Positions 1 to 64,000 of a DNA stretch of 64,000 nt are shown here, piece by piece. Location of the stretch: NCBI GenBank assembly GCA_016764915.1, contig JAESQY010000144.1, forward strand, positions 1-64,000. Reading direction: 5' to 3'. Origin of the DNA: Aliivibrio sp. (lineage in GTDB: Bacteria > Pseudomonadota > Gammaproteobacteria > Enterobacterales > Vibrionaceae). The position numbers and the translations under genes were made by a program. Under the pieces are notes generated by a model. That model saw only the letters and a program-made list of their open reading frames with translations, did not search any database and was not told where the DNA came from. Position 1 is the first letter of the stretch, and each line of letters begins with the position of its first letter.

Positions 1-719
1 AATGGAATTCTATGTTCTTCGTGTACAACGAATAGATCAACGACAGTATGATCTATCTCAACCCTCTCTAGTACACTAGACGTAAGGATCTTTTTTCCCA
101 TTCGACGAAATTCTCTCTTGGCTACTCGTTCGCCTTTCTTTGCTGCTAATACTTCGAACGGTGTTTTCTTTTTAACCCGTACCCTTACAGACTCGTATTT
201 GGGATATGGATATTTTGTACCGTGCGTTAAGTTATATTGTCGAACTTTACGCTTAACTCGCCGATGTGCCGAGTTGATATTGATCTTTCGGCCAGAAATA
301 ACTCTTTCAACTGCTTGTTCCATTATCGAATCAGCAATTGGTGAAACTTTAGCCCCTCTATTTCCTCTACTCTTAAAGTCAGGTGCTAAACTAACCGGGT
401 TATAACCAGAGGCTCTGAAAACTAACCACCACCTGTACATTGATATCGCACTTGGAATATTCCTGTCGTGTAACCGTTGTAGTGAGACGCGATGTGGTTC
501 GATGGTCTTGGGAATGATTTTTTCGCACTTACTGGCTAAATAACGAAAAATACTTAGACGAAAATTAATCTGAGTGGCTATATTGTCAGGAAATGCGGAT
601 ATATCTTGATATGTTGCTTCGTCGACATCGTTGGTATCAACAACCCTATCATTAGGCTCAAGCTTTTCTTGCTGAAGTGCTGACTTCCTATGAAAACTCG
701 AAAATGATTTTTTAGGCAT
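1..719 (-). CDS. tnsB: TnsB, Tn7-like DDE transposase (N-terminal part, runs off window)
   Basis: The frame is open from an ATG at 719 to the window edge: 239 codons, about 40% of a usual TnsB. The N-terminal half is basic, with helix-rich stretches typical of the TnsB DNA-binding domains. The last residues hold an I-D-H-T motif followed by V-V-D-L, which matches the first catalytic Asp of the RNase H-fold DDE core. TnsB binds the end repeats and joins the 3' ends to target DNA. Its start lies inside the end of tnsA (8-base overlap), so the two are translationally coupled. The proposed start follows only a weak Shine-Dalgarno sequence, which suits coupling. The second Asp and the Glu of the triad are off-window. 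Confidence 0.9.
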   Translation of the reverse strand, partial: MPKKSFSSFHRKSALQQEKLEPNDRVVDTNDVDEATYQDISAFPDNIATQINFRLSIFRYLASKCEKIIPKTIEPHRVSLQRLHDRNIPSAISMYRWWLVFRASGYNPVSLAPDFKSRGNRGAKVSPIADSIMEQAVERVISGRKININSAHRRVKRKVRQYNLTHGTKYPYPKYESVRVRVKKKTPFEVLAAKKGERVAKREFRRMGKKILTSSVLERVEIDHTVVDLFVVHEEHRIP

Positions 720-1401
720 AGCAACCCAATTCAAATTCAGACTCGAGTGATATTGGGGTCTCTAAGCTAGTTTGGAGTAAGTTTCGAGAGAGCAAATTGC
801 ACAGGAATGGTAATATTTTTCTTCCATTTAGGCCAAGCTGTAGTCCTAAACTCTTTGCGGTTTGCGTACCATTCATTTTTAAGGTGGAAAGGAGAGTTTG
901 ATGGACGTCGTTCAAGTTATCTCTTGAGGCATATCGATGCAAAAGCTTAAGGTTGCTAAATATGACCTCATCCAGTATTTCTTCCTCTGTAACCAGTTCT
1001 AGCTCCAAACCCAACTCAAACGCGCCTTGGACTTTTGCTTCCCATTCACACTGAAATTCCTCTTTTGAGCTTTCCATATCGGACTTTACTTCGTACAACT
1101 TATATTCACCGGTATCAAATTGAACTAGAAAGTCTGGAACATAGGTATGGGCCTTACCATTTAGACAGTATGAAAATCTTATCGGCTGAGAACAAAAGCG
1201 AACGATACTTGACTCGAAATCAAAATGATAACAAGCGGCACATTCTAAAAAAGATTCTACCGTAACTCTTTTTCCCATCTTAGCACTGACGTAACGGTGT
1301 ATGTTTTTTCCACGTGACTTAGTTAGGTTTCGAGCTGGGGTATCAAATGCACTTTCAAGTGCAACCAGGGTGGCAGTAGAAGCAGAAAGTAGAGCAGACA
1401 T
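712..1401 (-). CDS. tnsA: TnsA, Tn7-like transposon endonuclease
   Basis: A 229-residue protein of the length usual for I-F3-type TnsA. The restriction-enzyme-like catalytic residues are visible: Glu53 in a SFLE motif, Asp90 in PDF and Lys106 in EVK. A conserved FCSQPI segment (69-74) precedes the nuclease core. The C-terminal third (about 140-229) fits the TnsA_C domain that contacts TnsC/TnsB. TnsA cuts the 5' ends of the element so that, with TnsB, it moves by cut-and-paste. It is the first gene inside the element and overlaps tnsB by 8 bases. Its ribosome-binding site (AAGAGG, 7 bases before the ATG) sits within an inverted-repeat arm described separately. Confidence 0.93.
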   Translation of the reverse strand: MSALLSASTATLVALESAFDTPARNLTKSRGKNIHRYVSAKMGKRVTVESFLECAACYHFDFESSIVRFCSQPIRFSYCLNGKAHTYVPDFLVQFDTGEYKLYEVKSDMESSKEEFQCEWEAKVQGAFELGLELELVTEEEILDEVIFSNLKLLHRYASRDNLNDVHQTLLSTLKMNGTQTAKSLGLQLGLNGRKILPFLCNLLSRNLLQTSLETPISLESEFELGCYA

Positions 1402-1404
1402 AAA

Positions 1405-1462
1405 ATTGCCTCTTCACGATTTTGTCGTAAACTTACATAAGTTTAGACCATGAAGAGGCAAT
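1405..1462 (-). promoter_or_regulatory. Inverted repeat able to sequester the tnsA ribosome-binding site in read-through RNA
   Basis: Perfect 12-base inverted arms lie at 1405-1416 and 1451-1462, with a second 8-base pair of arms between them (1428-1435 and 1438-1445). On the tnsA strand the 3' arm contains the AAGAGG ribosome-binding site just ahead of the start codon. RNA entering from guaC would hold both arms and could hide this site. RNA started at the candidate internal promoter (about 1433) would lack the outer 5' arm. This layout resembles the fold-back protection known in IS10 and IS50; the function here is inferred. Confidence 0.7.
1428..1445. promoter_or_regulatory. 8-2-8 palindrome, candidate operator for tnsAB
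   Basis: TAAACTTA, two bases, then TAAGTTTA form a perfect dyad overlapping the proposed -10 and start of tnsA. Its size suits a small dimeric repressor such as the Xre-type regulators carried by some Tn7-like elements. No regulator gene is visible in the window. It would also form the inner stem of the longer fold-back structure. Confidence 0.45.
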
Positions 1463-1467
1463 ATCAA
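1440..1467 (-). promoter_or_regulatory. Candidate tnsA promoter inside the transposon end
   Basis: On the minus strand TTGATA (1462-1467) and TAAACT (1440-1445) are separated by 16 bases, a plausible sigma-70 pair with a weak -10. The -35 hexamer lies within the innermost TnsB-type repeat. The -10 coincides with one arm of an 8-2-8 palindrome. The promoter could therefore be repressed both by TnsB and by a dimeric regulator. The expected start is near 1433. Confidence 0.5.
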
Positions 1468-1528
1468 ATTATGGCTGTACCAAATATCAATATATGGATG
1501 TAAATATCAATTTATGGTTGTTTCAACA
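1460..1528 (-). repeat. Transposon right end with three TnsB-type binding repeats
   Basis: Three direct repeats begin at 1460, 1483 and 1503, each reading AATATCAA, two A/T bases, TATGG, any base, TGT, then A/T. The outermost is followed by TTCAACA ending at 1528, so the element begins TGTTGA when read inward. Spacings are 23 and 20 bases. As I recall them, the ends of Tn6677-type I-F3 elements have the same form: a TGTTGA terminus and closely packed ACAACCATAAATTGATA-like sites at the right end. Confidence 0.87.
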
Positions 1529-1533
1529 GTTAT
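1529..1533. other. Candidate 5-bp target-site duplication (one copy)
   Basis: GTTAT lies immediately outside the terminal ACA. Tn7-like elements duplicate 5 bp on insertion. The second copy would flank the left end outside the window, so this is inferred from position alone. Confidence 0.5.
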
Positions 1534-1551
1534 TTCCGAATCGAGTCAGGT

Positions 1552-2595
1552 TTACTCTTTTCCGTAAACGTTGTTCTCTTGCTCTTGTACTCTGATGAAA
1601 GTAGTACGCTTTGTTAGCTCTCTAAGCCTTGCTGCGCCTACATATGTACATGTTGAGCGTACGCCACCAAGGATGTCAGAAATCGTGTGATGAACACTGC
1701 CACGGTATGGTAATAGCACGGTTTTTCCTTCAGCTGCGCGGTATTTAGCAACGCCACCTGAGTGCTTCGCCATTGCGCTTTCTGAAGACATTCCATAGAA
1801 TTTCATGAACTGCTTGCCATCTTTTTCTACAACATCGCCACCGCTTTCAGTGTGACCCGCTAGCATGCCGCCAAGCATCACAAAATCTGCGCCGCCGCCG
1901 AATGCTTTAGATACGTCTCCAGCACATGAACAGCCGCCATCGCCAATAATACGACCACCAAGACCGTGGGCGGCATCTGCACACTCAATGATTGCAGAAA
2001 GTTGTGGGTAACCAACACCGGTTTTAACACGCGTTGTACATACAGAACCTGGGCCGATACCCACTTTAACGATATCAGCACCAGCAAGAATAAGTTCTTC
2101 AACCATATCACCAGTAACCACGTTACCAGCACTGATCACCTTGTCTGGGAATTCAGCACGAACACGCTCAACGTATTGAACTAGGTGCTCTGAATAGCCA
2201 TTAGCGATATCGATACAGATGAAGATTAGTTCATCTGAAAGCGCCATCACATCTTTGGTCTTTTGAAAGTCAGCATCAGAAGTACCGGTTGATACCATTG
2301 AATTGTTCAGTGTCTTTTTATCATTACTGCTGACAAAACCTGACCAATCTTCAACGGTGTAATGTTTATGAATAGCCGTCATTACACCGTGTTCAGCCAA
2401 TGCTTGAGCCATTGCGAAACTACCAACAGAATCCATATTTGCTGCAATTACTGGAACGCCTGACCACTTGCGACCGCTGTGCTTAAACGTAAATTCACGT
2501 TCAAGCTCTACTTGAGAACGGCTTTTTAGAGTAGAACGCTTGGGACGGAAAAGTACATCTTTGAAACCAAGCTTAAGTTCTTGTTCGATACGCAT
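1552..2595 (-). CDS. guaC: GMP reductase
   Basis: A 347-residue enzyme, the same length as E. coli GuaC. It converts GMP to IMP with NADPH in the cytosol, returning guanine nucleotides to the common purine pool. The (beta/alpha)8 IMPDH/GMPR fold is recognisable, with the catalytic cysteine in the GPGSVCTTR motif and the glycine-rich GDGGC phosphate-binding segment. It lacks the CBS insert of true IMP dehydrogenase. The start follows AAGGA by six bases. No terminator lies between its stop codon and the transposon 23 bp on, so its mRNA should read into tnsA. Its 3' end is the attachment region of the element; the gene is intact. Confidence 0.96.
1575..1613 (-). other. Predicted guide-RNA target for the transposon in the guaC 3' end
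   Basis: I-F3 CASTs insert about 48-50 bp from the PAM-distal edge of a 32-base protospacer. Counting back from 1528 puts such a target in the final codons of guaC, roughly here. Several PAM registers are possible and none is a clear CC. The exact protospacer is not determinable without the spacer, which is off-window. Confidence 0.35.
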
Positions 2596-2662
2596 GTGAA
2601 ATCCTTATTAATAATCGTAAAGAATTACCAAAATTGGGTCTTTCGATGGATGTCATATTTAT

Positions 2663-2685
2663 TCTGGTTACCATTTTTAACCAGA
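2663..2685 (-). other. Hairpin in the guaC leader
   Basis: Inverted arms TCTGGTTA and TAACCAGA flank a 7-base loop, between the leader terminator-like hairpin and the guaC start. A shorter alternative pairing (ACCAT at 2670 with ATGGT at 2685) overlaps it. Role unknown; it could influence leader folding. Confidence 0.4.
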
Positions 2686-2700
2686 TGGTGAATTACACGC

Positions 2701-2734
2701 AAAAAAAAACCGAAGCGTTGGTAGACGCTCCGGT
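2701..2734 (-). terminator. Terminator-like hairpin at the very 5' end of the guaC leader
   Basis: On the guaC strand a 10-bp stem (ACCGGAGCGT with ACGCTTCGGT, one G-U pair) with a 6-base loop is followed by eight or more T residues. It is a textbook intrinsic terminator, but it begins within a base or two of the predicted guaC transcription start. It may be an attenuator, a 5'-protective hairpin, or a relic. On the plus strand it has a mismatch and only four T residues. Confidence 0.7.
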
Positions 2735-2769
2735 TTTCAGCATTATACGAGCAGATTTTAAGAATGCAA
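2735..2769 (-). promoter_or_regulatory. Probable guaC promoter
   Basis: TTGCAT (2764-2769) and a perfect TATAAT (2742-2747) on the minus strand are 16 bases apart. The expected start near 2735 abuts the terminator-like hairpin. The leader to the guaC ATG would be about 140 bases. Confidence 0.65.
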
Positions 2770-2863
2770 CCTAGATTGCCTGGTTTATAGGTTTTTTATT
2801 TTGCAAAGTGACGCAACCGATTGCTATTTATTGATATGACAGAATTATTAAAATGCGACTTTT

Positions 2864-2897
2864 TTACCAATCCGCTGGCGTTTTTCTATGATATGAT
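2864..2897 (+). promoter_or_regulatory. Possible gsk promoter
   Basis: TTACCA at 2864 is followed after 17-23 bases by overlapping TATGAT motifs (2887-2892 and 2892-2897). A start near 2900 would leave a leader of about 25 bases ahead of gsk. The -35 is weak. Confidence 0.4.
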
Positions 2898-2928
2898 CCG
2901 CGAAAATCCCCAACGACTATGACCAAAG

Positions 2929-4233
2929 ATGAAATTTCCTGGCCAACGTAAGTCTAAACATTATTTTCCTGTTAGTGCTCGAGATCCACGTGCAACTCAA
3001 GCTCAACAATCTCCAAAACTCACGCGCCCATACCCTATCGGTGTAGGACAGACCATTGTTGATATTGAAGCCAAAGTTGATGCTGATTTTTTACATCGTC
3101 ATAATTTAAGTAAGGGACACTCCCTTGTTCTTGAAGAGAGTAAAGCGGATGCGTTATATCTAGAGCTTAAGTCACGCGGCTTGATTTCTCATGAATACCC
3201 TGGCGATACTATCGGCAACACACTTCATAACTACTCTGTTTTAGCGGACAGTAAATCGATGTTGTTGGGAGTGATGAGCAAAGATCTTCAAATTGGATCA
3301 CATGCCTATCGTTATCTTTGTAAGACGTCGAGCAGAATGAATCTTGATCATCTTGAAGCCGTCGATGGACCTATTGGTCGTTGTTACACTTTGATTTCAG
3401 AAGATGGAGAGCGAACGTTTGCCATCAATGAAGGTAAGATGAATCAACTGAACCCTTCTAGTATTCCTACCCCTGCATTTAAAAAAGCATCCGCACTGGT
3501 TATCTCTTCCTATTTGGTTCGTGGACAAAAAGGCGACCCAATGTTGGACTCTGTGATGAAGTCCATTAAAGCGGCCAAAGCGAACAACGTACCTGTGGTA
3601 TTAACTCTTGGTACGAAGTACGTAATTGAAGGCAATAGTGAATGGTGGCAAGCCTTCTTAAAAGAGCACGTTACCGTTGTAGCGATGAATGAAGAAGAAG
3701 CAGAAGCATTAACTGGTGAGTCTGATCCGCTGCTTGCCGCTGATAAAGCGCTGGAGTGGGTAGATTTGGTTCTATGTACAGCGGGGCCTTTAGGATTGTA
3801 TATGGCGGGTTATACTGATGACGAATCAAAGCGTGAATCTAGCCTTGAATTGTTACAGGGTAGCATTGCCAATTTTAATCAGTATGAATTCAGCCGAGCA
3901 ATGGTGAAAGAGTCTTGTGAACATCCGATTAAAATCTATTCACATATATCTCCATTTATGGGGGGGCCGGTTGAAATTAAAAACACCAACGGCGCTGGAG
4001 ATGCCGCGCTCTCCGCTTTAATTCATGATATGTCTGCCAACTTATACCATAAGCGTAACGTACCGAATTCAAGCAAACATAAAGCTGAGTTTTTAACCTA
4101 CTCATCCTTATCTCAAATCTGTTGTTATTCAAGTCGTGTCTGTTATGAAGTGTTAATTCAGCACTCACCTAGGTTGTCGAGAACACTGCCTGAGCGTGAG
4201 GACAGTTTAGAAGATACATCTTGGGAAAAGTAA
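2929..4233 (+). CDS. gsk: Inosine-guanosine kinase
   Basis: A 434-residue PfkB/ribokinase-family kinase, the same length as E. coli Gsk, beginning MKFPG like that protein. It phosphorylates inosine and guanosine with ATP to IMP and GMP in purine salvage. The C-terminal family signature NGAGDAA (about residues 355-361), which supplies the catalytic Asp and the anion hole, is present. It is divergent from guaC, so both nucleotide-interconversion genes share one 333-bp control region. There is no good Shine-Dalgarno sequence. A 10-codon frame starting at 2919 overlaps the start in another frame. Confidence 0.95.
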   Translation: MKFPGQRKSKHYFPVSARDPRATQAQQSPKLTRPYPIGVGQTIVDIEAKVDADFLHRHNLSKGHSLVLEESKADALYLELKSRGLISHEYPGDTIGNTLHNYSVLADSKSMLLGVMSKDLQIGSHAYRYLCKTSSRMNLDHLEAVDGPIGRCYTLISEDGERTFAINEGKMNQLNPSSIPTPAFKKASALVISSYLVRGQKGDPMLDSVMKSIKAAKANNVPVVLTLGTKYVIEGNSEWWQAFLKEHVTVVAMNEEEAEALTGESDPLLAADKALEWVDLVLCTAGPLGLYMAGYTDDESKRESSLELLQGSIANFNQYEFSRAMVKESCEHPIKIYSHISPFMGGPVEIKNTNGAGDAALSALIHDMSANLYHKRNVPNSSKHKAEFLTYSSLSQICCYSSRVCYEVLIQHSPRLSRTLPEREDSLEDTSWEK

Positions 4234-4240
4234 TAATATG

Positions 4241-4269
4241 AAAGCCGGCTCATTTAAGTCGGCTTTTTT
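4241..4269 (+). terminator. Terminator after gsk
   Basis: A 10-bp stem (AAAGCCGGCT with AGTCGGCTTT, one G-U pair) with a 6-base loop ends in six T residues. It stands between the convergent gsk and ppiC genes and may also serve ppiC. Confidence 0.85.
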
Positions 4270-4286
4270 AATGAATTTAAAAAATT

Positions 4287-4568
4287 TTATGTGCGATAAA
4301 GCACCTTGATAATATGGTAACCAAATTTGGTTTTGATTGGGCCAAGTGGTACTAGTGTTTCACCAGAAAATACCGCTTTATCAAATGCTGGTACCATCGA
4401 CCCTTTTTTGAATTCACCCAAATCTCCCCCACGCTTCCCGGAAGGACAGCTTGAATATTTTTTTGCAAGTGTTTGGAACTTAGCGCCTTTCTTTAATTGT
4501 TCGATAATATCGTTCGCTAAGTCTTGATGTTTTACTAAAATATGGAGTGCGGCTGCAGTTTTAGCCAT
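4287..4568 (-). CDS. ppiC: Peptidyl-prolyl cis-trans isomerase C (parvulin)
   Basis: A 93-residue single-domain parvulin, the same length as E. coli PpiC. It catalyses prolyl bond isomerisation and assists folding in the cytosol; there is no signal peptide. Family motifs are seen: the [10 protein letters not shown]-terminus, the [13 protein letters not shown] loop around the active site, the [12 protein letters not shown] segment, and the C-terminal FGYHIIKV. It is a monocistronic gene convergent with gsk and divergent from cheV. Confidence 0.95.
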
Positions 4569-4753
4569 TTGATGCCCTTACAATCGTTGTATAATCTTAA
4601 GTATATCAGTCAGCCGCTTTAATGAAAATCTGCGCTGCATATCAAATATATTGTATAGTTAATGTCTTCATTTCTCATTAACGATAATTGGCACTATTAT
4701 TCAGTCAATTCTATCCTTTAAACTATGTGAGTATTAATCTCTAGAGTGGTTTT

Positions 4754-5653
4754 ATGAAAAGCAAAGCTAATCAATCTCAAGGCATGCTGTTGTTTAAATT
4801 AACGGCCAGTCAAACATTTGCAATTGGTACATTAAAAGTACGTGAAATAGTGCCTTTTGTCCCTTTAACCACAATACCTTATTCTCATCACCATGTACTT
4901 GGCACTGCCATTGTCAGGGATATGACTATTCCGGTTATCGATATGGCTGCTGCTGTTGGTTTTCGCCCGATTCATAAGAGTGAAAGAGAAAACTGTTACA
5001 TCATTATCACCGATTGTATGCGAACGATTGTCGGATTTTTAGTGCGAGGTATTGAAAAAATTACTGAGTGTAATTGGAAAGAGATCGAACCAGCGCCCGA
5101 AACTGTCGGCAGTAATGCCTATTTAACGGGTGTGACTCGAATTGATGACAAAATTGTTCAGATGCTGGATGTTGAGTTATTACTGTCGAAAATCTATCCG
5201 GATACTAACCAAAATCTCTATCCAATTATTGCCGATGTAGACAGAGAACGTCTTAAATCACTTAATATTCTATTAGTGGATGATTCAACGGTAGCGAGAA
5301 GACAACTTTCCGCCGCGCTTGATAGCATTAATATCCCGTATCAAATAGGAAAAAATGGCATTGAGGCGCTTGAAATTTTAAAAGCCTCTCATGCAGATGG
5401 ACGGGCAATCGACATTCTTGTCAGCGACATTGAAATGCCGGGCTTGGATGGTTATGAATTGGCGTTCCAAGTACACAATGATAAAGAGCTTTGTGCAGCG
5501 TATATTATTTTGCACACCTCTTTATCCAGTGAGATAAGTGTAGAGCAGGCTCATCAAGTTGGTGCTCATGAGGCGTTAACAAAGTTTGAAGCCACTGAGT
5601 TGGTCAATGCGATGTTGCGTGGTGCTGAACATTATGAAGCGCTGGCCACTTAA
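4754..5653 (+). CDS. cheV: Chemotaxis coupling protein CheV
   Basis: A 299-residue CheW-receiver fusion. Residues about 10-155 form the CheW-like domain that couples receptors to CheA. Residues about 172-295 form a response-regulator receiver with acidic residues in LLVDDST, phosphoacceptor Asp in SDIEMPG, and a Thr in the LHTS segment. Phosphorylation of CheV is thought to tune adaptation. No other chemotaxis gene is nearby, so it acts as a stand-alone adaptor, as is common where several CheV paralogues exist. A strong terminator follows. Confidence 0.93.
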   Translation: MKSKANQSQGMLLFKLTASQTFAIGTLKVREIVPFVPLTTIPYSHHHVLGTAIVRDMTIPVIDMAAAVGFRPIHKSERENCYIIITDCMRTIVGFLVRGIEKITECNWKEIEPAPETVGSNAYLTGVTRIDDKIVQMLDVELLLSKIYPDTNQNLYPIIADVDRERLKSLNILLVDDSTVARRQLSAALDSINIPYQIGKNGIEALEILKASHADGRAIDILVSDIEMPGLDGYELAFQVHNDKELCAAYIILHTSLSSEISVEQAHQVGAHEALTKFEATELVNAMLRGAEHYEALAT

Positions 5654-5670
5654 TTAACTGTTGGTTTCTA

Positions 5671-5716
5671 AAAAATGGGCCTCCATCTCTATAAATAGTG
5701 ATGGAGGCCCATTTTT
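5671..5716. terminator. Bidirectional terminator between cheV and the MaoC-like gene
   Basis: Perfect 15-base arms (5673-5687 and 5700-5714) surround a 12-base loop. Five T residues follow on the plus strand and five A residues precede it, so it can stop both convergent transcripts. Confidence 0.92.
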
Positions 5717-5733
5717 ATATCTGATAGTAGAAT

Positions 5734-6414
5734 TTAGAAGTAGATTCGCACCACTGAGACGGCAACACATCCCGGACGACGGCATTTTTCTATTTCTACT
5801 GAGATCTCTTTTTCTATCTCTAACCCGCCTTTAATTGGCGTTACTTTCAATAGGCGACTTCTAGCGCGAATTCGTTTCCCTGATTTAACCGGATAAGGAA
5901 AACGGACTTTATTTAAACCGTAATTAACGGCCATTTTTGCAGTAGGAAACTGACTGTTTTGAGGATCAACACTGTCCGTTAGGGATGAAAGCATTGAAAG
6001 AGTCAAAAAACCATGCGCAATTGTCGTTTTAAATGGAGATTCCGAGGTTGAGCGCTCTTGATCCGTATGAATCCACTGATGATCATCTGTCACCATCGCA
6101 AATTGATTAATTTTCTCTTGATCGATCACAGCCCACTCACCAACATGGAACTCTTCACCGATGAGGGGTAACAACTCTTGTAATACCGCTTGAGCTTCAG
6201 GAATGAGTTTTATCTCTTGCGGCTGAGGAGACATAGCCTCTTTGCTATTAACTAATTGATACTCTTTAACCCAAGTCACAATATGACTGTTGTTCGCTTT
6301 GGACAAAAACTCAGTCCAATAATCCATGATCGTAGGTGACATCCAGTCTTTTAATTCAAACGGGTATTTGGTGAGAGACTCACGTTTATGTTTGAGCATA
6401 TCCACTACTTTCAT
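5734..6414 (-). CDS. MaoC-like (R)-specific enoyl-CoA hydratase family protein
   Basis: A 226-residue protein with a C-terminal hot-dog hydratase domain (about 85-225). The hydratase-2 motif is clear: Asp and His spaced as in D-H-Q-W-I-H, followed by a conserved AHGFLTL segment. Such enzymes hydrate trans-2-enoyl-CoA to (R)-3-hydroxyacyl-CoA, linking beta-oxidation with polyhydroxyalkanoate or lipid synthesis. The N-terminal 80 residues are an extension without a recognised domain. No pha genes are nearby, so the physiological substrate is unclear. The gene appears to be transcribed alone. Confidence 0.85.
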   Translation of the reverse strand: MKVVDMLKHKRESLTKYPFELKDWMSPTIMDYWTEFLSKANNSHIVTWVKEYQLVNSKEAMSPQPQEIKLIPEAQAVLQELLPLIGEEFHVGEWAVIDQEKINQFAMVTDDHQWIHTDQERSTSESPFKTTIAHGFLTLSMLSSLTDSVDPQNSQFPTAKMAVNYGLNKVRFPYPVKSGKRIRARSRLLKVTPIKGGLEIEKEISVEIEKCRRPGCVAVSVVRIYF

Positions 6415-6654
6415 GTAAGAATCCTTTGAAATCTATTAGTCCAAAATCACTAATAAGTATGAAGTGGTATAATTCTGAATTAGATCACAAATTTGTGCAA
6501 TATTTTTCGAGCGTACATGTGTATGATGAAACTTTTTTATCCTGTTAAATCAGCACACTAGGTAGAATTAGCATAATAAATAATCGAAAATATTTATTGT
6601 AGGTGTGTGATATGTGTAGATATTTTAACAAGAAGTCACTGATAGATTACTCAT

Positions 6655-7089
6655 TTATACTTTTGTTGCCTTACGCTTCATTACGGCGATAGTGAGGCGA
6701 CTGCTACAAACCATTTGGTTAGAACTGTTACAGATATCTATCTGCCATACTTGGGTTTTAATTCCTATATGAATTGGGGTTGCCGTTCCCGTCACAATAC
6801 CTGAACGAACGGCTTTTATGTGATTGGCATTAATATCAAGCCCAATACAGAAGTGGTTTTCATCAACGCACATGTTAGCGGCAATGGAACCGAGTGACTC
6901 CGCAAGTAGTACAGATGCTCCGCCATGTAACATCCCCAAAGGTTGATGAGTGCGTGCATCTACAGGCATGGTTGCCGATAAACTGTTTTCCGTAAATTGA
7001 CTGTATTCAATCCCTAAGCACTCCATCGCCGTATTTTTTGAAGTGAGGTTAAGTGATTGCAAATCAAATTGTTGTTTCCAGATAGCCAT
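6655..7089 (-). CDS. menI: Hot-dog thioesterase, probable 1,4-dihydroxy-2-naphthoyl-CoA hydrolase
   Basis: A 144-residue PaaI/YdiI-type thioesterase, very like E. coli MenI (YdiI, 136 residues) over its whole length. The motif MPVDARTHQP is followed by LHGGASVLLAESLGS, with the catalytic Glu in AES, and then INANHIK. MenI releases dihydroxynaphthoate from CoA in menaquinone synthesis. The paralogue EntH (YbdB) acts in enterobactin proofreading, and the sequence alone cannot wholly exclude broad acyl-CoA activity. The ribosome-binding site AAGGG is well placed. There is no neighbouring men gene. Confidence 0.85.
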   Translation of the reverse strand: MAIWKQQFDLQSLNLTSKNTAMECLGIEYSQFTENSLSATMPVDARTHQPLGMLHGGASVLLAESLGSIAANMCVDENHFCIGLDINANHIKAVRSGIVTGTATPIHIGIKTQVWQIDICNSSNQMVCSSRLTIAVMKRKATKV

Positions 7090-7208
7090 GTCCGACCCTT
7101 AATGTCTGCTTGAAACTGTATCATAACCTACTGATTCAATTTAGTCCTCGACTCTACTTTCTAGTAGGATAAAATTAGCAATAAATACCAATATAAGGAT
7201 GTTTAATT

Positions 7209-7988
7209 ATGATTTCTAAAAGAGCGGTTGCAACAAGCCTATTATGTGCACTTTTAGCAGCTTGCAGCTCGTCACCCACAGGTCGAAGTCAGGTTATTCT
7301 GTTTTCAAGTGATGAAATGTCACAGCTTGGTATTCAATCTTTCGAACAGTTGAAGAAACAAGAGAAGATTAGCAGTGATAAAGCGTTGAGCCAATACGTC
7401 CAATGTGTTGCTAAGACCATAACCGATAAAGTCCCAGCACAAGCAGATTTCAGCCAGTGGGAGGTTGTCCTTTTTGAGAGCGAACAAGTTAATGCATTTG
7501 CTTTACCTGGCGGAAAAATTGGTGTTTATACTGGCTTACTTAAAGTAGCAACAAATCAAGATCAACTTGCGACGGTAATAGGACATGAAGTTGCCCACGT
7601 TTTAGCTAATCACGGTAACGAACGAATGTCACACGGTCAACTTGCAGATATTGGATTAAAAATCTCAAGTATTGCTATAGAGGGCAGCGAATACCACGAC
7701 AGTGCAATGGGTGCTTTAGGCCTAGGTGTACAGTACGGGATTATGTTGCCATATGGCCGCTCACAAGAGTCTGAAGCCGATATAATAGGAGTAGAGTTGA
7801 TGGCTAAAGCTGGCTTTGATCCGAACCAGAGCATGCAACTGTGGAAGAATATGGCTAAGCAGTCTAAAAGTCAGCCACCAGAGCTTTTATCAACCCACCC
7901 TTCGAATAGTACGCGCATTGAAGATCTAACTACTGCGGTTGGTGCGCTTCCGCCTTACAAAGGCCTGAGCCCTGTTTGTGGCGAATAA
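7209..7988 (+). CDS. M48-family metalloprotease lipoprotein (LoiP-like)
   Basis: A 259-residue lipoprotein with a signal peptide ending in the lipobox LLAAC (Cys about 19). The zinc-binding HEVAH motif lies at about residues 127-131, and a downstream ESEADIIG segment supplies the third ligand. This matches E. coli LoiP (YggG, 252 residues), an outer-membrane metalloprotease induced by low osmolarity and involved in envelope quality control. BepA differs by carrying TPR repeats, which are absent here. It is a single gene; AAGGA lies about ten bases before the ATG. Confidence 0.9.
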   Translation: MISKRAVATSLLCALLAACSSSPTGRSQVILFSSDEMSQLGIQSFEQLKKQEKISSDKALSQYVQCVAKTITDKVPAQADFSQWEVVLFESEQVNAFALPGGKIGVYTGLLKVATNQDQLATVIGHEVAHVLANHGNERMSHGQLADIGLKISSIAIEGSEYHDSAMGALGLGVQYGIMLPYGRSQESEADIIGVELMAKAGFDPNQSMQLWKNMAKQSKSQPPELLSTHPSNSTRIEDLTTAVGALPPYKGLSPVCGE

Positions 7989-8152
7989 CAGTAATATTGA
8001 TACTTTTATCATTTTGTTGTGAGTATGTGATATTCCGCCTATTAATTTAGTTGTAATTGGCTTATATTTAGACCTTAAAGGAATTTAAAATCATAAAATT
8101 CACACCTTTAATAGGCAGTGAAAAGAACAACTTCACCTTTGCTTGCACATTA

Positions 8153-8192
8153 TGGAAAGAGAAGAGGCATCGCTCATCTCTTTCCATTTTTT
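8153..8192 (+). terminator. Rho-independent terminator in the loiP-DUF445 gap
   Basis: Ten-base arms TGGAAAGAGA and TCTCTTTCCA are followed by six T residues. It lies 165 bases past the lipoprotein gene, so it ends either a long 3' UTR or a separate small transcript. Confidence 0.75.
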
Positions 8193-8277
8193 CATCTTCA
8201 TTTTCAGCCACAACCATCGTGACTTTATCTAATGACTCCTCTACAATCCTCGCGTTATTAGATTTCTAGAGGTTCAC

Positions 8278-8991
8278 ATGTTCAACAAAAGCGTCATCAC
8301 TAACGTCATTTCTCTGATTATTTTATTTATTGGTTATCAAATTGATCAACCGGTTGTCATTTTCTGTGGCTTATTTGCCTTCTCTGGCGCGTTAACTAAT
8401 TGGCTCGCGATTCACATGTTATTTGAGAAAGTGCCTGGTCTGTATGGTTCAGGGGTTATTCCTTCTAGATTTGAAGAGTTTAAACGAAGCATCCAGAGTT
8501 TAATGATGGAACAATTTTTTACCCAAGAGAATGTCGATCGTTTCTTGCAAAAAGAGATGTCAGGCTCAGTCAATATAGATTTGAATCCAGTGATACAACA
8601 AATTGACTTGTCACCGACTTTTGATTCATTGGTTGAGGTAATCAGTAATTCGTCTTTTGGTAGCATGCTTGCAATGGTCGGTGGTGCTGAAGCCTTGCAA
8701 CCTTTACGCGAACCTTTTATTGAAAAAATGAAATCTTCTATTGTCGATATTAGTCAACAAGATAATTTCAAGCACGCGTTAAAGAACCAGTTCGAGAAGC
8801 CTGAGTTATTCCATGAAATGAAACGCTCAATCGAAGATATCATCGAACAGCGATTAAATGAACTCACACCACAAATAGTTAAAGAGATGGTACAAAAGAT
8901 CATTAAAGAGCATTTAGGGTGGCTCGTGGTTTGGGGCGGAGTATTTGGTGGCCTTATAGGCATTATTTCCGCTTATATGTCTATATTATAA
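8278..8991 (+). CDS. DUF445-family membrane protein
   Basis: A 237-residue protein with two hydrophobic N-terminal segments (about 8-24 and 27-45) and one C-terminal segment (about 216-236). The NWLAIHMLFEKVPGLYGSGVIP signature of DUF445 starts near residue 41. Between the membrane ends lies a mostly helical cytoplasmic or periplasmic region. The function is unknown; YheB-type relatives in Bacillus are envelope-associated. GAGG precedes the ATG by five bases. No operon partner is seen. Confidence 0.85.
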   Translation: MFNKSVITNVISLIILFIGYQIDQPVVIFCGLFAFSGALTNWLAIHMLFEKVPGLYGSGVIPSRFEEFKRSIQSLMMEQFFTQENVDRFLQKEMSGSVNIDLNPVIQQIDLSPTFDSLVEVISNSSFGSMLAMVGGAEALQPLREPFIEKMKSSIVDISQQDNFKHALKNQFEKPELFHEMKRSIEDIIEQRLNELTPQIVKEMVQKIIKEHLGWLVVWGGVFGGLIGIISAYMSIL

Positions 8992-9301
8992 TAACAATAT
9001 AAACCCTTTCTTTATAAAACCCGTTGAGATAAATATATCATGGCGGGGTTTAATACTATTTCAATTATAAATATTTACGCTCTATCACTTTACTAAATGT
9101 ATCGATAGATATAATCTTACTTGTTATACAAATGTAGCATTATTATTAATTTAATTGTTATTTGTATCAATAGTGATCATATTCAATCAATACAAAAAAT
9201 AAAGAGGTTATGGCTATAGATATTTTATTTTGTACTCCTTTCTTTAGCTCATCCCACATATTCCTAAATGCTTCCTCGCTTCTAACATCGGAGGTGGCTT
9301 G
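8992..9301. other. Intergenic interval before the GGDEF-EAL gene
   Basis: It is A+T-rich with no credible gene. A weak hairpin (AAACCC about 9018 with GGGTTT about 9048) might end the DUF445 transcript but lacks a T run. GGAGG at 9290-9294 is the ribosome-binding site of the next gene. No clear promoter can be named. Confidence 0.5.
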
Positions 9302-11464
9302 ATGATTAATGACAAGAGTAGGATCAGTTTAAGTATAAAATATGGGATTATTCTTTTTTTACTGCTTTGTTCAATCGGACTTTCATTAACTGTTTATCAT
9401 ACCAACAAGTTTAAAGAGGTCACTGATAATGCATTGAGTCTGTTCAATCGGACTCTACAGCAAAATTTACACGAAGAGCTCAAAGAGACGGGTCTTATCA
9501 TTTCGGATACACTGGTCAGGAACCTGATAGAGCCTGTAACGTATCGTAATTACGATGAGATTTTCAGCTTGATTCGTCAATTCAAAATTAATCATAAAGT
9601 CATATACAGCAATGTCTATGACCAGTCCGGCTTGCTAATACATGATGGTACAGATCTTATAAAACATTATGGTCAGTTTATTACTGAGATATATCCTGAA
9701 TTTATTGACATTAATAATCCGCTATCACCTTCTACCTATATTAATCAAAATGCGATTCATATCTCATCTCCGATCTATGTAGATGGGAATTTCCTAATTG
9801 GTTTTATTCGATTCGGGATGAGGTTTCCACACTTAGAAAAGAGCATTAATAATTTCAAATCACAAATACAAGTTGCAGAATATAAGAACCGTTTAGAGTT
9901 GAGGCGGTCAAATTTTATATTCATGGGCTTATTTGGGTTAGTTGCTTGTCTAGCTGCACTTCTTTTTGTTTCGAAAATGTCTAATCCAATAAAAATACTG
10001 TCATCACACGCGAAAGCAATAGGAAAAGGTGAATACGATACAAAAGTCTCATTGAATCAAAATGATGAATTTGGTGAACTTGCAGACAATTTAGATCAAA
10101 TGCGGATTAATTTAAAAAAGCAGTTACTCACCATTCGAAACATGGCATATATTGATGAGTTAACATGTTTACCAAATAGACGATCTTTTACAGATAAAAT
10201 AGAACAGTTTATTCAACTTGAACTCCCCTTTCATATTCTGTTTATCGATCTTGATGATTTTAAACGCATAAATGATCAATTTGGCCATGAAACTGGCGAC
10301 ATTTATCTCAAAGAGTACTGTAATAATATCACATCGTTTTGTGCCAATAACTTTCCAAACGATTACTTTCACATTGCGAGAATGGGCGGTGATGAGATCA
10401 CAATATTAATTCAGCAACACGCTCTATCTGTGGTCGATGTCGGACTGTTTTCAAACCAATTGTGTAATGCATTGTCTATTCCCATTAACCTTAAAGATAA
10501 ACGGTTAGATGTCTCTTTAAGCATTGGGGTCACCAGCTTTCCTCAAGATGCTGATAACTCATCACAACTGCTTTCATACGCTGATATAGCGCTGTATCAA
10601 GCAAAATCGTTAGGTAAGAAAATGGCGGTAGTGTTTGATAACAGACTGTTGAAAATGGTATTAGCTGAGTACTCCCTTAAAGATAAACTTAATCATGCGA
10701 TTGATAACAAACTCTTCTATCTGAACTATCAACCAATTATTGATATCAAATCCAAAAAATCGATAGGCTTTGAAGTGTTAGTTCGCTTAGGTTATGGCGA
10801 TAATCGAGTCTCCCCGGAAATATTCATACCTCTCGCAGAGAAGATGAGCATTATCGATAAAATTACCTATCAAGTCATTGATCAAGTCTGTTTTGATTTA
10901 AAGAACTCAAGTAATTTCTCGGGAACGATATCCATTAATATTTCTGGATTATTGATAGACAGTATCGATTTCTATCATAAAACGATGTCAATTTTGAGTC
11001 GTTACGATATTGCTGCAAACCGTATTGCTTTAGAGGTGACGGAAACTGTGATGATCAGTAATTTTGAAAGTGCCATTGAAGGGTTGAAGCGTTTGAAAAA
11101 AGCCGGATTCACAATCTATCTAGACGATTTTGGCTCAGGCTACTCTTCATTGAAATATTTACAAAAACTGCCGATCGACATTGTAAAAATTGATAAGAAC
11201 CTAATACAAAACGCCGCGAATGGGATTTCTATTTTTAGTTCGATCATTAACTTGTGTAAAGCGTTAGAGCTCAAAATTGTAGTTGAAGGTGTCGAAACCC
11301 TACAGCAATTGGATATCTGTCATCAAACGGGCTGTGATTTGGTTCAGGGTTACTATTTTTCAAAGCCTATGAAATGGAACGATTGCAAACCATACCAAAA
11401 CACCCTAGTCGAATTTATTGGGCAAGCCACTTTGAGTGAACCAATAAAGATTGATCCCGTATGA
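9302..11464 (+). CDS. Membrane-bound GGDEF-EAL cyclic di-GMP protein
   Basis: A 720-residue protein with a membrane segment at about 11-33, a periplasmic sensor region, a second membrane segment near 207-226, HAMP (to about 280), GGDEF (about 280-440) and EAL (about 455-705). The cyclase motif reads GGDEI. No RxxD inhibitory site is evident. The EAL motif reads EVL, but the metal and catalytic elements NISG, ETV, DDFGSGYSSL and EGVET are intact. It could make or degrade c-di-GMP; phosphodiesterase activity seems better supported. The ATG at 9302 is chosen over an in-frame TTG at 9299 because GGAGG is seven bases away. Its last 50 bases overlap the convergent FAH gene. Confidence 0.9.
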   Translation: MINDKSRISLSIKYGIILFLLLCSIGLSLTVYHTNKFKEVTDNALSLFNRTLQQNLHEELKETGLIISDTLVRNLIEPVTYRNYDEIFSLIRQFKINHKVIYSNVYDQSGLLIHDGTDLIKHYGQFITEIYPEFIDINNPLSPSTYINQNAIHISSPIYVDGNFLIGFIRFGMRFPHLEKSINNFKSQIQVAEYKNRLELRRSNFIFMGLFGLVACLAALLFVSKMSNPIKILSSHAKAIGKGEYDTKVSLNQNDEFGELADNLDQMRINLKKQLLTIRNMAYIDELTCLPNRRSFTDKIEQFIQLELPFHILFIDLDDFKRINDQFGHETGDIYLKEYCNNITSFCANNFPNDYFHIARMGGDEITILIQQHALSVVDVGLFSNQLCNALSIPINLKDKRLDVSLSIGVTSFPQDADNSSQLLSYADIALYQAKSLGKKMAVVFDNRLLKMVLAEYSLKDKLNHAIDNKLFYLNYQPIIDIKSKKSIGFEVLVRLGYGDNRVSPEIFIPLAEKMSIIDKITYQVIDQVCFDLKNSSNFSGTISINISGLLIDSIDFYHKTMSILSRYDIAANRIALEVTETVMISNFESAIEGLKRLKKAGFTIYLDDFGSGYSSLKYLQKLPIDIVKIDKNLIQNAANGISIFSSIINLCKALELKIVVEGVETLQQLDICHQTGCDLVQGYYFSKPMKWNDCKPYQNTLVEFIGQATLSEPIKIDPV

Positions 11465-12026
11465 GTTTCACTTCAAATAAGGCGTCTCTAGCAACGATAC
11501 CTACGCCTTTGGGCGTCCCAGTCATTACAATATCGCCATCTTGTAAGCTCATGAATGATTGAATCTCTTCTAAGATATTATCCGCAGTGTGAAGCATTTG
11601 GGCAGTGGTCGCACTTTGAATGACATCGCCATTGATGGTTAATTCAAAAAAGTATTCACTTTTACCTGGCGCTATAGCCACGAAATGACTAAACAGTGCC
11701 GAGTGATTAAACGCTTTGGCTCTCTCCCACGGTAAGCTTTTCTCCTTTAGCTTATTCTGTAGCTTACGCTTGGTTAAATCCAGTCCAACGCCTACTCCTT
11801 GAAATCGGCCTTCAAGGTAGAGAAAACAGACTTCAGTTTCAAAATGCAGCTCTTCGTGAATGTAGGAGTGCAATTCAGTGGTAATTGCAGAGTTGGGTTT
11901 GCAAAATAGCACCATCTCATCCGGAATTTCATTGTTTAGCTCTTTAATATGCTCGCTGTAATTGCGACCAACACAAACAACTTTACTCGGGATTAGGGTT
12001 CGGTCTTCGAATCTTATTGTATTCAT
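11415..12026 (-). CDS. Fumarylacetoacetate hydrolase (FAH) family protein, YcgM-like
   Basis: A compact 203-residue FAH-fold hydrolase/decarboxylase. The metal-binding acids are seen in FETEV and in the GVGLDLTKR segment, the latter followed by the usual PWERAKAFN and by TGTPKGVG. Relatives include YcgM, oxaloacetate decarboxylase/acylpyruvase (FAHD1) and HpcE-type enzymes, so a small keto-acid substrate is likely but not defined. The ATG at 12026 is chosen from three adjacent start codons because AAGGAG is six bases upstream. The 3' end overlaps the GGDEF-EAL gene by 50 bases in opposite orientation. A 62-codon gene lies just upstream. Confidence 0.85.
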   Translation of the reverse strand: MNTIRFEDRTLIPSKVVCVGRNYSEHIKELNNEIPDEMVLFCKPNSAITTELHSYIHEELHFETEVCFLYLEGRFQGVGVGLDLTKRKLQNKLKEKSLPWERAKAFNHSALFSHFVAIAPGKSEYFFELTINGDVIQSATTAQMLHTADNILEEIQSFMSLQDGDIVMTGTPKGVGIVARDALFEVKLIRDQSLLVHSKWLAQ

Positions 12027-12054
12027 CATCACTCCTTGATGGTGCTAATTATTG

Positions 12055-12243
12055 TTAATGTTGGGTCTGATTCTCTTCAGTGTAGAACTTACCGAAATAG
12101 GTCTCCATTACTTCTGGCGTTAACTTTCCTTCCACTTCGAGTTTTTTAAGTTCTGCTACAATCTTTTTCTGCTCCTCAATCGTTGGCAGTGCTTCTTCGG
12201 TGATGTCATCTAGCTGTTCCATCTCTTGTTGTAGATCTTTCAT
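12055..12243 (-). CDS. Small hypothetical protein upstream of the FAH-family gene
   Basis: A 62-residue acidic and lysine-rich protein, predicted to be helical, with a likely coiled coil over residues 1-45 (Leu/Ile heptads, many Glu and Lys). It ends in TEENQTQH. It has no membrane segment and no recognised family. It is 28 bases ahead of the FAH gene on the same strand, so the two are probably co-transcribed. The ribosome-binding site is weak (AAGAG). Possibly a protein partner or regulator, but no function can be assigned. Confidence 0.6.
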   Translation of the reverse strand: MKDLQQEMEQLDDITEEALPTIEEQKKIVAELKKLEVEGKLTPEVMETYFGKFYTEENQTQH

Positions 12244-12375
12244 TTACAGTACTCTTTATAAATATATTGCCTAATGGTACCGAAGTTTGTTTGAGGAATA
12301 AAATAGAAATAGATATTTTTTGTTTTTGCTTCCGTTTGATTTACCATGCACTATCACTTTTTTGAGACTTTCCCC

Positions 12376-13611
12376 ATGACCACTGTTCTTGTAATCGGTT
12401 ACGTTTGGCCAGAGCCGAACTCTTCTGCCGCTGGTACTCACATGATGTCGTTGCTTAACCTGTTTAAGAAACAGAATTGGCGAGTGATTTTTGCAACTCC
12501 AGCCCAACACAGTGACCACATGGTTGACCTGTCTCAATTTGGTATTGAAAGTAACGCCATTACACTTAATGACAGTAGCTTTGATCACTACCTTGAAGAG
12601 GTATCACCTGATATCGTCATGTTTGACCGCTTTATGATGGAGGAACAATTTGGCTGGCGTGTGCGAAAGTCTGCCCCTAATGCGATGGCAATATTGGATA
12701 CAGAAGATCTACAGTGTCTTCGAAATGCTCGACACTTGGCGCATAAACAGAGTCGTTCAATGACCAATAGTGATCTGTTTACCTCCGATATTGCCAAACG
12801 AGAAATTGCGGCTATTGCACGATCTGATCTGTCGTTAATCATTTCAAGTTACGAGTATGAACTGTTAACGACTGCCTTCAACATCGACCCTAAAATCTTG
12901 CATCACTTGCCCTTTATGGTGTCGAAAACGCACGTTAACAGCCTTCCCTATTCTAACCGTGAACATTTTGTGGTCATTGGTAATTTTAGACACGCACCCA
13001 ATTGGGACTCTGTACTCTATCTACAACAGTTGTGGCCACTTATTCGTAAACAACTTCCAAAAGCAGAACTGCATATCTATGGATCTTACCCACCGCCAAA
13101 AGCGACCGCACTGCACAATGTCAAACAGGGCTTCATGATTAAGGGATGGGCAGATGATGCACTTGAAGTGATAGGTCAAGCAAAGGTTTGTCTGGCCCCA
13201 CTTCGTTTTGGTGCGGGGATCAAAGGAAAACTGCTTGATGCCATGTTGGTGTCTACCCCCAGTATCACTACCGATATTGGCATTGAAGGGATGACTGACG
13301 GAAATGAATGGCCTGGTGCCATTGCCAATGACGCAGAACAGTTTGTACAGCAAGCCATCAATCTGTATCAGAATGAAGATGAGTGGAATCGGGCCGTTGC
13401 AAACTGTGGCAGCGCACTCGAGATGTTTGATGCGGCACCTTTAGGCTTACGTTTAATAGAGAGCATTCATGGTATACAATCTACGCTGACACAACACAGA
13501 GAAGATAATTTTCTCGGTGCGATGCTCAATCATCACAGCATGAAGAGCACTCAGTATATGTCGCAGTGGATTGAAGTTAAAAACAAACTGGAAACCATTG
13601 AACATAATTAA
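12376..13611 (+). CDS. Glycosyltransferase, GT-B fold (family 4/1 type)
   Basis: About 411 residues. The N-terminus (VLVIGYVWPEPNSSAAG) matches the nucleotide-sugar transferase fold with its early glycine-rich loop. The C-terminal half has the donor-binding region: IGNFRHAPN, then LHIYGS, IKGW, and CLAPLRFGAGIKGKLLDAM, typical of GT-B enzymes. The acceptor is unknown. The ATG at 12376 is preferred over one at 12346 because the domain begins there, though neither has a strong ribosome-binding site. No polysaccharide cluster surrounds it. It converges on the surface-protein operon, which makes an envelope acceptor conceivable. Confidence 0.87.
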   Translation: MTTVLVIGYVWPEPNSSAAGTHMMSLLNLFKKQNWRVIFATPAQHSDHMVDLSQFGIESNAITLNDSSFDHYLEEVSPDIVMFDRFMMEEQFGWRVRKSAPNAMAILDTEDLQCLRNARHLAHKQSRSMTNSDLFTSDIAKREIAAIARSDLSLIISSYEYELLTTAFNIDPKILHHLPFMVSKTHVNSLPYSNREHFVVIGNFRHAPNWDSVLYLQQLWPLIRKQLPKAELHIYGSYPPPKATALHNVKQGFMIKGWADDALEVIGQAKVCLAPLRFGAGIKGKLLDAMLVSTPSITTDIGIEGMTDGNEWPGAIANDAEQFVQQAINLYQNEDEWNRAVANCGSALEMFDAAPLGLRLIESIHGIQSTLTQHREDNFLGAMLNHHSMKSTQYMSQWIEVKNKLETIEHN

Positions 13612-13613
13612 CG

Positions 13614-14540
13614 TTATAGGGCTGTTATTTCCTTTTTCACTTCACGCTCAGTAAACACTACAAAGGCTCGGCGATTAAGTGCATTTGCTTTTAGATTATG
13701 CTCTTGAATCATAGGGCTATCTTCACCGAATGCCTTCACTTCCCAGATGTATTTGTCAGTCTCGACCAAACTTTGAAGATAATTCTGCACGGCAAGTGCT
13801 CGTTTTTTCGCAAGACGTTTGTTATAACTTTTAGCACCTTGGTAATCAGTATGCCCGGCAATTAATATTCTGCCTGTCACTGCGTGCAGTTTCGTTGCAA
13901 AAGCGTCCAGCTCTAGTTTATCTTGATCGTTTAATTCTGATTTATCAAATTCGAAATGTGATGCTGAGGTGACATACACTTTTCTTTTAGGTTCAGGTGG
14001 CAAACAATTTGAATTACTGTCTTTTTCTAAGATTTGTTCAAAAACCAGGTACGCTCGTCTATTTGCTGCGTTGGCCTTTAATGAAACACCTTTAATCAAA
14101 GGTTTTGTTTCACCATAGTATTTTAATTCCCATTGATAATCGCTTGGATGCAAATCATTAGAGATGTGTTGTTTGATGGATTCAGCGCGGCGTTTAGACA
14201 GTTGTTCGTTATACCGATTGCTCCCTTGATAATCGGTATGCGCAACAATAGCAATTCTCCCTTTCATTCCCTTTATGCTTGAAGAGAATTGATCTAAGGA
14301 GCGGTAATCGTCCTTTTTGAGTACTGATTGGTCAAAATCAAAATGTTCGGCAACAGCGATGTGTATTTCACGTTCAGGTACTAAGCACTCTTGAATGAGA
14401 AACTTATGAACGGATTCGTCGTATTTATCAATATTATCGCTACTGACGTAGGTATCTGTAGCACAACCTGACACTACCAATAACAAGATTGTAGATAGAG
14501 TGAGGCGACAGTGATTCATTGTTCTGAAATATGGCTTCAT
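13614..14540 (-). CDS. Lipoprotein with two OmpA-type peptidoglycan-binding domains
   Basis: A 308-residue lipoprotein; the signal peptide ends in the lipobox VVSGC (Cys about 26). Two OmpA C-terminal domains follow (about 58-170 and 188-300). Each has the FDFD or FEFD strand, a HTDYQG turn, a paired KRRA or KKRA helix and a final NRRA segment. The duplication suggests strong or bivalent anchoring to peptidoglycan. It is the last gene of a three-gene operon, 10 bases after the large outer-membrane protein gene, and probably ties that complex to the cell wall. AGGAC lies six bases before the start. Confidence 0.9.
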   Translation of the reverse strand: MKPYFRTMNHCRLTLSTILLLVVSGCATDTYVSSDNIDKYDESVHKFLIQECLVPEREIHIAVAEHFDFDQSVLKKDDYRSLDQFSSSIKGMKGRIAIVAHTDYQGSNRYNEQLSKRRAESIKQHISNDLHPSDYQWELKYYGETKPLIKGVSLKANAANRRAYLVFEQILEKDSNSNCLPPEPKRKVYVTSASHFEFDKSELNDQDKLELDAFATKLHAVTGRILIAGHTDYQGAKSYNKRLAKKRALAVQNYLQSLVETDKYIWEVKAFGEDSPMIQEHNLKANALNRRAFVVFTEREVKKEITAL

Positions 14541-14550
14541 GGTCGTCCTA

Positions 14551-17500
14551 TTATATTTTTCCGACTAGGTTAACGAATACACCTCTGGCGTTGTAGTCAT
14601 CTTCATGAACCAAGTCATCTTCAAACGCAGAGAAGTTATAACCAATACCGATCTTAAAGTTATCGGTCAGGTGTTTATTGACCGAGAGTAGTGCTCCGTG
14701 CTCAAGTTGATCATACGCTCTGTCCACTTTCCAGTGGTACTCGCCCGTTAGGTCCCAATCTTTCATTACGTAATAACTGGCACTCAATCCTGTTAAATAT
14801 ATGTCGTTATTAACGTTAACTACGGCGCCTGATTCTCTGTTAAAAACCTCATCTTTCTGTTTGTATGCCAGCTTTGCACCAAGGTCGATATGTGCATTCC
14901 ACGAGTATATTCCTTCAGTTTCAAAGATATGACTCTCTTCATCACTGTAATCGACATCCCTATTTAATGCATCAAGATCAACTAGATAAGTGTAACGAGC
15001 CAACAGGTTTAATCTGTCGTTATAAATAGGCCTGTAGGCAATACCAACATTACTTTCAATAAACCGTTCAATAACTTGTTGCTTGGTTTGATTAACCGTC
15101 TTTGAGTAGTTGAATTTGGCAAATAGGGTGTATTCATCTGTTAAGTGATGCGTGTATCGATTCGTTGTGACGTATTGATCAATTTTTTCTGTTCCGACAT
15201 CGATTCGGTACTCAAATTTGTTTTTTAGATTGTAATTATCTTTTTCTAAACTGGTATTAAAGCTTACAGCAGTACGCTCTACATTATCGGCTTGGTCTTG
15301 GTACTCGATTTCGCCTTGTTGATATGAAATACCAAAGTCGAAATCATCACTGACATCAACATCAAATCCGAAAGAGTCGATCTGTCCTTTGCCGTTATTT
15401 TCTTTGACAAATTGGTTTTCCTGATAAAAATCAACCGTCTCAGTTAGCGTCACTTTTTGTCCAAAAACCACACTATTCTGATCTTCGTATTGATCATCAA
15501 CATAGGTGACGTATGTCGTGTAATCACTGCTAATATCGTAACCAATACTTGCTTCAGTCGCATCACCGCGATCACCTGTTGTGTATTCACCCGAAACCGT
15601 TAGATCACTGATGATACGGGTCTCGGCACCGACTGCTACGCTGTTATTATCATCATAATTGTCACTGGTCTCTACAGTTGTTTGACCTTTTAGGTACACT
15701 TTGTTGTCGCTATCAAAAATATACTCAACGCGTGCACCAGCAAGCGTACCATCGCCTTTTTCATCTTGGTTATTCAATTCGCTGACTTGTTTACCTGCTA
15801 CGGCAACTTTGATGTTATCGGTCAACATTACTTCCGTTTCGACTTCAAGCTGCTGCGAATCAGTTTCAAGCTTGCCGGAAGTATTTCTCTCTTCAATGGT
15901 GGTATATCGAGTGGCAACTTGCGCTGAATCCCCAACTTGAATTCTGGCTTGTACGCCTACTGACTCTTGCTCTAAGTCGTCTGATTGGCTTGCATAGGAG
16001 TAGCCCGATTCTTTGTTTTTATACCAAGCTTTAACATCGTTACCGACTGCACCAAACAGCTCTGGAAACAGATCGTATAAATTGGCCACGCCAGTTACTT
16101 GTACTGAGTTACCTTCTCTATCTTCAATGCCAGAGTTGATCTCATCAAATGTTAAGCCGCCATCGAAAGAGACAAAATTACTGTCAGCTTGAGTGCCTTC
16201 ACTGTGTCCTACTTCCGCGGTGACAAAGGTTCCCTCTGTAGCACGAAGAGTCAGATCACCGCCAACCATTTGATAGTTTTGGTTCTCTTTCTCTTCATGA
16301 ATATAAGTACTTCCCACTCCAACGTAATCATTGAGCCACCCCTTTGCTCGAAGACCATAAGACATAGCTTGTAGCGCTTCGGATGAAACAGGCACGTACT
16401 CATAATCAGTGACAAGGTAACTCTCAAATCCTCCTCTTGGCGAATCATCAATCACAGTACCAAAGCTGTCGTTGACGATATCCGTGAGTGGTTTTGTCAG
16501 AATAATTCGACCTTGAAATTCATCAATTTCATAATCTCTACCAGGTTGAAGTGGGATGTTTTTCTCTTCTATGCCACTGTTTTTGTTCATGACTCTAATT
16601 GACACTTTATCACTACCAGGAACCACTTCCCCATGCTTTAAAAAGTAGAGACTGCCACCAGTCCCTAAAAATTCATCATGGGAATAGAGCGTGTCTGCTT
16701 CCGACGCAAACCCGACAATATTGAGCCTGTCTTCACCATATTTGGTGGTACTGCGTGTTCGGTAATCTGCTTTGAACCCATAGAGACTTCGGTTATAGTC
16801 TGTTGTGTCAGTTCCTGTAACACCGGTATTGAAGTTACCCCATAAATAATTGGATTTGTCATATTGCAAATCGAGGTACACTTTTCCTTTGGTATTCACT
16901 ACTTTAGTAATATTTGAGCCATCACCATAATCGCCATAATACATCTCATCATCGTCTTCTAAGATGTCAAAAACCGTTGTATCATCAGCAGCAAATGGGT
17001 GCTTAAACATATCTTTAAAATTTGAATCTTTGGTATCTACATGCGTAACAATACGTAATTTGTCACCAAATTTCCCTTGCGAAAAGTAAGCCAAACGCCC
17101 TTGATTATAGATATCTTCATGATATTGGTCATTAACAGTAAGTGCGCTATTGTTGCCCGTTACTCGATTCTTGCCAATATAGAGATCAGCTAATCCTGTT
17201 TGCGAATAGTACGTGTTAGGGATGCGTACATAAAGCTGATACCTCTTCTCTTCTCCAGACTCAAAGACCACGGTGGTAGGAAACATATAAGCATCGGTTG
17301 GTAAAAATTGTTCTGCGTATAATTTGCCATCTACAACATCAAATTCATCCTCACCGATAATGACTTTATCAACGCCATCTAGCCCTGTTCCCATGAACTT
17401 TGCTAAGCCTGACGAGGTTGGAATGTTATGTCGCATCAAACTACTACGACCATAGCTTCTGCCGTGACCATCGGTATCATTATCATTTTTACGTATTGAG

Positions 17501-18051
17501 ACCTCTTTACCAGCAGCCACTAGATCAACAACACCCAGAGTGGTGATATCGATATTGCCGTCTTTGTCCCAAGCTTTTAGTCTAAATAGGAGTTGTTTGC
17601 CCTTACTAAACTTGAAATCAATGTCATTTTGACCATCCCACTCAATATCTGAATCATTATTGAGTTTATTTCCAGAGATCACAGTAAGTGGTTGCGATAA
17701 ATGTCTGTCTTTAGCTTGATAGACTTCAATTTCCCACTTAGTGATGTAGTAACTAAAGTTGGTGTTAACGGTAAATCGAAGTGGATCACTTAGTTGATCA
17801 TTTTCAACCTCAAGCTCTTCTGACACAGTGACATTTAGCACAGGATCAAATCGTGTAATGTCCCTACTTGCCCAGATAGCCCCTTGCTCTAAATAGATAC
17901 GGGAGCTGTCTGTTTGCTTGTGCGTTTCAGAGCTGATGCTCGTCGACTCACTGCTAATAGCCTCTAAGTGTTCCGTATTTTTTGCCATCGCAAAAATAGG
18001 TAACGTTGACAACACCAGGGCCGTAATCTTAGTCAAAGTGAAACGTCTCAT
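14551..18051 (-). CDS. Large predicted outer-membrane beta-barrel protein of the DUF11 surface operon
   Basis: 1166 residues with a signal peptide (cleavage near AMA-K, about residue 23). The first 500 or so residues look like beta-rich soluble domains. From about 560 to the end there are regular alternating amphipathic strands with aromatic girdle residues, for example the RLNLLARYTYL and YKADF-type strands, as in an outer-membrane barrel. It has no TonB box or plug that I recognise. It begins 6 bases after the giant DUF11 gene and precedes the OmpA-like lipoprotein. From context it may export, anchor or cap the giant protein; this is inference. Homologues known to me from annotation are uncharacterised. 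Confidence 0.75.
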   Translation of the reverse strand: MRRFTLTKITALVLSTLPIFAMAKNTEHLEAISSESTSISSETHKQTDSSRIYLEQGAIWASRDITRFDPVLNVTVSEELEVENDQLSDPLRFTVNTNFSYYITKWEIEVYQAKDRHLSQPLTVISGNKLNNDSDIEWDGQNDIDFKFSKGKQLLFRLKAWDKDGNIDITTLGVVDLVAAGKEVSIRKNDNDTDGHGRSYGRSSLMRHNIPTSSGLAKFMGTGLDGVDKVIIGEDEFDVVDGKLYAEQFLPTDAYMFPTTVVFESGEEKRYQLYVRIPNTYYSQTGLADLYIGKNRVTGNNSALTVNDQYHEDIYNQGRLAYFSQGKFGDKLRIVTHVDTKDSNFKDMFKHPFAADDTTVFDILEDDDEMYYGDYGDGSNITKVVNTKGKVYLDLQYDKSNYLWGNFNTGVTGTDTTDYNRSLYGFKADYRTRSTTKYGEDRLNIVGFASEADTLYSHDEFLGTGGSLYFLKHGEVVPGSDKVSIRVMNKNSGIEEKNIPLQPGRDYEIDEFQGRIILTKPLTDIVNDSFGTVIDDSPRGGFESYLVTDYEYVPVSSEALQAMSYGLRAKGWLNDYVGVGSTYIHEEKENQNYQMVGGDLTLRATEGTFVTAEVGHSEGTQADSNFVSFDGGLTFDEINSGIEDREGNSVQVTGVANLYDLFPELFGAVGNDVKAWYKNKESGYSYASQSDDLEQESVGVQARIQVGDSAQVATRYTTIEERNTSGKLETDSQQLEVETEVMLTDNIKVAVAGKQVSELNNQDEKGDGTLAGARVEYIFDSDNKVYLKGQTTVETSDNYDDNNSVAVGAETRIISDLTVSGEYTTGDRGDATEASIGYDISSDYTTYVTYVDDQYEDQNSVVFGQKVTLTETVDFYQENQFVKENNGKGQIDSFGFDVDVSDDFDFGISYQQGEIEYQDQADNVERTAVSFNTSLEKDNYNLKNKFEYRIDVGTEKIDQYVTTNRYTHHLTDEYTLFAKFNYSKTVNQTKQQVIERFIESNVGIAYRPIYNDRLNLLARYTYLVDLDALNRDVDYSDEESHIFETEGIYSWNAHIDLGAKLAYKQKDEVFNRESGAVVNVNNDIYLTGLSASYYVMKDWDLTGEYHWKVDRAYDQLEHGALLSVNKHLTDNFKIGIGYNFSAFEDDLVHEDDYNARGVFVNLVGKI

Positions 18052-18057
18052 TTCTGA

Positions 18058-21000
18058 TTACTCCTCATCATCAACTTGCACACTAAAATTAAATTTGGCC
18101 AACGCATTGGGTGTTATTCGTTTCACTTTCGGATTTTCACTGATCACTTTCATGCCTGTTGGCAGTGAGTCACTTTCCAGCTTGACCAAAAATTGTTTGC
18201 CTTTTTTATCTGTCACCCACTGATCGGGGATGTGATAACGACCAAACTCGTCGGTTTCAATAACGAAACCTTCAACGGTGATTAAACGTGCTCCTGGAAT
18301 ACCGTCTTCATATATTCCAACATTCTCAATTTCAATTTCCCAAAGGTATTGCCCATCATCTTTGAACAGTCGTCTGGTGATATTCAACTTTTCAGCAGAC
18401 AATTCAGACTGTTTATCACCATGATGCTTTGATGTGATCTCACCAGATTCGCCAAACAATATATCCGAACCTGAAGTGGTCGTTACTTCGAAACTGAATG
18501 GTGTTGCGGTCACTGTTTTGAACTGAATAATCGCACGATTGCTATCATGAAGTGTTCTATTATTTGAAAGTCCCATTAATAGATCAATAGTGATGGTGTT
18601 AGTAATTGGCGCGATTGCATGCTCTATATACTTGAACTTAGGTCCAATGCCACTTTCCGGGTAATCTATTTTTATCTCTTTAGTTTCTTCCTCTAGAGTC
18701 ACCTCTTCGTTGCCTACTTGAAGTGTTGTCGAATTCGCCACATATTGCGCTGAATCTATATTTGCCGACACTTTGATATTATTAGCGGTTGCGTCTGCTT
18801 GGTAACCATCACCGTTCAGGTCTTCAAACACTTTGCCTATAATAGTGGCGGTATCAAACACTTTATCAGGACTCACTTCAACCGTAGCTGAACTCATGTT
18901 CGATACCACGTTTTGACTTACTGTCGCGTATGCAGTGTTAACGTACTTACCAAAGGTTGAACCAATACTGACACGTAAAAGGTACCGAATTCTTACCTTT
19001 TCTGTCGGCAGCAGATCCACAGCGTGGAAGCTTAATTGATGTGAAATTGAAGGCTCCGTCGTCGATAGTAAGTCATCTCCAGTATTAAGTTGCCCATCAG
19101 AACCACTGTGTACTATTTCGGTTGAGTACTCTACATATTGAAATCCAGCTGGAAATCGATCTTCGATAATGACTTGTTTAAAATCAGATTCGGTGTTGTT
19201 CTCGAGAGTGATTTCATACTCTACAACATCACCGACTTGGGCTTTGTCTTTCATCGATTTTTTGATGATCAGTAGCTCACCGCTATTATCAGGAATCTTT
19301 TTAATGTGAACAGTCGCTGATGCATCGTTTTGATTGCCAGTGTTATCCGTTGTTATAAATGTATTGGTAATGTCGTCATCAAGTCCTTTATTGATCACGC
19401 CGATGATTTCAAACTCAAACTTATTGCGCCCGTTTGATTTAAGATCTTTGGTGATATTAAGGTCATGGTCTGTCAGGTTTACTACACTGCTATCGAGTAG
19501 CGCACCACTATCATCTGTTTCAACTCCAGTAACCGTCCAGGACGTGAATACTTTATTTCCATTTGATGCGGTTAATTCACTAATTTTGTCGACCATAGTC
19601 ACATTAGGCGCATTACCTGCTCCAATGTTCTCAACCGATAATGAGTAGGTTACTGTTGTGTCATTATTGTCATAGAATAATTTATCAGCTGTTTTGGTTA
19701 CCACTAAATTAGTCGGTGGTGGCGGTAATTGATACACACCTACCGTACCTGCATTACCCCACGATGAACGGTTAAGAGTTCGAGTTGCCCCAAGAGTAAT
19801 ATCTAAAAAGTGCCCTTCAAGATCGATCTTTGTAATCAGGTCCTTATTCACTCGCGCGGTTATGGTGTAATCAATATACCCACCTGCATTGATGTCAGAA
19901 AAAGTGGATAAATTCTTGTTATTAGTGAAGGTTCCTGCTTGGGTGTCTGCACCAACGGTGTGCGCATCGATTGTCCAACTGTCAAACACCTCGCCAGTTG
20001 AGTGATCGATATATTCACCAACTGAACGTGTAATACCTGTTTCTACAAATACATTCGCTGCAGTACCTTTACCGACATTTTTGACTTTCAGATGATAGAT
20101 GACATCAGAACCTGGAATATAGAACGTATTTTCAGAGGTTAATTCAGCAATGATGATGGCTTCAGCACTAGGCACTTTCGGGCTTTCTATCTCTTTTCCA
20201 TCAACAGTTGCGATATTTTGTATGTCACCAATGGCTTTGTCTGACACCATCCCCTTTATTGAGAAGGTTACTTTTCCTCTTGAAGGGATATCAATACTTG
20301 CTGATCTATCATCGACTTTGTTAATGATGGTGCCTGTCGTACTATCTATTACCTTAATTTCAGTCGTGCCCGCTTCAAATGCAGGTCCAACGGAGCCATC
20401 GATCAGTTTGACGGTTATTGCAGCCATATCATCACTGATCAACATGTCATTGATGTAGTTATCCGAACTATTTTCAATGAATAACACAAATTCCAATTCG
20501 CGTTCGGGCTGGTACTCTGTTTGCAACGCTGTTTTCACAGCAGTAAAGCTGCTATCGGTAGGGGTTACAATGACACTATCATCAAAGATTTTGCTTTGAT
20601 ATTCTGCCATCGCGATGTTCTCAATATCACCCACTGCATTCTGGTTTACCGTCCCTAAGACAGTAAATGTGATGGTATCGTTTGGTGCTAGATCGATGTT
20701 AACGTCTATATCTTTATTGATCTCTCTGACCAAGTTAGTCACGATTGTCCGCGGATCGTTAGCGCTGTAGGTAGTACTCCAACTGGTGTACGCCTTTTCC
20801 ATCACACCGGTATTACTTTCTACTTCAATTTCGCTGATCTTATCTTGTAGGTGTATATCGTTGGCGAAAGAGTTACTTTTGTTTTCGACAGTGATGTCAT
20901 AAGTAACTAAGCCACTGTTTGTGTAGTGTGGTTCCAAAGACGTTTTCTTCAATATGATATCTGCAATTAAAGGGGTGCTAATCGCTTCATCACTGACGCT

Positions 21001-24000
21001 ATTATCGACCGAATCAGCTGTCGCTTTGTTAATAATATCACCGACAACGTTATCTCTTAGCTGTGCTTTTATAGTAAATGTGACGGTATCGTGTGGCGCA
21101 ATATCAATGAGTAGATTGATATCCGGTCCAACCAAGGTGCTTGGAACTGCGGACTCTCCAGAGACAGAAAGAGCGCTAATTTCAATATTTTTATAAGCAC
21201 GTTCAGTATTACCACCAGCAACCTCTGCCATAACCTTTGACAGTTCATCAACGACTAAAACATCGTTTGCCCATGTATCATTTTCATTTTTCACCGACAA
21301 CGTATAAGTCAGCAAATCTGACGCTTGATACTCTGTCTTGTCGACAGTTTTAATCAATGAAATAACCGATTTTTCCGGATAATAGGTGGCTGTTGCTGAA
21401 AGGCTGCCAGATGAATCACTTACTGTAGCAGTGTTGGTTATATCACCTAACACCTCTTCTTTTACCACACCTGTTAACCGAAGTTTTACGCTGTCACCGG
21501 GGTGAATATTATAGTCAGCAAAATAACCCGTAGCATCATTAAGCTCACTACCCGCAATAATGGTTGTATGGTCAGGGTTTAACAGTGATGCATCATATAC
21601 TGGCGCGTTCCAAACACCGAAGACTCTCCCAACGGCTCCGTTGGCCAATTCAGAGACCAAAGAATCAAGTGGCTCTGCTAAATTGACCTGTTGTGCGTAG
21701 CCCTCTCCTGTGTTGGTGATAGTAATATCGAAACTGATCGCTTGGCCTGGGTGGTAAACAGCAGGTGTTACTGTTGTCTCTTTTACAATTTCAACGTTCC
21801 CTGGTTTGGGTCTTATGAATCCCCCCTCTAATCGGACGTTTGCGTCATTTACATTTGCGGTATTGGTAAATTTGCCTACAGCATCATCCCGTACTTGTCC
21901 TGTTATGGTGATCTGCACGATGGTTATTGCTACATCACTGTCTGGGATCGCGTCATTTCTTGCGCCGAGTCGGATAACACTATTAATATTACCTGATGTC
22001 GGTATTGCTGAAATATCGGTATAGGCTGGATCGCTGTCTGTGAGTACTTCAGTACTGATTGTCCAACTTTTTAGGGCCGTTTGTTCGGTCCCATCTGCTG
22101 TCAGCACGGTAAATGAATCAATGGTATCGATCACTTTCATTTCGGCATTTGCATCTGATCTGTTTGCGATGATTATCGAATAATGAACCTCACCTCCCGG
22201 TGTATATTCAGGAGTATCCGTCTTTTTTATCGCTGTGATAGTGATTGGTCCAGGACTTAATTGAATTCGATTACTCGCATCGCCATTAACCGAAGCTGTA
22301 TTATCAATCTCTCCAGTGGCGGCGCCATCAACGCGCCCAGTAATCTCAAACACAATGCGATCACCAGCCATCAAATCCAAGTTTGCATTTAAGTTATTAC
22401 CTGAGTATTGCCCTGCAAGGTCGTAATCATGAGATGGCGTTTCGACTACTTCAACGGTTGCACTTGAAAATGCTTTTACACCATCAGATGTCTTTATTTT
22501 TGTCAATTCATCGATGATTTTAATGTCATTGGCGGTCCCTTCCCCGACATTCTTGACCATTATTTGATAGGTTACGCTACCAAGAGGGGCATACTCACAG
22601 CCGCTTCCTGTCTCTGAAGGTGTAGGTAGACTACAGCTAGAGCTCCCTTTCGCGCTGCTCTCAACTAACGTTTTATTAAATTCAAGTTCAACAGGTTTAG
22701 CTGGGATAGGATCGGCACTATTAGATTCCCCCGTCACTTCAGCTTTATTGGCATCAATAGTCCCTACCGCACTCTTAATGATGGTCCCTGTTACCGTAAA
22801 AGTGATTATCTCTTTAGGGCCGATATCACTCTCAACGGACAAGTCACCATGAGCATCATAGGTGGGGATGTAAGTATCTGGATCACCATCTAATCCATTT
22901 GAGATCAAATGGGTAATCGTGGTGTTTTCAAGTGCAGAGTGATCGCCTCCCCCTAACACTTCTACCTCAACATCTGATATCGTTTCAATGATTGTATTGT
23001 TATCTAACCAACCGTCAGTTGGGTTTTTGACGGTTATTTCATACACAACCTCGTCGCCAGGTATGTAGCTCATTCCCTTGCTGTATGGGGAACCAGCAAG
23101 GGAAACAATGTATTTATCGATGTCAACTTCTTGGGGAACTGGGCCAATTTTAGGTTTTTTTGAATTTCCGCTATAGATGGCCTTGCTTTGAATAACCCCT
23201 AACGCATATTCATCAATCGTTGCATCTATGGTTATATTGATAAAACTACCAGCAGCAATATCAACTCTTCTATTTACAAAATCAACGTCATTACCACCAA
23301 CAAGCTTATCGATTGAGTTCGTGACAGTATCTCCACTACTTTCAACCGTGACCGTCCAGTTTGAAACAAATGGTGTGCCTTTTGGGTCCGACCCATTAGA
23401 ACCATTCTCTGCTAGCTTAGTTTTGATTGAAGAGAATACATTATCTAGTTGTCTATTATATTCGGTTCCTTTGCCTTTATTATTAAGGGTCAAATAATAG
23501 GAAACCACTGAGCCTTTTGAAGATTGGGTGTACGTTGACCGAACTTTACTGTGACTTGAATCGGTATAGACCTTATAGTTAAAAACCACGTCTGAAGGCA
23601 GCATAGTGGATGTGTTAGTACTTGCAATGTATTTTCCGTTATCGATGCGTAACCTGTTTTTAAAACTGCCTACTGCTTTTTCACTCACTTTAGCTTTTAT
23701 CACATAACGTACAAATGTACCGCCAGTCGCCATCTCTGAAGCCGCAAGATCAAAGGTGGTGTTAATAGATGTATTATTGGCAACTGTCCCTGCGTTAGAT
23801 ATTCCACTGTTGTCTGTGGTGGTGGTAATTAACCATTGTGAAAATGCGGGTCCTTTCGTGCCATCATAATAATCAGTGGTAATACCCGCGATATCATCTT
23901 CAATTTTAATGTCATTTAGATGCACGTCATTGATATTATTTATCAGAATCTCATACTCAACATAACCATTTGGTGTGTATCCGCCAAACAGCACTGTCGA

Positions 24001-27000
24001 ACCGTCGGTATCATAGTAGTTGAGAATCTTTTTGCTGTACGAAAACCTCTCAGTATTTGGGTTACTTTCAACCGATACAGAGTTACCATCAACGGTGAGA
24101 ACATTGATTATATTGCCTGCTGCTTTGCTATTTACGACGGCTTCTACCGTGTAGGTCAGCGTCGTACCCATAGGAATATCCGCTAGAACAGAGAGGTCGG
24201 TTGTGTCTAATCTCGCGGAAGGGATCCCTGCATCGACGTGGTCAGGATAGGTTCCACTTGCTTCAGATGTGATTTTCCAACGGCTAAATGCAGGTTGCTC
24301 TGTACCGTCAGTCGTTATCACCATCACTTTTGAGATATGATCTTCTACCGAAATATCGTTTGCGTTACCTTTCCCTTGGTTTTCAATGATTAACTTATAG
24401 TGGAGTTTTTTCCCTGGCTCGTAATTTAATTCATCCGTCTGTTTATCACTCTTTATTGAGTACTGATAAGGTGAAACTGTGGTTCCTTTGTAGTTTATCT
24501 CCCCTATAGCATCAGGACGTATATTCCCCATAAAGGTATATCTAACCTTATCTGTAGGTCCAACATCTATAATGGTAACGACATTTTCATTGTCATCGAA
24601 TGACCCTGTCCCATCGGCTGAACCATCAATGGTTCCCCCTGAATTACTGTCACTCTTTTCAACCACTACAGTGAATTTATTTTCCCCACTTTTAGCATCA
24701 TAAAAAGGATTTCCTTTACTGCCATCAAGTAGCTCAACACTGATTGAATTAATCAATTCGTTTACATGAACATTATTGTAGTAGCCAATATCTGAGCTAA
24801 CATTCAATGTGTAAACGAGCTTATCTCCAGGTGAATAAAAAACTCGATTCACGCTATGGATTGAACGGCCTCCTGACCCTGCACGATTATTTTCATGATG
24901 AGCGATATGGCTCTGCTCGGTCACTTCACCATAATCTTTAAACACATAAGCATCGTTTGATATTTTGGAAATAACCGTGTCTTTTACATGTGCTTTTATT
25001 TTAAATTCACGCGTTTCATTTGGCGCTAGATCAAGTCGATATATCAGGTTGTTATTGGTATCAGCACCATAGCCACTCCCATCAGTATTCACAGACCAAC
25101 TGGTGAATGGATTCCCTTCTAGTACATCGTTATAAGTCGTGTTTTTTGCGTTAGCCAACAACACTTTTATATCGTTAATAGGATCAACTAAGGTTAAATT
25201 AGATATCTTTTCGTTGCTGCTATTTTGTAGGTAGATGGTGTAAATTAAATCCCCACCTGGAATATAACGTGCCATATTAGATGCTTTAACGATCGAAACA
25301 TTTAATGCTTCAGCACCGAGTCCTTTTCCGATCTCAGCGGAGGCTGAAGAGTCTCTATCTGTAATTGGGTCAACCAACTCAACCGTATTGGACGCTTCGT
25401 TTTTTGCATAATCAGATTTGACGATACCGGTAATGTGATACGTAATAAAACCATCCACACCGTTAAATCTTGGTGCTAAATCGACCGTTGTATCAATATT
25501 ACTATTGTCTGAGTAGTCTCCAGATCGAGTACCACCGGTAGAGTCGGTCTCCGCAACAATAGTCCAGTTGTCAAAAAAACCCATCGCTTTGATATCATCC
25601 TTAACCAAAGCGTTATCCGCGTAACCTGCCCCTTTATTCACCACAAAAATGTTAAAGGTCACTTTCTGTCCAGTTTCAAACATATCTTGGTCAACGGTCT
25701 TAGCGATGAAGATATCCGGCTCTTTTGGTACTATATTTGCGCTGTCAGTGTGCGAGCCAAATTTATCACCCGATACTGTCGCTTCATTGGTAAACTTGCC
25801 ATAAATTATTTTGGATGAATCACTTCGATCCACATTAGCAATGATGGTATAGGTGATTTTTATACCAGGGGGCAATTGAGCGGCATCATTACCATCATAA
25901 CCAATACGAAGATCTTGGTTATCTACAAATTCACCTGTTTTTGCAAAGGCTTTTAAGGTTGGGTCGACTGAGCTTTCTGTTACCTCGATCTCTGCACTTA
26001 TCGTCCAATCGGTAAAAACAGGAATTTGAGTATTTTGTGGGTGTAATAAGTTAGCGGTAATGTCACTGATTTTATCACTGACTTTAATATCTTTGGCAAA
26101 GCCGTTTCCCTTGGCATTACTTATCGTCACTTCATAGGTAAACTGATCATCCCCCTTTGAATAAGAGACTTTATTTACGCCGTTTACTCTTTTATCTACA
26201 GTAACGTCATATTCATAAGGGATAGAGCCTGTATCTGCAAAAACACCATCATTCACATTCACTGTGTTACGTATTTCACTGTCTGACTCCCCATAAACGG
26301 CAGCATCAATGGTATAGATAAGTTTACTGTGCGGTTCTATGATTGCATAAACATCAAGATCCACTGGATTAGTGATTGGTCCTGTTAATCCGGTATCACT
26401 ATTCGTTGACGTAGAGCCATCGGATTTAACCGCTATTGCTGTAATGGTCCACGAAGAGAAAGCACTCACGGGGTTACCACTAAGTACTGATGTGGTCGTT
26501 ATTTTACTTAATTCGTCTAATACGTGAACATTAGCGGCATAACCATCACCTTTGTTCTCAACTTCGATGGTGTAGATTAGATGGTCGCCTGGTGAGTAGT
26601 AGTGAGAATTGACCTCTTTTTTAACTGTTAAGTTATCATCCGGCATCTCAATACCCGAGCCATCTTCACCTACATTATCCACACCACAGCTACCACCATC
26701 GACAATAGTACCGACCGCTCGATCGTTCACTTTTACAGTTAATAGATATTTCACCTGACCGTTTGGTGAGAGATCTTGTATAACAGTGACTGGCGTCGTT
26801 CCCCACTTTCCATATGCATATGCTCCGGCATCACTGCCTAGCCCTTTTTCAGATATGACTTCCAATTTCCACTGTGAAAATGCACTACCTACTGAGCCAT
26901 CAACCTGTTCAGTCTGCACGCAGCTCAGGTCATCGATCACTTGTATATTATTGGCAAAAAAAGCAGCGCTATTGTTTTCAACGGTTATCTCGTAACTGAC

Positions 27001-28428
27001 CTCTTCACCGGGAATGTATTGGGTGGCTTTTGTGGTTTTAGTTCGAGAAATCTCACTGTCTGTGGTTAATATCACTCTCTCTGTGGGAAGAGGTTCTGCA
27101 AAATTTTGTGTTCGTTGGGTACCTCTATTATCTTCTACATTCGCTTCTAATTCTGGAACGGTATCAATAGCAACATCACTTAATGTTACTTCTACTGTGT
27201 ATTCAATCTGCTCACCTGGATAAATTGAAATCACATCATTTAAATCACTGTTTATTACTGGTACCCCAGCCTCATTGAGTGCTGAGACACTTTTGCTATC
27301 AATATCACTAACCGTAATCGCCCAAGATTTGAAAGGAACATCTGTGATGTCTGACGAGTCATAATTAGTCGTTAAATCATTGGCGAGTTTCGATTTAAGC
27401 TCAGACACTTTCTGACTGACCACATAATTGTAAGCAATCCCCCCACCGCTGTTCTTAACGGTAATGGTATAACTGTATTTTTCGCCAACTCGATAACTTT
27501 TGCTACGATTGTTTACATTGGAGAGACTGATTATCGGTTTAACAGGTGGGGTAATCAGCTCGTTACTCGCCTCGTCCCCCTCTTTAGTATGCGAGTGTGC
27601 TTGATTAACAATGTCACCCACTAAACCATCGGAAACTGTTGTTTCAATTTTGTATACGACTTCCCCGCCTTTTGAGATCGAAGCTTGTTCAACATTGAGG
27701 TTTCCGGTTGGTAAGAAGGTGCCAATACTTGATTTATCACCGTTAGCCTTCCCTGAGATGGAAATAGCTGAAAATGTGTTTTGCTTAGTTCCATCGATTG
27801 ATTCTGCAGTGATATCTGCAAACGCATCATTAATGGCGAGATTATAGATAGCATATGACCCGCTATTCTTTACAGTAACGGTGTAGATGAGCTTTTGATT
27901 AATTGTGTATTGTGAAGCATCAACTTTGGTGGTTAATTGATATAAATATGGGACTGGTATTGTTGTTACAGCAGGCGCTATGACACTGTTAAATACACCC
28001 GTCGATACTTTAGCACTGTCGTTAACAATATCCCCTATAGCAGTTTCAGAAACCGTTGCAACGATCTTATATTCAACATAACCACCTTTTCTGATCACTA
28101 CATCTGAAGCGTTCAAGTCTCCACTGTTGTTAAATGTACCTGCATTAGATAAAAAAGAGTGCCTTGCCGTGATATTCGTAACGGTAAAAGCAGGCTGTAA
28201 CCCGCCATTACTATCTTCTGTCTCTATAGACATAATCGGATTAGTAACACTAATTCCTTTGAGCTTAATTCCGGAGATGTTTGTTACTTTTATGAGGTAT
28301 TCAACAGTACCTTTGTTTTCGTAAATTGGGGATTGTGTCAAAGAGATTGAAACTGAATCTGCCGCATAAGAGAAAAATGAGACTAATGCTAAGTTCAAGA
28401 AAATGAAAAATGTGAACAGAGCTCGCAT
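18058..28428 (-). CDS. Giant exported DUF11-repeat surface protein
   Basis: 3456 residues from the ATG at 28428, chosen because AAAGGGG is six bases upstream and a clean signal peptide (to about SYAA) follows; an earlier in-frame ATG adds 14 residues. I count about 22 tandem DUF11-type beta domains of 130-160 residues, each with Y-x-P-G, YTI-x-V-x-N-x-G, A-x-x-V, VxDxLSxI and later G-x-I-x-N elements. An SdrD_B-like region (EDLNGDGY) and a carboxypeptidase-regulatory-like end (ARLITVEGFVIETDEFGRYHIP split over two strands) close the chain. There is no sortase or autotransporter signal. Likely a long surface fibre or adhesin, displayed with the two following gene products. Function not established. 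Confidence 0.85.
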   Translation of the reverse strand: MRALFTFFIFLNLALVSFFSYAADSVSISLTQSPIYENKGTVEYLIKVTNISGIKLKGISVTNPIMSIETEDSNGGLQPAFTVTNITARHSFLSNAGTFNNSGDLNASDVVIRKGGYVEYKIVATVSETAIGDIVNDSAKVSTGVFNSVIAPAVTTIPVPYLYQLTTKVDASQYTINQKLIYTVTVKNSGSYAIYNLAINDAFADITAESIDGTKQNTFSAISISGKANGDKSSIGTFLPTGNLNVEQASISKGGEVVYKIETTVSDGLVGDIVNQAHSHTKEGDEASNELITPPVKPIISLSNVNNRSKSYRVGEKYSYTITVKNSGGGIAYNYVVSQKVSELKSKLANDLTTNYDSSDITDVPFKSWAITVSDIDSKSVSALNEAGVPVINSDLNDVISIYPGEQIEYTVEVTLSDVAIDTVPELEANVEDNRGTQRTQNFAEPLPTERVILTTDSEISRTKTTKATQYIPGEEVSYEITVENNSAAFFANNIQVIDDLSCVQTEQVDGSVGSAFSQWKLEVISEKGLGSDAGAYAYGKWGTTPVTVIQDLSPNGQVKYLLTVKVNDRAVGTIVDGGSCGVDNVGEDGSGIEMPDDNLTVKKEVNSHYYSPGDHLIYTIEVENKGDGYAANVHVLDELSKITTTSVLSGNPVSAFSSWTITAIAVKSDGSTSTNSDTGLTGPITNPVDLDVYAIIEPHSKLIYTIDAAVYGESDSEIRNTVNVNDGVFADTGSIPYEYDVTVDKRVNGVNKVSYSKGDDQFTYEVTISNAKGNGFAKDIKVSDKISDITANLLHPQNTQIPVFTDWTISAEIEVTESSVDPTLKAFAKTGEFVDNQDLRIGYDGNDAAQLPPGIKITYTIIANVDRSDSSKIIYGKFTNEATVSGDKFGSHTDSANIVPKEPDIFIAKTVDQDMFETGQKVTFNIFVVNKGAGYADNALVKDDIKAMGFFDNWTIVAETDSTGGTRSGDYSDNSNIDTTVDLAPRFNGVDGFITYHITGIVKSDYAKNEASNTVELVDPITDRDSSASAEIGKGLGAEALNVSIVKASNMARYIPGGDLIYTIYLQNSSNEKISNLTLVDPINDIKVLLANAKNTTYNDVLEGNPFTSWSVNTDGSGYGADTNNNLIYRLDLAPNETREFKIKAHVKDTVISKISNDAYVFKDYGEVTEQSHIAHHENNRAGSGGRSIHSVNRVFYSPGDKLVYTLNVSSDIGYYNNVHVNELINSISVELLDGSKGNPFYDAKSGENKFTVVVEKSDSNSGGTIDGSADGTGSFDDNENVVTIIDVGPTDKVRYTFMGNIRPDAIGEINYKGTTVSPYQYSIKSDKQTDELNYEPGKKLHYKLIIENQGKGNANDISVEDHISKVMVITTDGTEQPAFSRWKITSEASGTYPDHVDAGIPSARLDTTDLSVLADIPMGTTLTYTVEAVVNSKAAGNIINVLTVDGNSVSVESNPNTERFSYSKKILNYYDTDGSTVLFGGYTPNGYVEYEILINNINDVHLNDIKIEDDIAGITTDYYDGTKGPAFSQWLITTTTDNSGISNAGTVANNTSINTTFDLAASEMATGGTFVRYVIKAKVSEKAVGSFKNRLRIDNGKYIASTNTSTMLPSDVVFNYKVYTDSSHSKVRSTYTQSSKGSVVSYYLTLNNKGKGTEYNRQLDNVFSSIKTKLAENGSNGSDPKGTPFVSNWTVTVESSGDTVTNSIDKLVGGNDVDFVNRRVDIAAGSFINITIDATIDEYALGVIQSKAIYSGNSKKPKIGPVPQEVDIDKYIVSLAGSPYSKGMSYIPGDEVVYEITVKNPTDGWLDNNTIIETISDVEVEVLGGGDHSALENTTITHLISNGLDGDPDTYIPTYDAHGDLSVESDIGPKEIITFTVTGTIIKSAVGTIDANKAEVTGESNSADPIPAKPVELEFNKTLVESSAKGSSSCSLPTPSETGSGCEYAPLGSVTYQIMVKNVGEGTANDIKIIDELTKIKTSDGVKAFSSATVEVVETPSHDYDLAGQYSGNNLNANLDLMAGDRIVFEITGRVDGAATGEIDNTASVNGDASNRIQLSPGPITITAIKKTDTPEYTPGGEVHYSIIIANRSDANAEMKVIDTIDSFTVLTADGTEQTALKSWTISTEVLTDSDPAYTDISAIPTSGNINSVIRLGARNDAIPDSDVAITIVQITITGQVRDDAVGKFTNTANVNDANVRLEGGFIRPKPGNVEIVKETTVTPAVYHPGQAISFDITITNTGEGYAQQVNLAEPLDSLVSELANGAVGRVFGVWNAPVYDASLLNPDHTTIIAGSELNDATGYFADYNIHPGDSVKLRLTGVVKEEVLGDITNTATVSDSSGSLSATATYYPEKSVISLIKTVDKTEYQASDLLTYTLSVKNENDTWANDVLVVDELSKVMAEVAGGNTERAYKNIEISALSVSGESAVPSTLVGPDINLLIDIAPHDTVTFTIKAQLRDNVVGDIINKATADSVDNSVSDEAISTPLIADIILKKTSLEPHYTNSGLVTYDITVENKSNSFANDIHLQDKISEIEVESNTGVMEKAYTSWSTTYSANDPRTIVTNLVREINKDIDVNIDLAPNDTITFTVLGTVNQNAVGDIENIAMAEYQSKIFDDSVIVTPTDSSFTAVKTALQTEYQPERELEFVLFIENSSDNYINDMLISDDMAAITVKLIDGSVGPAFEAGTTEIKVIDSTTGTIINKVDDRSASIDIPSRGKVTFSIKGMVSDKAIGDIQNIATVDGKEIESPKVPSAEAIIIAELTSENTFYIPGSDVIYHLKVKNVGKGTAANVFVETGITRSVGEYIDHSTGEVFDSWTIDAHTVGADTQAGTFTNNKNLSTFSDINAGGYIDYTITARVNKDLITKIDLEGHFLDITLGATRTLNRSSWGNAGTVGVYQLPPPPTNLVVTKTADKLFYDNNDTTVTYSLSVENIGAGNAPNVTMVDKISELTASNGNKVFTSWTVTGVETDDSGALLDSSVVNLTDHDLNITKDLKSNGRNKFEFEIIGVINKGLDDDITNTFITTDNTGNQNDASATVHIKKIPDNSGELLIIKKSMKDKAQVGDVVEYEITLENNTESDFKQVIIEDRFPAGFQYVEYSTEIVHSGSDGQLNTGDDLLSTTEPSISHQLSFHAVDLLPTEKVRIRYLLRVSIGSTFGKYVNTAYATVSQNVVSNMSSATVEVSPDKVFDTATIIGKVFEDLNGDGYQADATANNIKVSANIDSAQYVANSTTLQVGNEEVTLEEETKEIKIDYPESGIGPKFKYIEHAIAPITNTITIDLLMGLSNNRTLHDSNRAIIQFKTVTATPFSFEVTTTSGSDILFGESGEITSKHHGDKQSELSAEKLNITRRLFKDDGQYLWEIEIENVGIYEDGIPGARLITVEGFVIETDEFGRYHIPDQWVTDKKGKQFLVKLESDSLPTGMKVISENPKVKRITPNALAKFNFSVQVDDEE

Positions 28429-28631
28429 CAGTTTCCCCTTTTTATGTGATTTATAAATTATTTTGCGCAATCTACCATTTCATTATTTAAGTCACAATGA
28501 TATTGCCATGAAAAAACAATATTTTGACACTGCGCTGTCATAGAAATGCTATTTAATATTATTTTTGAACTTTTACTCTTTTTTTCAATCGGATATAGTT
28601 ATCAGTAATATATCCGCTAGAGAGAACATCC
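28429..28631. promoter_or_regulatory. Divergent control region between the giant surface operon and the moxR-bat operon
   Basis: This 203-bp A+T-rich gap holds the leaders of both operons. AAAGGGG (28434-28440) is the ribosome-binding site of the giant gene on the minus strand. On the plus side an AGAGAGAAC stretch lies just before the moxR ATG. No single convincing promoter pair could be picked out on either strand. Confidence 0.5.
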
Positions 28632-29588
28632 ATGCTTACCCAAACCTTTCAACGCCTTCAATCTTATTTAGAAACTCAGGTTATTGGTCAGCCAGAGCTG
28701 GTTAAACAACTCCTCATCGCCCTACTCGCAGACGGACACATACTAGTAGAAGGACCTCCTGGTCTTGCCAAGACTCGCGCGGTTAAGGTTCTTTCTGATT
28801 GTATCGAAGGGGATTTTCACCGAATTCAATTTACTCCAGATCTTCTGCCTTCTGATTTAACGGGGACTGACATCTTTCGCCCTGAAACTGGCGAGTTCAC
28901 CTTTCAACCGGGCCCCATTTTTAATTCACTGGTTCTCGCCGATGAGATAAATCGAGCGCCAGCTAAAGTGCAAGCTGCGATGTTAGAAGCAATGGCTGAA
29001 AAACAGATAAGTGCCGGTAGAAATACCTATCCACTGCCTGAGCTATTCCTCGTCATGGCAACTCAGAACCCTATTGAGCAAGAAGGTACCTACCCACTGC
29101 CTGAAGCACAACTTGACCGTTTCTTATTGCATCTTGAAGTAAACTATCCCAATGCAGAGAGTGAGTTAAACATACTGCGTCTTAATCGTGGCGAAGCCTT
29201 AGGAAAAACCGTCAGTGAACCCGTAACGATCGAGCAGTCTGAAATATTTGCGGCACGTAAAGAGATTCTCTCCATTCACATGGCAGAAAATATTGAGCAG
29301 TACATCATAAGGTTAGTCATGGCAACGCGTGAGCCGCAACGTTATGACAGTCAACTTTCACAGTGGTTACAGATGGGGGTGAGTCCGCGTGCTACCATTG
29401 CACTTGACCGTTGCGCCCGAGCACATGCTTGGTTATCTGGAAGAGAGTTTGTAACTCCGATAGATATACAGAAGATGGCCTACCCGGTGCTCAGACATAG
29501 ATTGTTATTAAGTTATGAAGCACAAGCGGAAGCCATAAACCCCAATCTAGTGATCAAAACCTTAATTGAACAAGTGACCAGTGCATGA
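28632..29588 (+). CDS. MoxR-family AAA+ ATPase
   Basis: 318 residues. Walker A is GPPGLAKT (about 40-47) and Walker B is LADEINRAP (about 98-106). The sensor-1 region is MATQNP with EGTYPLPEAQLDRF, which is the MoxR hallmark. MoxR proteins act as chaperone-like ATPases that mature or remodel von Willebrand factor A proteins encoded beside them. This is the first gene of a six-gene operon and overlaps the DUF58 gene by four bases (ATGA). The promoter region is shared with the divergent giant surface-protein operon. Confidence 0.94.
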   Translation: MLTQTFQRLQSYLETQVIGQPELVKQLLIALLADGHILVEGPPGLAKTRAVKVLSDCIEGDFHRIQFTPDLLPSDLTGTDIFRPETGEFTFQPGPIFNSLVLADEINRAPAKVQAAMLEAMAEKQISAGRNTYPLPELFLVMATQNPIEQEGTYPLPEAQLDRFLLHLEVNYPNAESELNILRLNRGEALGKTVSEPVTIEQSEIFAARKEILSIHMAENIEQYIIRLVMATREPQRYDSQLSQWLQMGVSPRATIALDRCARAHAWLSGREFVTPIDIQKMAYPVLRHRLLLSYEAQAEAINPNLVIKTLIEQVTSA

Positions 29589-30541
29589 GTGCTTCACTAA
29601 CACTGCCGATGCACAGTGATGGGTTACATCTATGCTTAGCTGAACTTCTGCTGTATAAAAACCAAACCATCCACTGGCTGCCACCGAACAAGAGTATCTG
29701 GTCGCAGTTAAATGGCCAGCATATCAGTCGCAGTAAAGGGCGTGGGATGAATTTCTCTGAGGTTCGCCAGTATCAAGCTGGTGATGATATCCGCTCTATT
29801 GATTGGCGAGTAACCGCGCGTACTGGAAAAACACACACCAAACTGTTTACTGAAGAGCGTGAACAACCTGTGATGTTGTTCATTGATATCAGCCCCACCA
29901 TGCGTTTTGGCTCTAAACTGCTTCTTAAATCTGTACAAACTGCACATTTTGCCTCCTTGATCAGTTGGTTAGCAGTCAAACAGAATGATCGTGTAGGTGC
30001 CGTAATATTTACTGGTGATAAGTTAATCGAATGTAAACCCACCGCTCGGCAGCAAGGGCCACTTAATATCATCAATCAGCTGGTCGCACTGCATAACAAC
30101 ACCAATCAAAGCAGTGAAACCACTCAGATCCCTCTGATTGATGCATTCAAACATTTGCATCAACTCTGTCCTAAAGGCAGTGAAATCGTCATGATCAGTG
30201 ATTTCCATCACCTAAAGGAAGAACATAAGGTTATTTTGAGAAAAATCCGCCATCATAACCGCTTACAACTGGTTTCTATTTCCGATGCTTTGGAGCGAGG
30301 TCAAACTCAATTTACTGGCAGTGTCACAGTAAGTGACAACGCGAATCAACAATCCGCTTGGTTAAATTTTGCCAACAAACGCACTAAACAGTTACTCAGC
30401 AACAGCTTTCAACAACGACATGACTTCATTGCTGAGCTGTGTCGCTCACTCGGCTTGCCCTTTTTCCAAATTTTCGCTGATTTGCCGCTGTTAGATCAGT
30501 TGCGGACCAATCACCGTTCAGTACCGAAACAGGAGGGGTAA
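29585..30541 (+). CDS. DUF58 domain protein of the MoxR-Bat operon
   Basis: 318 residues with the DUF58 signature GRGMNFSEVRQYQAGDDIRSIDWRVTARTG (split here into GRGMNFSEVRQYQAGDD and IRSIDWR) near residues 45-75. A degenerate von Willebrand A-like fold follows, with the VMLFIDISPTM strand. It is cytoplasmic by appearance, lacking membrane segments. DUF58 proteins invariably accompany MoxR and are thought to be its adaptor or substrate. It overlaps moxR by four bases and is two bases from the next gene, so is translationally coupled. Confidence 0.9.
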   Translation: MSASLTLPMHSDGLHLCLAELLLYKNQTIHWLPPNKSIWSQLNGQHISRSKGRGMNFSEVRQYQAGDDIRSIDWRVTARTGKTHTKLFTEEREQPVMLFIDISPTMRFGSKLLLKSVQTAHFASLISWLAVKQNDRVGAVIFTGDKLIECKPTARQQGPLNIINQLVALHNNTNQSSETTQIPLIDAFKHLHQLCPKGSEIVMISDFHHLKEEHKVILRKIRHHNRLQLVSISDALERGQTQFTGSVTVSDNANQQSAWLNFANKRTKQLLSNSFQQRHDFIAELCRSLGLPFFQIFADLPLLDQLRTNHRSVPKQEG

Positions 30542-30543
30542 TT

Positions 30544-31062
30544 ATGACCAAAGCAATAAATAATTTATTACCTCTAGCAGACGTACGTAGCTACGATATT
30601 CCGAGTGTCTGGCCGTTAAGCTGGCCTTGGTGGTTACTGATTATTTTTGTGGTGTCACTGACTGTTATTGTCACTATTATGTTGCGCCGTCAACAGCAAC
30701 GACATAGAGCGAAAAAAGAAGCACTATCACTCATTATGTCTGATCAGATTCGTCATGATCCAGTGAAGATGATCGAATTAGTGAAACGCGCTTTCTACTC
30801 CTATTATCCGAGAAATCACATCTCTCATCTTAATGGTGCTGAACTCTATGCCGTGCTCGACTCCGTGTGTCCTACTACTGACTCCGGTGTCGGTTTTCAT
30901 GCTCACAGTGAGCTTTGGCAAAAAGCGATCTATTCTCCCGATCCATTAACGGATGAAGAGACAGCCCGTTGTCAGAAGATATGTCGGCGATGGATTAACT
31001 GTGCGTTGCCTCCATCTAAAGGGCTGCTGCACACTCTCAAATCTGAGGTGGTTCATGTTTAG
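30544..31062 (+). CDS. DUF4381 membrane protein of the MoxR-Bat operon
   Basis: 172 residues. A short N-terminus with the typical PLADVRSYDIPSVWPLSWPWW lead (about 9-29) precedes one membrane helix (about 29-48). A soluble cytoplasmic helical domain follows. DUF4381 proteins are regular members of gammaproteobacterial moxR-bat clusters and have no proven function. It starts two bases after the DUF58 gene and overlaps batA by eight bases. Confidence 0.85.
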   Translation: MTKAINNLLPLADVRSYDIPSVWPLSWPWWLLIIFVVSLTVIVTIMLRRQQQRHRAKKEALSLIMSDQIRHDPVKMIELVKRAFYSYYPRNHISHLNGAELYAVLDSVCPTTDSGVGFHAHSELWQKAIYSPDPLTDEETARCQKICRRWINCALPPSKGLLHTLKSEVVHV

Positions 31063-32017
31063 TTTTATCTGGTGGTGGATGTGGTTACTGCTGCCTCTGC
31101 CGTATATTGTTCGTAAGTTATTGCCAAGAGTTACAACTCAATCTACGGTTCAGCTCCCAACGCTACCAAAGGGTATCGAACAAGTTCCGTCACTCTCAAT
31201 TTCTAGAGTGACGGTGATCTCCCTACTGTGGGTTTCTTTGTTGACTGCGGCTGCTCGGCCGGTGTGGTATGGCGATCCAGTACAGACTCAACCGCTTCAT
31301 CGAGACTTAATGCTAACGGTCGATCTGTCTGGCTCGATGTCGCAACAAGATATGCTGGTTGATGGTGACTATGTTGACCGCCTAACGTCAGTAAAAAGTG
31401 TGTTAAGTGAATTCATCAGTAAACGCAAAGGCGACCGCTTAGGTTTGGTGCTTTTTGCCGATCATGCCTATTTGCAGACGCCTCTCACCTTTGATATTGA
31501 GACCGTAAGTGAACAGCTCAATAGAACCGTATTTGGCTTAGTTGGCAAGCTAACCGCGATTGGAGAAGGGATTGGCATTGCGACCAAAACCTTTATTAAC
31601 AGTGAAGCCCCTCAACGAGTCATTGTGTTACTCAGCGATGGCACTAATACCGCAGGAGTCATTGAGCCATTAGAAGCGGCTCAATTGGCGCAAAAAAGTG
31701 ACGTCACTATCTATACTGTCGGAGTTGGTGCTGGTGAGATGAAGGTAAAAAGTTTTTTTGGTTCTAGAACGGTCAATACAGCCCAAGATTTAGATGAGAG
31801 CACATTAACCAAGATAGCAGAAATTACGGGTGGGCAATATTTTCGAGCAAGGAATCAGCAAGATCTCAATGATATTTATGAAAAGATCAATGCGTTAGAA
31901 CCGATAGCATCATCAAAACAAACATGGCGACCAAGCAGTGAATGGTTCCGTTTTCCTTTGATGCTTGCACTATTACTCTCTGTCTCTGTTTTTATCGTAA
32001 GGTCTCGCGATGTCTGA
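31055..32017 (+). CDS. batA: BatA-like von Willebrand A membrane protein
   Basis: 320 residues from the ATG at 31055 (GAGGTG just upstream); longer in-frame starts lie inside the preceding gene. It has membrane helices near the N-terminus (about 5-20 and 55-75) and at the C-terminus (about 300-318). The periplasmic VWA domain between them has an intact metal-ion-dependent adhesion site: DLSGS near 92, plus a later LSDGTNTAG. BatA works with BatB and BatD in the aerotolerance/stress complex known from Bacteroides and Francisella. It overlaps its neighbours on both sides by eight bases. Confidence 0.9.
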   Translation: MFSFIWWWMWLLLPLPYIVRKLLPRVTTQSTVQLPTLPKGIEQVPSLSISRVTVISLLWVSLLTAAARPVWYGDPVQTQPLHRDLMLTVDLSGSMSQQDMLVDGDYVDRLTSVKSVLSEFISKRKGDRLGLVLFADHAYLQTPLTFDIETVSEQLNRTVFGLVGKLTAIGEGIGIATKTFINSEAPQRVIVLLSDGTNTAGVIEPLEAAQLAQKSDVTIYTVGVGAGEMKVKSFFGSRTVNTAQDLDESTLTKIAEITGGQYFRARNQQDLNDIYEKINALEPIASSKQTWRPSSEWFRFPLMLALLLSVSVFIVRSRDV

Positions 32018-33794
32018 TTTCCATTTCATCTATCCATTATGGCTGTTGCTAGCCATTCCTTTAGCTGCACTTCATCTCTTGATTAAAACTCGAAAGAGCA
32101 GTCACGGTTTAATCGCGTCGCATCTTAGGAGTAACAGCGCCGAAAAGCCATCTGCCATCATTCATCGATTGTTCCTACTGTGTTGGTTGATTGCAGTAAT
32201 TGCCTTAGCGGGTCCAAGTTGGCAAAAACAGTCTATACCCACTTTTAATATCTCAGCTGCCCGCGTTATTGCCATGGACATGAGTATGTCGATGTACGCG
32301 ACTGACATCAAACCGAACCGTTTGCATCAGGCGCGTTATAAAGCCTTGGATCTCTTGCCTAAATTTACAGAGGGTTCAACCGGTCTTATTGCATACGCTG
32401 GTGATGCGTATACTGTCAGTCCGTTGACAGAGGACAGCCACACCTTATCCAATTTAATTCCGAATATATCCCCCGAGATCATGCCTTTTATGGGCTCAAA
32501 TACCTCGTCAGCCATCGAATTGTCGATAGCGATGATGTCTAAAGCAGGCCATTCTAGTGGTGACATTATTCTGTTTACCGACGGTGTCTCCGATAAAGAG
32601 GCATCCAAAATTAATTCACTGCTCGCTAACAGCAAATGGCGACTCAATATTCTTGCGGTGGGTACAGTTGCAGGATCACCGATCACCCTACCTACAGGTA
32701 AGTTACTTGAGAGTGGCGGCGTGACCGTCATCGCTAAAACAAATTTTCAAAAATTATCGGGCTTGGTAGCTCAATCTGGCGGGTATTTTAGTCCATTAAC
32801 CATAGATAATAGCGACATCGTCACCTTGAGCGAGTTTTCACAACCCTCTGCGCTATCGACAACAAAAAGCAGTGACACTCAAATTTCAGAGTTCATCAAT
32901 AGCGGTTACTGGCTGTTGATCCCACTGTTAATTGTTGGCTTATTCGCTTTTCGTAAAGGGGTATTTATTGCGTTATTGATTACTGTTCTTCCTTATCAAC
33001 ATGCAGAAGCATCTATCTGGAATAACCAAAATAGCAATGCACATCAAGCCTATCTAGACGGCGATTATCAACAAGCTGCACAAGAGTTTACTGATCCTAC
33101 TTGGCAAGGTATCGCCAACTATCAAGCAGGAAACTTTGAAGCAGCCATTGAGAATTTGACCGGATTACAGGGTGTTTCATCACAATATAATTTGGCCAAT
33201 GCTTTAGCCCAAAATGGCAATCTTGAACAAGCTAAAACGATCTATCAGAAGTTACTGGCATCCAATCCGCAAGCTGAGGACATTGCCAAAAACCTTAAGA
33301 TTGTGAATGACGCGCTCAAACAGCAGGAACAGCAGGAACAGCAGGAACAGCAGGAACAGCAGGAACAAAATAAAGAATCGAAAGGGGATGGCAAGCAACA
33401 GAATGATAAAAAGAGTGATGGGACTGAAAATAACAACAATAGTGACTCGAATTCTAAAGACACATCAAAACAGGTTAAGCCACAAGATCAGTCTAAACAG
33501 AAAGCACCAAAACCAGACAGCAACAAATCGGATGATGCCGAGAAATCAGAAGATCAAATTCGCGCTAAAAAATCAGAGCCTAACGGCAATATAGACAACA
33601 AAAATGATAATAAAGCCGAGTCAATTGCAGCACAACAAGCTAGCACTTCCAGCTCCATTAGTGAATCGGACCCGGTAATGAAAAAGCTGGAGACCATTCC
33701 AGATGACGCCAGCCGCCTACTTCGTGCTCAACTCTATTTGCAAGCGCAAGAGAGAGGCATCATTACTTCAAATCAACCACAGCAATCTTGGTAG
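32010..33794 (+). CDS. batB: BatB-like von Willebrand A protein with TPR and charged tail (BatB/BatC fusion type)
   Basis: 594 residues. N-terminal helices (about 5-22 and 55-70) precede a VWA domain with the DMSMS adhesion-site motif (about 89-93). A membrane helix lies near 295-330. A TPR region (about 345-430, including AYLDGDYQQAAQEF) follows, as in BatC. The tail (about 435-570) is low-complexity and rich in Gln, Glu, Lys, Asn and Ser, starting with five QQE repeats. The C-terminus ends in a short conserved LRAQLYLQAQERG segment. The fusion of BatB with a BatC-like TPR part is common in gammaproteobacteria. Confidence 0.9.
   Translation: MSDFHFIYPLWLLLAIPLAALHLLIKTRKSSHGLIASHLRSNSAEKPSAIIHRLFLLCWLIAVIALAGPSWQKQSIPTFNISAARVIAMDMSMSMYATDIKPNRLHQARYKALDLLPKFTEGSTGLIAYAGDAYTVSPLTEDSHTLSNLIPNISPEIMPFMGSNTSSAIELSIAMMSKAGHSSGDIILFTDGVSDKEASKINSLLANSKWRLNILAVGTVAGSPITLPTGKLLESGGVTVIAKTNFQKLSGLVAQSGGYFSPLTIDNSDIVTLSEFSQPSALSTTKSSDTQISEFINSGYWLLIPLLIVGLFAFRKGVFIALLITVLPYQHAEASIWNNQNSNAHQAYLDGDYQQAAQEFTDPTWQGIANYQAGNFEAAIENLTGLQGVSSQYNLANALAQNGNLEQAKTIYQKLLASNPQAEDIAKNLKIVNDALKQQEQQEQQEQQEQQEQNKESKGDGKQQNDKKSDGTENNNNSDSNSKDTSKQVKPQDQSKQKAPKPDSNKSDDAEKSEDQIRAKKSEPNGNIDNKNDNKAESIAAQQASTSSSISESDPVMKKLETIPDDASRLLRAQLYLQAQERGIITSNQPQQSW
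33321..33365 (+). repeat. Five perfect 9-bp repeats within batB
   Basis: The unit CAGCAGGAA is repeated five times without change, coding for five QQE triplets. Because the unit is a multiple of three, slippage would change tail length without a frameshift. Confidence 0.95.
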
Positions 33795-33799
33795 TTACG

Positions 33800-35482
33800 A
33801 TGAATTTATTCTCCATGTTATATAGTTACCGCGTCACACGAAACGCATTTTTATCACTTCTCGGTTTTGGTTTTTTACTCTGCTCTCAAAGTGCTTTTTC
33901 AACTCAGGTCGTTGCAACCGTGAGCAAAAGTACCGTGGCTGTTAATGAAGTTTTTCAGCTCATGGTAACTATTGATAAAAGCTCCGATCGAGGCAGCATC
34001 GACTTTGAACCATTACAGAATCACTTTGTTACTGGCAATACCAACTACGGCAGTTACAACTCTTTTTCTAATGGTAAGCGCACCGTACAGACTCAGTGGA
34101 CAATCTCTTTAGCAGCAAAACAGGTGGGTAAGTTAACGATCCCAAGCTTTACTGTAGACGGTACTAGCTCCCAACCTATCGTCCTTCAAGTCACCAAGGA
34201 TTCTATTCCAGTTAACCCCTCTGATGTGGTTGAAATACATGGCAGCCTTTCAAAACACCGTCTCTACATAGGTGAAACAGCCACCTATGACGTTAAGTTA
34301 ATCATTAAAGCCGATCCTCGCATGTTACAAAATCCAGTGATTACACCCCCATCTGGAGACGCATTTACGGTTATCGCCAATGGTGAAGGTACGCAAAAAC
34401 AGGGGGTACTAAATGGGGTCAAAGTATTGGTGGTCGAACAGCAATTTCAAATAGTGCCAAAATCACCAGGAAAGCAGATATTGGAAGGAACTCACTTTCA
34501 ATCTAAGCTTATTCAATCGCGTAGAACGGGGTCTACTCGCATAGTGCCTATCAATGTGAATTCAGGTTTACTCAATATCGATGTGCTCGATAAACCGAGT
34601 GGTTATGTTGGTCTGTGGCTTCCTACCACCAAATTAACCTTATCAGAGCAGTGGCAGCTCAACGATAAACCTTTTCAACTACCAATAAATCGGAAGTTAT
34701 CATTAAAAACAGGCGAGGCAATCACGCGAACCTTAGTGTTAACTGCGAGCGATCTTCCTCAGCAACAGTTACCCAACATAGTCATCAACTATCCTGCCGC
34801 AGTGAGTGTGTACGATGAGAAGCCGATATATGGCGTTGATGATAATGGCAATACAGTCATGACCATTAAGCAAGTATTGATTCCACGCACGTCGGGTGAA
34901 ATATCACTGCCAACAATTGATATCCCATGGTGGAACAGCGCTGAAGATAAAGCGATGACGGCATCATTAGAAAAAGTCACATTAAATGTGGTTGTTGATA
35001 TGAATAGTGTTCAAACCATGGCAGCAAATAACCAAGCTTTACCAACAATATCTAGCCAAGTAAAAATCATTACTGATAGTGGTTTTTGGCCATATTTAAC
35101 GGCCCTATTCGCTTTGTTGTGGCTTCTGACACTTGGATTGTGGTTTTACCTAAATCGGCACAGCAAATTATTGCAACCAAGCCAGGAATTGTTGTCTAAC
35201 ATCATTGATCCTAGTAGCCAAAATTTGATCAACGCAATCTTAGCTGATGATACCATCACCGCTTCTCGGTTATACACCCAATGGCTTGACGGCTATTTAT
35301 CACAATTAACCGCCGAATCCATTACCCAATTGTCTACTGAGATGGACCATTTCCTTGCCACCCAGTATGGCAAGACCAATATAGAGTGGGATTCTGTTGT
35401 TTTGGTCAGTTTAATTAGGGATGCACAAAACAAAAATAGTGGTCAGACGAAAAGTCATCTTGCCCAATTAGAGCCGCAATAA
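33800..35482 (+). CDS. batD: BatD-like oxygen-tolerance protein
   Basis: 560 residues from the ATG at 33800; an in-frame TTG at 33788 overlaps batB and is less likely. A signal peptide (to about QSAFS) precedes several beta-rich domains typical of BatD (about 30-410). One membrane helix (about 425-445) and a cytoplasmic helical tail follow. It is the last gene of the moxR operon, five bases after batB. BatD is proposed to scaffold the VWA proteins at the inner membrane. A weak hairpin without a T run follows at 35496-35520. Confidence 0.88.
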   Translation: MNLFSMLYSYRVTRNAFLSLLGFGFLLCSQSAFSTQVVATVSKSTVAVNEVFQLMVTIDKSSDRGSIDFEPLQNHFVTGNTNYGSYNSFSNGKRTVQTQWTISLAAKQVGKLTIPSFTVDGTSSQPIVLQVTKDSIPVNPSDVVEIHGSLSKHRLYIGETATYDVKLIIKADPRMLQNPVITPPSGDAFTVIANGEGTQKQGVLNGVKVLVVEQQFQIVPKSPGKQILEGTHFQSKLIQSRRTGSTRIVPINVNSGLLNIDVLDKPSGYVGLWLPTTKLTLSEQWQLNDKPFQLPINRKLSLKTGEAITRTLVLTASDLPQQQLPNIVINYPAAVSVYDEKPIYGVDDNGNTVMTIKQVLIPRTSGEISLPTIDIPWWNSAEDKAMTASLEKVTLNVVVDMNSVQTMAANNQALPTISSQVKIITDSGFWPYLTALFALLWLLTLGLWFYLNRHSKLLQPSQELLSNIIDPSSQNLINAILADDTITASRLYTQWLDGYLSQLTAESITQLSTEMDHFLATQYGKTNIEWDSVVLVSLIRDAQNKNSGQTKSHLAQLEPQ

Positions 35483-35495
35483 TTTTAGTACATTG

Positions 35496-35520
35496 AATGT
35501 GGCTAAAGGGTAGTCACATT
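35496..35520 (+). terminator. Weak hairpin after batD
   Basis: Nine-base arms AATGTGGCT and AGTCACATT (one G-U pair) enclose a 7-base loop, but no T run follows. It could be a 3' stabilising or Rho-assisted end of the moxR-bat transcript. Confidence 0.4.
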
Positions 35521-35570
35521 TCATTTACTGGTGGTATAGTGAGTTGTCTTTCAATTATTGAGGCGCTTAT

Positions 35571-36341
35571 ATGACTATACCTCGTGAACTCATTCTTGGA
35601 GAAGTGATCAACCGTATCGACTGGTCTGATGGACTTTTCTCTCTCACCATTAATGCCCCTGTTGAGCCGTATCAAGCGGGTCAATTTTTAAAGCTAGCAC
35701 TGCAAGATGACGCTGGTCAGTGGATCAGACGGGCCTATTCGCTCGTTAATTCCCCCAATCATACTTTAGGTTACCAGACCTTTGAGCTGTTGATCATCGC
35801 GGATCCCAATGGAGAGCTTACTCCGCTGCTTAATAAGCTACAGCCAGGGGACGATATTTATGTCAGTCGTCAAGCTGCTGGTTTTATGACTATCAGTGAA
35901 ATACCAAAAACCGCGAAAGATTTGTGGCTGCTCTCGACTGGAACCGCTATTGGTCCTTTCCTTTCAATGCTTGATGAGATAGAAACAGAGAATCGATTTG
36001 AGAGATTAGTGCTGGTGCATGCCGTGCGAACTGTTGATGAACTGGTCTATCGTGACAGAATTGAACAGTTACAATCTCAATACAGTGGCAAGCTCAGTTA
36101 TGTCCCGATTGTTTCTCGAGAGACGTGTGACTGGTCATTATCAGGACGAATCCCTCAATTGATCTCATCTGGTGAGCTCTTTAATGCTGTCGGTTTTCCC
36201 CTTGATGTAAGTCGCTCATTTGTTTACATGTGCGGCAACCCAAGTATGGTTCACGATACCGCAACGCAATTGATTGAGCTCGGTTTAACCAAACATTTAC
36301 GCCGCCAAGCGGGACAATTCAGTTCAGAAAATTATTGGTGA
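35571..36341 (+). CDS. fpr: Ferredoxin/flavodoxin-NADP+ reductase
   Basis: 256 residues, close to E. coli Fpr (248). The FAD-binding RRAYSLVN motif lies near 51-58. The NADP-binding segment LLSTGTAIGPFLSM is at about 118-131 and MCGNPSMV is near 221-228. It moves electrons between NADPH and ferredoxin or flavodoxin, supporting Fe-S cluster repair, radical-SAM enzymes and oxidative-stress defence. In enteric bacteria it is a SoxRS target, but no soxbox is evident by eye. Single gene with AGG nine bases before the ATG. Confidence 0.94.
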   Translation: MTIPRELILGEVINRIDWSDGLFSLTINAPVEPYQAGQFLKLALQDDAGQWIRRAYSLVNSPNHTLGYQTFELLIIADPNGELTPLLNKLQPGDDIYVSRQAAGFMTISEIPKTAKDLWLLSTGTAIGPFLSMLDEIETENRFERLVLVHAVRTVDELVYRDRIEQLQSQYSGKLSYVPIVSRETCDWSLSGRIPQLISSGELFNAVGFPLDVSRSFVYMCGNPSMVHDTATQLIELGLTKHLRRQAGQFSSENYW

Positions 36342-36421
36342 TAACAACACAATATAAATGCTAGTAATTGTTACATTTTTCCGTATATTTGTAACATTAC
36401 CTATTTACTAAAGAGTCATTA

Positions 36422-37045
36422 ATGAACACAGCACTACTACTTGCATTTATACCGACTTTTTTTTTCGTCTCCATTACACCGGGCATGTGCATGACACTTG
36501 CATTAACCCTTGGTATGAGCATTGGATACAAACGGGCACTTTGGATGATGCTCGGTGAGTTAATTGGTGTGGCGATTGTTGCTATATCTGCCGTTATTGG
36601 TATCGCTGCGGTGATGCTCAATTATCCTTGGTTATTTACTGGTTTTAAAATCGTCGGTGCCAGTTATCTGTTCTACCTTGGTATTCAAATGTGGTTATCT
36701 AGAGGAAAGCTGGCCATTAACCTTGATACTATGGCGGATGTACCCAGCTCTAATGAGTGGCAACTCGTGGTACAAGGTTTTGTAACGGCAATTGCTAATC
36801 CAAAGGGATGGGCATTTATGATCTCTTTGCTGCCCCCTTTTATTGATAACAGTCATGATTTACTACCGCAACTCACCTTATTGATTGGCATCATCCTCAT
36901 TTCAGAATTTGTCTGCATGACCTTATATGCCACAGGCGGTAAAGGGCTTAAGAGAGTACTCGGACACTCAGAGAATGTCCGCTTGATGAATCGCATTGCC
37001 GGTAGTTTGATGATGGGTGTTGGTATCTGGCTATTCTTAAGTTAA
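36422..37045 (+). CDS. LysE/RhtB-family amino-acid exporter
   Basis: 207 residues with six hydrophobic segments. The family signature SITPGMCMTLALTLGMSIGYKRA begins near residue 17 (written in two halves: SITPGMCMTL, ALTLGMSIGYKRA). LysE/RhtB transporters expel amino acids or analogues using the proton gradient; the substrate cannot be read from sequence. The stop codon overlaps that of the convergent CDF gene by four bases (TTAA), so no terminator separates them. Confidence 0.88.
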   Translation: MNTALLLAFIPTFFFVSITPGMCMTLALTLGMSIGYKRALWMMLGELIGVAIVAISAVIGIAAVMLNYPWLFTGFKIVGASYLFYLGIQMWLSRGKLAINLDTMADVPSSNEWQLVVQGFVTAIANPKGWAFMISLLPPFIDNSHDLLPQLTLLIGIILISEFVCMTLYATGGKGLKRVLGHSENVRLMNRIAGSLMMGVGIWLFLS

Positions 37046-37932
37046 AGCCATGCTTTTTGCTGGGTAAAACTGACATTTACCCAGTGCTCTTTATCAATGG
37101 CGGTCGCTTGGTCAGCAATACGATTACGTATCGCATCCATCTCACTGACTAAAAAATGTCGTTCCGGCAGTAAAAAGTTCACTTCAATCGACAATTCACG
37201 GCCGATATTAACCATTCGAATTTTATGTTCAGCACTCAGCTCTTTTGCAATCTGCAGTGCTATCTCTTCGATGGGGTCCAGATCTGGGTTGTTGCTTTGA
37301 TAAAAGATCATCTCTTTTGATGCAGCAATAAAGCTCTTAAATGGAATAATAATAAACAGTGTTGATGCGATAACCACCATGGCGGGATCGGCATAAGGCA
37401 CAATGTAACTGTATGACCCTCCTTCAAGCAGGAATGCAAAACTAAAACCGACCAGTACGCCAACACTCAGCAGCGTATCTCCCATCCACTGATTCTTCTC
37501 TGCCAGCAACAGATCTGATCCTATTGCCTGATTATTTTTTCCAATAATCTTCGTGATAACAAGACATGCTACGGTACTAAATAGTGCATACAGCAGTGCT
37601 GAACCTGTTTCTACTTCTCGGCCGCCTGATAAAAGCTCTCCAAATGAGTTAATGGCAGAATAGCTACACATACCAATTAACATTAATGATTTGAAAATGA
37701 TTAACAGGGGTTCGAAATGCGCTTTACCAAACGGGAATCTGTCATCCTCTTGTGACGTCTCTAACTGCTTCAGCACCACCAAAGCCAGACCACTTAAACC
37801 ACCGCTGATGAGTGAGTAGATTCCATCAAAAATGATCATGCCTGAACTTGCGTATATCCCCCAACCAACACCTAACACCGCAAATATCGAGGTGGCATAA
37901 ATCGAGAGTAGTATGGTATTTCTTTCACTCAT
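37042..37932 (-). CDS. Cation diffusion facilitator (CDF) transporter with atypical metal site
   Basis: 296 residues, six membrane helices and a C-terminal cytoplasmic domain. The FPFGKAHFEPL loop after helix 2 identifies the CDF family. The transport site, which in E. coli YiiP is Asp45/Asp49/His153/Asp157, appears here as Asp36, Ser40, Gln148 and Asp152. The zinc-selecting His is thus missing, and the substrate may be another divalent ion, or activity may be altered. It overlaps sbcC by four bases and is the last gene of the sbcD-sbcC-CDF operon. Confidence 0.85.
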   Translation of the reverse strand: MSERNTILLSIYATSIFAVLGVGWGIYASSGMIIFDGIYSLISGGLSGLALVVLKQLETSQEDDRFPFGKAHFEPLLIIFKSLMLIGMCSYSAINSFGELLSGGREVETGSALLYALFSTVACLVITKIIGKNNQAIGSDLLLAEKNQWMGDTLLSVGVLVGFSFAFLLEGGSYSYIVPYADPAMVVIASTLFIIIPFKSFIAASKEMIFYQSNNPDLDPIEEIALQIAKELSAEHKIRMVNIGRELSIEVNFLLPERHFLVSEMDAIRNRIADQATAIDKEHWVNVSFTQQKAWL

Positions 37933-40900
37933 AGTGAGAACCTAAATTGTTTATCCAATGCACTAATGCCCAATCCGTTCACTTTGGTTACTTTTATCTG
38001 AACCGGGATCCGCTCCTTCATCGCTTCGACATGGCTGATAACACCGATCATTTTGCCTGATGCGTTGAGACTGTCTAATGTATTAATGGCTGAATCTAGT
38101 GTTTCACTGTCTAACGTGCCAAAACCTTCATCCAAAAATAGTGAATCGATACTGGTTTTATGACTGACCAGATCAGACAGAGCTAAGGCTAACGCGAGAC
38201 TGACTAAGAAAGATTCTCCTCCTGATAAGGTTTTAGTATCTCGACAGATATCCCCTTGCCAAGTATCAATCACTTGCAGCTCTAATGCTTCACTTTGCTT
38301 TCTTTGCAATAGATAACGACCATGTAAGCGATCGAGCTGTCTATTGGCCAGTGTCACTAGGTGGTCTAACGTCAACCCCTGAGCAAATTTTCTAAATTTA
38401 TCGCCTTTTTGTGAACCGATCAAACCATGAAGATAAGCGAGATCATCATAATCTTGTTGTCCCTGTTCGATGGCGGTCACCATCTCCCCTCTGTTTTTTC
38501 GATTCACATTATCAGACTCAATCTTTTGTGAGATCTCACCCTGTTGACGGTTTTTTTCCGATACAGATTGGGATAACTCATCTCGGCGTGACACTACCTC
38601 TTCGAGAGTTAGCTGATAATCTTTAGCCACTTTACTCTGTTCAACTTGTTCTACTTTTAGCTTGGCACTACTGAGCAGTGCAGAACTTTGTTGAACCTGC
38701 TTCTCTAAAGTATCTCGTAATATCACTAATTTTTGCTGTTCTTCTTCTCCAAGCAGAGCAGCAATAAACGCATCAACAGAATTAAATTGACTATTTTTAA
38801 CCTCTTCATCAAATCGTAACTGGGCCTCAAGATGCGCTTTATTTAGCTGCTCTAATGTCTGTTCAGCACTATTGAGTTGACCTGTAATGGAGTGCTGACT
38901 TTGCAAATCGTTACGATTGATTGTGGTAACTTCACTCAGCTGTTGTTCTGCTTGTTGACGCTGCTGATTGATGGCTTGGCGTTCACTCACTATCACCTTG
39001 TCCCCAAACAGTGTGCTGCGCTGCTGGCAAAGTTGATTCAGTGTGGCGTTTTGCTCCTTAAATGTCTCAGTCAACCGATCGAGCTTAGCTTGTAACCGCA
39101 TCTTGTCGGCTTGATTGGATTCTAATTTAACATTGAGTGTGGTGCAGAGCTGTGTTGTCGTATTTAGGATTTCTGCCTTTTCCACCCACATCGTACTCAA
39201 GATGTTTTTATCGAGGAACCATTGAGTTAACAGGCTCTGATTGGTAGCAATGGACGTAATATCCTGTTGAATACTCTGCATCACCTCTGCTGATAACTGC
39301 GCATGCAGAGTATCAAATTCTTGCTTACTTTCACTCACTTCACTGGCATGTTGTTGCTGCTCAGCGTCAATACTGCTTAACTGTTGTTGCAGAAGTTGCT
39401 GTTGATGAAGCAGCTGTTGATGTTCACTGTTACAGTGGTTTATCTTCTGCTGCAGTTCGCTCACTTGTTTCTCTTGGCGACGTTGCTCAGTGATGGTCGT
39501 TTCGAGTTGAAGCTGTCGGACCTCGCACTGTTGAATAAATGCCTCAACACCATCAATATTGTTAATCAACAGTCCATTCAATTCTGGCGCGGAGATCTGT
39601 TGTGAAACTATAGTGAATCGTTCAATTAAGCGCTGTTGTTCATTTTTATGTTGGTCACAGTTTTTCATTGCATCCAAACGCAGTGCTTCGCAGCTGCTTA
39701 ATGTGCCACTTATCTTGTGACCTTCTGCCTGCACGGTTTCAAGTTGACTACTGAGCGTATCATGACGTTTTTCAGTGTCGCTGATATTAATAGACATATA
39801 GCTATCAACATAGGGGTGCTGCTTAGATCCACACAGTGGACACGCTTGTTGCTCAATCAGTTTGGCGCGTTCAGTGGTTAAATCTGCAATTCGTTTCTCT
39901 TGTTGCAGTAATTGAGCAAGATCTTGAGTCTGTTGTCTGGTCTGTCTGTATTGTTCTCTACACTGTTGACGCTGCTCTGTTAAGAGAGTTATCTGCTGTT
40001 CTAATTCAACCACCTTGCTTGATTCATTATTCAGTTCTACCACGCTCTTTTGGTAATCCAGCGTGTTATTTTTCAGATCTATTCTTAAGGCTTGTTTCGC
40101 TAGCAACTGTTGCAATTGCTGCTCAGATTGGCTGAGATCGACACTTCGGTTGCTACTGTCCGACAGCTGCAGTGTCTCAAGATCGTGTTGATGCTTCACC
40201 GTACTGCTTGCCGCAGCCGTAACAGGTTCCACTATCATATTCATCTGCTCAGTGAGCGTTCGCTGGGTCGCTTTGAACTGTTTATCTTTATTCAGCAGCT
40301 GTTGATACCGTTCGCTGCGGCTTGTTAGCTGCTGCGATCGTTGCTGCCACAAGGGTAACAGTGAGGCAAGTTGAGCATCATGTTGATGGTCTTGCTGATA
40401 CTGCTGTATCTCAGCGTCGACTGTTTGATGTCGCTTAATATCCGCATCAATCTGATTATGTTGCAGACGATTATTTTCTAGTGCTTGCTGCTCATCATTG
40501 CTCTGTTTTTGCAGTGATTCAATTTGAGCTTTGCCGTTGGAAATCAAGATATCCAGTGGGGCGACTTGTTGATCTATCAGTATTCCAAGCTGCTGCTGCT
40601 GCGACTTAATGGTGTCTAAAATTCGCTGTTGTTCGGTAAGTTTACTTTGACTAGCGACCACATCCGTTACAATGGTGGTGAGCTGCTTCTCAATAGTGTT
40701 TTTGTTTAATTGCGCGCTCTTTTGAGCCTTTTTCGAGGATTCATACAGTGTAAATGGCGCACGTAACTTTTCAGCAGGGGCTGCGTCGCTCAATTGTTGC
40801 AACTCACTTTGATGTTTCTTTTGTTGTTCATTGGCGGCATCAAATTGCAGCTGTTGTAGCTGTAGATCCTGATTCGACTGTGTGTAGTTATCCCACCACG

Positions 40901-41639
40901 ATTTGTGCTCAGTTAAGCGTTCTATTTCTCTACTATTGGCGTTAATCTCAGTCGCTAACTCACTCTGCTGTTTTGACAGCTCTGTTAACTCTTGCTCGCT
41001 AAGTGTGCTTACCCCATCTGCTCGGGCGGTTAACTCGGCCAGTTTCTGTTTTGACTCACTGTATTTTTGATGCACTTTTTCTGAAATCTGACCGTAGATC
41101 TCAGTGCCTGTTAACTCTTCCAATAACTCAGCGCGATCATTGGCTGCCGCATTTAAAAATGCCGAGAACTCACCTTGTGATAACAACATCGATTTAGTGA
41201 AACGAGCAAAGTCTAAACCTGTTAAGTCCTCAGTTAATTGTAATTTGTTTTTTACTTTTGACGCAATGATCTCGCCATCTTCAATTTGAGCTAATTCAAC
41301 TGCAGCCTCTTGTAGATTGCCCTCGACACTGCCACGCGATCGGCGTTGGCTCCAAAAAGCACGATAGCCAACTCCTTTAACCTCGAACTCGACTTCAGCT
41401 TCACAATCCGCGGTGCCGCGGGTCATGATCTCATTAGTGCTTTTGCTAATGTTGCTCAGCCTTGGCGTGCGATGATACAGCGCCAAACAGATGGCATCCA
41501 AAATGGTGGTTTTGCCTGCGCCCGTTGGCCCAGTAATCGCAGACAGACCATTATCAATAAATGGGTGCTGAGTAAAATCGATTTTCCATTCACCCTGCAG
41601 TGCATTTAGATTTTTAAAACGTACCGATAAAATCTTCAT
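37929..41639 (-). CDS. sbcC: Exonuclease SbcCD subunit C
   Basis: 1236 residues of the Rad50/SMC type; a little longer than E. coli SbcC (1048). Walker A GPTGAGKTT lies near residues 38-46. Two very long Gln/Glu-rich coiled coils (about 190-590 and 610-1050) flank the zinc hook CPLC near residue 598. The ABC signature LSGGESFLVSL and Walker B LFLDEGFGTLD are near the C-terminus. With SbcD it cuts hairpins and protein-blocked DNA ends and resolves palindromes. It overlaps sbcD (ATGA) and the CDF gene (ATGA) by four bases each. Confidence 0.96.
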   Translation of the reverse strand: MKILSVRFKNLNALQGEWKIDFTQHPFIDNGLSAITGPTGAGKTTILDAICLALYHRTPRLSNISKSTNEIMTRGTADCEAEVEFEVKGVGYRAFWSQRRSRGSVEGNLQEAAVELAQIEDGEIIASKVKNKLQLTEDLTGLDFARFTKSMLLSQGEFSAFLNAAANDRAELLEELTGTEIYGQISEKVHQKYSESKQKLAELTARADGVSTLSEQELTELSKQQSELATEINANSREIERLTEHKSWWDNYTQSNQDLQLQQLQFDAANEQQKKHQSELQQLSDAAPAEKLRAPFTLYESSKKAQKSAQLNKNTIEKQLTTIVTDVVASQSKLTEQQRILDTIKSQQQQLGILIDQQVAPLDILISNGKAQIESLQKQSNDEQQALENNRLQHNQIDADIKRHQTVDAEIQQYQQDHQHDAQLASLLPLWQQRSQQLTSRSERYQQLLNKDKQFKATQRTLTEQMNMIVEPVTAAASSTVKHQHDLETLQLSDSSNRSVDLSQSEQQLQQLLAKQALRIDLKNNTLDYQKSVVELNNESSKVVELEQQITLLTEQRQQCREQYRQTRQQTQDLAQLLQQEKRIADLTTERAKLIEQQACPLCGSKQHPYVDSYMSINISDTEKRHDTLSSQLETVQAEGHKISGTLSSCEALRLDAMKNCDQHKNEQQRLIERFTIVSQQISAPELNGLLINNIDGVEAFIQQCEVRQLQLETTITEQRRQEKQVSELQQKINHCNSEHQQLLHQQQLLQQQLSSIDAEQQQHASEVSESKQEFDTLHAQLSAEVMQSIQQDITSIATNQSLLTQWFLDKNILSTMWVEKAEILNTTTQLCTTLNVKLESNQADKMRLQAKLDRLTETFKEQNATLNQLCQQRSTLFGDKVIVSERQAINQQRQQAEQQLSEVTTINRNDLQSQHSITGQLNSAEQTLEQLNKAHLEAQLRFDEEVKNSQFNSVDAFIAALLGEEEQQKLVILRDTLEKQVQQSSALLSSAKLKVEQVEQSKVAKDYQLTLEEVVSRRDELSQSVSEKNRQQGEISQKIESDNVNRKNRGEMVTAIEQGQQDYDDLAYLHGLIGSQKGDKFRKFAQGLTLDHLVTLANRQLDRLHGRYLLQRKQSEALELQVIDTWQGDICRDTKTLSGGESFLVSLALALALSDLVSHKTSIDSLFLDEGFGTLDSETLDSAINTLDSLNASGKMIGVISHVEAMKERIPVQIKVTKVNGLGISALDKQFRFSL

Positions 41640-42871
41640 TGTTGTTTGATCTCTTCGACAATGTGACTGAATGTCTGCTTAATTCGTTGCAGCCTTAATT
41701 TCTCTTCGTCAGTATCAAAACACTCGGTCGATAATCTGCGTTCAAACACATCACCAGGTTGCAGCTCTTCTAATGCTTCACTGTTATCTCGGCTTATCTG
41801 ATTGGTTTTACTGTTTCGAGCACGCTTTAACTGCAAGATTTCAACATTCAGTCCCTCACAAAAGTTTTGCACTCTCTGCTGTAAGTCGTGCAGATAATCC
41901 TGAGTCTCTACCTCAATGCAGAGCCAGGTTGGAAGGTCACTTACACTCCAATCTTGTTGATCAATGGTGGACTTAATCAAAGCGAGATCGCCTTTGATAT
42001 ACTGCATTGGCTGAAACATTGGCACTGAAATAGGGTCAACGTGAGATAACTTGCCCTGTGTAAATTCAACCAACAGTACCTGTTTTTGATTGCTCAACTC
42101 ATCAAAGCTCAGTGGGATGGGTGATCCGCAGTAACGAATATGCTCACTACTGGCAACCAGTTGTGGACGGTGGATATGGCCAAGTGCGATGTAATCAGCC
42201 GGTGGAAAAGCGGACGCTGGCAGCGCTTCTAAAGTACCAATATAGATATCACGTACCGACTCTGAACTTTTTACTCCCATCGCCGTCAAGTGACCGGTTG
42301 CAATAATGGGCACTTTGTATCCGTACTGCAGCTCTATCTCTTCAGCCCTATTTTTTGCCAGGATGTGCAGTTGTTGATAATGATCGGCGATGGCATCTGA
42401 TAGCGCCATTTTTTTGTCCTGCGCCGAGGCATCCGACTGACTGGTGATAACATCTCTTGGCCGAATAAACGGGATCGCACACACTATTGCTGCCGGCTGT
42501 TTCTGTTGGTTATTTAGTATCACAATCTGGTCAGTGAGATTGTCTTGAACTTTTGATATAACCACAGTATTCAGATAGGCCAATAACTGTTTTGACTCAT
42601 CCAGTGTTGAAACTGAATCATGATTGCCACCCAATAGAATTAGCTGACAACCTATTCGATTCATTTCTACCACAAACTGATTGTAGATTTCACGAGCATA
42701 ACTCGGTGGTGAGCCAGTATCAAAAAGATCGCCAGCAATGATCACCGCATCAATTTTTAACTCTTGGATTTGGATCAGTAGCCACTGTATGAATGCTTGG
42801 TGCTCAGCTGCGCGACTTTTAGTAATGAAAAACTGTCCAAGGTGCCAGTCTGATGTGTGTAGAATCCGCAT
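41636..42871 (-). CDS. sbcD: Exonuclease SbcCD subunit D
   Basis: 411 residues, matching E. coli SbcD (400). Mre11-type phosphoesterase motifs are all present: TSDWHLGQ, AGDLFDTG, LGGNHDS, GHLTAMG and GHIHRPQ. The enzyme is a manganese-dependent nuclease that acts with SbcC. It is the first gene of the operon and overlaps sbcC by four bases. It is divergent from the aminopeptidase gene across 362 bp. Confidence 0.96.
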   Translation of the reverse strand: MRILHTSDWHLGQFFITKSRAAEHQAFIQWLLIQIQELKIDAVIIAGDLFDTGSPPSYAREIYNQFVVEMNRIGCQLILLGGNHDSVSTLDESKQLLAYLNTVVISKVQDNLTDQIVILNNQQKQPAAIVCAIPFIRPRDVITSQSDASAQDKKMALSDAIADHYQQLHILAKNRAEEIELQYGYKVPIIATGHLTAMGVKSSESVRDIYIGTLEALPASAFPPADYIALGHIHRPQLVASSEHIRYCGSPIPLSFDELSNQKQVLLVEFTQGKLSHVDPISVPMFQPMQYIKGDLALIKSTIDQQDWSVSDLPTWLCIEVETQDYLHDLQQRVQNFCEGLNVEILQLKRARNSKTNQISRDNSEALEELQPGDVFERRLSTECFDTDEEKLRLQRIKQTFSHIVEEIKQQ

Positions 42872-43233
42872 TGGTTAAACCATAAAGAGATAAGAGTACG
42901 GATTATATCAATCTACAGAGTCATTTTCAGTAGCTTTAACCATTAATGCGCGTTTTTCGTCATGTGTCATCTAAGTCTCTTGCTCTGAGCAATGCCAAAC
43001 AAACTATTGATAACAATCACACATAAATAAGTAGACATCGCATTAGAAAATTTATAGATTGGCAAATTAAAATAAGATAGCAATTCATCGTTGCAACAGC
43101 GGCCATATATTTACTAGTAGACAACGACATTGGTCACAAATGGCCATGGTAGGAAGCAAAACAGCTCAGTTAATACTGCTATTATGATAGAGTGTAGCCA
43201 TATTTTCCCCTAGCTCACGTATGGATAACCACT
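42872..43233. other. Intergenic interval between sbcD and the aminopeptidase gene
   Basis: No gene is supported. A perfect 6-1-6 palindrome TTGCTC-T-GAGCAA lies at 42980-42992 and could be an operator. GGCCAT at 43101 pairs with ATGGCC at 43140. A TATTATGAT stretch near 43181 is a possible -10 for the aminopeptidase, without a good -35. Confidence 0.4.
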
Positions 43234-44523
43234 ATGAATTCTGGATTTTATTTAGATGGCATTAATTACATTTCTCATCAATTCACACTGCCTTTAGACT
43301 ACTCAAATGCAGACACAAAAATTGATGTATTTGTTCGTGAATTGGTGGCAACCTCTTCAGAATCACAAGACTTACCCTATTTGCTCTATTTTCAAGGTGG
43401 TCCTGGGTTCGCTTCACCCCGTCCAACAGCTCAAAGTGGATGGTTAAAAGCCGCATTACAACACTTTAGAGTGCTGCTGCTTGATCAACGTGGTACCGGT
43501 TTAAGCTCGCCAATTAGTGCACAATCATTAGCACATTTATCGCCAGAGCAACAAGCAGAGTATATAAGCCATTTCAGAGCGGACAATATTGTTCGTGATG
43601 CGGATGCGATAAGAGAACAACTAAATATAAACAAATGGTCTACGATAGGACAGAGTTTTGGTGGCTTCTGTACGCTAACCTATCTATCGATGTTCCCTGA
43701 CAGTTTAGAGCGCTGTTTTGTCACTGGCGGACTGCCTTCTACAACTCGTCCTGCCGATGATGTTTATAAAGCAACTTATCAACGCACTCTTGATAAAAAT
43801 GCGGATTTTTTCGAAAGGTTCCCAACAGCTCAACCTATTTGTGATCGTATTGCTTCAATCCTCGCTAAAGGCAACACTTATTTACCTAATGGCCAACGCT
43901 TTACCGTAGAACAGTTTCAACAGATGGGTATCTCGTTTGGTGTTGAAGGCGGAGCAGAAGATTTATACTTCCAAATTGAACAAGCAATTGAAACGATTAA
44001 TGGTGAAGAGAAAATTCGCACTTTGTTCTTACACTATATCATGATGGAACAAGCGTATTTAACCAATCCTCTGTACTGCATTTTACATGAATCCATCTAT
44101 TGCCAACAAGATGCTTCAAATTGGTCAGCCCACCGCGTTCGCGAACAGTTCCCACAGTTTAACTATAAATCTGATGAGCCACTGTTGTTCACTGGTGAAA
44201 TGGTCTATCCATGGATGCTTGATCAATTAGAGACACTAAAACCATTAAAAGAGGCAGCAGAAATTCTAGCAGCTAAGTCTGATTGGCCAACACTGTATTG
44301 TGATAAAACTCTCGCTGAGAACCGAGTTCCATTAGCAGCGGCAGTCTACGTTGAAGATATGTTTGTTGAGTTTGCTTATAGTTGTGAAACCTTAGCAAAA
44401 ATCCCACACTCTAAAGCGTGGAAAACAAATCAATACGAACATAACGGTTTAAGAATGGATGGTGAAACTATATTTTCAACCTTGCAATCTATAAACGAGC
44501 AGATTAAACAGAGACAACAATAG
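43234..44523 (+). CDS. Proline iminopeptidase-type alpha/beta hydrolase (peptidase family S33)
   Basis: 429 residues. The oxyanion segment FQGGPG lies near 54-59 and LLDQRGTGLSSP near 86-97. The nucleophile elbow GQSFGG holds the catalytic Ser (about 146), and a C-terminal HNG supplies the His (about 408). These are the features of tricorn-interacting factor F1/prolyl aminopeptidase-like enzymes, which release N-terminal proline or other residues from peptides in the cytosol. The long cap region between about 200 and 350 is typical. Single gene, followed by a terminator. Confidence 0.9.
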   Translation: MNSGFYLDGINYISHQFTLPLDYSNADTKIDVFVRELVATSSESQDLPYLLYFQGGPGFASPRPTAQSGWLKAALQHFRVLLLDQRGTGLSSPISAQSLAHLSPEQQAEYISHFRADNIVRDADAIREQLNINKWSTIGQSFGGFCTLTYLSMFPDSLERCFVTGGLPSTTRPADDVYKATYQRTLDKNADFFERFPTAQPICDRIASILAKGNTYLPNGQRFTVEQFQQMGISFGVEGGAEDLYFQIEQAIETINGEEKIRTLFLHYIMMEQAYLTNPLYCILHESIYCQQDASNWSAHRVREQFPQFNYKSDEPLLFTGEMVYPWMLDQLETLKPLKEAAEILAAKSDWPTLYCDKTLAENRVPLAAAVYVEDMFVEFAYSCETLAKIPHSKAWKTNQYEHNGLRMDGETIFSTLQSINEQIKQRQQ

Positions 44524-44532
44524 AAGATGGAC

Positions 44533-44557
44533 GCCAGCAGTACCTTGCTGGCTTTTT
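44533..44557 (+). terminator. Terminator after the S33 peptidase gene
   Basis: Seven-base arms GCCAGCA and TGCTGGC enclose six bases and are followed by five T residues. It stands between this gene and the convergent ornithine-lipid synthase gene. Confidence 0.85.
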
Positions 44558-44561
44558 AACC

Positions 44562-46313
44562 TTATTTTTGATGAAAATCTAGATACTGCTTAGCTTGTAA
44601 TTTTCCCATGTAGCGACTCAATGTTTTATGTGGGACACTAGCAAGGTTCACTACAATCAAGCCATCCAGAGCATCATTAAAAGCGGGATCGACATTAAAA
44701 CAGACCAATTTTCCATTTAAGCCTAAATACTGCCTTAATAATACTGGCACACCTTTATCTTCGCCCATTCTTGCCAACACCTTGGACAACAATTGCATTT
44801 CAGCTAAGGATGAGAGCATATCGGATTTCCAAAATGTGCCTTTATCCGTTTTTAATGGTTGCCTTGGTGAGACCAGTGCCGCTTTGTCTTCATCGTAATG
44901 TGATACCGTCAAAGTTGACGCAAGTAACTGCCTAGCCAATAGGCTGTAATCACTACTTATACTGACGGGGCCAAAAAGGTGCGTATACTTGGGATGTTTA
45001 GCGACAAAAGATGAGATCCCTTTCCACAACAGTAAAAGTGAGGTTAAACTGCCTTGGTATTTTTTTGCAATCACAGAACGGCCAAGTTCCATTGAGTAAC
45101 CGAGCTGATCGATAAACTGTTGATCATAGTTAAATAAACTTCTCGAATAGAGTCCTTTGAGCCCTTTCTGTTCAATTAATTGATCAACCAAGCCTATTCG
45201 ATAGGCTCCCACCAACTCGTTTTCTTGATGGTTCCATATAAACAGTTGATAATAGCACTCATCATAGTGGTCAATATCACACGAAGTCCCCGTTCCTTCT
45301 CCTACCTCACGAAAGGTTATCTCTCGAATTCGACCGATCTCGTTTATCAAATTAGGTATATTGCTGGTTTGTGTACAATAGACTGAAAAGGTGCCTTGTG
45401 ATATCAACTCATCCGATTTTAGCATGGCAATTTCTGCTTGTAATATCGTAGAGTCTACTGGGGCTATCACTGCAATCTGACTTAATTGCTTGGCTTTTAC
45501 TGTGTCTGGCTTTTGTTTTGTGTGGGGCTTATTGCTTAAAAGATAGGTGTTGAGACGTAGATAATTCACCACTTCAGTATCATTGGCCAAGCGCTTTAAC
45601 TCACTATAGTGAATTGGCTCACCAATGGCGATATTAACCATCTGTTCATTTTTATTTAGAAGCTCGCGCCCTAACATTAAAGTTCGTAAAATTGGGTGAA
45701 CTCTGCCTGCCAAATAAAAAGCTGAGCTGTTTCGACCATCGACATAAACTGGGATGGTGGTCGCCTGACTTTTGGCAATAAATTTTGCAACTGATCGACT
45801 CCATTTTTTATCTTTCAACTGTCGATTATCAAACGTAGATACTTCACCAGCGGGAAATACCAGTAACAACCCACAGTCACTTAGATGATCATTGGCTTCT
45901 CTGATAGCATTGATGTTGTGTCTGACCGCTTTTTTCCCTTCAAATACGTCAACGCCAATAAACAGTTGATCAAGTTCACTGACTCGCTTTAGGTGATAAT
46001 TAGCCAATACTTTAACATCACTTCGTATTTGCATAAGCAGTTCAGCTAAAATGACGCCTTCAACACCACCAAGTGGGTGATTTGCAACCACAACAACAGA
46101 ACCCGTTGCTGGAATATTTGTTAATTCACCATGATCAATCTGATACTCAATTCCTAATGCACCTAATGTGTACCGAATAAACTCTTTGGTACTTAGGCCC
46201 GCGGGACGTTGTTGATATAGGTTATCAAGTTTTGATAACCCAGTAACCCACTCAGCTATGGATTCACCAATGCCTAAAGGTGTTTGACGCGGCAATCTAA
46301 ATGGACTATTCAT
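44562..46313 (-). CDS. olsF: Bifunctional ornithine-lipid synthase (OlsF-like)
   Basis: 583 residues in two acyltransferase halves. The N-terminal half (about 60-270) is PlsC/OlsA-like with NHPLGGVEG as the catalytic His region and FPAGEVS as the lipid-binding motif. The C-terminal half (about 300-560) is OlsB/GNAT-like, containing IREITFREVGEGTG and YRIGL. In OlsF the C-terminal half acylates ornithine with a 3-hydroxy fatty acid and the N-terminal half adds the second acyl group. The product is a phosphorus-free membrane lipid, useful under phosphate limitation. It is 7 bases after a DoxX gene; AGGTG precedes its ATG. The E in place of the more usual D after NHPLGG is worth noting. Confidence 0.85.
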   Translation of the reverse strand: MNSPFRLPRQTPLGIGESIAEWVTGLSKLDNLYQQRPAGLSTKEFIRYTLGALGIEYQIDHGELTNIPATGSVVVVANHPLGGVEGVILAELLMQIRSDVKVLANYHLKRVSELDQLFIGVDVFEGKKAVRHNINAIREANDHLSDCGLLLVFPAGEVSTFDNRQLKDKKWSRSVAKFIAKSQATTIPVYVDGRNSSAFYLAGRVHPILRTLMLGRELLNKNEQMVNIAIGEPIHYSELKRLANDTEVVNYLRLNTYLLSNKPHTKQKPDTVKAKQLSQIAVIAPVDSTILQAEIAMLKSDELISQGTFSVYCTQTSNIPNLINEIGRIREITFREVGEGTGTSCDIDHYDECYYQLFIWNHQENELVGAYRIGLVDQLIEQKGLKGLYSRSLFNYDQQFIDQLGYSMELGRSVIAKKYQGSLTSLLLLWKGISSFVAKHPKYTHLFGPVSISSDYSLLARQLLASTLTVSHYDEDKAALVSPRQPLKTDKGTFWKSDMLSSLAEMQLLSKVLARMGEDKGVPVLLRQYLGLNGKLVCFNVDPAFNDALDGLIVVNLASVPHKTLSRYMGKLQAKQYLDFHQK

Positions 46314-46320
46314 ACATCAC

Positions 46321-46767
46321 CTATCTGTTCAGAATTTTACCTAAAATGCCATTTTCTGATTTGATGTCTCTTACACACAACACAGCACCTGAGAGCCAGA
46401 CAATGCATGCCATTATAAATAATAGACCACCATCATTGCCTATCACTTGTCCTGTCACGTCAAATTCTGGCATCTGGACTCCCAAAGGAGTAAATAAGTG
46501 AAAAAATATTGCACCAGACATAATTCCAACCGTTAACAGAGCGCCCAATCCGGATATACGGGTTAATAGTAATAACACAGCAATGAGCTCAGCAATGCCA
46601 ATTAAATATGCACCATAATGTGAAAACCAATCGAATCCTGACCAGTTACCTAATGTCTCAAATATATAGCGTGTTTCATTGGCTCCACTAAACTTAAAAA
46701 AAACTGATTGAACAAATACAAAGGCAATAATGGCAGTTAACACGTACCTGAGATTTAAATACTTCAT
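46321..46767 (-). CDS. DoxX-family membrane protein
   Basis: 148 residues with four hydrophobic helices (about 7-25, 47-68, 72-93 and 108-130), the usual DoxX/SURF4 topology. DoxX-like proteins occur with quinone, thiol or sulfur redox systems, but no activity is assigned to this type. It lies between a YHS-domain gene (18 bases) and olsF (7 bases), all on the same strand, so it is very likely co-transcribed with them. Confidence 0.85.
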   Translation of the reverse strand: MKYLNLRYVLTAIIAFVFVQSVFFKFSGANETRYIFETLGNWSGFDWFSHYGAYLIGIAELIAVLLLLTRISGLGALLTVGIMSGAIFFHLFTPLGVQMPEFDVTGQVIGNDGGLLFIMACIVWLSGAVLCVRDIKSENGILGKILNR

Positions 46768-46785
46768 GCAACATCCTTATAATTA

Positions 46786-47226
46786 TTATTTTGAAACGAT
46801 TGTTGGCCAAATTTTATCTGCACTTGCTATAAATATTGGAATACTTTGCTCCCATTTTTTCTGTATGTCTCTATTGTAGTTTAGATACAATTTATTATTG
46901 ACTATGGTCCATACGGTAGGGTCTCCTGGTGCTTTGTCGCTCTTCTCAGCAACCGCCCAGGCACAGTGTCCGCCGTACTGTGGTTCATAATTTTCTGGCG
47001 CTGTTTTAAATAACTCTAAGTTGGCTTTACTGATAAAGTACCACTCTGTATCTTTATAGACAGTTTTGTACTTTTTATTTCCCAATTGCGGCTTATCAGC
47101 GTTGAAATAGGATACGGCATCGTAACCGTCGAGCGCTTTATTACTAAAAAAGCTGGTATAAATCTCATCATTTGCTTGAGTCATGCTACTGAATATGAAC
47201 AGTGCAATTGCAATAATTTTATACAT
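46786..47226 (-). CDS. Exported YHS-domain protein
   Basis: 146 residues with a signal peptide (cleavage near TQA-N, about 18). The YHS-like core runs from ALDGYDAVSYF to YGGHCAWAVA (about 33-90), with a Cys-containing GGHCAWA segment that may bind metal or heme. Such proteins are periplasmic; the function is unknown, with links to copper or other metal handling proposed. It heads the YHS-DoxX-OlsF operon; the NRDE gene lies 93 bases upstream and could read through. Confidence 0.85.
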   Translation of the reverse strand: MYKIIAIALFIFSSMTQANDEIYTSFFSNKALDGYDAVSYFNADKPQLGNKKYKTVYKDTEWYFISKANLELFKTAPENYEPQYGGHCAWAVAEKSDKAPGDPTVWTIVNNKLYLNYNRDIQKKWEQSIPIFIASADKIWPTIVSK

Positions 47227-47319
47227 ATATTCCCCGTCTCATTTTCCATTCGATTAATAATTACTGATACTCAATAAGAACTGTCTTTTCAGAAATTACT
47301 TTCACCTTATTTAAACTTT

Positions 47320-48048
47320 TTATACAAAACATAAACGAGACATTGTTTTACAAGTCGATGCCATAAGTTCATGTTTCTCATCCAAAACAACCGGACGGTA
47401 ATTCATCTGTATCTCATCGCGATTAACGACGACATTGGTCACACTCACTGTCTGCGCATCATCTCTACTCATCTGTACTGAAAGGTGACCATATTGCTGA
47501 TGCTGATGCTGATGAAATTTATCTAGTTTTTCAGCTGTCACTCCTGTTTCTGTTATCAGCTTATAGATATCTTTTCTGTAGTCAGTAACTGCCTTCAATG
47601 AGACACCGGAAGATATCATTGGTGATACGGCAGGTATTTCGTTCAACACTTCACCATCCCAGCAATAAGAAAGAATGGAAGGCGTATTGCTGGGATAAAA
47701 TATAACGACAGTAAAAGGTGCAAATTGAAAGAGTGGTATTTCAAATAGTGCCGACTTAAGATCGATAACACGGTTGGTCATGACCAAGGTTTTGACTATT
47801 TGACCACGGCTTATCAAATCACCTTTCGGTGTATTACCTTGGTAGTTATTCAATAAACAGACAGTTACCCCAAGTTCATTGCTGGCAATCCAGCTGCCTT
47901 TACCAATAGGATCAACGGGCATAACAACGCTCAGTTTGTTGGTGGTAAATATTTCAGGAGAGAGTGCAGGTGCACGATGTTTTTGTTCATCACGATTAAA
48001 AAACAGTTGGTAACCTTCTGCTTCAATAACCCAGGAAAGTGTGCACAT
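47320..48048 (-). CDS. NRDE (TANGO2-like) family protein
   Basis: 242 residues. It begins Met-Cys, and the Cys2 is the N-terminal-nucleophile-like residue of the family. The defining NRDE motif occurs in FFNRDEQ (about 16-22). The GKGSWIASNELG and LLNNYQGN segments are also typical. Human TANGO2 and bacterial HtpH-type relatives have been linked to heme handling, but the bacterial role is not established. Its ATG overlaps the preceding stop by one base (TAATG), so it is translationally coupled to the DinB-like gene. Confidence 0.88.
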   Translation of the reverse strand: MCTLSWVIEAEGYQLFFNRDEQKHRAPALSPEIFTTNKLSVVMPVDPIGKGSWIASNELGVTVCLLNNYQGNTPKGDLISRGQIVKTLVMTNRVIDLKSALFEIPLFQFAPFTVVIFYPSNTPSILSYCWDGEVLNEIPAVSPMISSGVSLKAVTDYRKDIYKLITETGVTAEKLDKFHQHQHQQYGHLSVQMSRDDAQTVSVTNVVVNRDEIQMNYRPVVLDEKHELMASTCKTMSRLCFV

Positions 48049-48590
48049 TAGCGTGACTCTCGCTGGTAAGTGGTGGTTGCAGGTGCATACCCCATATTCA
48101 TATCGATGGTTGCTTCACAGCAAATCGCCGCGACTTTCATTAATGCTAAATGATGGGTGGTATGTGAAGAGACAAAGATCAACTCTCTTTCAATGGTTGA
48201 TTGCAGTATGGCACAGCGCTTTTGGTTAATGGATACTTCTGTTTTGACTGCGGTATTGCTTTCAATTGTGTGCTTATCAAGATCTAATAACCATCTTTTG
48301 ATCTTTTCAAATTGGGTAATCGCTTGTTCGCTATCAATCTCGACTGAAGAGCCGCGGTGACGGACATCATAATCAACCACGCCACTATCACGCTGTGACA
48401 TTAGAGCAATATAGAGATCAATGTTATGTCTTGTATGTTCTCCAATACTGCTCTCTAAATAGGGTAACGCTTTATACACATACTGTTGCTCCGTTAATAG
48501 AGTCAACAGCGCGATGCTCTGATCAATCACTTCAATGTTAGCTAATACGGACAAATTAAGTTCGTTATTACGGTTAATTATGGTCATCAT
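48048..48590 (-). CDS. DinB-superfamily (four-helix metal-binding) protein
   Basis: About 180 residues from the ATG at 48590, chosen because AGGTGC precedes it; an in-frame upstream start adds seven residues. Three metal-ligand histidines of the DinB/YfiT fold are suggested by GEHTRHN (about 50) and SHTTHHLALM (about 143). The protein is predicted to be a helical bundle. Family members include thiol S-transferases and maleylpyruvate isomerases, but no activity is known for this one. It sits between the ATP-grasp and NRDE genes in one operon. Confidence 0.8.
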   Translation of the reverse strand: MMTIINRNNELNLSVLANIEVIDQSIALLTLLTEQQYVYKALPYLESSIGEHTRHNIDLYIALMSQRDSGVVDYDVRHRGSSVEIDSEQAITQFEKIKRWLLDLDKHTIESNTAVKTEVSINQKRCAILQSTIERELIFVSSHTTHHLALMKVAAICCEATIDMNMGYAPATTTYQRESR

Positions 48591-48629
48591 GCACCTATTC
48601 TGCTTAGTCAATTGCTGTGTTTATCACGA

Positions 48630-49784
48630 TTAATCTGTCATTGGATACTGTTTTACTAACCGACTCTCTTCACGCCACGCTTTATACAGTTCAACAAATG
48701 TTGGCGTTTTGTACCCTTTAGCTGTCTGCTGATGGCCAATTTCATATAAGGTTTTATATTGAAAAAGTAGTGTTTTAAAAATCGCTCTCAAGGGTGTTTT
48801 TCGGTCCCATATATGTGCGGCTTCGCTACTTGCACCATTAATTTCAAGAATAGTGAACGAGTTTCCAGCCATTAAGCTATCGATATCTTTAAATTTCACA
48901 TCTAATCTTCCGTAGTGAAAACCGGGTAGATCATTAAAAATTGTGTCCAGCTGTTTGGTCAAGGCAAGGGTGATATATTGATTACCATCTCTGAATATCG
49001 CACCGCGGCTATGGCTCCCAGCAAAAGCTAAACGGAATTTACTGCCACAGCTAATCACATGATCCAATACTTTTTGGTGCCTTGGGTAATAGAGATGAGT
49101 TAACTGCCCCGCACGAGGATCCTTCATGATCAGCTCTTTTAAGGTCGATTCCCCATCGCCCGTGACATAAGGGGAGTACTTGAGTGTTATCGAGATGATC
49201 TTACCCTCAGCTTCACCAGGATATCGAATATAAAAAAGTCCAGCTTCAGCTTCATAAGGTGCTTTGGTTTGTAGCAGATAACGTGCATTTTTTGGAAAGC
49301 TCTCAATATAGGATTGAAGCTGTTGTTGGTTCTTTATCAACTTGACACCCACACCGCGACAACCTAAATCAGGTTTAGCCACCACGGGAAATTCAATCAA
49401 TTCATCTTGCATTGCCAGCAGTGCATTTTCTGTCTGCTGCTCAACATTGCATTGATTCTTTTCTAAGGTGACAAAATCAGATATCCATTTTCTTGCCTCG
49501 CAACCCGCCAATTCCAGAATGTCATTCTTAGATTCACCGACCATGCCACTTAATTTAATACTTGGATTAGCGATCAACGGCAATGCCATGTTTTTATATT
49601 TAAATCCATACCAGATACTTTGTGCAATGACCGGGCTATAAAAAAACCACGTTGGCCAAAACTCGAATCTTGAGATGCTATTTTCTGTATCCACCTCCAT
49701 AGGAGGCATACCTTGATTGACTTCGCTATCTGATTGAACAACGGATAATGTCGGGGTCGTTATTTGAGAATACGCCAAACTCAT
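48630..49784 (-). CDS. ATP-grasp domain protein
   Basis: 384 residues. The ATP-grasp fold is recognisable from VVAKPDLGCRGVGVKLI (about 133-149), the YLLQTKAPYEAEAGLFY strand and the C-terminal FKDIDSLMAG to ILEINGAS metal-binding segment with acidic ligands. These enzymes join a carboxylate to an amine or thiol using ATP. The substrate is unknown; D-Ala-D-Ala ligase and carbamoyl-phosphate types differ. A short N-terminal part (about 30-60) is hydrophobic and aromatic, perhaps membrane-associated. It overlaps the DedA gene by four bases. Confidence 0.85.
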   Translation of the reverse strand: MSLAYSQITTPTLSVVQSDSEVNQGMPPMEVDTENSISRFEFWPTWFFYSPVIAQSIWYGFKYKNMALPLIANPSIKLSGMVGESKNDILELAGCEARKWISDFVTLEKNQCNVEQQTENALLAMQDELIEFPVVAKPDLGCRGVGVKLIKNQQQLQSYIESFPKNARYLLQTKAPYEAEAGLFYIRYPGEAEGKIISITLKYSPYVTGDGESTLKELIMKDPRAGQLTHLYYPRHQKVLDHVISCGSKFRLAFAGSHSRGAIFRDGNQYITLALTKQLDTIFNDLPGFHYGRLDVKFKDIDSLMAGNSFTILEINGASSEAAHIWDRKTPLRAIFKTLLFQYKTLYEIGHQQTAKGYKTPTFVELYKAWREESRLVKQYPMTD

Positions 49785-50371
49785 TTTGCCTCCTTAATTG
49801 ACAGACGGTTGCTAAAAAATGTTTTGTTACTGATCACCAGCAGTAAAAGAGCAATAGGAATAATTGCCCATTTATAGGGAGTCGATTGAATCATTGATTG
49901 CTGGCCTAATTGGTAAACCAACGTGAATATCACTAAGGTCCATAACGAGGTTGCTAAAATGACCGCAATAATGAATTGAGAAAAATTTATATTAAAATGA
50001 CCACATAAGGAGTAGCCAACTGAACGAAGTCCTGGGATAAAACGGATCAAAAAGATATTACTGATGGTTTTATGTTGCAGGCGGCTTTTGAACTGTTTAA
50101 AAGCAGAGTTTGTCAGTAAACGATATCGAAACCAACGCCAGTGCCTTGAAAATCGACCCAGTAAGTAGAGACCGACATCACCAGACGCAATACCGACTAA
50201 TATGGCGCTAATGGCAAGGGAAACTGACATACTCTGATTTGATGCCAGTACAGCGGCGGTTATGATTGCGAGATCTTCGAGTAAATATGACAACAAAATG
50301 AGCGATACAAACAGCATTGGCTCCTGTTGTCCTGTCGTCAATTCGATAACCCATTGTGTTAAGTTTTCCAT
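49781..50371 (-). CDS. DedA-family membrane protein
   Basis: 196 residues with about five hydrophobic segments. The DedA/VTT signature is visible as the GDVGLYLLGRFSRHW segment (about 63-77) and FIRFIPGLRS (about 107-116), with the conserved Arg residues. DedA proteins are undecaprenyl-phosphate or phospholipid flippases and support membrane potential. It is first in an operon with the ATP-grasp, DinB-like and NRDE genes, overlapping the second by four bases (ATGA). Confidence 0.88.
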   Translation of the reverse strand: MENLTQWVIELTTGQQEPMLFVSLILLSYLLEDLAIITAAVLASNQSMSVSLAISAILVGIASGDVGLYLLGRFSRHWRWFRYRLLTNSAFKQFKSRLQHKTISNIFLIRFIPGLRSVGYSLCGHFNINFSQFIIAVILATSLWTLVIFTLVYQLGQQSMIQSTPYKWAIIPIALLLLVISNKTFFSNRLSIKEAK

Positions 50372-50463
50372 TGTTAATCACTTTTAATATTGAGTACTTA
50401 ACATGACCATATAAAATGAGAAAAACTTTCAAAAACCGTTAATTATTTACATCTATCCTACTG

Positions 50464-50814
50464 TTATTTTGTCCAAACCGCATATTCGTTGCCAATTGGG
50501 TCGCAAAAATGAAAGCGTTTTCCTCCGGGAAATTCAAATGTTTTTACGATGATCTTTCCTCCGGCTTCGACAATGTCTCGCTCTGTTGAATCAATGTCGT
50601 CACTGTATATCACCACCAATGAACTGCCCGTTTTTGTGCTGCATGTTAAATCTGATAGATAGAAACCACCGGCAATGCCTTGTTGATTGAAAGCGGTGTA
50701 TTCAGGTCCATAATCAATAAATGTCCAATTAAACACCTGACTAAAAAATACTTTTGTGACTGCCAAATTATTTGAGGGAAACTCTACGTAGTTAATATTG
50801 TGATGATCACTCAT
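50464..50814 (-). CDS. VOC (glyoxalase/bleomycin-resistance) superfamily protein
   Basis: 116 residues covering one vicinal-oxygen-chelate domain with two beta-alpha-beta-beta-beta units. NINYVEFPSNNL opens it and FPGGKRFHFCDPIGNEYAVW closes it, the usual two ends. Metal-ligand positions include Glu11 and a C-terminal Glu in GNEYAVW. Substrate unknown. It overlaps the Lrp-type regulator gene by eight bases and is coupled to it. Confidence 0.85.
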   Translation of the reverse strand: MSDHHNINYVEFPSNNLAVTKVFFSQVFNWTFIDYGPEYTAFNQQGIAGGFYLSDLTCSTKTGSSLVVIYSDDIDSTERDIVEAGGKIIVKTFEFPGGKRFHFCDPIGNEYAVWTK

Positions 50815-51289
50815 TATCGCTCCATGTTTTGTTTGTTGATTCTAATTCGAGTGGGGCATTACTTTTAATCGATCGTATAGCTAAACTGGTATTAATATCT
50901 TTAACCATAGATAACGTTTGTAGTTTTCGCATAAATTGTTCGTAATGTTCGAGGTCTGTCGTCACCACTTCTAGTAAATAGTCATTAGCTCCAGAGACGA
51001 TGTGAGCATTAATAACTTCATTCATCTTCAAAATTGCATTTTCAAAGTGTGAAATCGCACTCTCTTGATGATTACTTAGTCCAACATTGACAAAAATTGT
51101 GACGCCCAAGCCGACCTTTTTTCTGTTAATCGTTGCCCTGTACCCCGTTATTACGCCCTGCCGCTCTAATTTTTTTAACCTTCTTGCACAGGGTGAAGCT
51201 GACAGGCCCACCTGCTCAGCAATCTCGGTTGTTGTTAATCGTCCATCTCGTTGAACTATGTCTATTATATGTACATCCATTCTGTCCAC
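50807..51289 (-). CDS. Lrp/AsnC-family transcriptional regulator
   Basis: About 160 residues from a GTG at 51289; AGGGTGG lies a suitable distance upstream, and this puts MDRMDVHIID at the start as in the family. A longer GTG start at 51301 cannot be excluded. The N-terminal helix-turn-helix (TTTEIAEQVGLSASPCARRLKKLE, about 20-43, here named by its ends) is followed by the RAM ligand domain (about 60-150). These proteins sense amino acids. It is divergent from the EamA exporter and transcribed with the VOC gene, so it probably controls both. Confidence 0.9.
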   Translation of the reverse strand: MDRMDVHIIDIVQRDGRLTTTEIAEQVGLSASPCARRLKKLERQGVITGYRATINRKKVGLGVTIFVNVGLSNHQESAISHFENAILKMNEVINAHIVSGANDYLLEVVTTDLEHYEQFMRKLQTLSMVKDINTSLAIRSIKSNAPLELESTNKTWSDNE

Positions 51290-51374
51290 GCTTATTTCCA
51301 CCCTATTTTAGTTAAATTTTAGTGATTTCAAGCGGACAACCTCAACTGCAGACCTAAAAACGCTGAGATTCACC

Positions 51375-51391
51375 ATGACATAATGCGTCAT
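51375..51391. promoter_or_regulatory. Candidate operator between the Lrp-type regulator and EamA genes
   Basis: ATGAC and GTCAT are separated by seven bases and lie in the 139-bp divergent gap. Lrp/AsnC regulators bind short, imperfect A+T-rich dyads of this size near their own promoter. Binding is not shown. Confidence 0.35.
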
Positions 51392-51428
51392 AATATGTAA
51401 ACACCTTGTTACTGAAAAGTTCATTAAA

Positions 51429-52343
51429 ATGTCCTCCATTCCTGCTCTTGCAATTCACACAAACAGATTTAATTATGGCTACCCTGCCGTTTTCATGACG
51501 ATACTAGTATGGTCTGGTTTTTTTCTCTCTTTACGAGCAGGAGCAAACTCAGCCTTAAGTGTTATCGATCTCTCGTTATTACGTTTTGTCTTACCTGCGT
51601 TTTGTTTCAGTCTGGTTGTTTACAGGAGTAGACGAAAAATCCAAAAAGTGCCTATCAAGTATCTTTTAGGGATTATCGCAGGTTCCGGTTTTCCGTTTTT
51701 TTATGTTGGAGCAACCGGAATGCAGTTTGCGTCAGTCTCTTACGGTAGCTTATTAATTCCCGGCACATTACCCTTATTCGTATCAGCAATGGCCGTTACA
51801 TTTTTTAACGAACCTTTTTCACTGCATAGAAAGCTCGGATTAACCTCCATAGGCATTGGAATTGCCATCATAATTTCAACCAGCCTTATAAATTTTGATT
51901 TTTTACAACTTAAAGGGGTGGTTCTGTTTCTATTCGGCAGTGCGATGTGGGCCATGTTTACCATTTGCATGCGAATGTCTGGATTAACAGCAATTGAAGG
52001 TGCCGGGCTTACGTCTTTAGGATCGTTGGTGTTATTGATGATTTATTGCGTAGTAATGCCGTTTGAATTACACATGTTCGAGGTGACGCTGTCAGAGTTA
52101 GCTATTCAGTTTCTCATTCAGGGCGTGTGTGTTGGCTTAATTGCCGGTTTTTGTTATGGGTTTGCTATTTCTAGATTAGGGGCAGAGATGACAGCCGCTT
52201 TTGGGTCACTAACCCCAGTAGTGGCATCGCTTATTGCGATGGTCATTTTCGAAGAGGCATTAACATCGATTACTATGTTAGGTATGGCTTTTATCTGCGG
52301 TGGTTCCATTTTTGCCAGTCAGATTTTCAAAAAAAGAGGATAG
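51429..52343 (+). CDS. EamA/DMT-family exporter
   Basis: 304 residues with ten hydrophobic segments in two EamA repeats (about 20-150 and 165-300). The repeat ends are visible, for example the SLTPVVASLIAMVIFEEALT segment near the C-terminus. DMT exporters move amino acids or small metabolites out of the cell. The divergent Lrp-type regulator suggests an amino-acid substrate and substrate-linked induction. The ribosome-binding site is weak. A hairpin terminator shared with aroG follows. Confidence 0.88.
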   Translation: MSSIPALAIHTNRFNYGYPAVFMTILVWSGFFLSLRAGANSALSVIDLSLLRFVLPAFCFSLVVYRSRRKIQKVPIKYLLGIIAGSGFPFFYVGATGMQFASVSYGSLLIPGTLPLFVSAMAVTFFNEPFSLHRKLGLTSIGIGIAIIISTSLINFDFLQLKGVVLFLFGSAMWAMFTICMRMSGLTAIEGAGLTSLGSLVLLMIYCVVMPFELHMFEVTLSELAIQFLIQGVCVGLIAGFCYGFAISRLGAEMTAAFGSLTPVVASLIAMVIFEEALTSITMLGMAFICGGSIFASQIFKKRG

Positions 52344-52355
52344 CCTAGGCGAACT

Positions 52356-52384
52356 AAAACCGCAGTATGATGAGTACTGCGGTT
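52356..52384. terminator. Terminator between EamA and aroG
   Basis: Ten-base arms AACCGCAGTA and TACTGCGGTT enclose seven bases. On the minus strand four T residues follow, so it best serves aroG; it can also stop the convergent EamA transcript. Confidence 0.75.
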
Positions 52385-52395
52385 CTGTATTGATG

Positions 52396-53448
52396 TTACG
52401 AATTACGTCGAGCGGTAACAGAGTCGGCAAGTTGATTCAGTAATTTTTCCGTATCACTCCAACCAATGCAAGCATCTGTAACACTTTGTCCATAGGTTTC
52501 CACTTTGCCATCAACGATATCTTGGCGACCTTCAACAAGGTGACTTTCAACCATGACACCAAAGATAGAGTTATCTCCATTGGCCATCTGAGCGCCAACA
52601 TCTTCAGAAACAATTAACTGACGTTCGAACTTCTTGCTGCTGTTCGCATGAGAAAAATCGATCATGATTTTTTGCGGTAACTTTGACGCTTTGAGTTGAT
52701 AGTTGATATCAGCAACATGTTCTGCACTGTAGTTCGGCCCCTTTCCGCCACGTAAAATAATGTGACAGTCTGGATTCCCCTTGGTTTCAACAATCGCAGA
52801 GTGGCCAAACTTAGTCACTGATAAGAAGTGATGAGGTGCTTCAGCAGAACGAATCGCATCGGTGGCGATTTTAATATTTCCATCGGTACCATTTTTGAAA
52901 CCAACCGGACATGAGAGCCCTGAAGACAGTTCTCTATGTACCTGAGACTCAGTGGTACGTGCACCAATCGCGCCCCAACTGATAAGATCGGCCATATACT
53001 GTGGAGTGATCATATCTAAAAATTCACTGGCGGTTGGCATTCCCATATCAGTAAGATCAAGCAGTAATTTTCGGCCAATTCTCAGTCCGTCATTTAGCTT
53101 GAAACTATCATCCATATAAGGGTCATTAATTAGTCCTTTCCAACCAACAGTCGTACGTGGCTTTTCAAAATACACACGCATGACAATCTCTAAGCGATCA
53201 CTCAGTTGGTCACGTAACACTTTTAACTTCTTTCCATACTCAATTGCCGCTTCTGGATCATGAATGGAGCATGGGCCAACAACAACCAATAAACGGTCAT
53301 CTTTATCATTGAGAATATTGTGTATCGCTTTACGAGCAGCAAATACAGTGTCCGCAGCCTGTTCTGTTGCAGGAAAACGTTCTAATATTGCAATTGGTGG
53401 TAAAAGCTCTTTAATCTTGTTAATTCTTAAATCATCATTCTGGTGCAT
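52396..53448 (-). CDS. aroG: 3-Deoxy-7-phosphoheptulonate (DAHP) synthase, AroG-like
   Basis: 350 residues from the ATG at 53448, the same length as E. coli AroG, whose N-terminus (NYQNDDLRI) is closely matched by HQNDDLRI. Upstream in-frame starts add only nine residues and have poorer spacing to AGGA. It condenses PEP and erythrose-4-phosphate, the first step to aromatic amino acids. Motifs include GPCSIHDP, EKPRTTVGWKG, GAIGARTTESQVHRE and DFSHANS. The phenylalanine-sensitive isozyme fits best, but feedback specificity is not certain from sequence. Confidence 0.93.
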   Translation of the reverse strand: MHQNDDLRINKIKELLPPIAILERFPATEQAADTVFAARKAIHNILNDKDDRLLVVVGPCSIHDPEAAIEYGKKLKVLRDQLSDRLEIVMRVYFEKPRTTVGWKGLINDPYMDDSFKLNDGLRIGRKLLLDLTDMGMPTASEFLDMITPQYMADLISWGAIGARTTESQVHRELSSGLSCPVGFKNGTDGNIKIATDAIRSAEAPHHFLSVTKFGHSAIVETKGNPDCHIILRGGKGPNYSAEHVADINYQLKASKLPQKIMIDFSHANSSKKFERQLIVSEDVGAQMANGDNSIFGVMVESHLVEGRQDIVDGKVETYGQSVTDACIGWSDTEKLLNQLADSVTARRNS

Positions 53449-53705
53449 GCTCATCTTCCTAGTAATCTTGGCCACTTATACTGTGTGTACTTTTTTTTAA
53501 TTACAATTAACTTATCTGCTTAGCCGCTATAGTGCAACGATTAAATGCAACAAAACACACTCTTAATGATTACAGAGTGGCTAATAGCTATTTATCATTA
53601 CTTTCCAAATTCGTTATCTGTCATTACCTTTTATTCACATATATACTTTGTATTTATTCCATTAAGTTTATAGTATCTAATAAAAAACATTGGTAGGAGT
53701 ATTAT

Positions 53706-54461
53706 GTGTTTGAATGCAATAAATTATCACCTTCGGAACAGCCTGTAATCCAATGCAAAAATCTCAATAAATGGTTTGGTGACTTTCAAGCACTTAAGCA
53801 GATTGATCTCTCAGTTGCTCAGGGTGAGAAGCTAGTGATCTGTGGTCCTTCGGGTTCAGGTAAATCTACACTCATTCGTTGCATAAATGGACTTGAGTCT
53901 TTCGATTCTGGTCAACTTTCCCTCTTTCAATCAAGCGACACTGCAGTCATTCATAAAAGCGGTCGTATTGGTATGGTATTCCAACACTTTAATCTATTCC
54001 CTCATATGACCGTGTTGGATAACTTAATATTAGCCCCGATGCGAACACTTAACATGTTGCGAGCAGATGCTATTGAGCATGCTTTAACCATTTTAAAACG
54101 AGTGAATATCTCAGAACAGGCTCACAAATACCCTAACAAACTATCCGGAGGTCAACAGCAGCGTGTCGCAATTGCTCGGTCGCTTTGTATGAAGCCTGAT
54201 ATTTTACTGTTTGATGAGCCCACCTCAGCGCTAGACCCTGAAATGATCAGTGAAGTGCTTGATGTTATGTGTGACCTAGCAGAGGAAGGAATGACGATGG
54301 TGTGTGTGACACACGAAATGGGCTTTGCAAAAAAGGTTGCTGATCGCGTCATTTTTATGGATGAAGGCGAAATTATAGAAATTGCACCACCACAGCAACT
54401 GTTTGATAATCCGCAGCACCGCCGTACCCAACAATTTTTAAATCAGATACTAAGTTACTGA
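53706..54461 (+). CDS. Polar amino-acid ABC transporter, ATP-binding protein
   Basis: 251 residues. Walker [11 protein letters not shown]-loop [10 protein letters not shown], signature [13 protein letters not shown] and Walker [14 protein letters not shown], as in GlnQ/AapP/BztD. It powers the two permeases encoded next. The start is a GTG at 53706, six bases after AGGAG; an ATG two bases earlier opens only a short frame in another phase. It leads an operon ordered ATPase, permease, binding protein, permease, and lies two bases before the next start. Confidence 0.93.
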
Positions 54462-54462
54462 T

Positions 54463-55260
54463 ATGAACAAGGGATTAGCATTTTTTAAACCTGCATTGCT
54501 CGCTTTAGGTCAAATAATCATTTTGTTTTCTAGCATTGTTTACATTATAAACAGTGGCGCTCAAGTGATGGGGTATTCATGGCAATGGGATCGTGTTCCC
54601 GACTTCATACTGGTATACGAAGATGGAGAGTGGTGGGCGACAGAGTTATTAAGTGGTTTATGGGTAACTATGCAGATTTCATTTTTTAGCCTGTTCGCCA
54701 CTTTTCTGATCGGGTTAATCACGACATTGGCAAGAGTATCGTCTTCGATATCCGCCAGGCTGCTCTCTCGTTTGTATATCGAAATAATACGTAATACGCC
54801 ACTTTTGGTTCAAATATACATCCTCTATTTTGTATTAGGGCCGGTCATAGGTTTAGACCGTTTCACTACGGCGGTACTCGCATTGGCTCTTTTTCAAGGC
54901 GCTTACACTGCTGAAATATTACGTTCAGGTTTAAATTCGATACCTACTGGACAATTTGAAGCGTGCCGTACTTTAGGTTTATCATCGTTTTCAACTTACT
55001 ATTACGTAATACTACCGCAAGTGATTCAACGAACCTTGCCACCACTTACCAATGAAATTGTATCTTTAGTTAAAAACTCATCGATTGTCAGTGTAATGGC
55101 CATCTTTGATTTAACCACAGAAGGAAGAAACATAATCGCAGACACGGCTATGCCTTTTGAGATTTGGTTCACTGTCGCCATTATCTATCTCTGTTTGACA
55201 GTCACTATTTCATTTTTTGCAGCTCAACTTGAAACAAAGCTCGGCGCCCATTGGCGCTAA
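54463..55260 (+). CDS. Polar amino-acid ABC transporter, permease 1
   Basis: 265 residues with an N-terminal helix (about 12-32), a periplasmic stretch, and a five-helix permease domain (about 65-260). The HisMQ-type signature IEIIRNTPLLVQIYILYF lies near 104-121, followed by an EAA-like loop (TGQFEACRTLGLS, about 161-173). This AapQ/BztB-like length difference from the partner permease is normal. It starts two bases after the ATPase gene. Confidence 0.92.
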   Translation: MNKGLAFFKPALLALGQIIILFSSIVYIINSGAQVMGYSWQWDRVPDFILVYEDGEWWATELLSGLWVTMQISFFSLFATFLIGLITTLARVSSSISARLLSRLYIEIIRNTPLLVQIYILYFVLGPVIGLDRFTTAVLALALFQGAYTAEILRSGLNSIPTGQFEACRTLGLSSFSTYYYVILPQVIQRTLPPLTNEIVSLVKNSSIVSVMAIFDLTTEGRNIIADTAMPFEIWFTVAIIYLCLTVTISFFAAQLETKLGAHWR

Positions 55261-55280
55261 TTATATGGAGATAAAATGTT

Positions 55281-56081
55281 ATGTTACGACTATTTACCAC
55301 TATTTGTACCACTCTAATTATTCTTACTTTATCACCCCAAGGCATGGCTAAATCTGAATTGGATTTAATGCAAGAAAGAGGTGTTATCAAGGTTGGAATG
55401 TCAACTTTTGTACCATGGGCGATGCGTAATAAACAGGGAGAATTGGTAGGTTTTGAGATTGATGTGGCTAAAAGACTTGCTAAGGATACTGGCTTAAAAA
55501 TACAATTTGTGCCTACCGCTTGGGATGGGATCATTCCTTCCCTTCAAGCAGAGAAGTTTGACGTAATCATCGGTGGCATGACCATTACAGAACAACGAGC
55601 CAAAGGAGTCCTCTTTACATCGCCATACTCGCACTCGGGAACCAAGGTCGCGGTGAATAAGCAGCTTTTGCCCGACTTGACTGAATTGAAGCAGCTCAAT
55701 TCACGTAAAATAAAAATTGCAGTAAGACGCGGGGCTGTTTCGGTTACCGCTGCAAAGAGTCACTTCCCAAAAGCCAAACTATTACAATTTGATGATGATG
55801 CTCAAGCATTTCAAGAAGTGTTAAATGGCAACGCACATGCTGTTATCGCTTCAACACCAAAACCAGAACAAGAGTCGATCACTTTCTCTGATATTCTCTA
55901 TCTCCCATTTAGTCAAAGCTTATCACAAGGCAACGAAGCATTTGCAGTACGCTTAGGTGAAGAGGATAAGAAACACTTTTTCAATGTCTGGATAAAGGCT
56001 CGAACTGAGGATGGTTGGTTGCAGGAGCGCTACGACTATTGGTTCACTACGTTAGATTGGAAAGATCAACTTACCAAGTGA
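55281..56081 (+). CDS. Polar amino-acid ABC transporter, periplasmic binding protein
   Basis: 266 residues. A signal peptide (to about GMAKS) precedes a family-3 solute-binding domain. Typical segments are VGMSTFVPWA, GFEIDVAKRLA, the FDVIIGGMTITEQRA ligand-contact stretch, and the C-terminal DGWLQERYDYWF. Amino acids of the Glu/Gln/Asp/Asn or general type are the likely cargo; sequence alone does not decide. TGGAG lies ten bases before the ATG. Confidence 0.92.
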   Translation: MLRLFTTICTTLIILTLSPQGMAKSELDLMQERGVIKVGMSTFVPWAMRNKQGELVGFEIDVAKRLAKDTGLKIQFVPTAWDGIIPSLQAEKFDVIIGGMTITEQRAKGVLFTSPYSHSGTKVAVNKQLLPDLTELKQLNSRKIKIAVRRGAVSVTAAKSHFPKAKLLQFDDDAQAFQEVLNGNAHAVIASTPKPEQESITFSDILYLPFSQSLSQGNEAFAVRLGEEDKKHFFNVWIKARTEDGWLQERYDYWFTTLDWKDQLTK

Positions 56082-56116
56082 TAATTAATCATAATAACGT
56101 TATCTGAAGGAGCATA

Positions 56117-57013
56117 ATGAAAGCATCATCAGCACCCATTACAAGCAAACAGCTACATTTTACTTTGTTGGATGGTATTGTTATTGCTTTTTTAGTAGCG
56201 TTAGCATATTGGTTCTATTATCGAACTGCCACTGGTTTAAATTACCATTGGCAGTGGCTTAATGCTTTTGAACTTATTTTCACCTCCAGTAGTAACGGGG
56301 GGACTCCCTACTTTTTTCAGGGTGTCATTGCCACCATTAGGCTCAGTTTATGGGGTGTTATTTTTGCTTCCATAGTTGGAGTAGCTGTTGGCATTGCTCG
56401 ACTTTCAACCATTCGTTTTATACGTATAATTGCTACGACTTACGTTCAGTTAATTCGTAATATTCCACCACTCGTCTTTGTATTTATTTTCTATTTTTTT
56501 ATTTCTAATCAACTTGTACCACTACTAGGTTTAGATACTCTATTGCGCTATCACTCCGGTGAAATCAATGGATTACAAATGTTTCTATTTGGGCCTTCTC
56601 ATTTATGGGAGAACTTAGTGTCAGGTGTCTTGTGCGTTGGTTTTATATCTGCTGCCTACATTGCTGAAGTGGTTCGTTCTGGATATAACGCCGTTGATAA
56701 AGGGCAATGGGAAGCATCACAAAGTTTAGGTTTATCACGTTGGTCTCGTTTTCGATATGTTATTGCACCACAAGTGCTTGCAGCCATTGTTCCCTCATTA
56801 GCTGGCCAATTCATATCATTAATAAAAGATTCATCAATTATCTCTTTAATCTCTATTCAAGAACTCACTTTCGTAGGCACAGAAATCGCTAATTCATCCG
56901 GTATGGTTTTCGAAATATGGCTATTGGTGGGGCTTGGGTATTTAGTGCTTTGTTTATCCATTTCCTCCGTGTTTTCTTACATTGAGCATAGAAGTCAGCG
57001 TTATAAAAGATAA
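56117..57013 (+). CDS. Polar amino-acid ABC transporter, permease 2
   Basis: 298 residues. It has an N-terminal helix (about 18-36) and a core permease domain (about 75-290) with the VQLIRNIPPLVFVFIFYF motif near 113-130 and an EAA-like loop (KGQWEASQSLGLS, about 195-207). An insert around 145-170 separates two helices. It completes the operon and pairs with permease 1. AAGGAG is upstream. No terminator with a T run is seen behind it. Confidence 0.92.
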   Translation: MKASSAPITSKQLHFTLLDGIVIAFLVALAYWFYYRTATGLNYHWQWLNAFELIFTSSSNGGTPYFFQGVIATIRLSLWGVIFASIVGVAVGIARLSTIRFIRIIATTYVQLIRNIPPLVFVFIFYFFISNQLVPLLGLDTLLRYHSGEINGLQMFLFGPSHLWENLVSGVLCVGFISAAYIAEVVRSGYNAVDKGQWEASQSLGLSRWSRFRYVIAPQVLAAIVPSLAGQFISLIKDSSIISLISIQELTFVGTEIANSSGMVFEIWLLVGLGYLVLCLSISSVFSYIEHRSQRYKR

Positions 57014-57194
57014 CCACAGCAGTGTTTATCCAATATATACCAGCCAAATATTAGATATTGCTTTCATTGCTGACAGGTGATGTCGTTATCATATTTGACA
57101 TAAATAGTGGCTTATTTATTGCTTGTTAAAGAACAAATCATGAACTTATGTTAATTTTGACACTCACGTATTCATTCAAACAACGGATTTATTT

Positions 57195-57740
57195 ATGTAT
57201 TTAACGCCAATAAAAAAAATATCACCATTTATAATAGGGCTGACTCTATTATGTTCAAATCCTGCATTGGCCGAAAATTTTAGTTACAACTTCGTTGAAG
57301 CACGTATTGGTGGAAGCCCATCAACATTTGGTGGTCAATTAAGTGGGTATATCACTGAGAATTCACACTTTATTCTTAGAATGGACTCAGAGTTTTCTGG
57401 GGATTGGGACCTTGCAGCAGGCGCTGGCTTTAATGGCCCGTTAAATGAATTCAGTGATGTCACAGGTCAAATTTTACTTCACAATGTAAAATCAAGTGGC
57501 AGTGACAAAATTGGTGACGAAAACCTGACTGAAATAAATGTTGGAATGAGGGCGTGGGTATTACCGCAAATAGAAGTAGGCGGTAACGTAGGTCAATTAA
57601 TTGACAGCGATGAGACACAGTTTGTTGGCAGTGCACATTTTAGATTCCATTCAACGGATCAGCTTTCTATTGGTGCCGAAGCAAAGTTTCATGGTGTTTA
57701 TGGCTCGCAAATAATAATGACCGCACGCTTTCTTTACTAG
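57195..57740 (+). CDS. Small exported beta-rich protein, possible outer-membrane barrel
   Basis: 181 residues. A signal peptide ends near ALA-E (about 26). The mature part is made of alternating strands, including FNYVEARIGG-like and AKFHGVYGSQIIMTARF, and it ends in Phe-Leu-Tyr, the aromatic C-terminus expected for an outer-membrane barrel recognised by BAM. The length suits an eight-stranded barrel. I do not recognise the family by name. Single gene; the amino-acid transporter lies 181 bases upstream. Confidence 0.7.
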   Translation: MYLTPIKKISPFIIGLTLLCSNPALAENFSYNFVEARIGGSPSTFGGQLSGYITENSHFILRMDSEFSGDWDLAAGAGFNGPLNEFSDVTGQILLHNVKSSGSDKIGDENLTEINVGMRAWVLPQIEVGGNVGQLIDSDETQFVGSAHFRFHSTDQLSIGAEAKFHGVYGSQIIMTARFLY

Positions 57741-57758
57741 TACAAACTAAACAACAGA

Positions 57759-57794
57759 TAGAAATAGGGTCTGTATCTTCATACCCTATTTCTA
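57759..57794. terminator. Hairpin between the barrel protein and the protease lipoprotein
   Basis: Perfect 12-base arms TAGAAATAGGGT and ACCCTATTTCTA enclose 12 bases between convergent genes. No long T run follows on either strand, so termination may be partial. Confidence 0.6.
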
Positions 57795-57802
57795 TTATCA
57801 CC

Positions 57803-58465
57803 CTATTTAATTGCCACTTTAGGTTGAACATACTTTTTACTAACATCAACTACTGCAATGTCTCTAAAAAAACTACGACCCATCAGCATGCCAAAATTCA
57901 AATGTGTTCGATCGGTTAACGTAAATTCTGTATGGACTTTTACGTCACCAACTTGGACCCAAGCAACTATTACTGCTCTTTCTTGAAGTTTATTAACATT
58001 TGAAGACTGCTTTATTTTCACCCAACGCTCAACAGGCAAAGAATACTCTCTTGAACTTTGTTCATTATGTGCAAGCTTAAATTTTATCCAATCTTTACCA
58101 TCTCGTTCAAATTTTTCGATATCAGTAGCGCTAACTGATGACGTCGTGGCACCGGTATCAATACGTGCCTTAACATTAATATTCAATCCTTTTATATAAA
58201 CCCACTCCTGCTCACCTAAAATGAGTTTACCATCACTGGTTTTTACTGATTTAGTAGGTTTGATTACAGGTTGACTCTCTTTTGGTCTTTCTGCTACAGC
58301 CTTATCGTCAGTTTTAATCTCTTCATCAATCTTAACAACATCTTCGCTGCCACTTTTATCAGTACTAATAGGTTCAGGTGTTGAGTCATGTATATTATTA
58401 GATTCAGGGGTTGTTGAGCAACCAAACAAAAATACAGACAGTGTTAATAATAAATATCTTTTCAT
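57803..58465 (-). CDS. Lipoprotein with RimK-associated aspartyl-protease-type domain (COG4067)
   Basis: 220 residues. A signal peptide with lipobox (LFGC, Cys about 16) is followed by a charged, Lys/Glu/Ser/Pro-rich linker (about 20-72). The retropepsin-like domain (about 75-215) begins GEQEWVYIKGL and has the active-site motif DTGATTSS. Relatives are annotated ATP-dependent zinc proteases, though the fold is that of single-domain aspartyl proteases. Known members include the RimK partner RimB type, which is cytosolic. This one is exported and probably acts in the envelope. It lies 22 bases after the aminotransferase gene, so may be co-transcribed. Confidence 0.85.
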   Translation of the reverse strand: MKRYLLLTLSVFLFGCSTTPESNNIHDSTPEPISTDKSGSEDVVKIDEEIKTDDKAVAERPKESQPVIKPTKSVKTSDGKLILGEQEWVYIKGLNINVKARIDTGATTSSVSATDIEKFERDGKDWIKFKLAHNEQSSREYSLPVERWVKIKQSSNVNKLQERAVIVAWVQVGDVKVHTEFTLTDRTHLNFGMLMGRSFFRDIAVVDVSKKYVQPKVAIK

Positions 58466-58487
58466 TTGTTATCCCTATTAAAAACAA

Positions 58488-59672
58488 TTAATTTGAAACA
58501 GTGGCTAATGCTTTGGCAACATATTCGATATGTTGTTCTTGAAGCCCTGCAATGTTGATGCGTCCATCCCCAACTGCATATATGCCATGGTCGGTTTTCA
58601 GTCGCTCCATCTGTTCTGGTGAAAAACCTGTTACGGTGAACATTCCTTTATGACTGTTGATGAAATCGAATTTATTGTTATTGGTTTCAATTTGCAGCGC
58701 AGTGGTTAATTGTGAACGCAACGAAATTAAACGAGCATGCATATGCTCAATTTCATCTTTCCAGATTGTCGTTAGTTGTTGATCGTTTAATATCTTACCA
58801 ACAATTGCTGCACCGTGATCTGGCGGCATGGTGTAAGTTGCACGAGCCATCTGCAACAGTTGTCCTTTTGCTTTTTGAGCCAGTTTTTGATTTTGGCCAA
58901 CTACGATTGCAGCACCTGTACGCTCACGATAGAGACCAAAATTTTTAGAACACGATGTCGCAATAAACATCTGTTCTACTCGGTCTGCCATGTATCGCAT
59001 TCCTGCGGCATCCGCTTCTAAACCGTCGCCAAACCCTTGATAGGCAATATCGACAAAGGGAGTGAATCCATTTTTCTGTATCAAATTTGTAATGGTCTGC
59101 CATATTTCAAAGCTAATATCAGCGCCAGTTGGGTTATGGCAGCAACCGTGCAACAACACGACATCTTTAGGTCCTGCATGGGCTAGATCACGTAGCAGCA
59201 GTTCAGTGTCTACTTTTTTGGTTTTTGGACAAAAATAATGATACTGACGAACTTTGAGGCCAGCGGCTTCCATCACAGGTTTATGGTTCACATAGCTGGG
59301 ATTGCTGATCCAAATAGTACTATCTGGTTGCGCTACTTTTATTAAATCTCCCAACATACGAAGTGCACCACTTGCACCTGGGGTTTGAATGGCAGATAAA
59401 CGTGTGTAAGCAGAAGTATCCTTTAACAGAAGATCAACCATACTTTGGTTGAATATTTCGCAACCAGCTAGGCCTACATAAGCTTTAGTTGTTTGTTCTG
59501 CAAGCACTTGAGTATTTGCCAATTGTACGGCTTTCATGATTGGAGTGTTACCCGTGTTATCACGATAAACACCAATGCCAAGATCGACTTTGTTTGCCCT
59601 GTTGTCATTACGGTAGGCAATAGAAAGCGATAAAATTGGGTCTTGGAGAGGAGTCGACAAGTTGCTTAACAT
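58488..59672 (-). CDS. Aspartate/aromatic amino-acid aminotransferase (class I)
   Basis: 394 residues, close to AspC (396) and TyrB (397). The N-terminal VDLGIGVYRDNTGNTP segment, LHGCCHNPTGAD, and the PLP-lysine region ATSCSKNFGLYRER are present. Arg in the C-terminal region binds the substrate carboxylate. It interconverts aspartate or aromatic amino acids and the matching keto acids. Which of the two sub-types cannot be settled by eye. A long 376-bp gap separates it from oppA. Confidence 0.92.
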   Translation of the reverse strand: MLSNLSTPLQDPILSLSIAYRNDNRANKVDLGIGVYRDNTGNTPIMKAVQLANTQVLAEQTTKAYVGLAGCEIFNQSMVDLLLKDTSAYTRLSAIQTPGASGALRMLGDLIKVAQPDSTIWISNPSYVNHKPVMEAAGLKVRQYHYFCPKTKKVDTELLLRDLAHAGPKDVVLLHGCCHNPTGADISFEIWQTITNLIQKNGFTPFVDIAYQGFGDGLEADAAGMRYMADRVEQMFIATSCSKNFGLYRERTGAAIVVGQNQKLAQKAKGQLLQMARATYTMPPDHGAAIVGKILNDQQLTTIWKDEIEHMHARLISLRSQLTTALQIETNNNKFDFINSHKGMFTVTGFSPEQMERLKTDHGIYAVGDGRINIAGLQEQHIEYVAKALATVSN

Positions 59673-60048
59673 TTAAAACATATCCTTATGATCATAATTG
59701 CTATTACGTTACCATCTGACGTGACAAAAATCACCTTTTGCTCTTAACTTTCCTGCTATTTACGTTATGTATTGTTAATTAATTGCTAATTCAATAGACT
59801 TTGCATCGCACTAAATGACCACCCATTCACGTCTCCGTTATCTCTCTTCATTATAAATCTGCTTATATTTCAATTATCTCTTTGTAACAAACAATTCGTT
59901 TTCATTGATTTACGTCGAATGTTGCATAATTGTAAATAAATATTGATAGAATATTTTATACAATATACTGTATAGGTGATTCATAAGGACATAAACAGAC
60001 ATTTTAGTTCACATCAATCGAACTATTACTTGGAAATCGAGGAAGATT
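59673..60048. promoter_or_regulatory. Divergent interval between the aminotransferase gene and oppA
   Basis: A+T-rich with no gene. On the plus side TTGATA (59943) and TATACT (59964) could form an oppA promoter, though the spacing of 15 is short. TATAC (59957) and GTATA near 59970 form a loose dyad. The oppA leader would be about 75 bases; in enteric bacteria such leaders are targets of the GcvB small RNA, but no match was tested. Confidence 0.4.
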
Positions 60049-61659
60049 ATGAAACTTTGTAAACCGCTTTTATCAGCAGTTATACTATCTTGTGTATTCA
60101 GCACCAATACGTTCGCACAGCCTTACCCAGCAGGTACTGTACTAGCTGAAAAACAAGAGATTACTCTTAACAATGGCAATGAAGTTACGTCCATTGACCC
60201 TGCCAAGCAAGCTGCAGAGCCTGCTTTTAATTTAGGTCGTGACCTTTTTGAAGGTTTGACAATTCAGGACAAACAAGGACGTACTATTCCCGGCATAGCC
60301 AAGAGTTGGGATGTTAACAGCGATAATACTGTTTACACATTTACCTTGCGTGACTCTTTATGGTCTAACGGTCAACCATTGACGGCTGAAGATTTTGTTT
60401 ATAGCTGGCAGCGTCTTATCGACCCAAATACGGCATCTCCTTATGCATGGTTTGCGGCTATACCTGGAATTAAAAATTCGGCCATGATCATGGATGGAAA
60501 AATGACGGCCGATCAACTGGGTGTTAAAGCGCTTGATAAACACACCTTTGAAGTGACTCTTGAAAAACCGGTCCCTTTCTTTGTTAAGCTTTTAAGTCAC
60601 CCTGTACTTGCGCCAGTAAACAAAGCGACAGTTGAAAAATTTGGTAACCAATGGACGCAACCTGGTAACATCGTCACCAATGGTGCATTCATTGTAAAAG
60701 AGTGGAAAGTAAACGAAAAAATGGTGATGACTAAAAACAGCAATTATTGGGATGCCGATAATGTTGTGCTAAACAAGATCACTTGGTTACCTATTGGAGA
60801 TGCAAATGTCTCTCTTAATCGCTTCTTAGCCGGTGAAATTGATGAGGTCACTTCAATCCCATCCGCGCAAAAAAACAAACTTCTTAAGGCTCACCCTGAA
60901 ATGGTTCGAGAGACTGGCGCCTCTTTGGGTTCAACATTCTATTATCTGAACACGGCTAAAGGCCCAACAAAAGATATACGTGTTCGTAAAGCGCTCTCTT
61001 TTGCTATTGACCGAAAAATAATCACCAATGCCATCGCGAAGAATGGTGGCATCCCAATGTTTACACTCGTGCCACCTCAAACTGATGGTTTTAAGAGTTT
61101 CAAACCTGATTTTGCTAATTGGTCTCAAAAAGAGCGTAATGAAAAGGCTAAGGAACTGATTGCAGAGGCTGGCTACAACAAAAGCAATCCGCTTAAGTTA
61201 ACCTTTACGACGCCTACGTTCTCAAAAGACGTGAAAATGGCGACGGCTATGGTCGGCATGTGGAAGCATGTTCTTGGCGCTCAAATTGAAATTAAGCAGT
61301 TAGAACCAAAAGTGTTTTATGCACTAAAAGATCCAGGAAATATCAACCGTGGTGGTTGGACTGCTGATTACAATGAAGCCTCTACGTGGTTAGACATCTT
61401 TGTTTCGACTGGCGAATACAACGATTCAAAGTACAACAACCCTAAATATGACATGTTAATGAAAAACTCTAAAACTCTTGCCGATCCCTCTCAGGAGTAT
61501 ATTCAAGCTGAAACACACTTAATCAATGACATGGCTATCATTCCTTTGTACCGCAACGGTGATGATAAATACCTAAGTAACCCGAAAGTCGGCGGTTATG
61601 AGCGTTCAAATCCTGAAAACTCATTCTACCGTAAAAACGTTTATATCATTGCTAAGTAA
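60049..61659 (+). CDS. oppA: Oligopeptide ABC transporter, periplasmic binding protein
   Basis: 536 residues (E. coli OppA 543). A signal peptide ends near TFA-Q (about 24). Family-5 binding-protein motifs follow, for example the TSIDPAKQ stretch, NLGRDLFEGL, LRDSLWSNGQPLTAEDFVYSWQR (opening and closing parts only), and RVRKALSFAIDR. It captures short peptides in the periplasm and delivers them to OppBC. It is the first gene of the opp operon, with a stable hairpin after it. Confidence 0.95.
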   Translation: MKLCKPLLSAVILSCVFSTNTFAQPYPAGTVLAEKQEITLNNGNEVTSIDPAKQAAEPAFNLGRDLFEGLTIQDKQGRTIPGIAKSWDVNSDNTVYTFTLRDSLWSNGQPLTAEDFVYSWQRLIDPNTASPYAWFAAIPGIKNSAMIMDGKMTADQLGVKALDKHTFEVTLEKPVPFFVKLLSHPVLAPVNKATVEKFGNQWTQPGNIVTNGAFIVKEWKVNEKMVMTKNSNYWDADNVVLNKITWLPIGDANVSLNRFLAGEIDEVTSIPSAQKNKLLKAHPEMVRETGASLGSTFYYLNTAKGPTKDIRVRKALSFAIDRKIITNAIAKNGGIPMFTLVPPQTDGFKSFKPDFANWSQKERNEKAKELIAEAGYNKSNPLKLTFTTPTFSKDVKMATAMVGMWKHVLGAQIEIKQLEPKVFYALKDPGNINRGGWTADYNEASTWLDIFVSTGEYNDSKYNNPKYDMLMKNSKTLADPSQEYIQAETHLINDMAIIPLYRNGDDKYLSNPKVGGYERSNPENSFYRKNVYIIAK

Positions 61660-61669
61660 AGCCTAAAAC

Positions 61670-61698
61670 ACAGTCGCTTATTATATATAAGCGACTGT
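61670..61698 (+). other. Hairpin between oppA and oppB
   Basis: Perfect 11-base arms ACAGTCGCTTA and TAAGCGACTGT with a 7-base loop, no T run. In binding-protein operons such hairpins stabilise or partly terminate the upstream mRNA so that more OppA than OppBCD is made; that role is inferred. Confidence 0.8.
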
Positions 61699-61791
61699 AT
61701 TCAATTAATGACCTGCCTGTAATTCAAAGGTCATTTCCGTTACAGGGTTATTTTTCTCCACGTCATTCGTCATCTGTATTGTAGGAATATT

Positions 61792-62712
61792 ATGCTGTCA
61801 TATATTGTCCGTCGATTTTTAGTGGCTATCCCAACGCTACTGTTCATTGCATTAGTCTCTTTTTGGCTAATGCACATTGCACCTGGTGGACCATTTGATA
61901 TGGAAAGGCCTATGCCTGAAATAGTCCGCGCTAATATCGAAGCAAAATTTCACCTAAATGAACCTTTTTTTGTTCAATTTTATATCTATATTACCAATTT
62001 CATCCAAGGAGATCTTGGACCAAGCTTTGTTTATCATGACTTTACCGTCACTCAACTTGTTGCTCAATCATGGCCTGTTTCAGCTATCTTAGGCGCTTTG
62101 TCATTTTCGATTGCCGTACCTACGGGAATGCTGTTTGGTACCATTGCTGCTCTCAAACGAAACAGTCGATTAGATTATATTTTGATGTCACTCTCCATGA
62201 CTGGTGTTGTGATACCTGCCTTTGTATTAGCGCCTATATTAGTCACCATTTTCTCCATTCACCTTGGACTTTTACCTGCAGGCGGTTGGGAGGGTGGGAG
62301 TATCCCCTACTTGATTCTTCCTGTTATAAGTTTAGCTATTGGATCAATCGCCAGCATTGCAAGGGTAATGCGCGGATCAATGATAGAAACATTAAATCAA
62401 CCGTATATTAGAACCGCTAAAGCCAAAGGTTTATCAACTTCATATATCCTATTTCATCACGCGCTTCGTCCTTCATTAATCCCTGTGGTCGCAATGCTTG
62501 GGCCTAGTTTTGTATCGGTCATTACAGGTTCAGTGATCATCGATATCTTTTTTAGCACAGGTGGCATGGGACAACACTTTGTTTCAGGCGCGCTCAATCG
62601 TGATTATGGTTTAGTCATGGGGATCACTCTTATCGTTGCGACCCTCACTATTATGTTTAACCTAATCGTTGATTTGCTTTATACCATCATCGACCCACGT
62701 ATTCGTCTGTAG
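61792..62712 (+). CDS. oppB: Oligopeptide ABC transporter permease B
   Basis: 306 residues, the same length as E. coli OppB. Six helices, beginning with the canonical MLSYIVRRFLVAIPTLLFI start, MHIAPGGPFD near 26-35 and the EAA loop around YIRTAKAKGLS (about 204-214). TAGGA lies ahead of the ATG. With OppC it forms the peptide channel. The gap of 132 bases after oppA holds the hairpin. Confidence 0.95.
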   Translation: MLSYIVRRFLVAIPTLLFIALVSFWLMHIAPGGPFDMERPMPEIVRANIEAKFHLNEPFFVQFYIYITNFIQGDLGPSFVYHDFTVTQLVAQSWPVSAILGALSFSIAVPTGMLFGTIAALKRNSRLDYILMSLSMTGVVIPAFVLAPILVTIFSIHLGLLPAGGWEGGSIPYLILPVISLAIGSIASIARVMRGSMIETLNQPYIRTAKAKGLSTSYILFHHALRPSLIPVVAMLGPSFVSVITGSVIIDIFFSTGGMGQHFVSGALNRDYGLVMGITLIVATLTIMFNLIVDLLYTIIDPRIRL

Positions 62713-62721
62713 GATTTCATT

Positions 62722-63651
62722 ATGTTGACCAAGAAAATTGACACTTCAGTTCTAACTGACAACTTAACCAACTCTATCGATGCCATCGAAGGTAGGAGCC
62801 TTTGGCAAGATGCATGGACACGTTTTAAAAAAAATCGAGCGGCCATGTTCTCAGTCTACATATTGGCTTTTATCGTGTTATGTATCACTTTTGGCCCTAT
62901 GTTATCGTCTTTCAGCCATGACGAAATTGATTGGGAGGTAATTTCAGATCCTTATGAATTAGGTAAACCCTCTTTCGCTTCTGGTCACTATTTTGGTACT
63001 GATGACTTAGGGCAAGATATCTTTGCAAGAACCATGAATGGCGGAAGGTTATCCATCATGGTTGGATTTATGGGTGCTTTAGTAGCGGTTACTATAGGGA
63101 CATTGTGGGGCAGTATTTCTGGGTTTATTGGTGGTGCATTAGACAGTGTCATGATGCGAATTATTGAAGTCTTAGATTCAGTTCCATTTATGTTCATGGT
63201 GATCCTTTTTGTTACCCTCTTTGGTAATAATATTTATCTTATTTTCATTGTTATCGGCATGGTTTCTTGGCTAGGAATTGCCAGGGTAGTGCGTGGAGTA
63301 ACTTTCAGTTTAAAAAAGCGTGAGTTCATTGAAGCGGCGCACTCCATCGGGGTCTCTAACAGTCGAATCGTACTGCGACACATAATGCCAAACGTACTTG
63401 GTATTGTGATGGTCTATTCATCACTGATGGTTCCTGGTTTTATCATGTTTGAATCCTTTTTGAGCTTTTTAGGTCTTGGGGTTCAGCCTCCCGATACGAG
63501 CTGGGGTGTCTTGATTTCAGCTGGTTCAAAAACCATTGATGTGGCTATTTGGCAACTAATTTTCCCTTCGATTTTTCTAGTGACCACATTGTTCTGCTTT
63601 AATTTTATTGGCGATGGTTTGCGAGATGCCCTCGACCCGAAAGATCGTTAA
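62722..63651 (+). CDS. oppC: Oligopeptide ABC transporter permease C
   Basis: 309 residues (E. coli OppC 302). A cytoplasmic N-terminus with SLWQDAWTRFKKNRAAMFS (about 26-44) leads into helix 1. The HYFGTDDLGQDIFART segment (about 88-103) and the EAA loop (EFIEAAHSIGVS, about 201-212) are typical. It starts nine bases after oppB. Confidence 0.95.
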   Translation: MLTKKIDTSVLTDNLTNSIDAIEGRSLWQDAWTRFKKNRAAMFSVYILAFIVLCITFGPMLSSFSHDEIDWEVISDPYELGKPSFASGHYFGTDDLGQDIFARTMNGGRLSIMVGFMGALVAVTIGTLWGSISGFIGGALDSVMMRIIEVLDSVPFMFMVILFVTLFGNNIYLIFIVIGMVSWLGIARVVRGVTFSLKKREFIEAAHSIGVSNSRIVLRHIMPNVLGIVMVYSSLMVPGFIMFESFLSFLGLGVQPPDTSWGVLISAGSKTIDVAIWQLIFPSIFLVTTLFCFNFIGDGLRDALDPKDR

Positions 63652-63660
63652 GGAGTAATC

Positions 63661-64000
63661 ATGAGTATTTTAACTGTTAATAACATGAACGTACGCTTTC
63701 GAACACAAGATGGACTCGTTCAGGCGGTATCCGACCTCTCTTTTTCAATAAAACCAGGTGAAACTTTAGGTATTGTTGGTGAGTCTGGTTCTGGAAAAAG
63801 TCAGTCTGTCTTCGCTTTAATGGGGCTAACTGCTGATAATGGTATTGTTTCTGGTGACGCACTTTTCCATGGAAAAAACTTACTGGAAATGAGCAAAAAA
63901 GAACTTAACCGTATTCGTGCTGAAAAAATTGGCATGATTTTCCAAGATCCAATGAACTCACTTAATCCGTTCATGAAAATAGGTAAACAACTTACAGAGG
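63661..64000 (+). CDS. oppD: Oligopeptide ABC transporter ATP-binding protein D (partial, runs off window)
   Basis: The first 113 codons are seen. Walker A GESGSGKSQ lies near 40-48 and the Q-loop FQDPMNSLNP near 95-104, as in OppD. AAGGAG precedes the ATG. It starts nine bases after oppC; oppF is expected beyond the window. Confidence 0.93.
   Translation, partial: MSILTVNNMNVRFRTQDGLVQAVSDLSFSIKPGETLGIVGESGSGKSQSVFALMGLTADNGIVSGDALFHGKNLLEMSKKELNRIRAEKIGMIFQDPMNSLNPFMKIGKQLTE

Follow-up and report, generated by a model that had tools for sequence, protein, structure and literature searches.

A probable type I-F3a CRISPR-associated Tn7-like transposon beside guaC in an Aliivibrio genome and its phenazine-type cargo

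Right end of the transposon and its attachment gene

The window, meaning the whole stretch of DNA that was analysed, comprised the first 64 kb of contig C120 and started at contig base 1. It originated from a draft genome of Aliivibrio sp. with 4.38 Mb on 206 contigs, which was 94.8% complete and 2.1% contaminated. Bases 1-1528 contained the beginning of tnsB, the complete tnsA, three TnsB-type repeats and a terminal ACA; GTTAT and guaC came next. These had been named, beyond an intact guaC, in a preliminary description of the window, and each of them was found:

3..719, minus strand: tnsB, N-terminal 239 codons; runs off the contig start and continues on C10 from 8488 down to 7391
712..1401, minus strand: tnsA, 229 aa; Pfam TnsA-like N-terminal domain, E 4.7e-11
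1462..1478, minus strand: TnsB-type end repeat 3
1485..1501, minus strand: TnsB-type end repeat 2
1505..1521, minus strand: TnsB-type end repeat 1, outermost; the first site lies at base 8 of both ends
1526..1528, no strand: right terminus ACA (TGT read inwards)
1529..1533, no strand: target-site duplication GTTAT; second copy at C42:94551-94555
1552..2595, minus strand: guaC, the attachment gene, coding for GMP reductase; intact, with an IMPDH/GMP reductase match at E 3.7e-78
1580..1611, minus strand: guaC protospacer for the atypical spacer at C10:5688-5719
1612..1613, minus strand: PAM CA on the protospacer strand

TnsA matched the NCBIfam TnsA-like model with E 1.6e-20, yet stayed under the model cut-off (73.5 vs 110 bits). 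Among the 13 relatives' loci with a tnsA match, identity was 64-93% in 11 and 35-36% in two. The TnsB piece in the window had no Pfam or NCBIfam family match on its own but shared 77-89% identity with the initial portion of the TnsB of four relatives, with which the two TnsB pieces were compared separately. When aligned with the stop-to-stop TnsB frames of L126, L135 and L125, the part in the window spanned residues 15-252/253 and that on C10 spanned 253/254-617. Against TnsB of L131, the pieces covered residues 15-249 and 249-615. For the three right-end repeats, 0.02 were expected by chance in the window and none of 100 shuffles gave three, the scan pattern for this estimate being derived from the three repeats themselves.

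Distribution over three contigs

The transposon was spread over three contigs: C120 with the right end, C10 with the tns and cas genes, and C42 with the left end and the cargo. The first 102 bases of the window recurred near the end of C10. This end formed a perfect 96-nt inverted repeat (foldback; L003 8393-8676), and the window started at its turning point, so the break inside tnsB is read as an assembly fault. We attribute the foldback itself to a chimera formed in assembly or amplification. At the other side of C10, the first 101 bases recurred at four other places in the genome, and the last 216 bases of C42 had no match elsewhere in the genome and no contig link. From these two observations, the middle of the element between C42 and C10 is taken to be absent from the assembly. 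The element thus comprised at least about 25.5 kb. Our guess is that the 101 bases are the edge of an insertion sequence; the frames beside one of the other copies were not transposase-like by eye.

The stretch L003 183-352 was 95% identical to a stretch on C142 (L026) that encodes a portion of a 140-aa protein, for which the helix-turn-helix match was weak. The C142 stretch adjoins frames with a transposase-type helix-turn-helix, and the gene for the 140-aa protein persists as a remnant upstream of tniQ on C10.

Transposition and CRISPR genes

C10 carried tniQ (392 aa), cas8/5 (640 aa), cas7 (353 aa), cas6 (199 aa), xre (68 aa), tnsC (332 aa) and the rest of tnsB. Together with the window, tnsA, tnsB and tnsC were all present, as was the tniQ-cas8/5-cas7-cas6 operon that characterises type I-F3. 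Family matches were obtained for TniQ, the Csy2-like part of Cas8/5, Csy3, Csy4 and TniB/TnsC; Xre was recognised by HTH_3. All eight machinery genes were open frames with lengths as in relatives or PDB chains, tnsB being counted as two pieces. Neither cas1 nor cas2-3 was among the genes named on C10, the stretch that this statement covers up to the gap toward C42. In a PDB sequence search, the best matches of TnsC and of the C10 TnsB piece were chains named Tn6677. Cas8/5 and TniQ matched 6lnb and its sister entries best, with the Tn6677-named Cas8/5 (6pig) close behind. The 6lnb group presumably represents the TniQ-Cascade (Tn6677) system of V. cholerae.

The relatives' loci comprised all 20 other genomes of the family with a cas7 of at least 45% identity; one at 42% was left out. 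TniQ (L003 600-1778) was 50-63% identical to TniQ in 19 of the 20, and L132 had no match. Unlike TniQ, cas8, cas7 and cas6 reached about 86-91% identity in five relatives, a difference in sequence identity that suggests recombination within the tniQ-cas operon. Three loci, L128 (G306), L129 (G341) and L130 (G243), had cas8, cas7 and cas6 that were 62-90% identical and xre that was 82-98.5% identical to the genes of this element. Their tnsC was 43-44% identical, tnsB about 36%, and tnsA, where inside the stretch, 35-36%; the guaC guide was of the same kind. Judged by these identities, the three loci are read as differing from this element by module exchange.

Guide RNA unit and its target in guaC

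Between cas6 and xre, two type I-F repeats flanked one 31-nt spacer. This one-spacer array was followed by an atypical unit in which two diverged repeats enclosed a 32-nt spacer. All four repeat copies fold into short hairpins; Rfam had no match on C10. The atypical spacer matched guaC at 24 of 32 bases, and the runner-up place in the first 3 kb had 14 mismatches. The eight mismatches fell on guide positions 3, 6, 9, 12, 18, 19, 24 and 30, and position 19 was the sole one outside codon third positions. The transposon end lay 51 bp from the protospacer.

The normal 31-nt spacer had no convincing target, with only weak partial matches among plasmids and phage records. Three plasmids were matched, two of them in traO of Stutzerimonas (20 bases at 95%, E 7). 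Twenty-two phage records were matched; among the 10 listed, with E values from 3 to 10, were two Vibrio phages (24 bases at 87.5%).

Guides of the same family were present in 18 of the 20 relatives' loci, and guaC lay within the fetched stretch in 10. Counting the window, there were 19 guides (15 distinct) and 11 guide-target pairs, 10 from relatives; these pairs are related to one another. The ten relatives' loci outside the pair count were eight with a guide but without the target in the stretch, and L139 and L142, in which no guaC-type guide was found. Guide position 19 was T here and C in the other 14 distinct guides. The PAM was CN in all 11 pairs. The spacing between transposon end and protospacer was 47-51 bp in nine pairs and 67 bp in one; no end was recognised in the remaining one.

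Mismatches in the 11 pairs were on codon third positions in 73 of 80 cases. They affected 41/55 sixth positions, 32/55 of the other third positions (3, 9, 15, 21, 27) and 7/242 positions elsewhere. The bases at every sixth guide position are described as flipped out in class 1 effectors in the available text of PMC12774636. In the window, all five of these positions (6, 12, 18, 24, 30) were mismatched, and a special sixth-base design was considered and dropped. Codon wobble explains the pattern: since mismatches were mostly on codon third positions, likewise in the ten relatives, those at sixth positions need no special explanation. The third-position mismatches are in line with a review that, in the part available, notes that mismatch tolerance leaves room for wobble variation (PMC11406308). 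The 11 pairs, with mismatches nearly confined to codon third positions, form a natural data set on permissible guide drift.

Left end and uninterrupted site

The left end was located on C42, where GTTAT directly preceded TGTTGAAACAACCATAA and three TnsB-type sites lay within 105 bp. Both ends of the transposon opened with this identical 17-base start and held three sites each. The preliminary description had proposed an I-F3 CRISPR-associated Tn7-like transposon by guaC whose remainder and cargo lay beyond the window start. This proposal was borne out within the same genome: tnsC, tniQ, cas8/5, cas7, cas6, the short array and the atypical guaC-matching spacer that it anticipated were on C10, and the left end with its GTTAT, together with cargo, was on C42.

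The C42 flank left of the insertion contained a phage-integrase-type remnant (L021 5856-6416, C42:93855-94415; Pfam E 4.5e-11); a terminator-like stem was also seen by eye left of the left end. When the flank was searched against 61 genomes, 14 matched, mostly weakly or at other places, and in G018 and G023 the match lay right beside guaC. In these two genomes the flank and guaC were contiguous and formed the uninterrupted site. Alignments of the joined flanks crossed the junction, with gaps, in all five relatives tried; conservation of the left part was good in G018 and G023, less so in G033, G009 and G028. Because the C42 flank and guaC span the junction in relatives, both outer ends belong to one ancestral site. 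The DNA adjoining guaC in G018 and G023 resembles the flank with the integrase remnant, and this spot beside guaC may already have served an earlier mobile element.

Phenazine-type cargo

The part of the element on C42, from the left end to the contig end, was 15.5 kb long. After a few small genes, a phenazine-type cluster of 14 genes on a single strand started about 2.4 kb inside the left end, with a pathway length of about 13 kb. The gene order was:

1-5: DAHP synthase, YhbP-like, adenylation protein with carrier domain, FabD-like, EhpG-like (aldehyde dehydrogenase/LuxC type)
6-10: EhpF-like, PhzG, PhzF, small protein, PhzE-like
11-14: PhzD, PhzA/B, SDR, VOC protein like EhpR

PhzA/B was assigned with E 3e-72 (PHZA_PHZB) and the isochorismatase with E 1.7e-36. 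PhzF scored over the NCBIfam cut-off; PhzG was the best match yet stayed under it. The PhzE-like protein combined chorismate-binding and glutamine amidotransferase domains and was assigned by domains and position, its best PDB match, 3r74, being named only as an anthranilate/aminobenzoate synthase component. EhpF was the best PDB match of the EhpF-like protein (E 4e-95), and EhpR was third among the PDB matches of the EhpR-like protein (E 1.8e-11). The EhpG-like gene was assigned by position and 35% identity to a Pantoea aldehyde dehydrogenase gene, which we take to be the one called EhpG. The core of PhzA/B, D, E, F and G was thus present, as were the EhpF-like, EhpG-like and EhpR-like genes of griseoluteic-acid-type clusters. 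No methyltransferase or exporter of the Pantoea type was recognised in the sequenced C42 cargo, where the sequence stops shortly upstream of the EhpR-like gene. As the sequenced cargo offers no such counterpart, the phenazine pathway may be incomplete or different. The G+C content of the cargo, 37.9% compared with 40.8% for the rest of the window, says little.

In searches of 329 genomes of the family, EhpG-like genes occurred in four (E 1e-40), this genome included. The other three lacked a cas7 match at E 1e-30, and none of the 72 other genomes with such a cas7 held an EhpG-like gene. EhpF-EhpG-like pairs of 37-45% identity occurred in family members without a cas7 match at this threshold (L122, L123 and L124; G095, G031 and G007). 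EhpF-like genes (E 1e-80) were present in three of 394 genomes drawn from the order, including this one. The EhpG-like query had no relative in a genome-contig collection.

Interpretation and alternatives

The locus is best explained by a type I-F3a Tn7-like CRISPR-associated transposon (CAST) of the Tn6677 kind that carries a phenazine-type cluster and is inserted 51 bp past a protospacer located at the 3' end of guaC. We give this reading a probability of about 0.92; it includes the step, which we infer, that C42 and C10 belong to one element. Attachment to guaC, the Xre regulator and genes closest in sequence to Tn6677 would place it in type I-F3a. The available text of PMC11406308 gives guaC or yciA attachment and an Xre regulator as traits of this type and lists Tn6677 among its members. 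The machinery is an ordinary member of a known family; the cargo is unusual.

Decay of the element to a defective, no longer mobile state is unlikely. The assembly break inside tnsB and the T at guide position 19, where the 14 other distinct guides have C, would fit such a state. However, the eight machinery genes are open and of expected length, if tnsB is taken as two pieces, and both ends and the duplication are intact.

Still less probable are tandem I-F3 or Tn7-like elements at guaC, with a distal one comprising the C42 left end and the phenazine genes, and a near one to which the right end, the cas genes and tnsABC belong. In that case, the phenazine genes would be carried by another transposon. 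Tn7-like elements are known to stack at their attachment sites, and C42 and C10 are not joined in the assembly. Against this arrangement, the same GTTAT stands on both outer flanks and fits the uninterrupted site. Moreover, beyond the six sites of the two ends, no end-like site with up to three mismatches was found in C42:94000-110064, C10 or bases 1-3000 of the window. The genome contains one cas7 (E 1e-30) and, at the DNA level, one copy of the tnsA region. The genome-wide end-repeat scan gave 17 loose matches vs 9 for a reversed control pattern; one of the 17 was the left end, and since two of the three left-end sites escaped the pattern, the scan is weak evidence against a tandem.

A Tn7-like element without CRISPR guidance, with TnsD/TniQ finding guaC, would suit tnsA and tnsB alone but has a negligible probability and was already refuted: cas8/5-cas7-cas6 and a guaC-matching spacer are present on C10, TniQ is closest to that of the solved TniQ-Cascade, and the second end, whose lack the preliminary description had named next to that of cas genes as speaking against its proposal, is on C42.

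For the preferred reading of one guide-directed element, a course of events can be proposed by analogy with studied relatives. The atypical crRNA from the repeat-spacer-repeat unit would load TniQ-Cascade (Cas8/5, Cas7, Cas6), which would locate guaC behind a CN PAM. TnsC would be recruited, and TnsA and TnsB would excise the element bounded by three TnsB sites per end. The excised element would be joined beside guaC with a 5-bp duplication, leaving the gene unharmed. Xre probably represses the system until entry into a new cell, and the one-spacer normal array may target mobile DNA. The cargo could let the new host make and resist a griseoluteic-acid-type phenazine.

That a guide-RNA-directed transposon serves here as the vehicle for a whole antibiotic pathway, including its own self-resistance, is a view towards which we lean slightly. 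If it is true, it would explain how phenazines of the griseoluteic-acid type can turn up sporadically in this family; one such compound came from a marine Vibrio (PMC3175449). According to the available text of PMC8649781, Tn7-like transposons are reported to carry siderophore and nonribosomal-peptide genes as well as genes for defence, resistance and central metabolism. A term search of the main text of this cargo survey did not return 'phenazine', and searches of the open-licence literature found no Tn7-like or CRISPR-associated transposon reported to carry a phenazine cluster. The element adds to the known cargo a near-complete-looking phenazine pathway with a self-resistance-type gene, on a CRISPR-guided transposon.

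Comparison with known systems

The sequenced cargo had colinear counterparts for 14 of 14 genes, at 28-63% identity, in a phenazine cluster on the E. coli plasmid NZ_CP076707.1. The D-alanylgriseoluteic acid (ehp) type cluster on a plasmid of Pantoea agglomerans had counterparts for 10 of the 14 at E 1e-4. The FAD oxidoreductase of the E. coli cluster and the MFS transporter and methyltransferase of the Pantoea cluster had no counterpart in the sequenced cargo. Both clusters are located on plasmids, and the 27- and 31-kb stretches around them list no tns or cas gene in gene tables that are incomplete.

I-F3 elements with a guaC-type guide occur elsewhere in the family, for example in Vibrio sp. 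Isolate34, V. hangzhouensis, V. atypicus and Vibrio sp. 99-70-13A1. The closest PDB relatives of TnsC, TnsB, Cas8/5 and TniQ were those of Tn6677 (VchCAST) of V. cholerae, a type I-F3a system, which we take to be the HE-45 guaC element. According to the available text of PMC6360697, the HE-45 element is inserted downstream of guaC, as is the one described here, and its 36 kb carry a restriction-modification system as cargo, whereas the Aliivibrio element carries a phenazine-type cluster.
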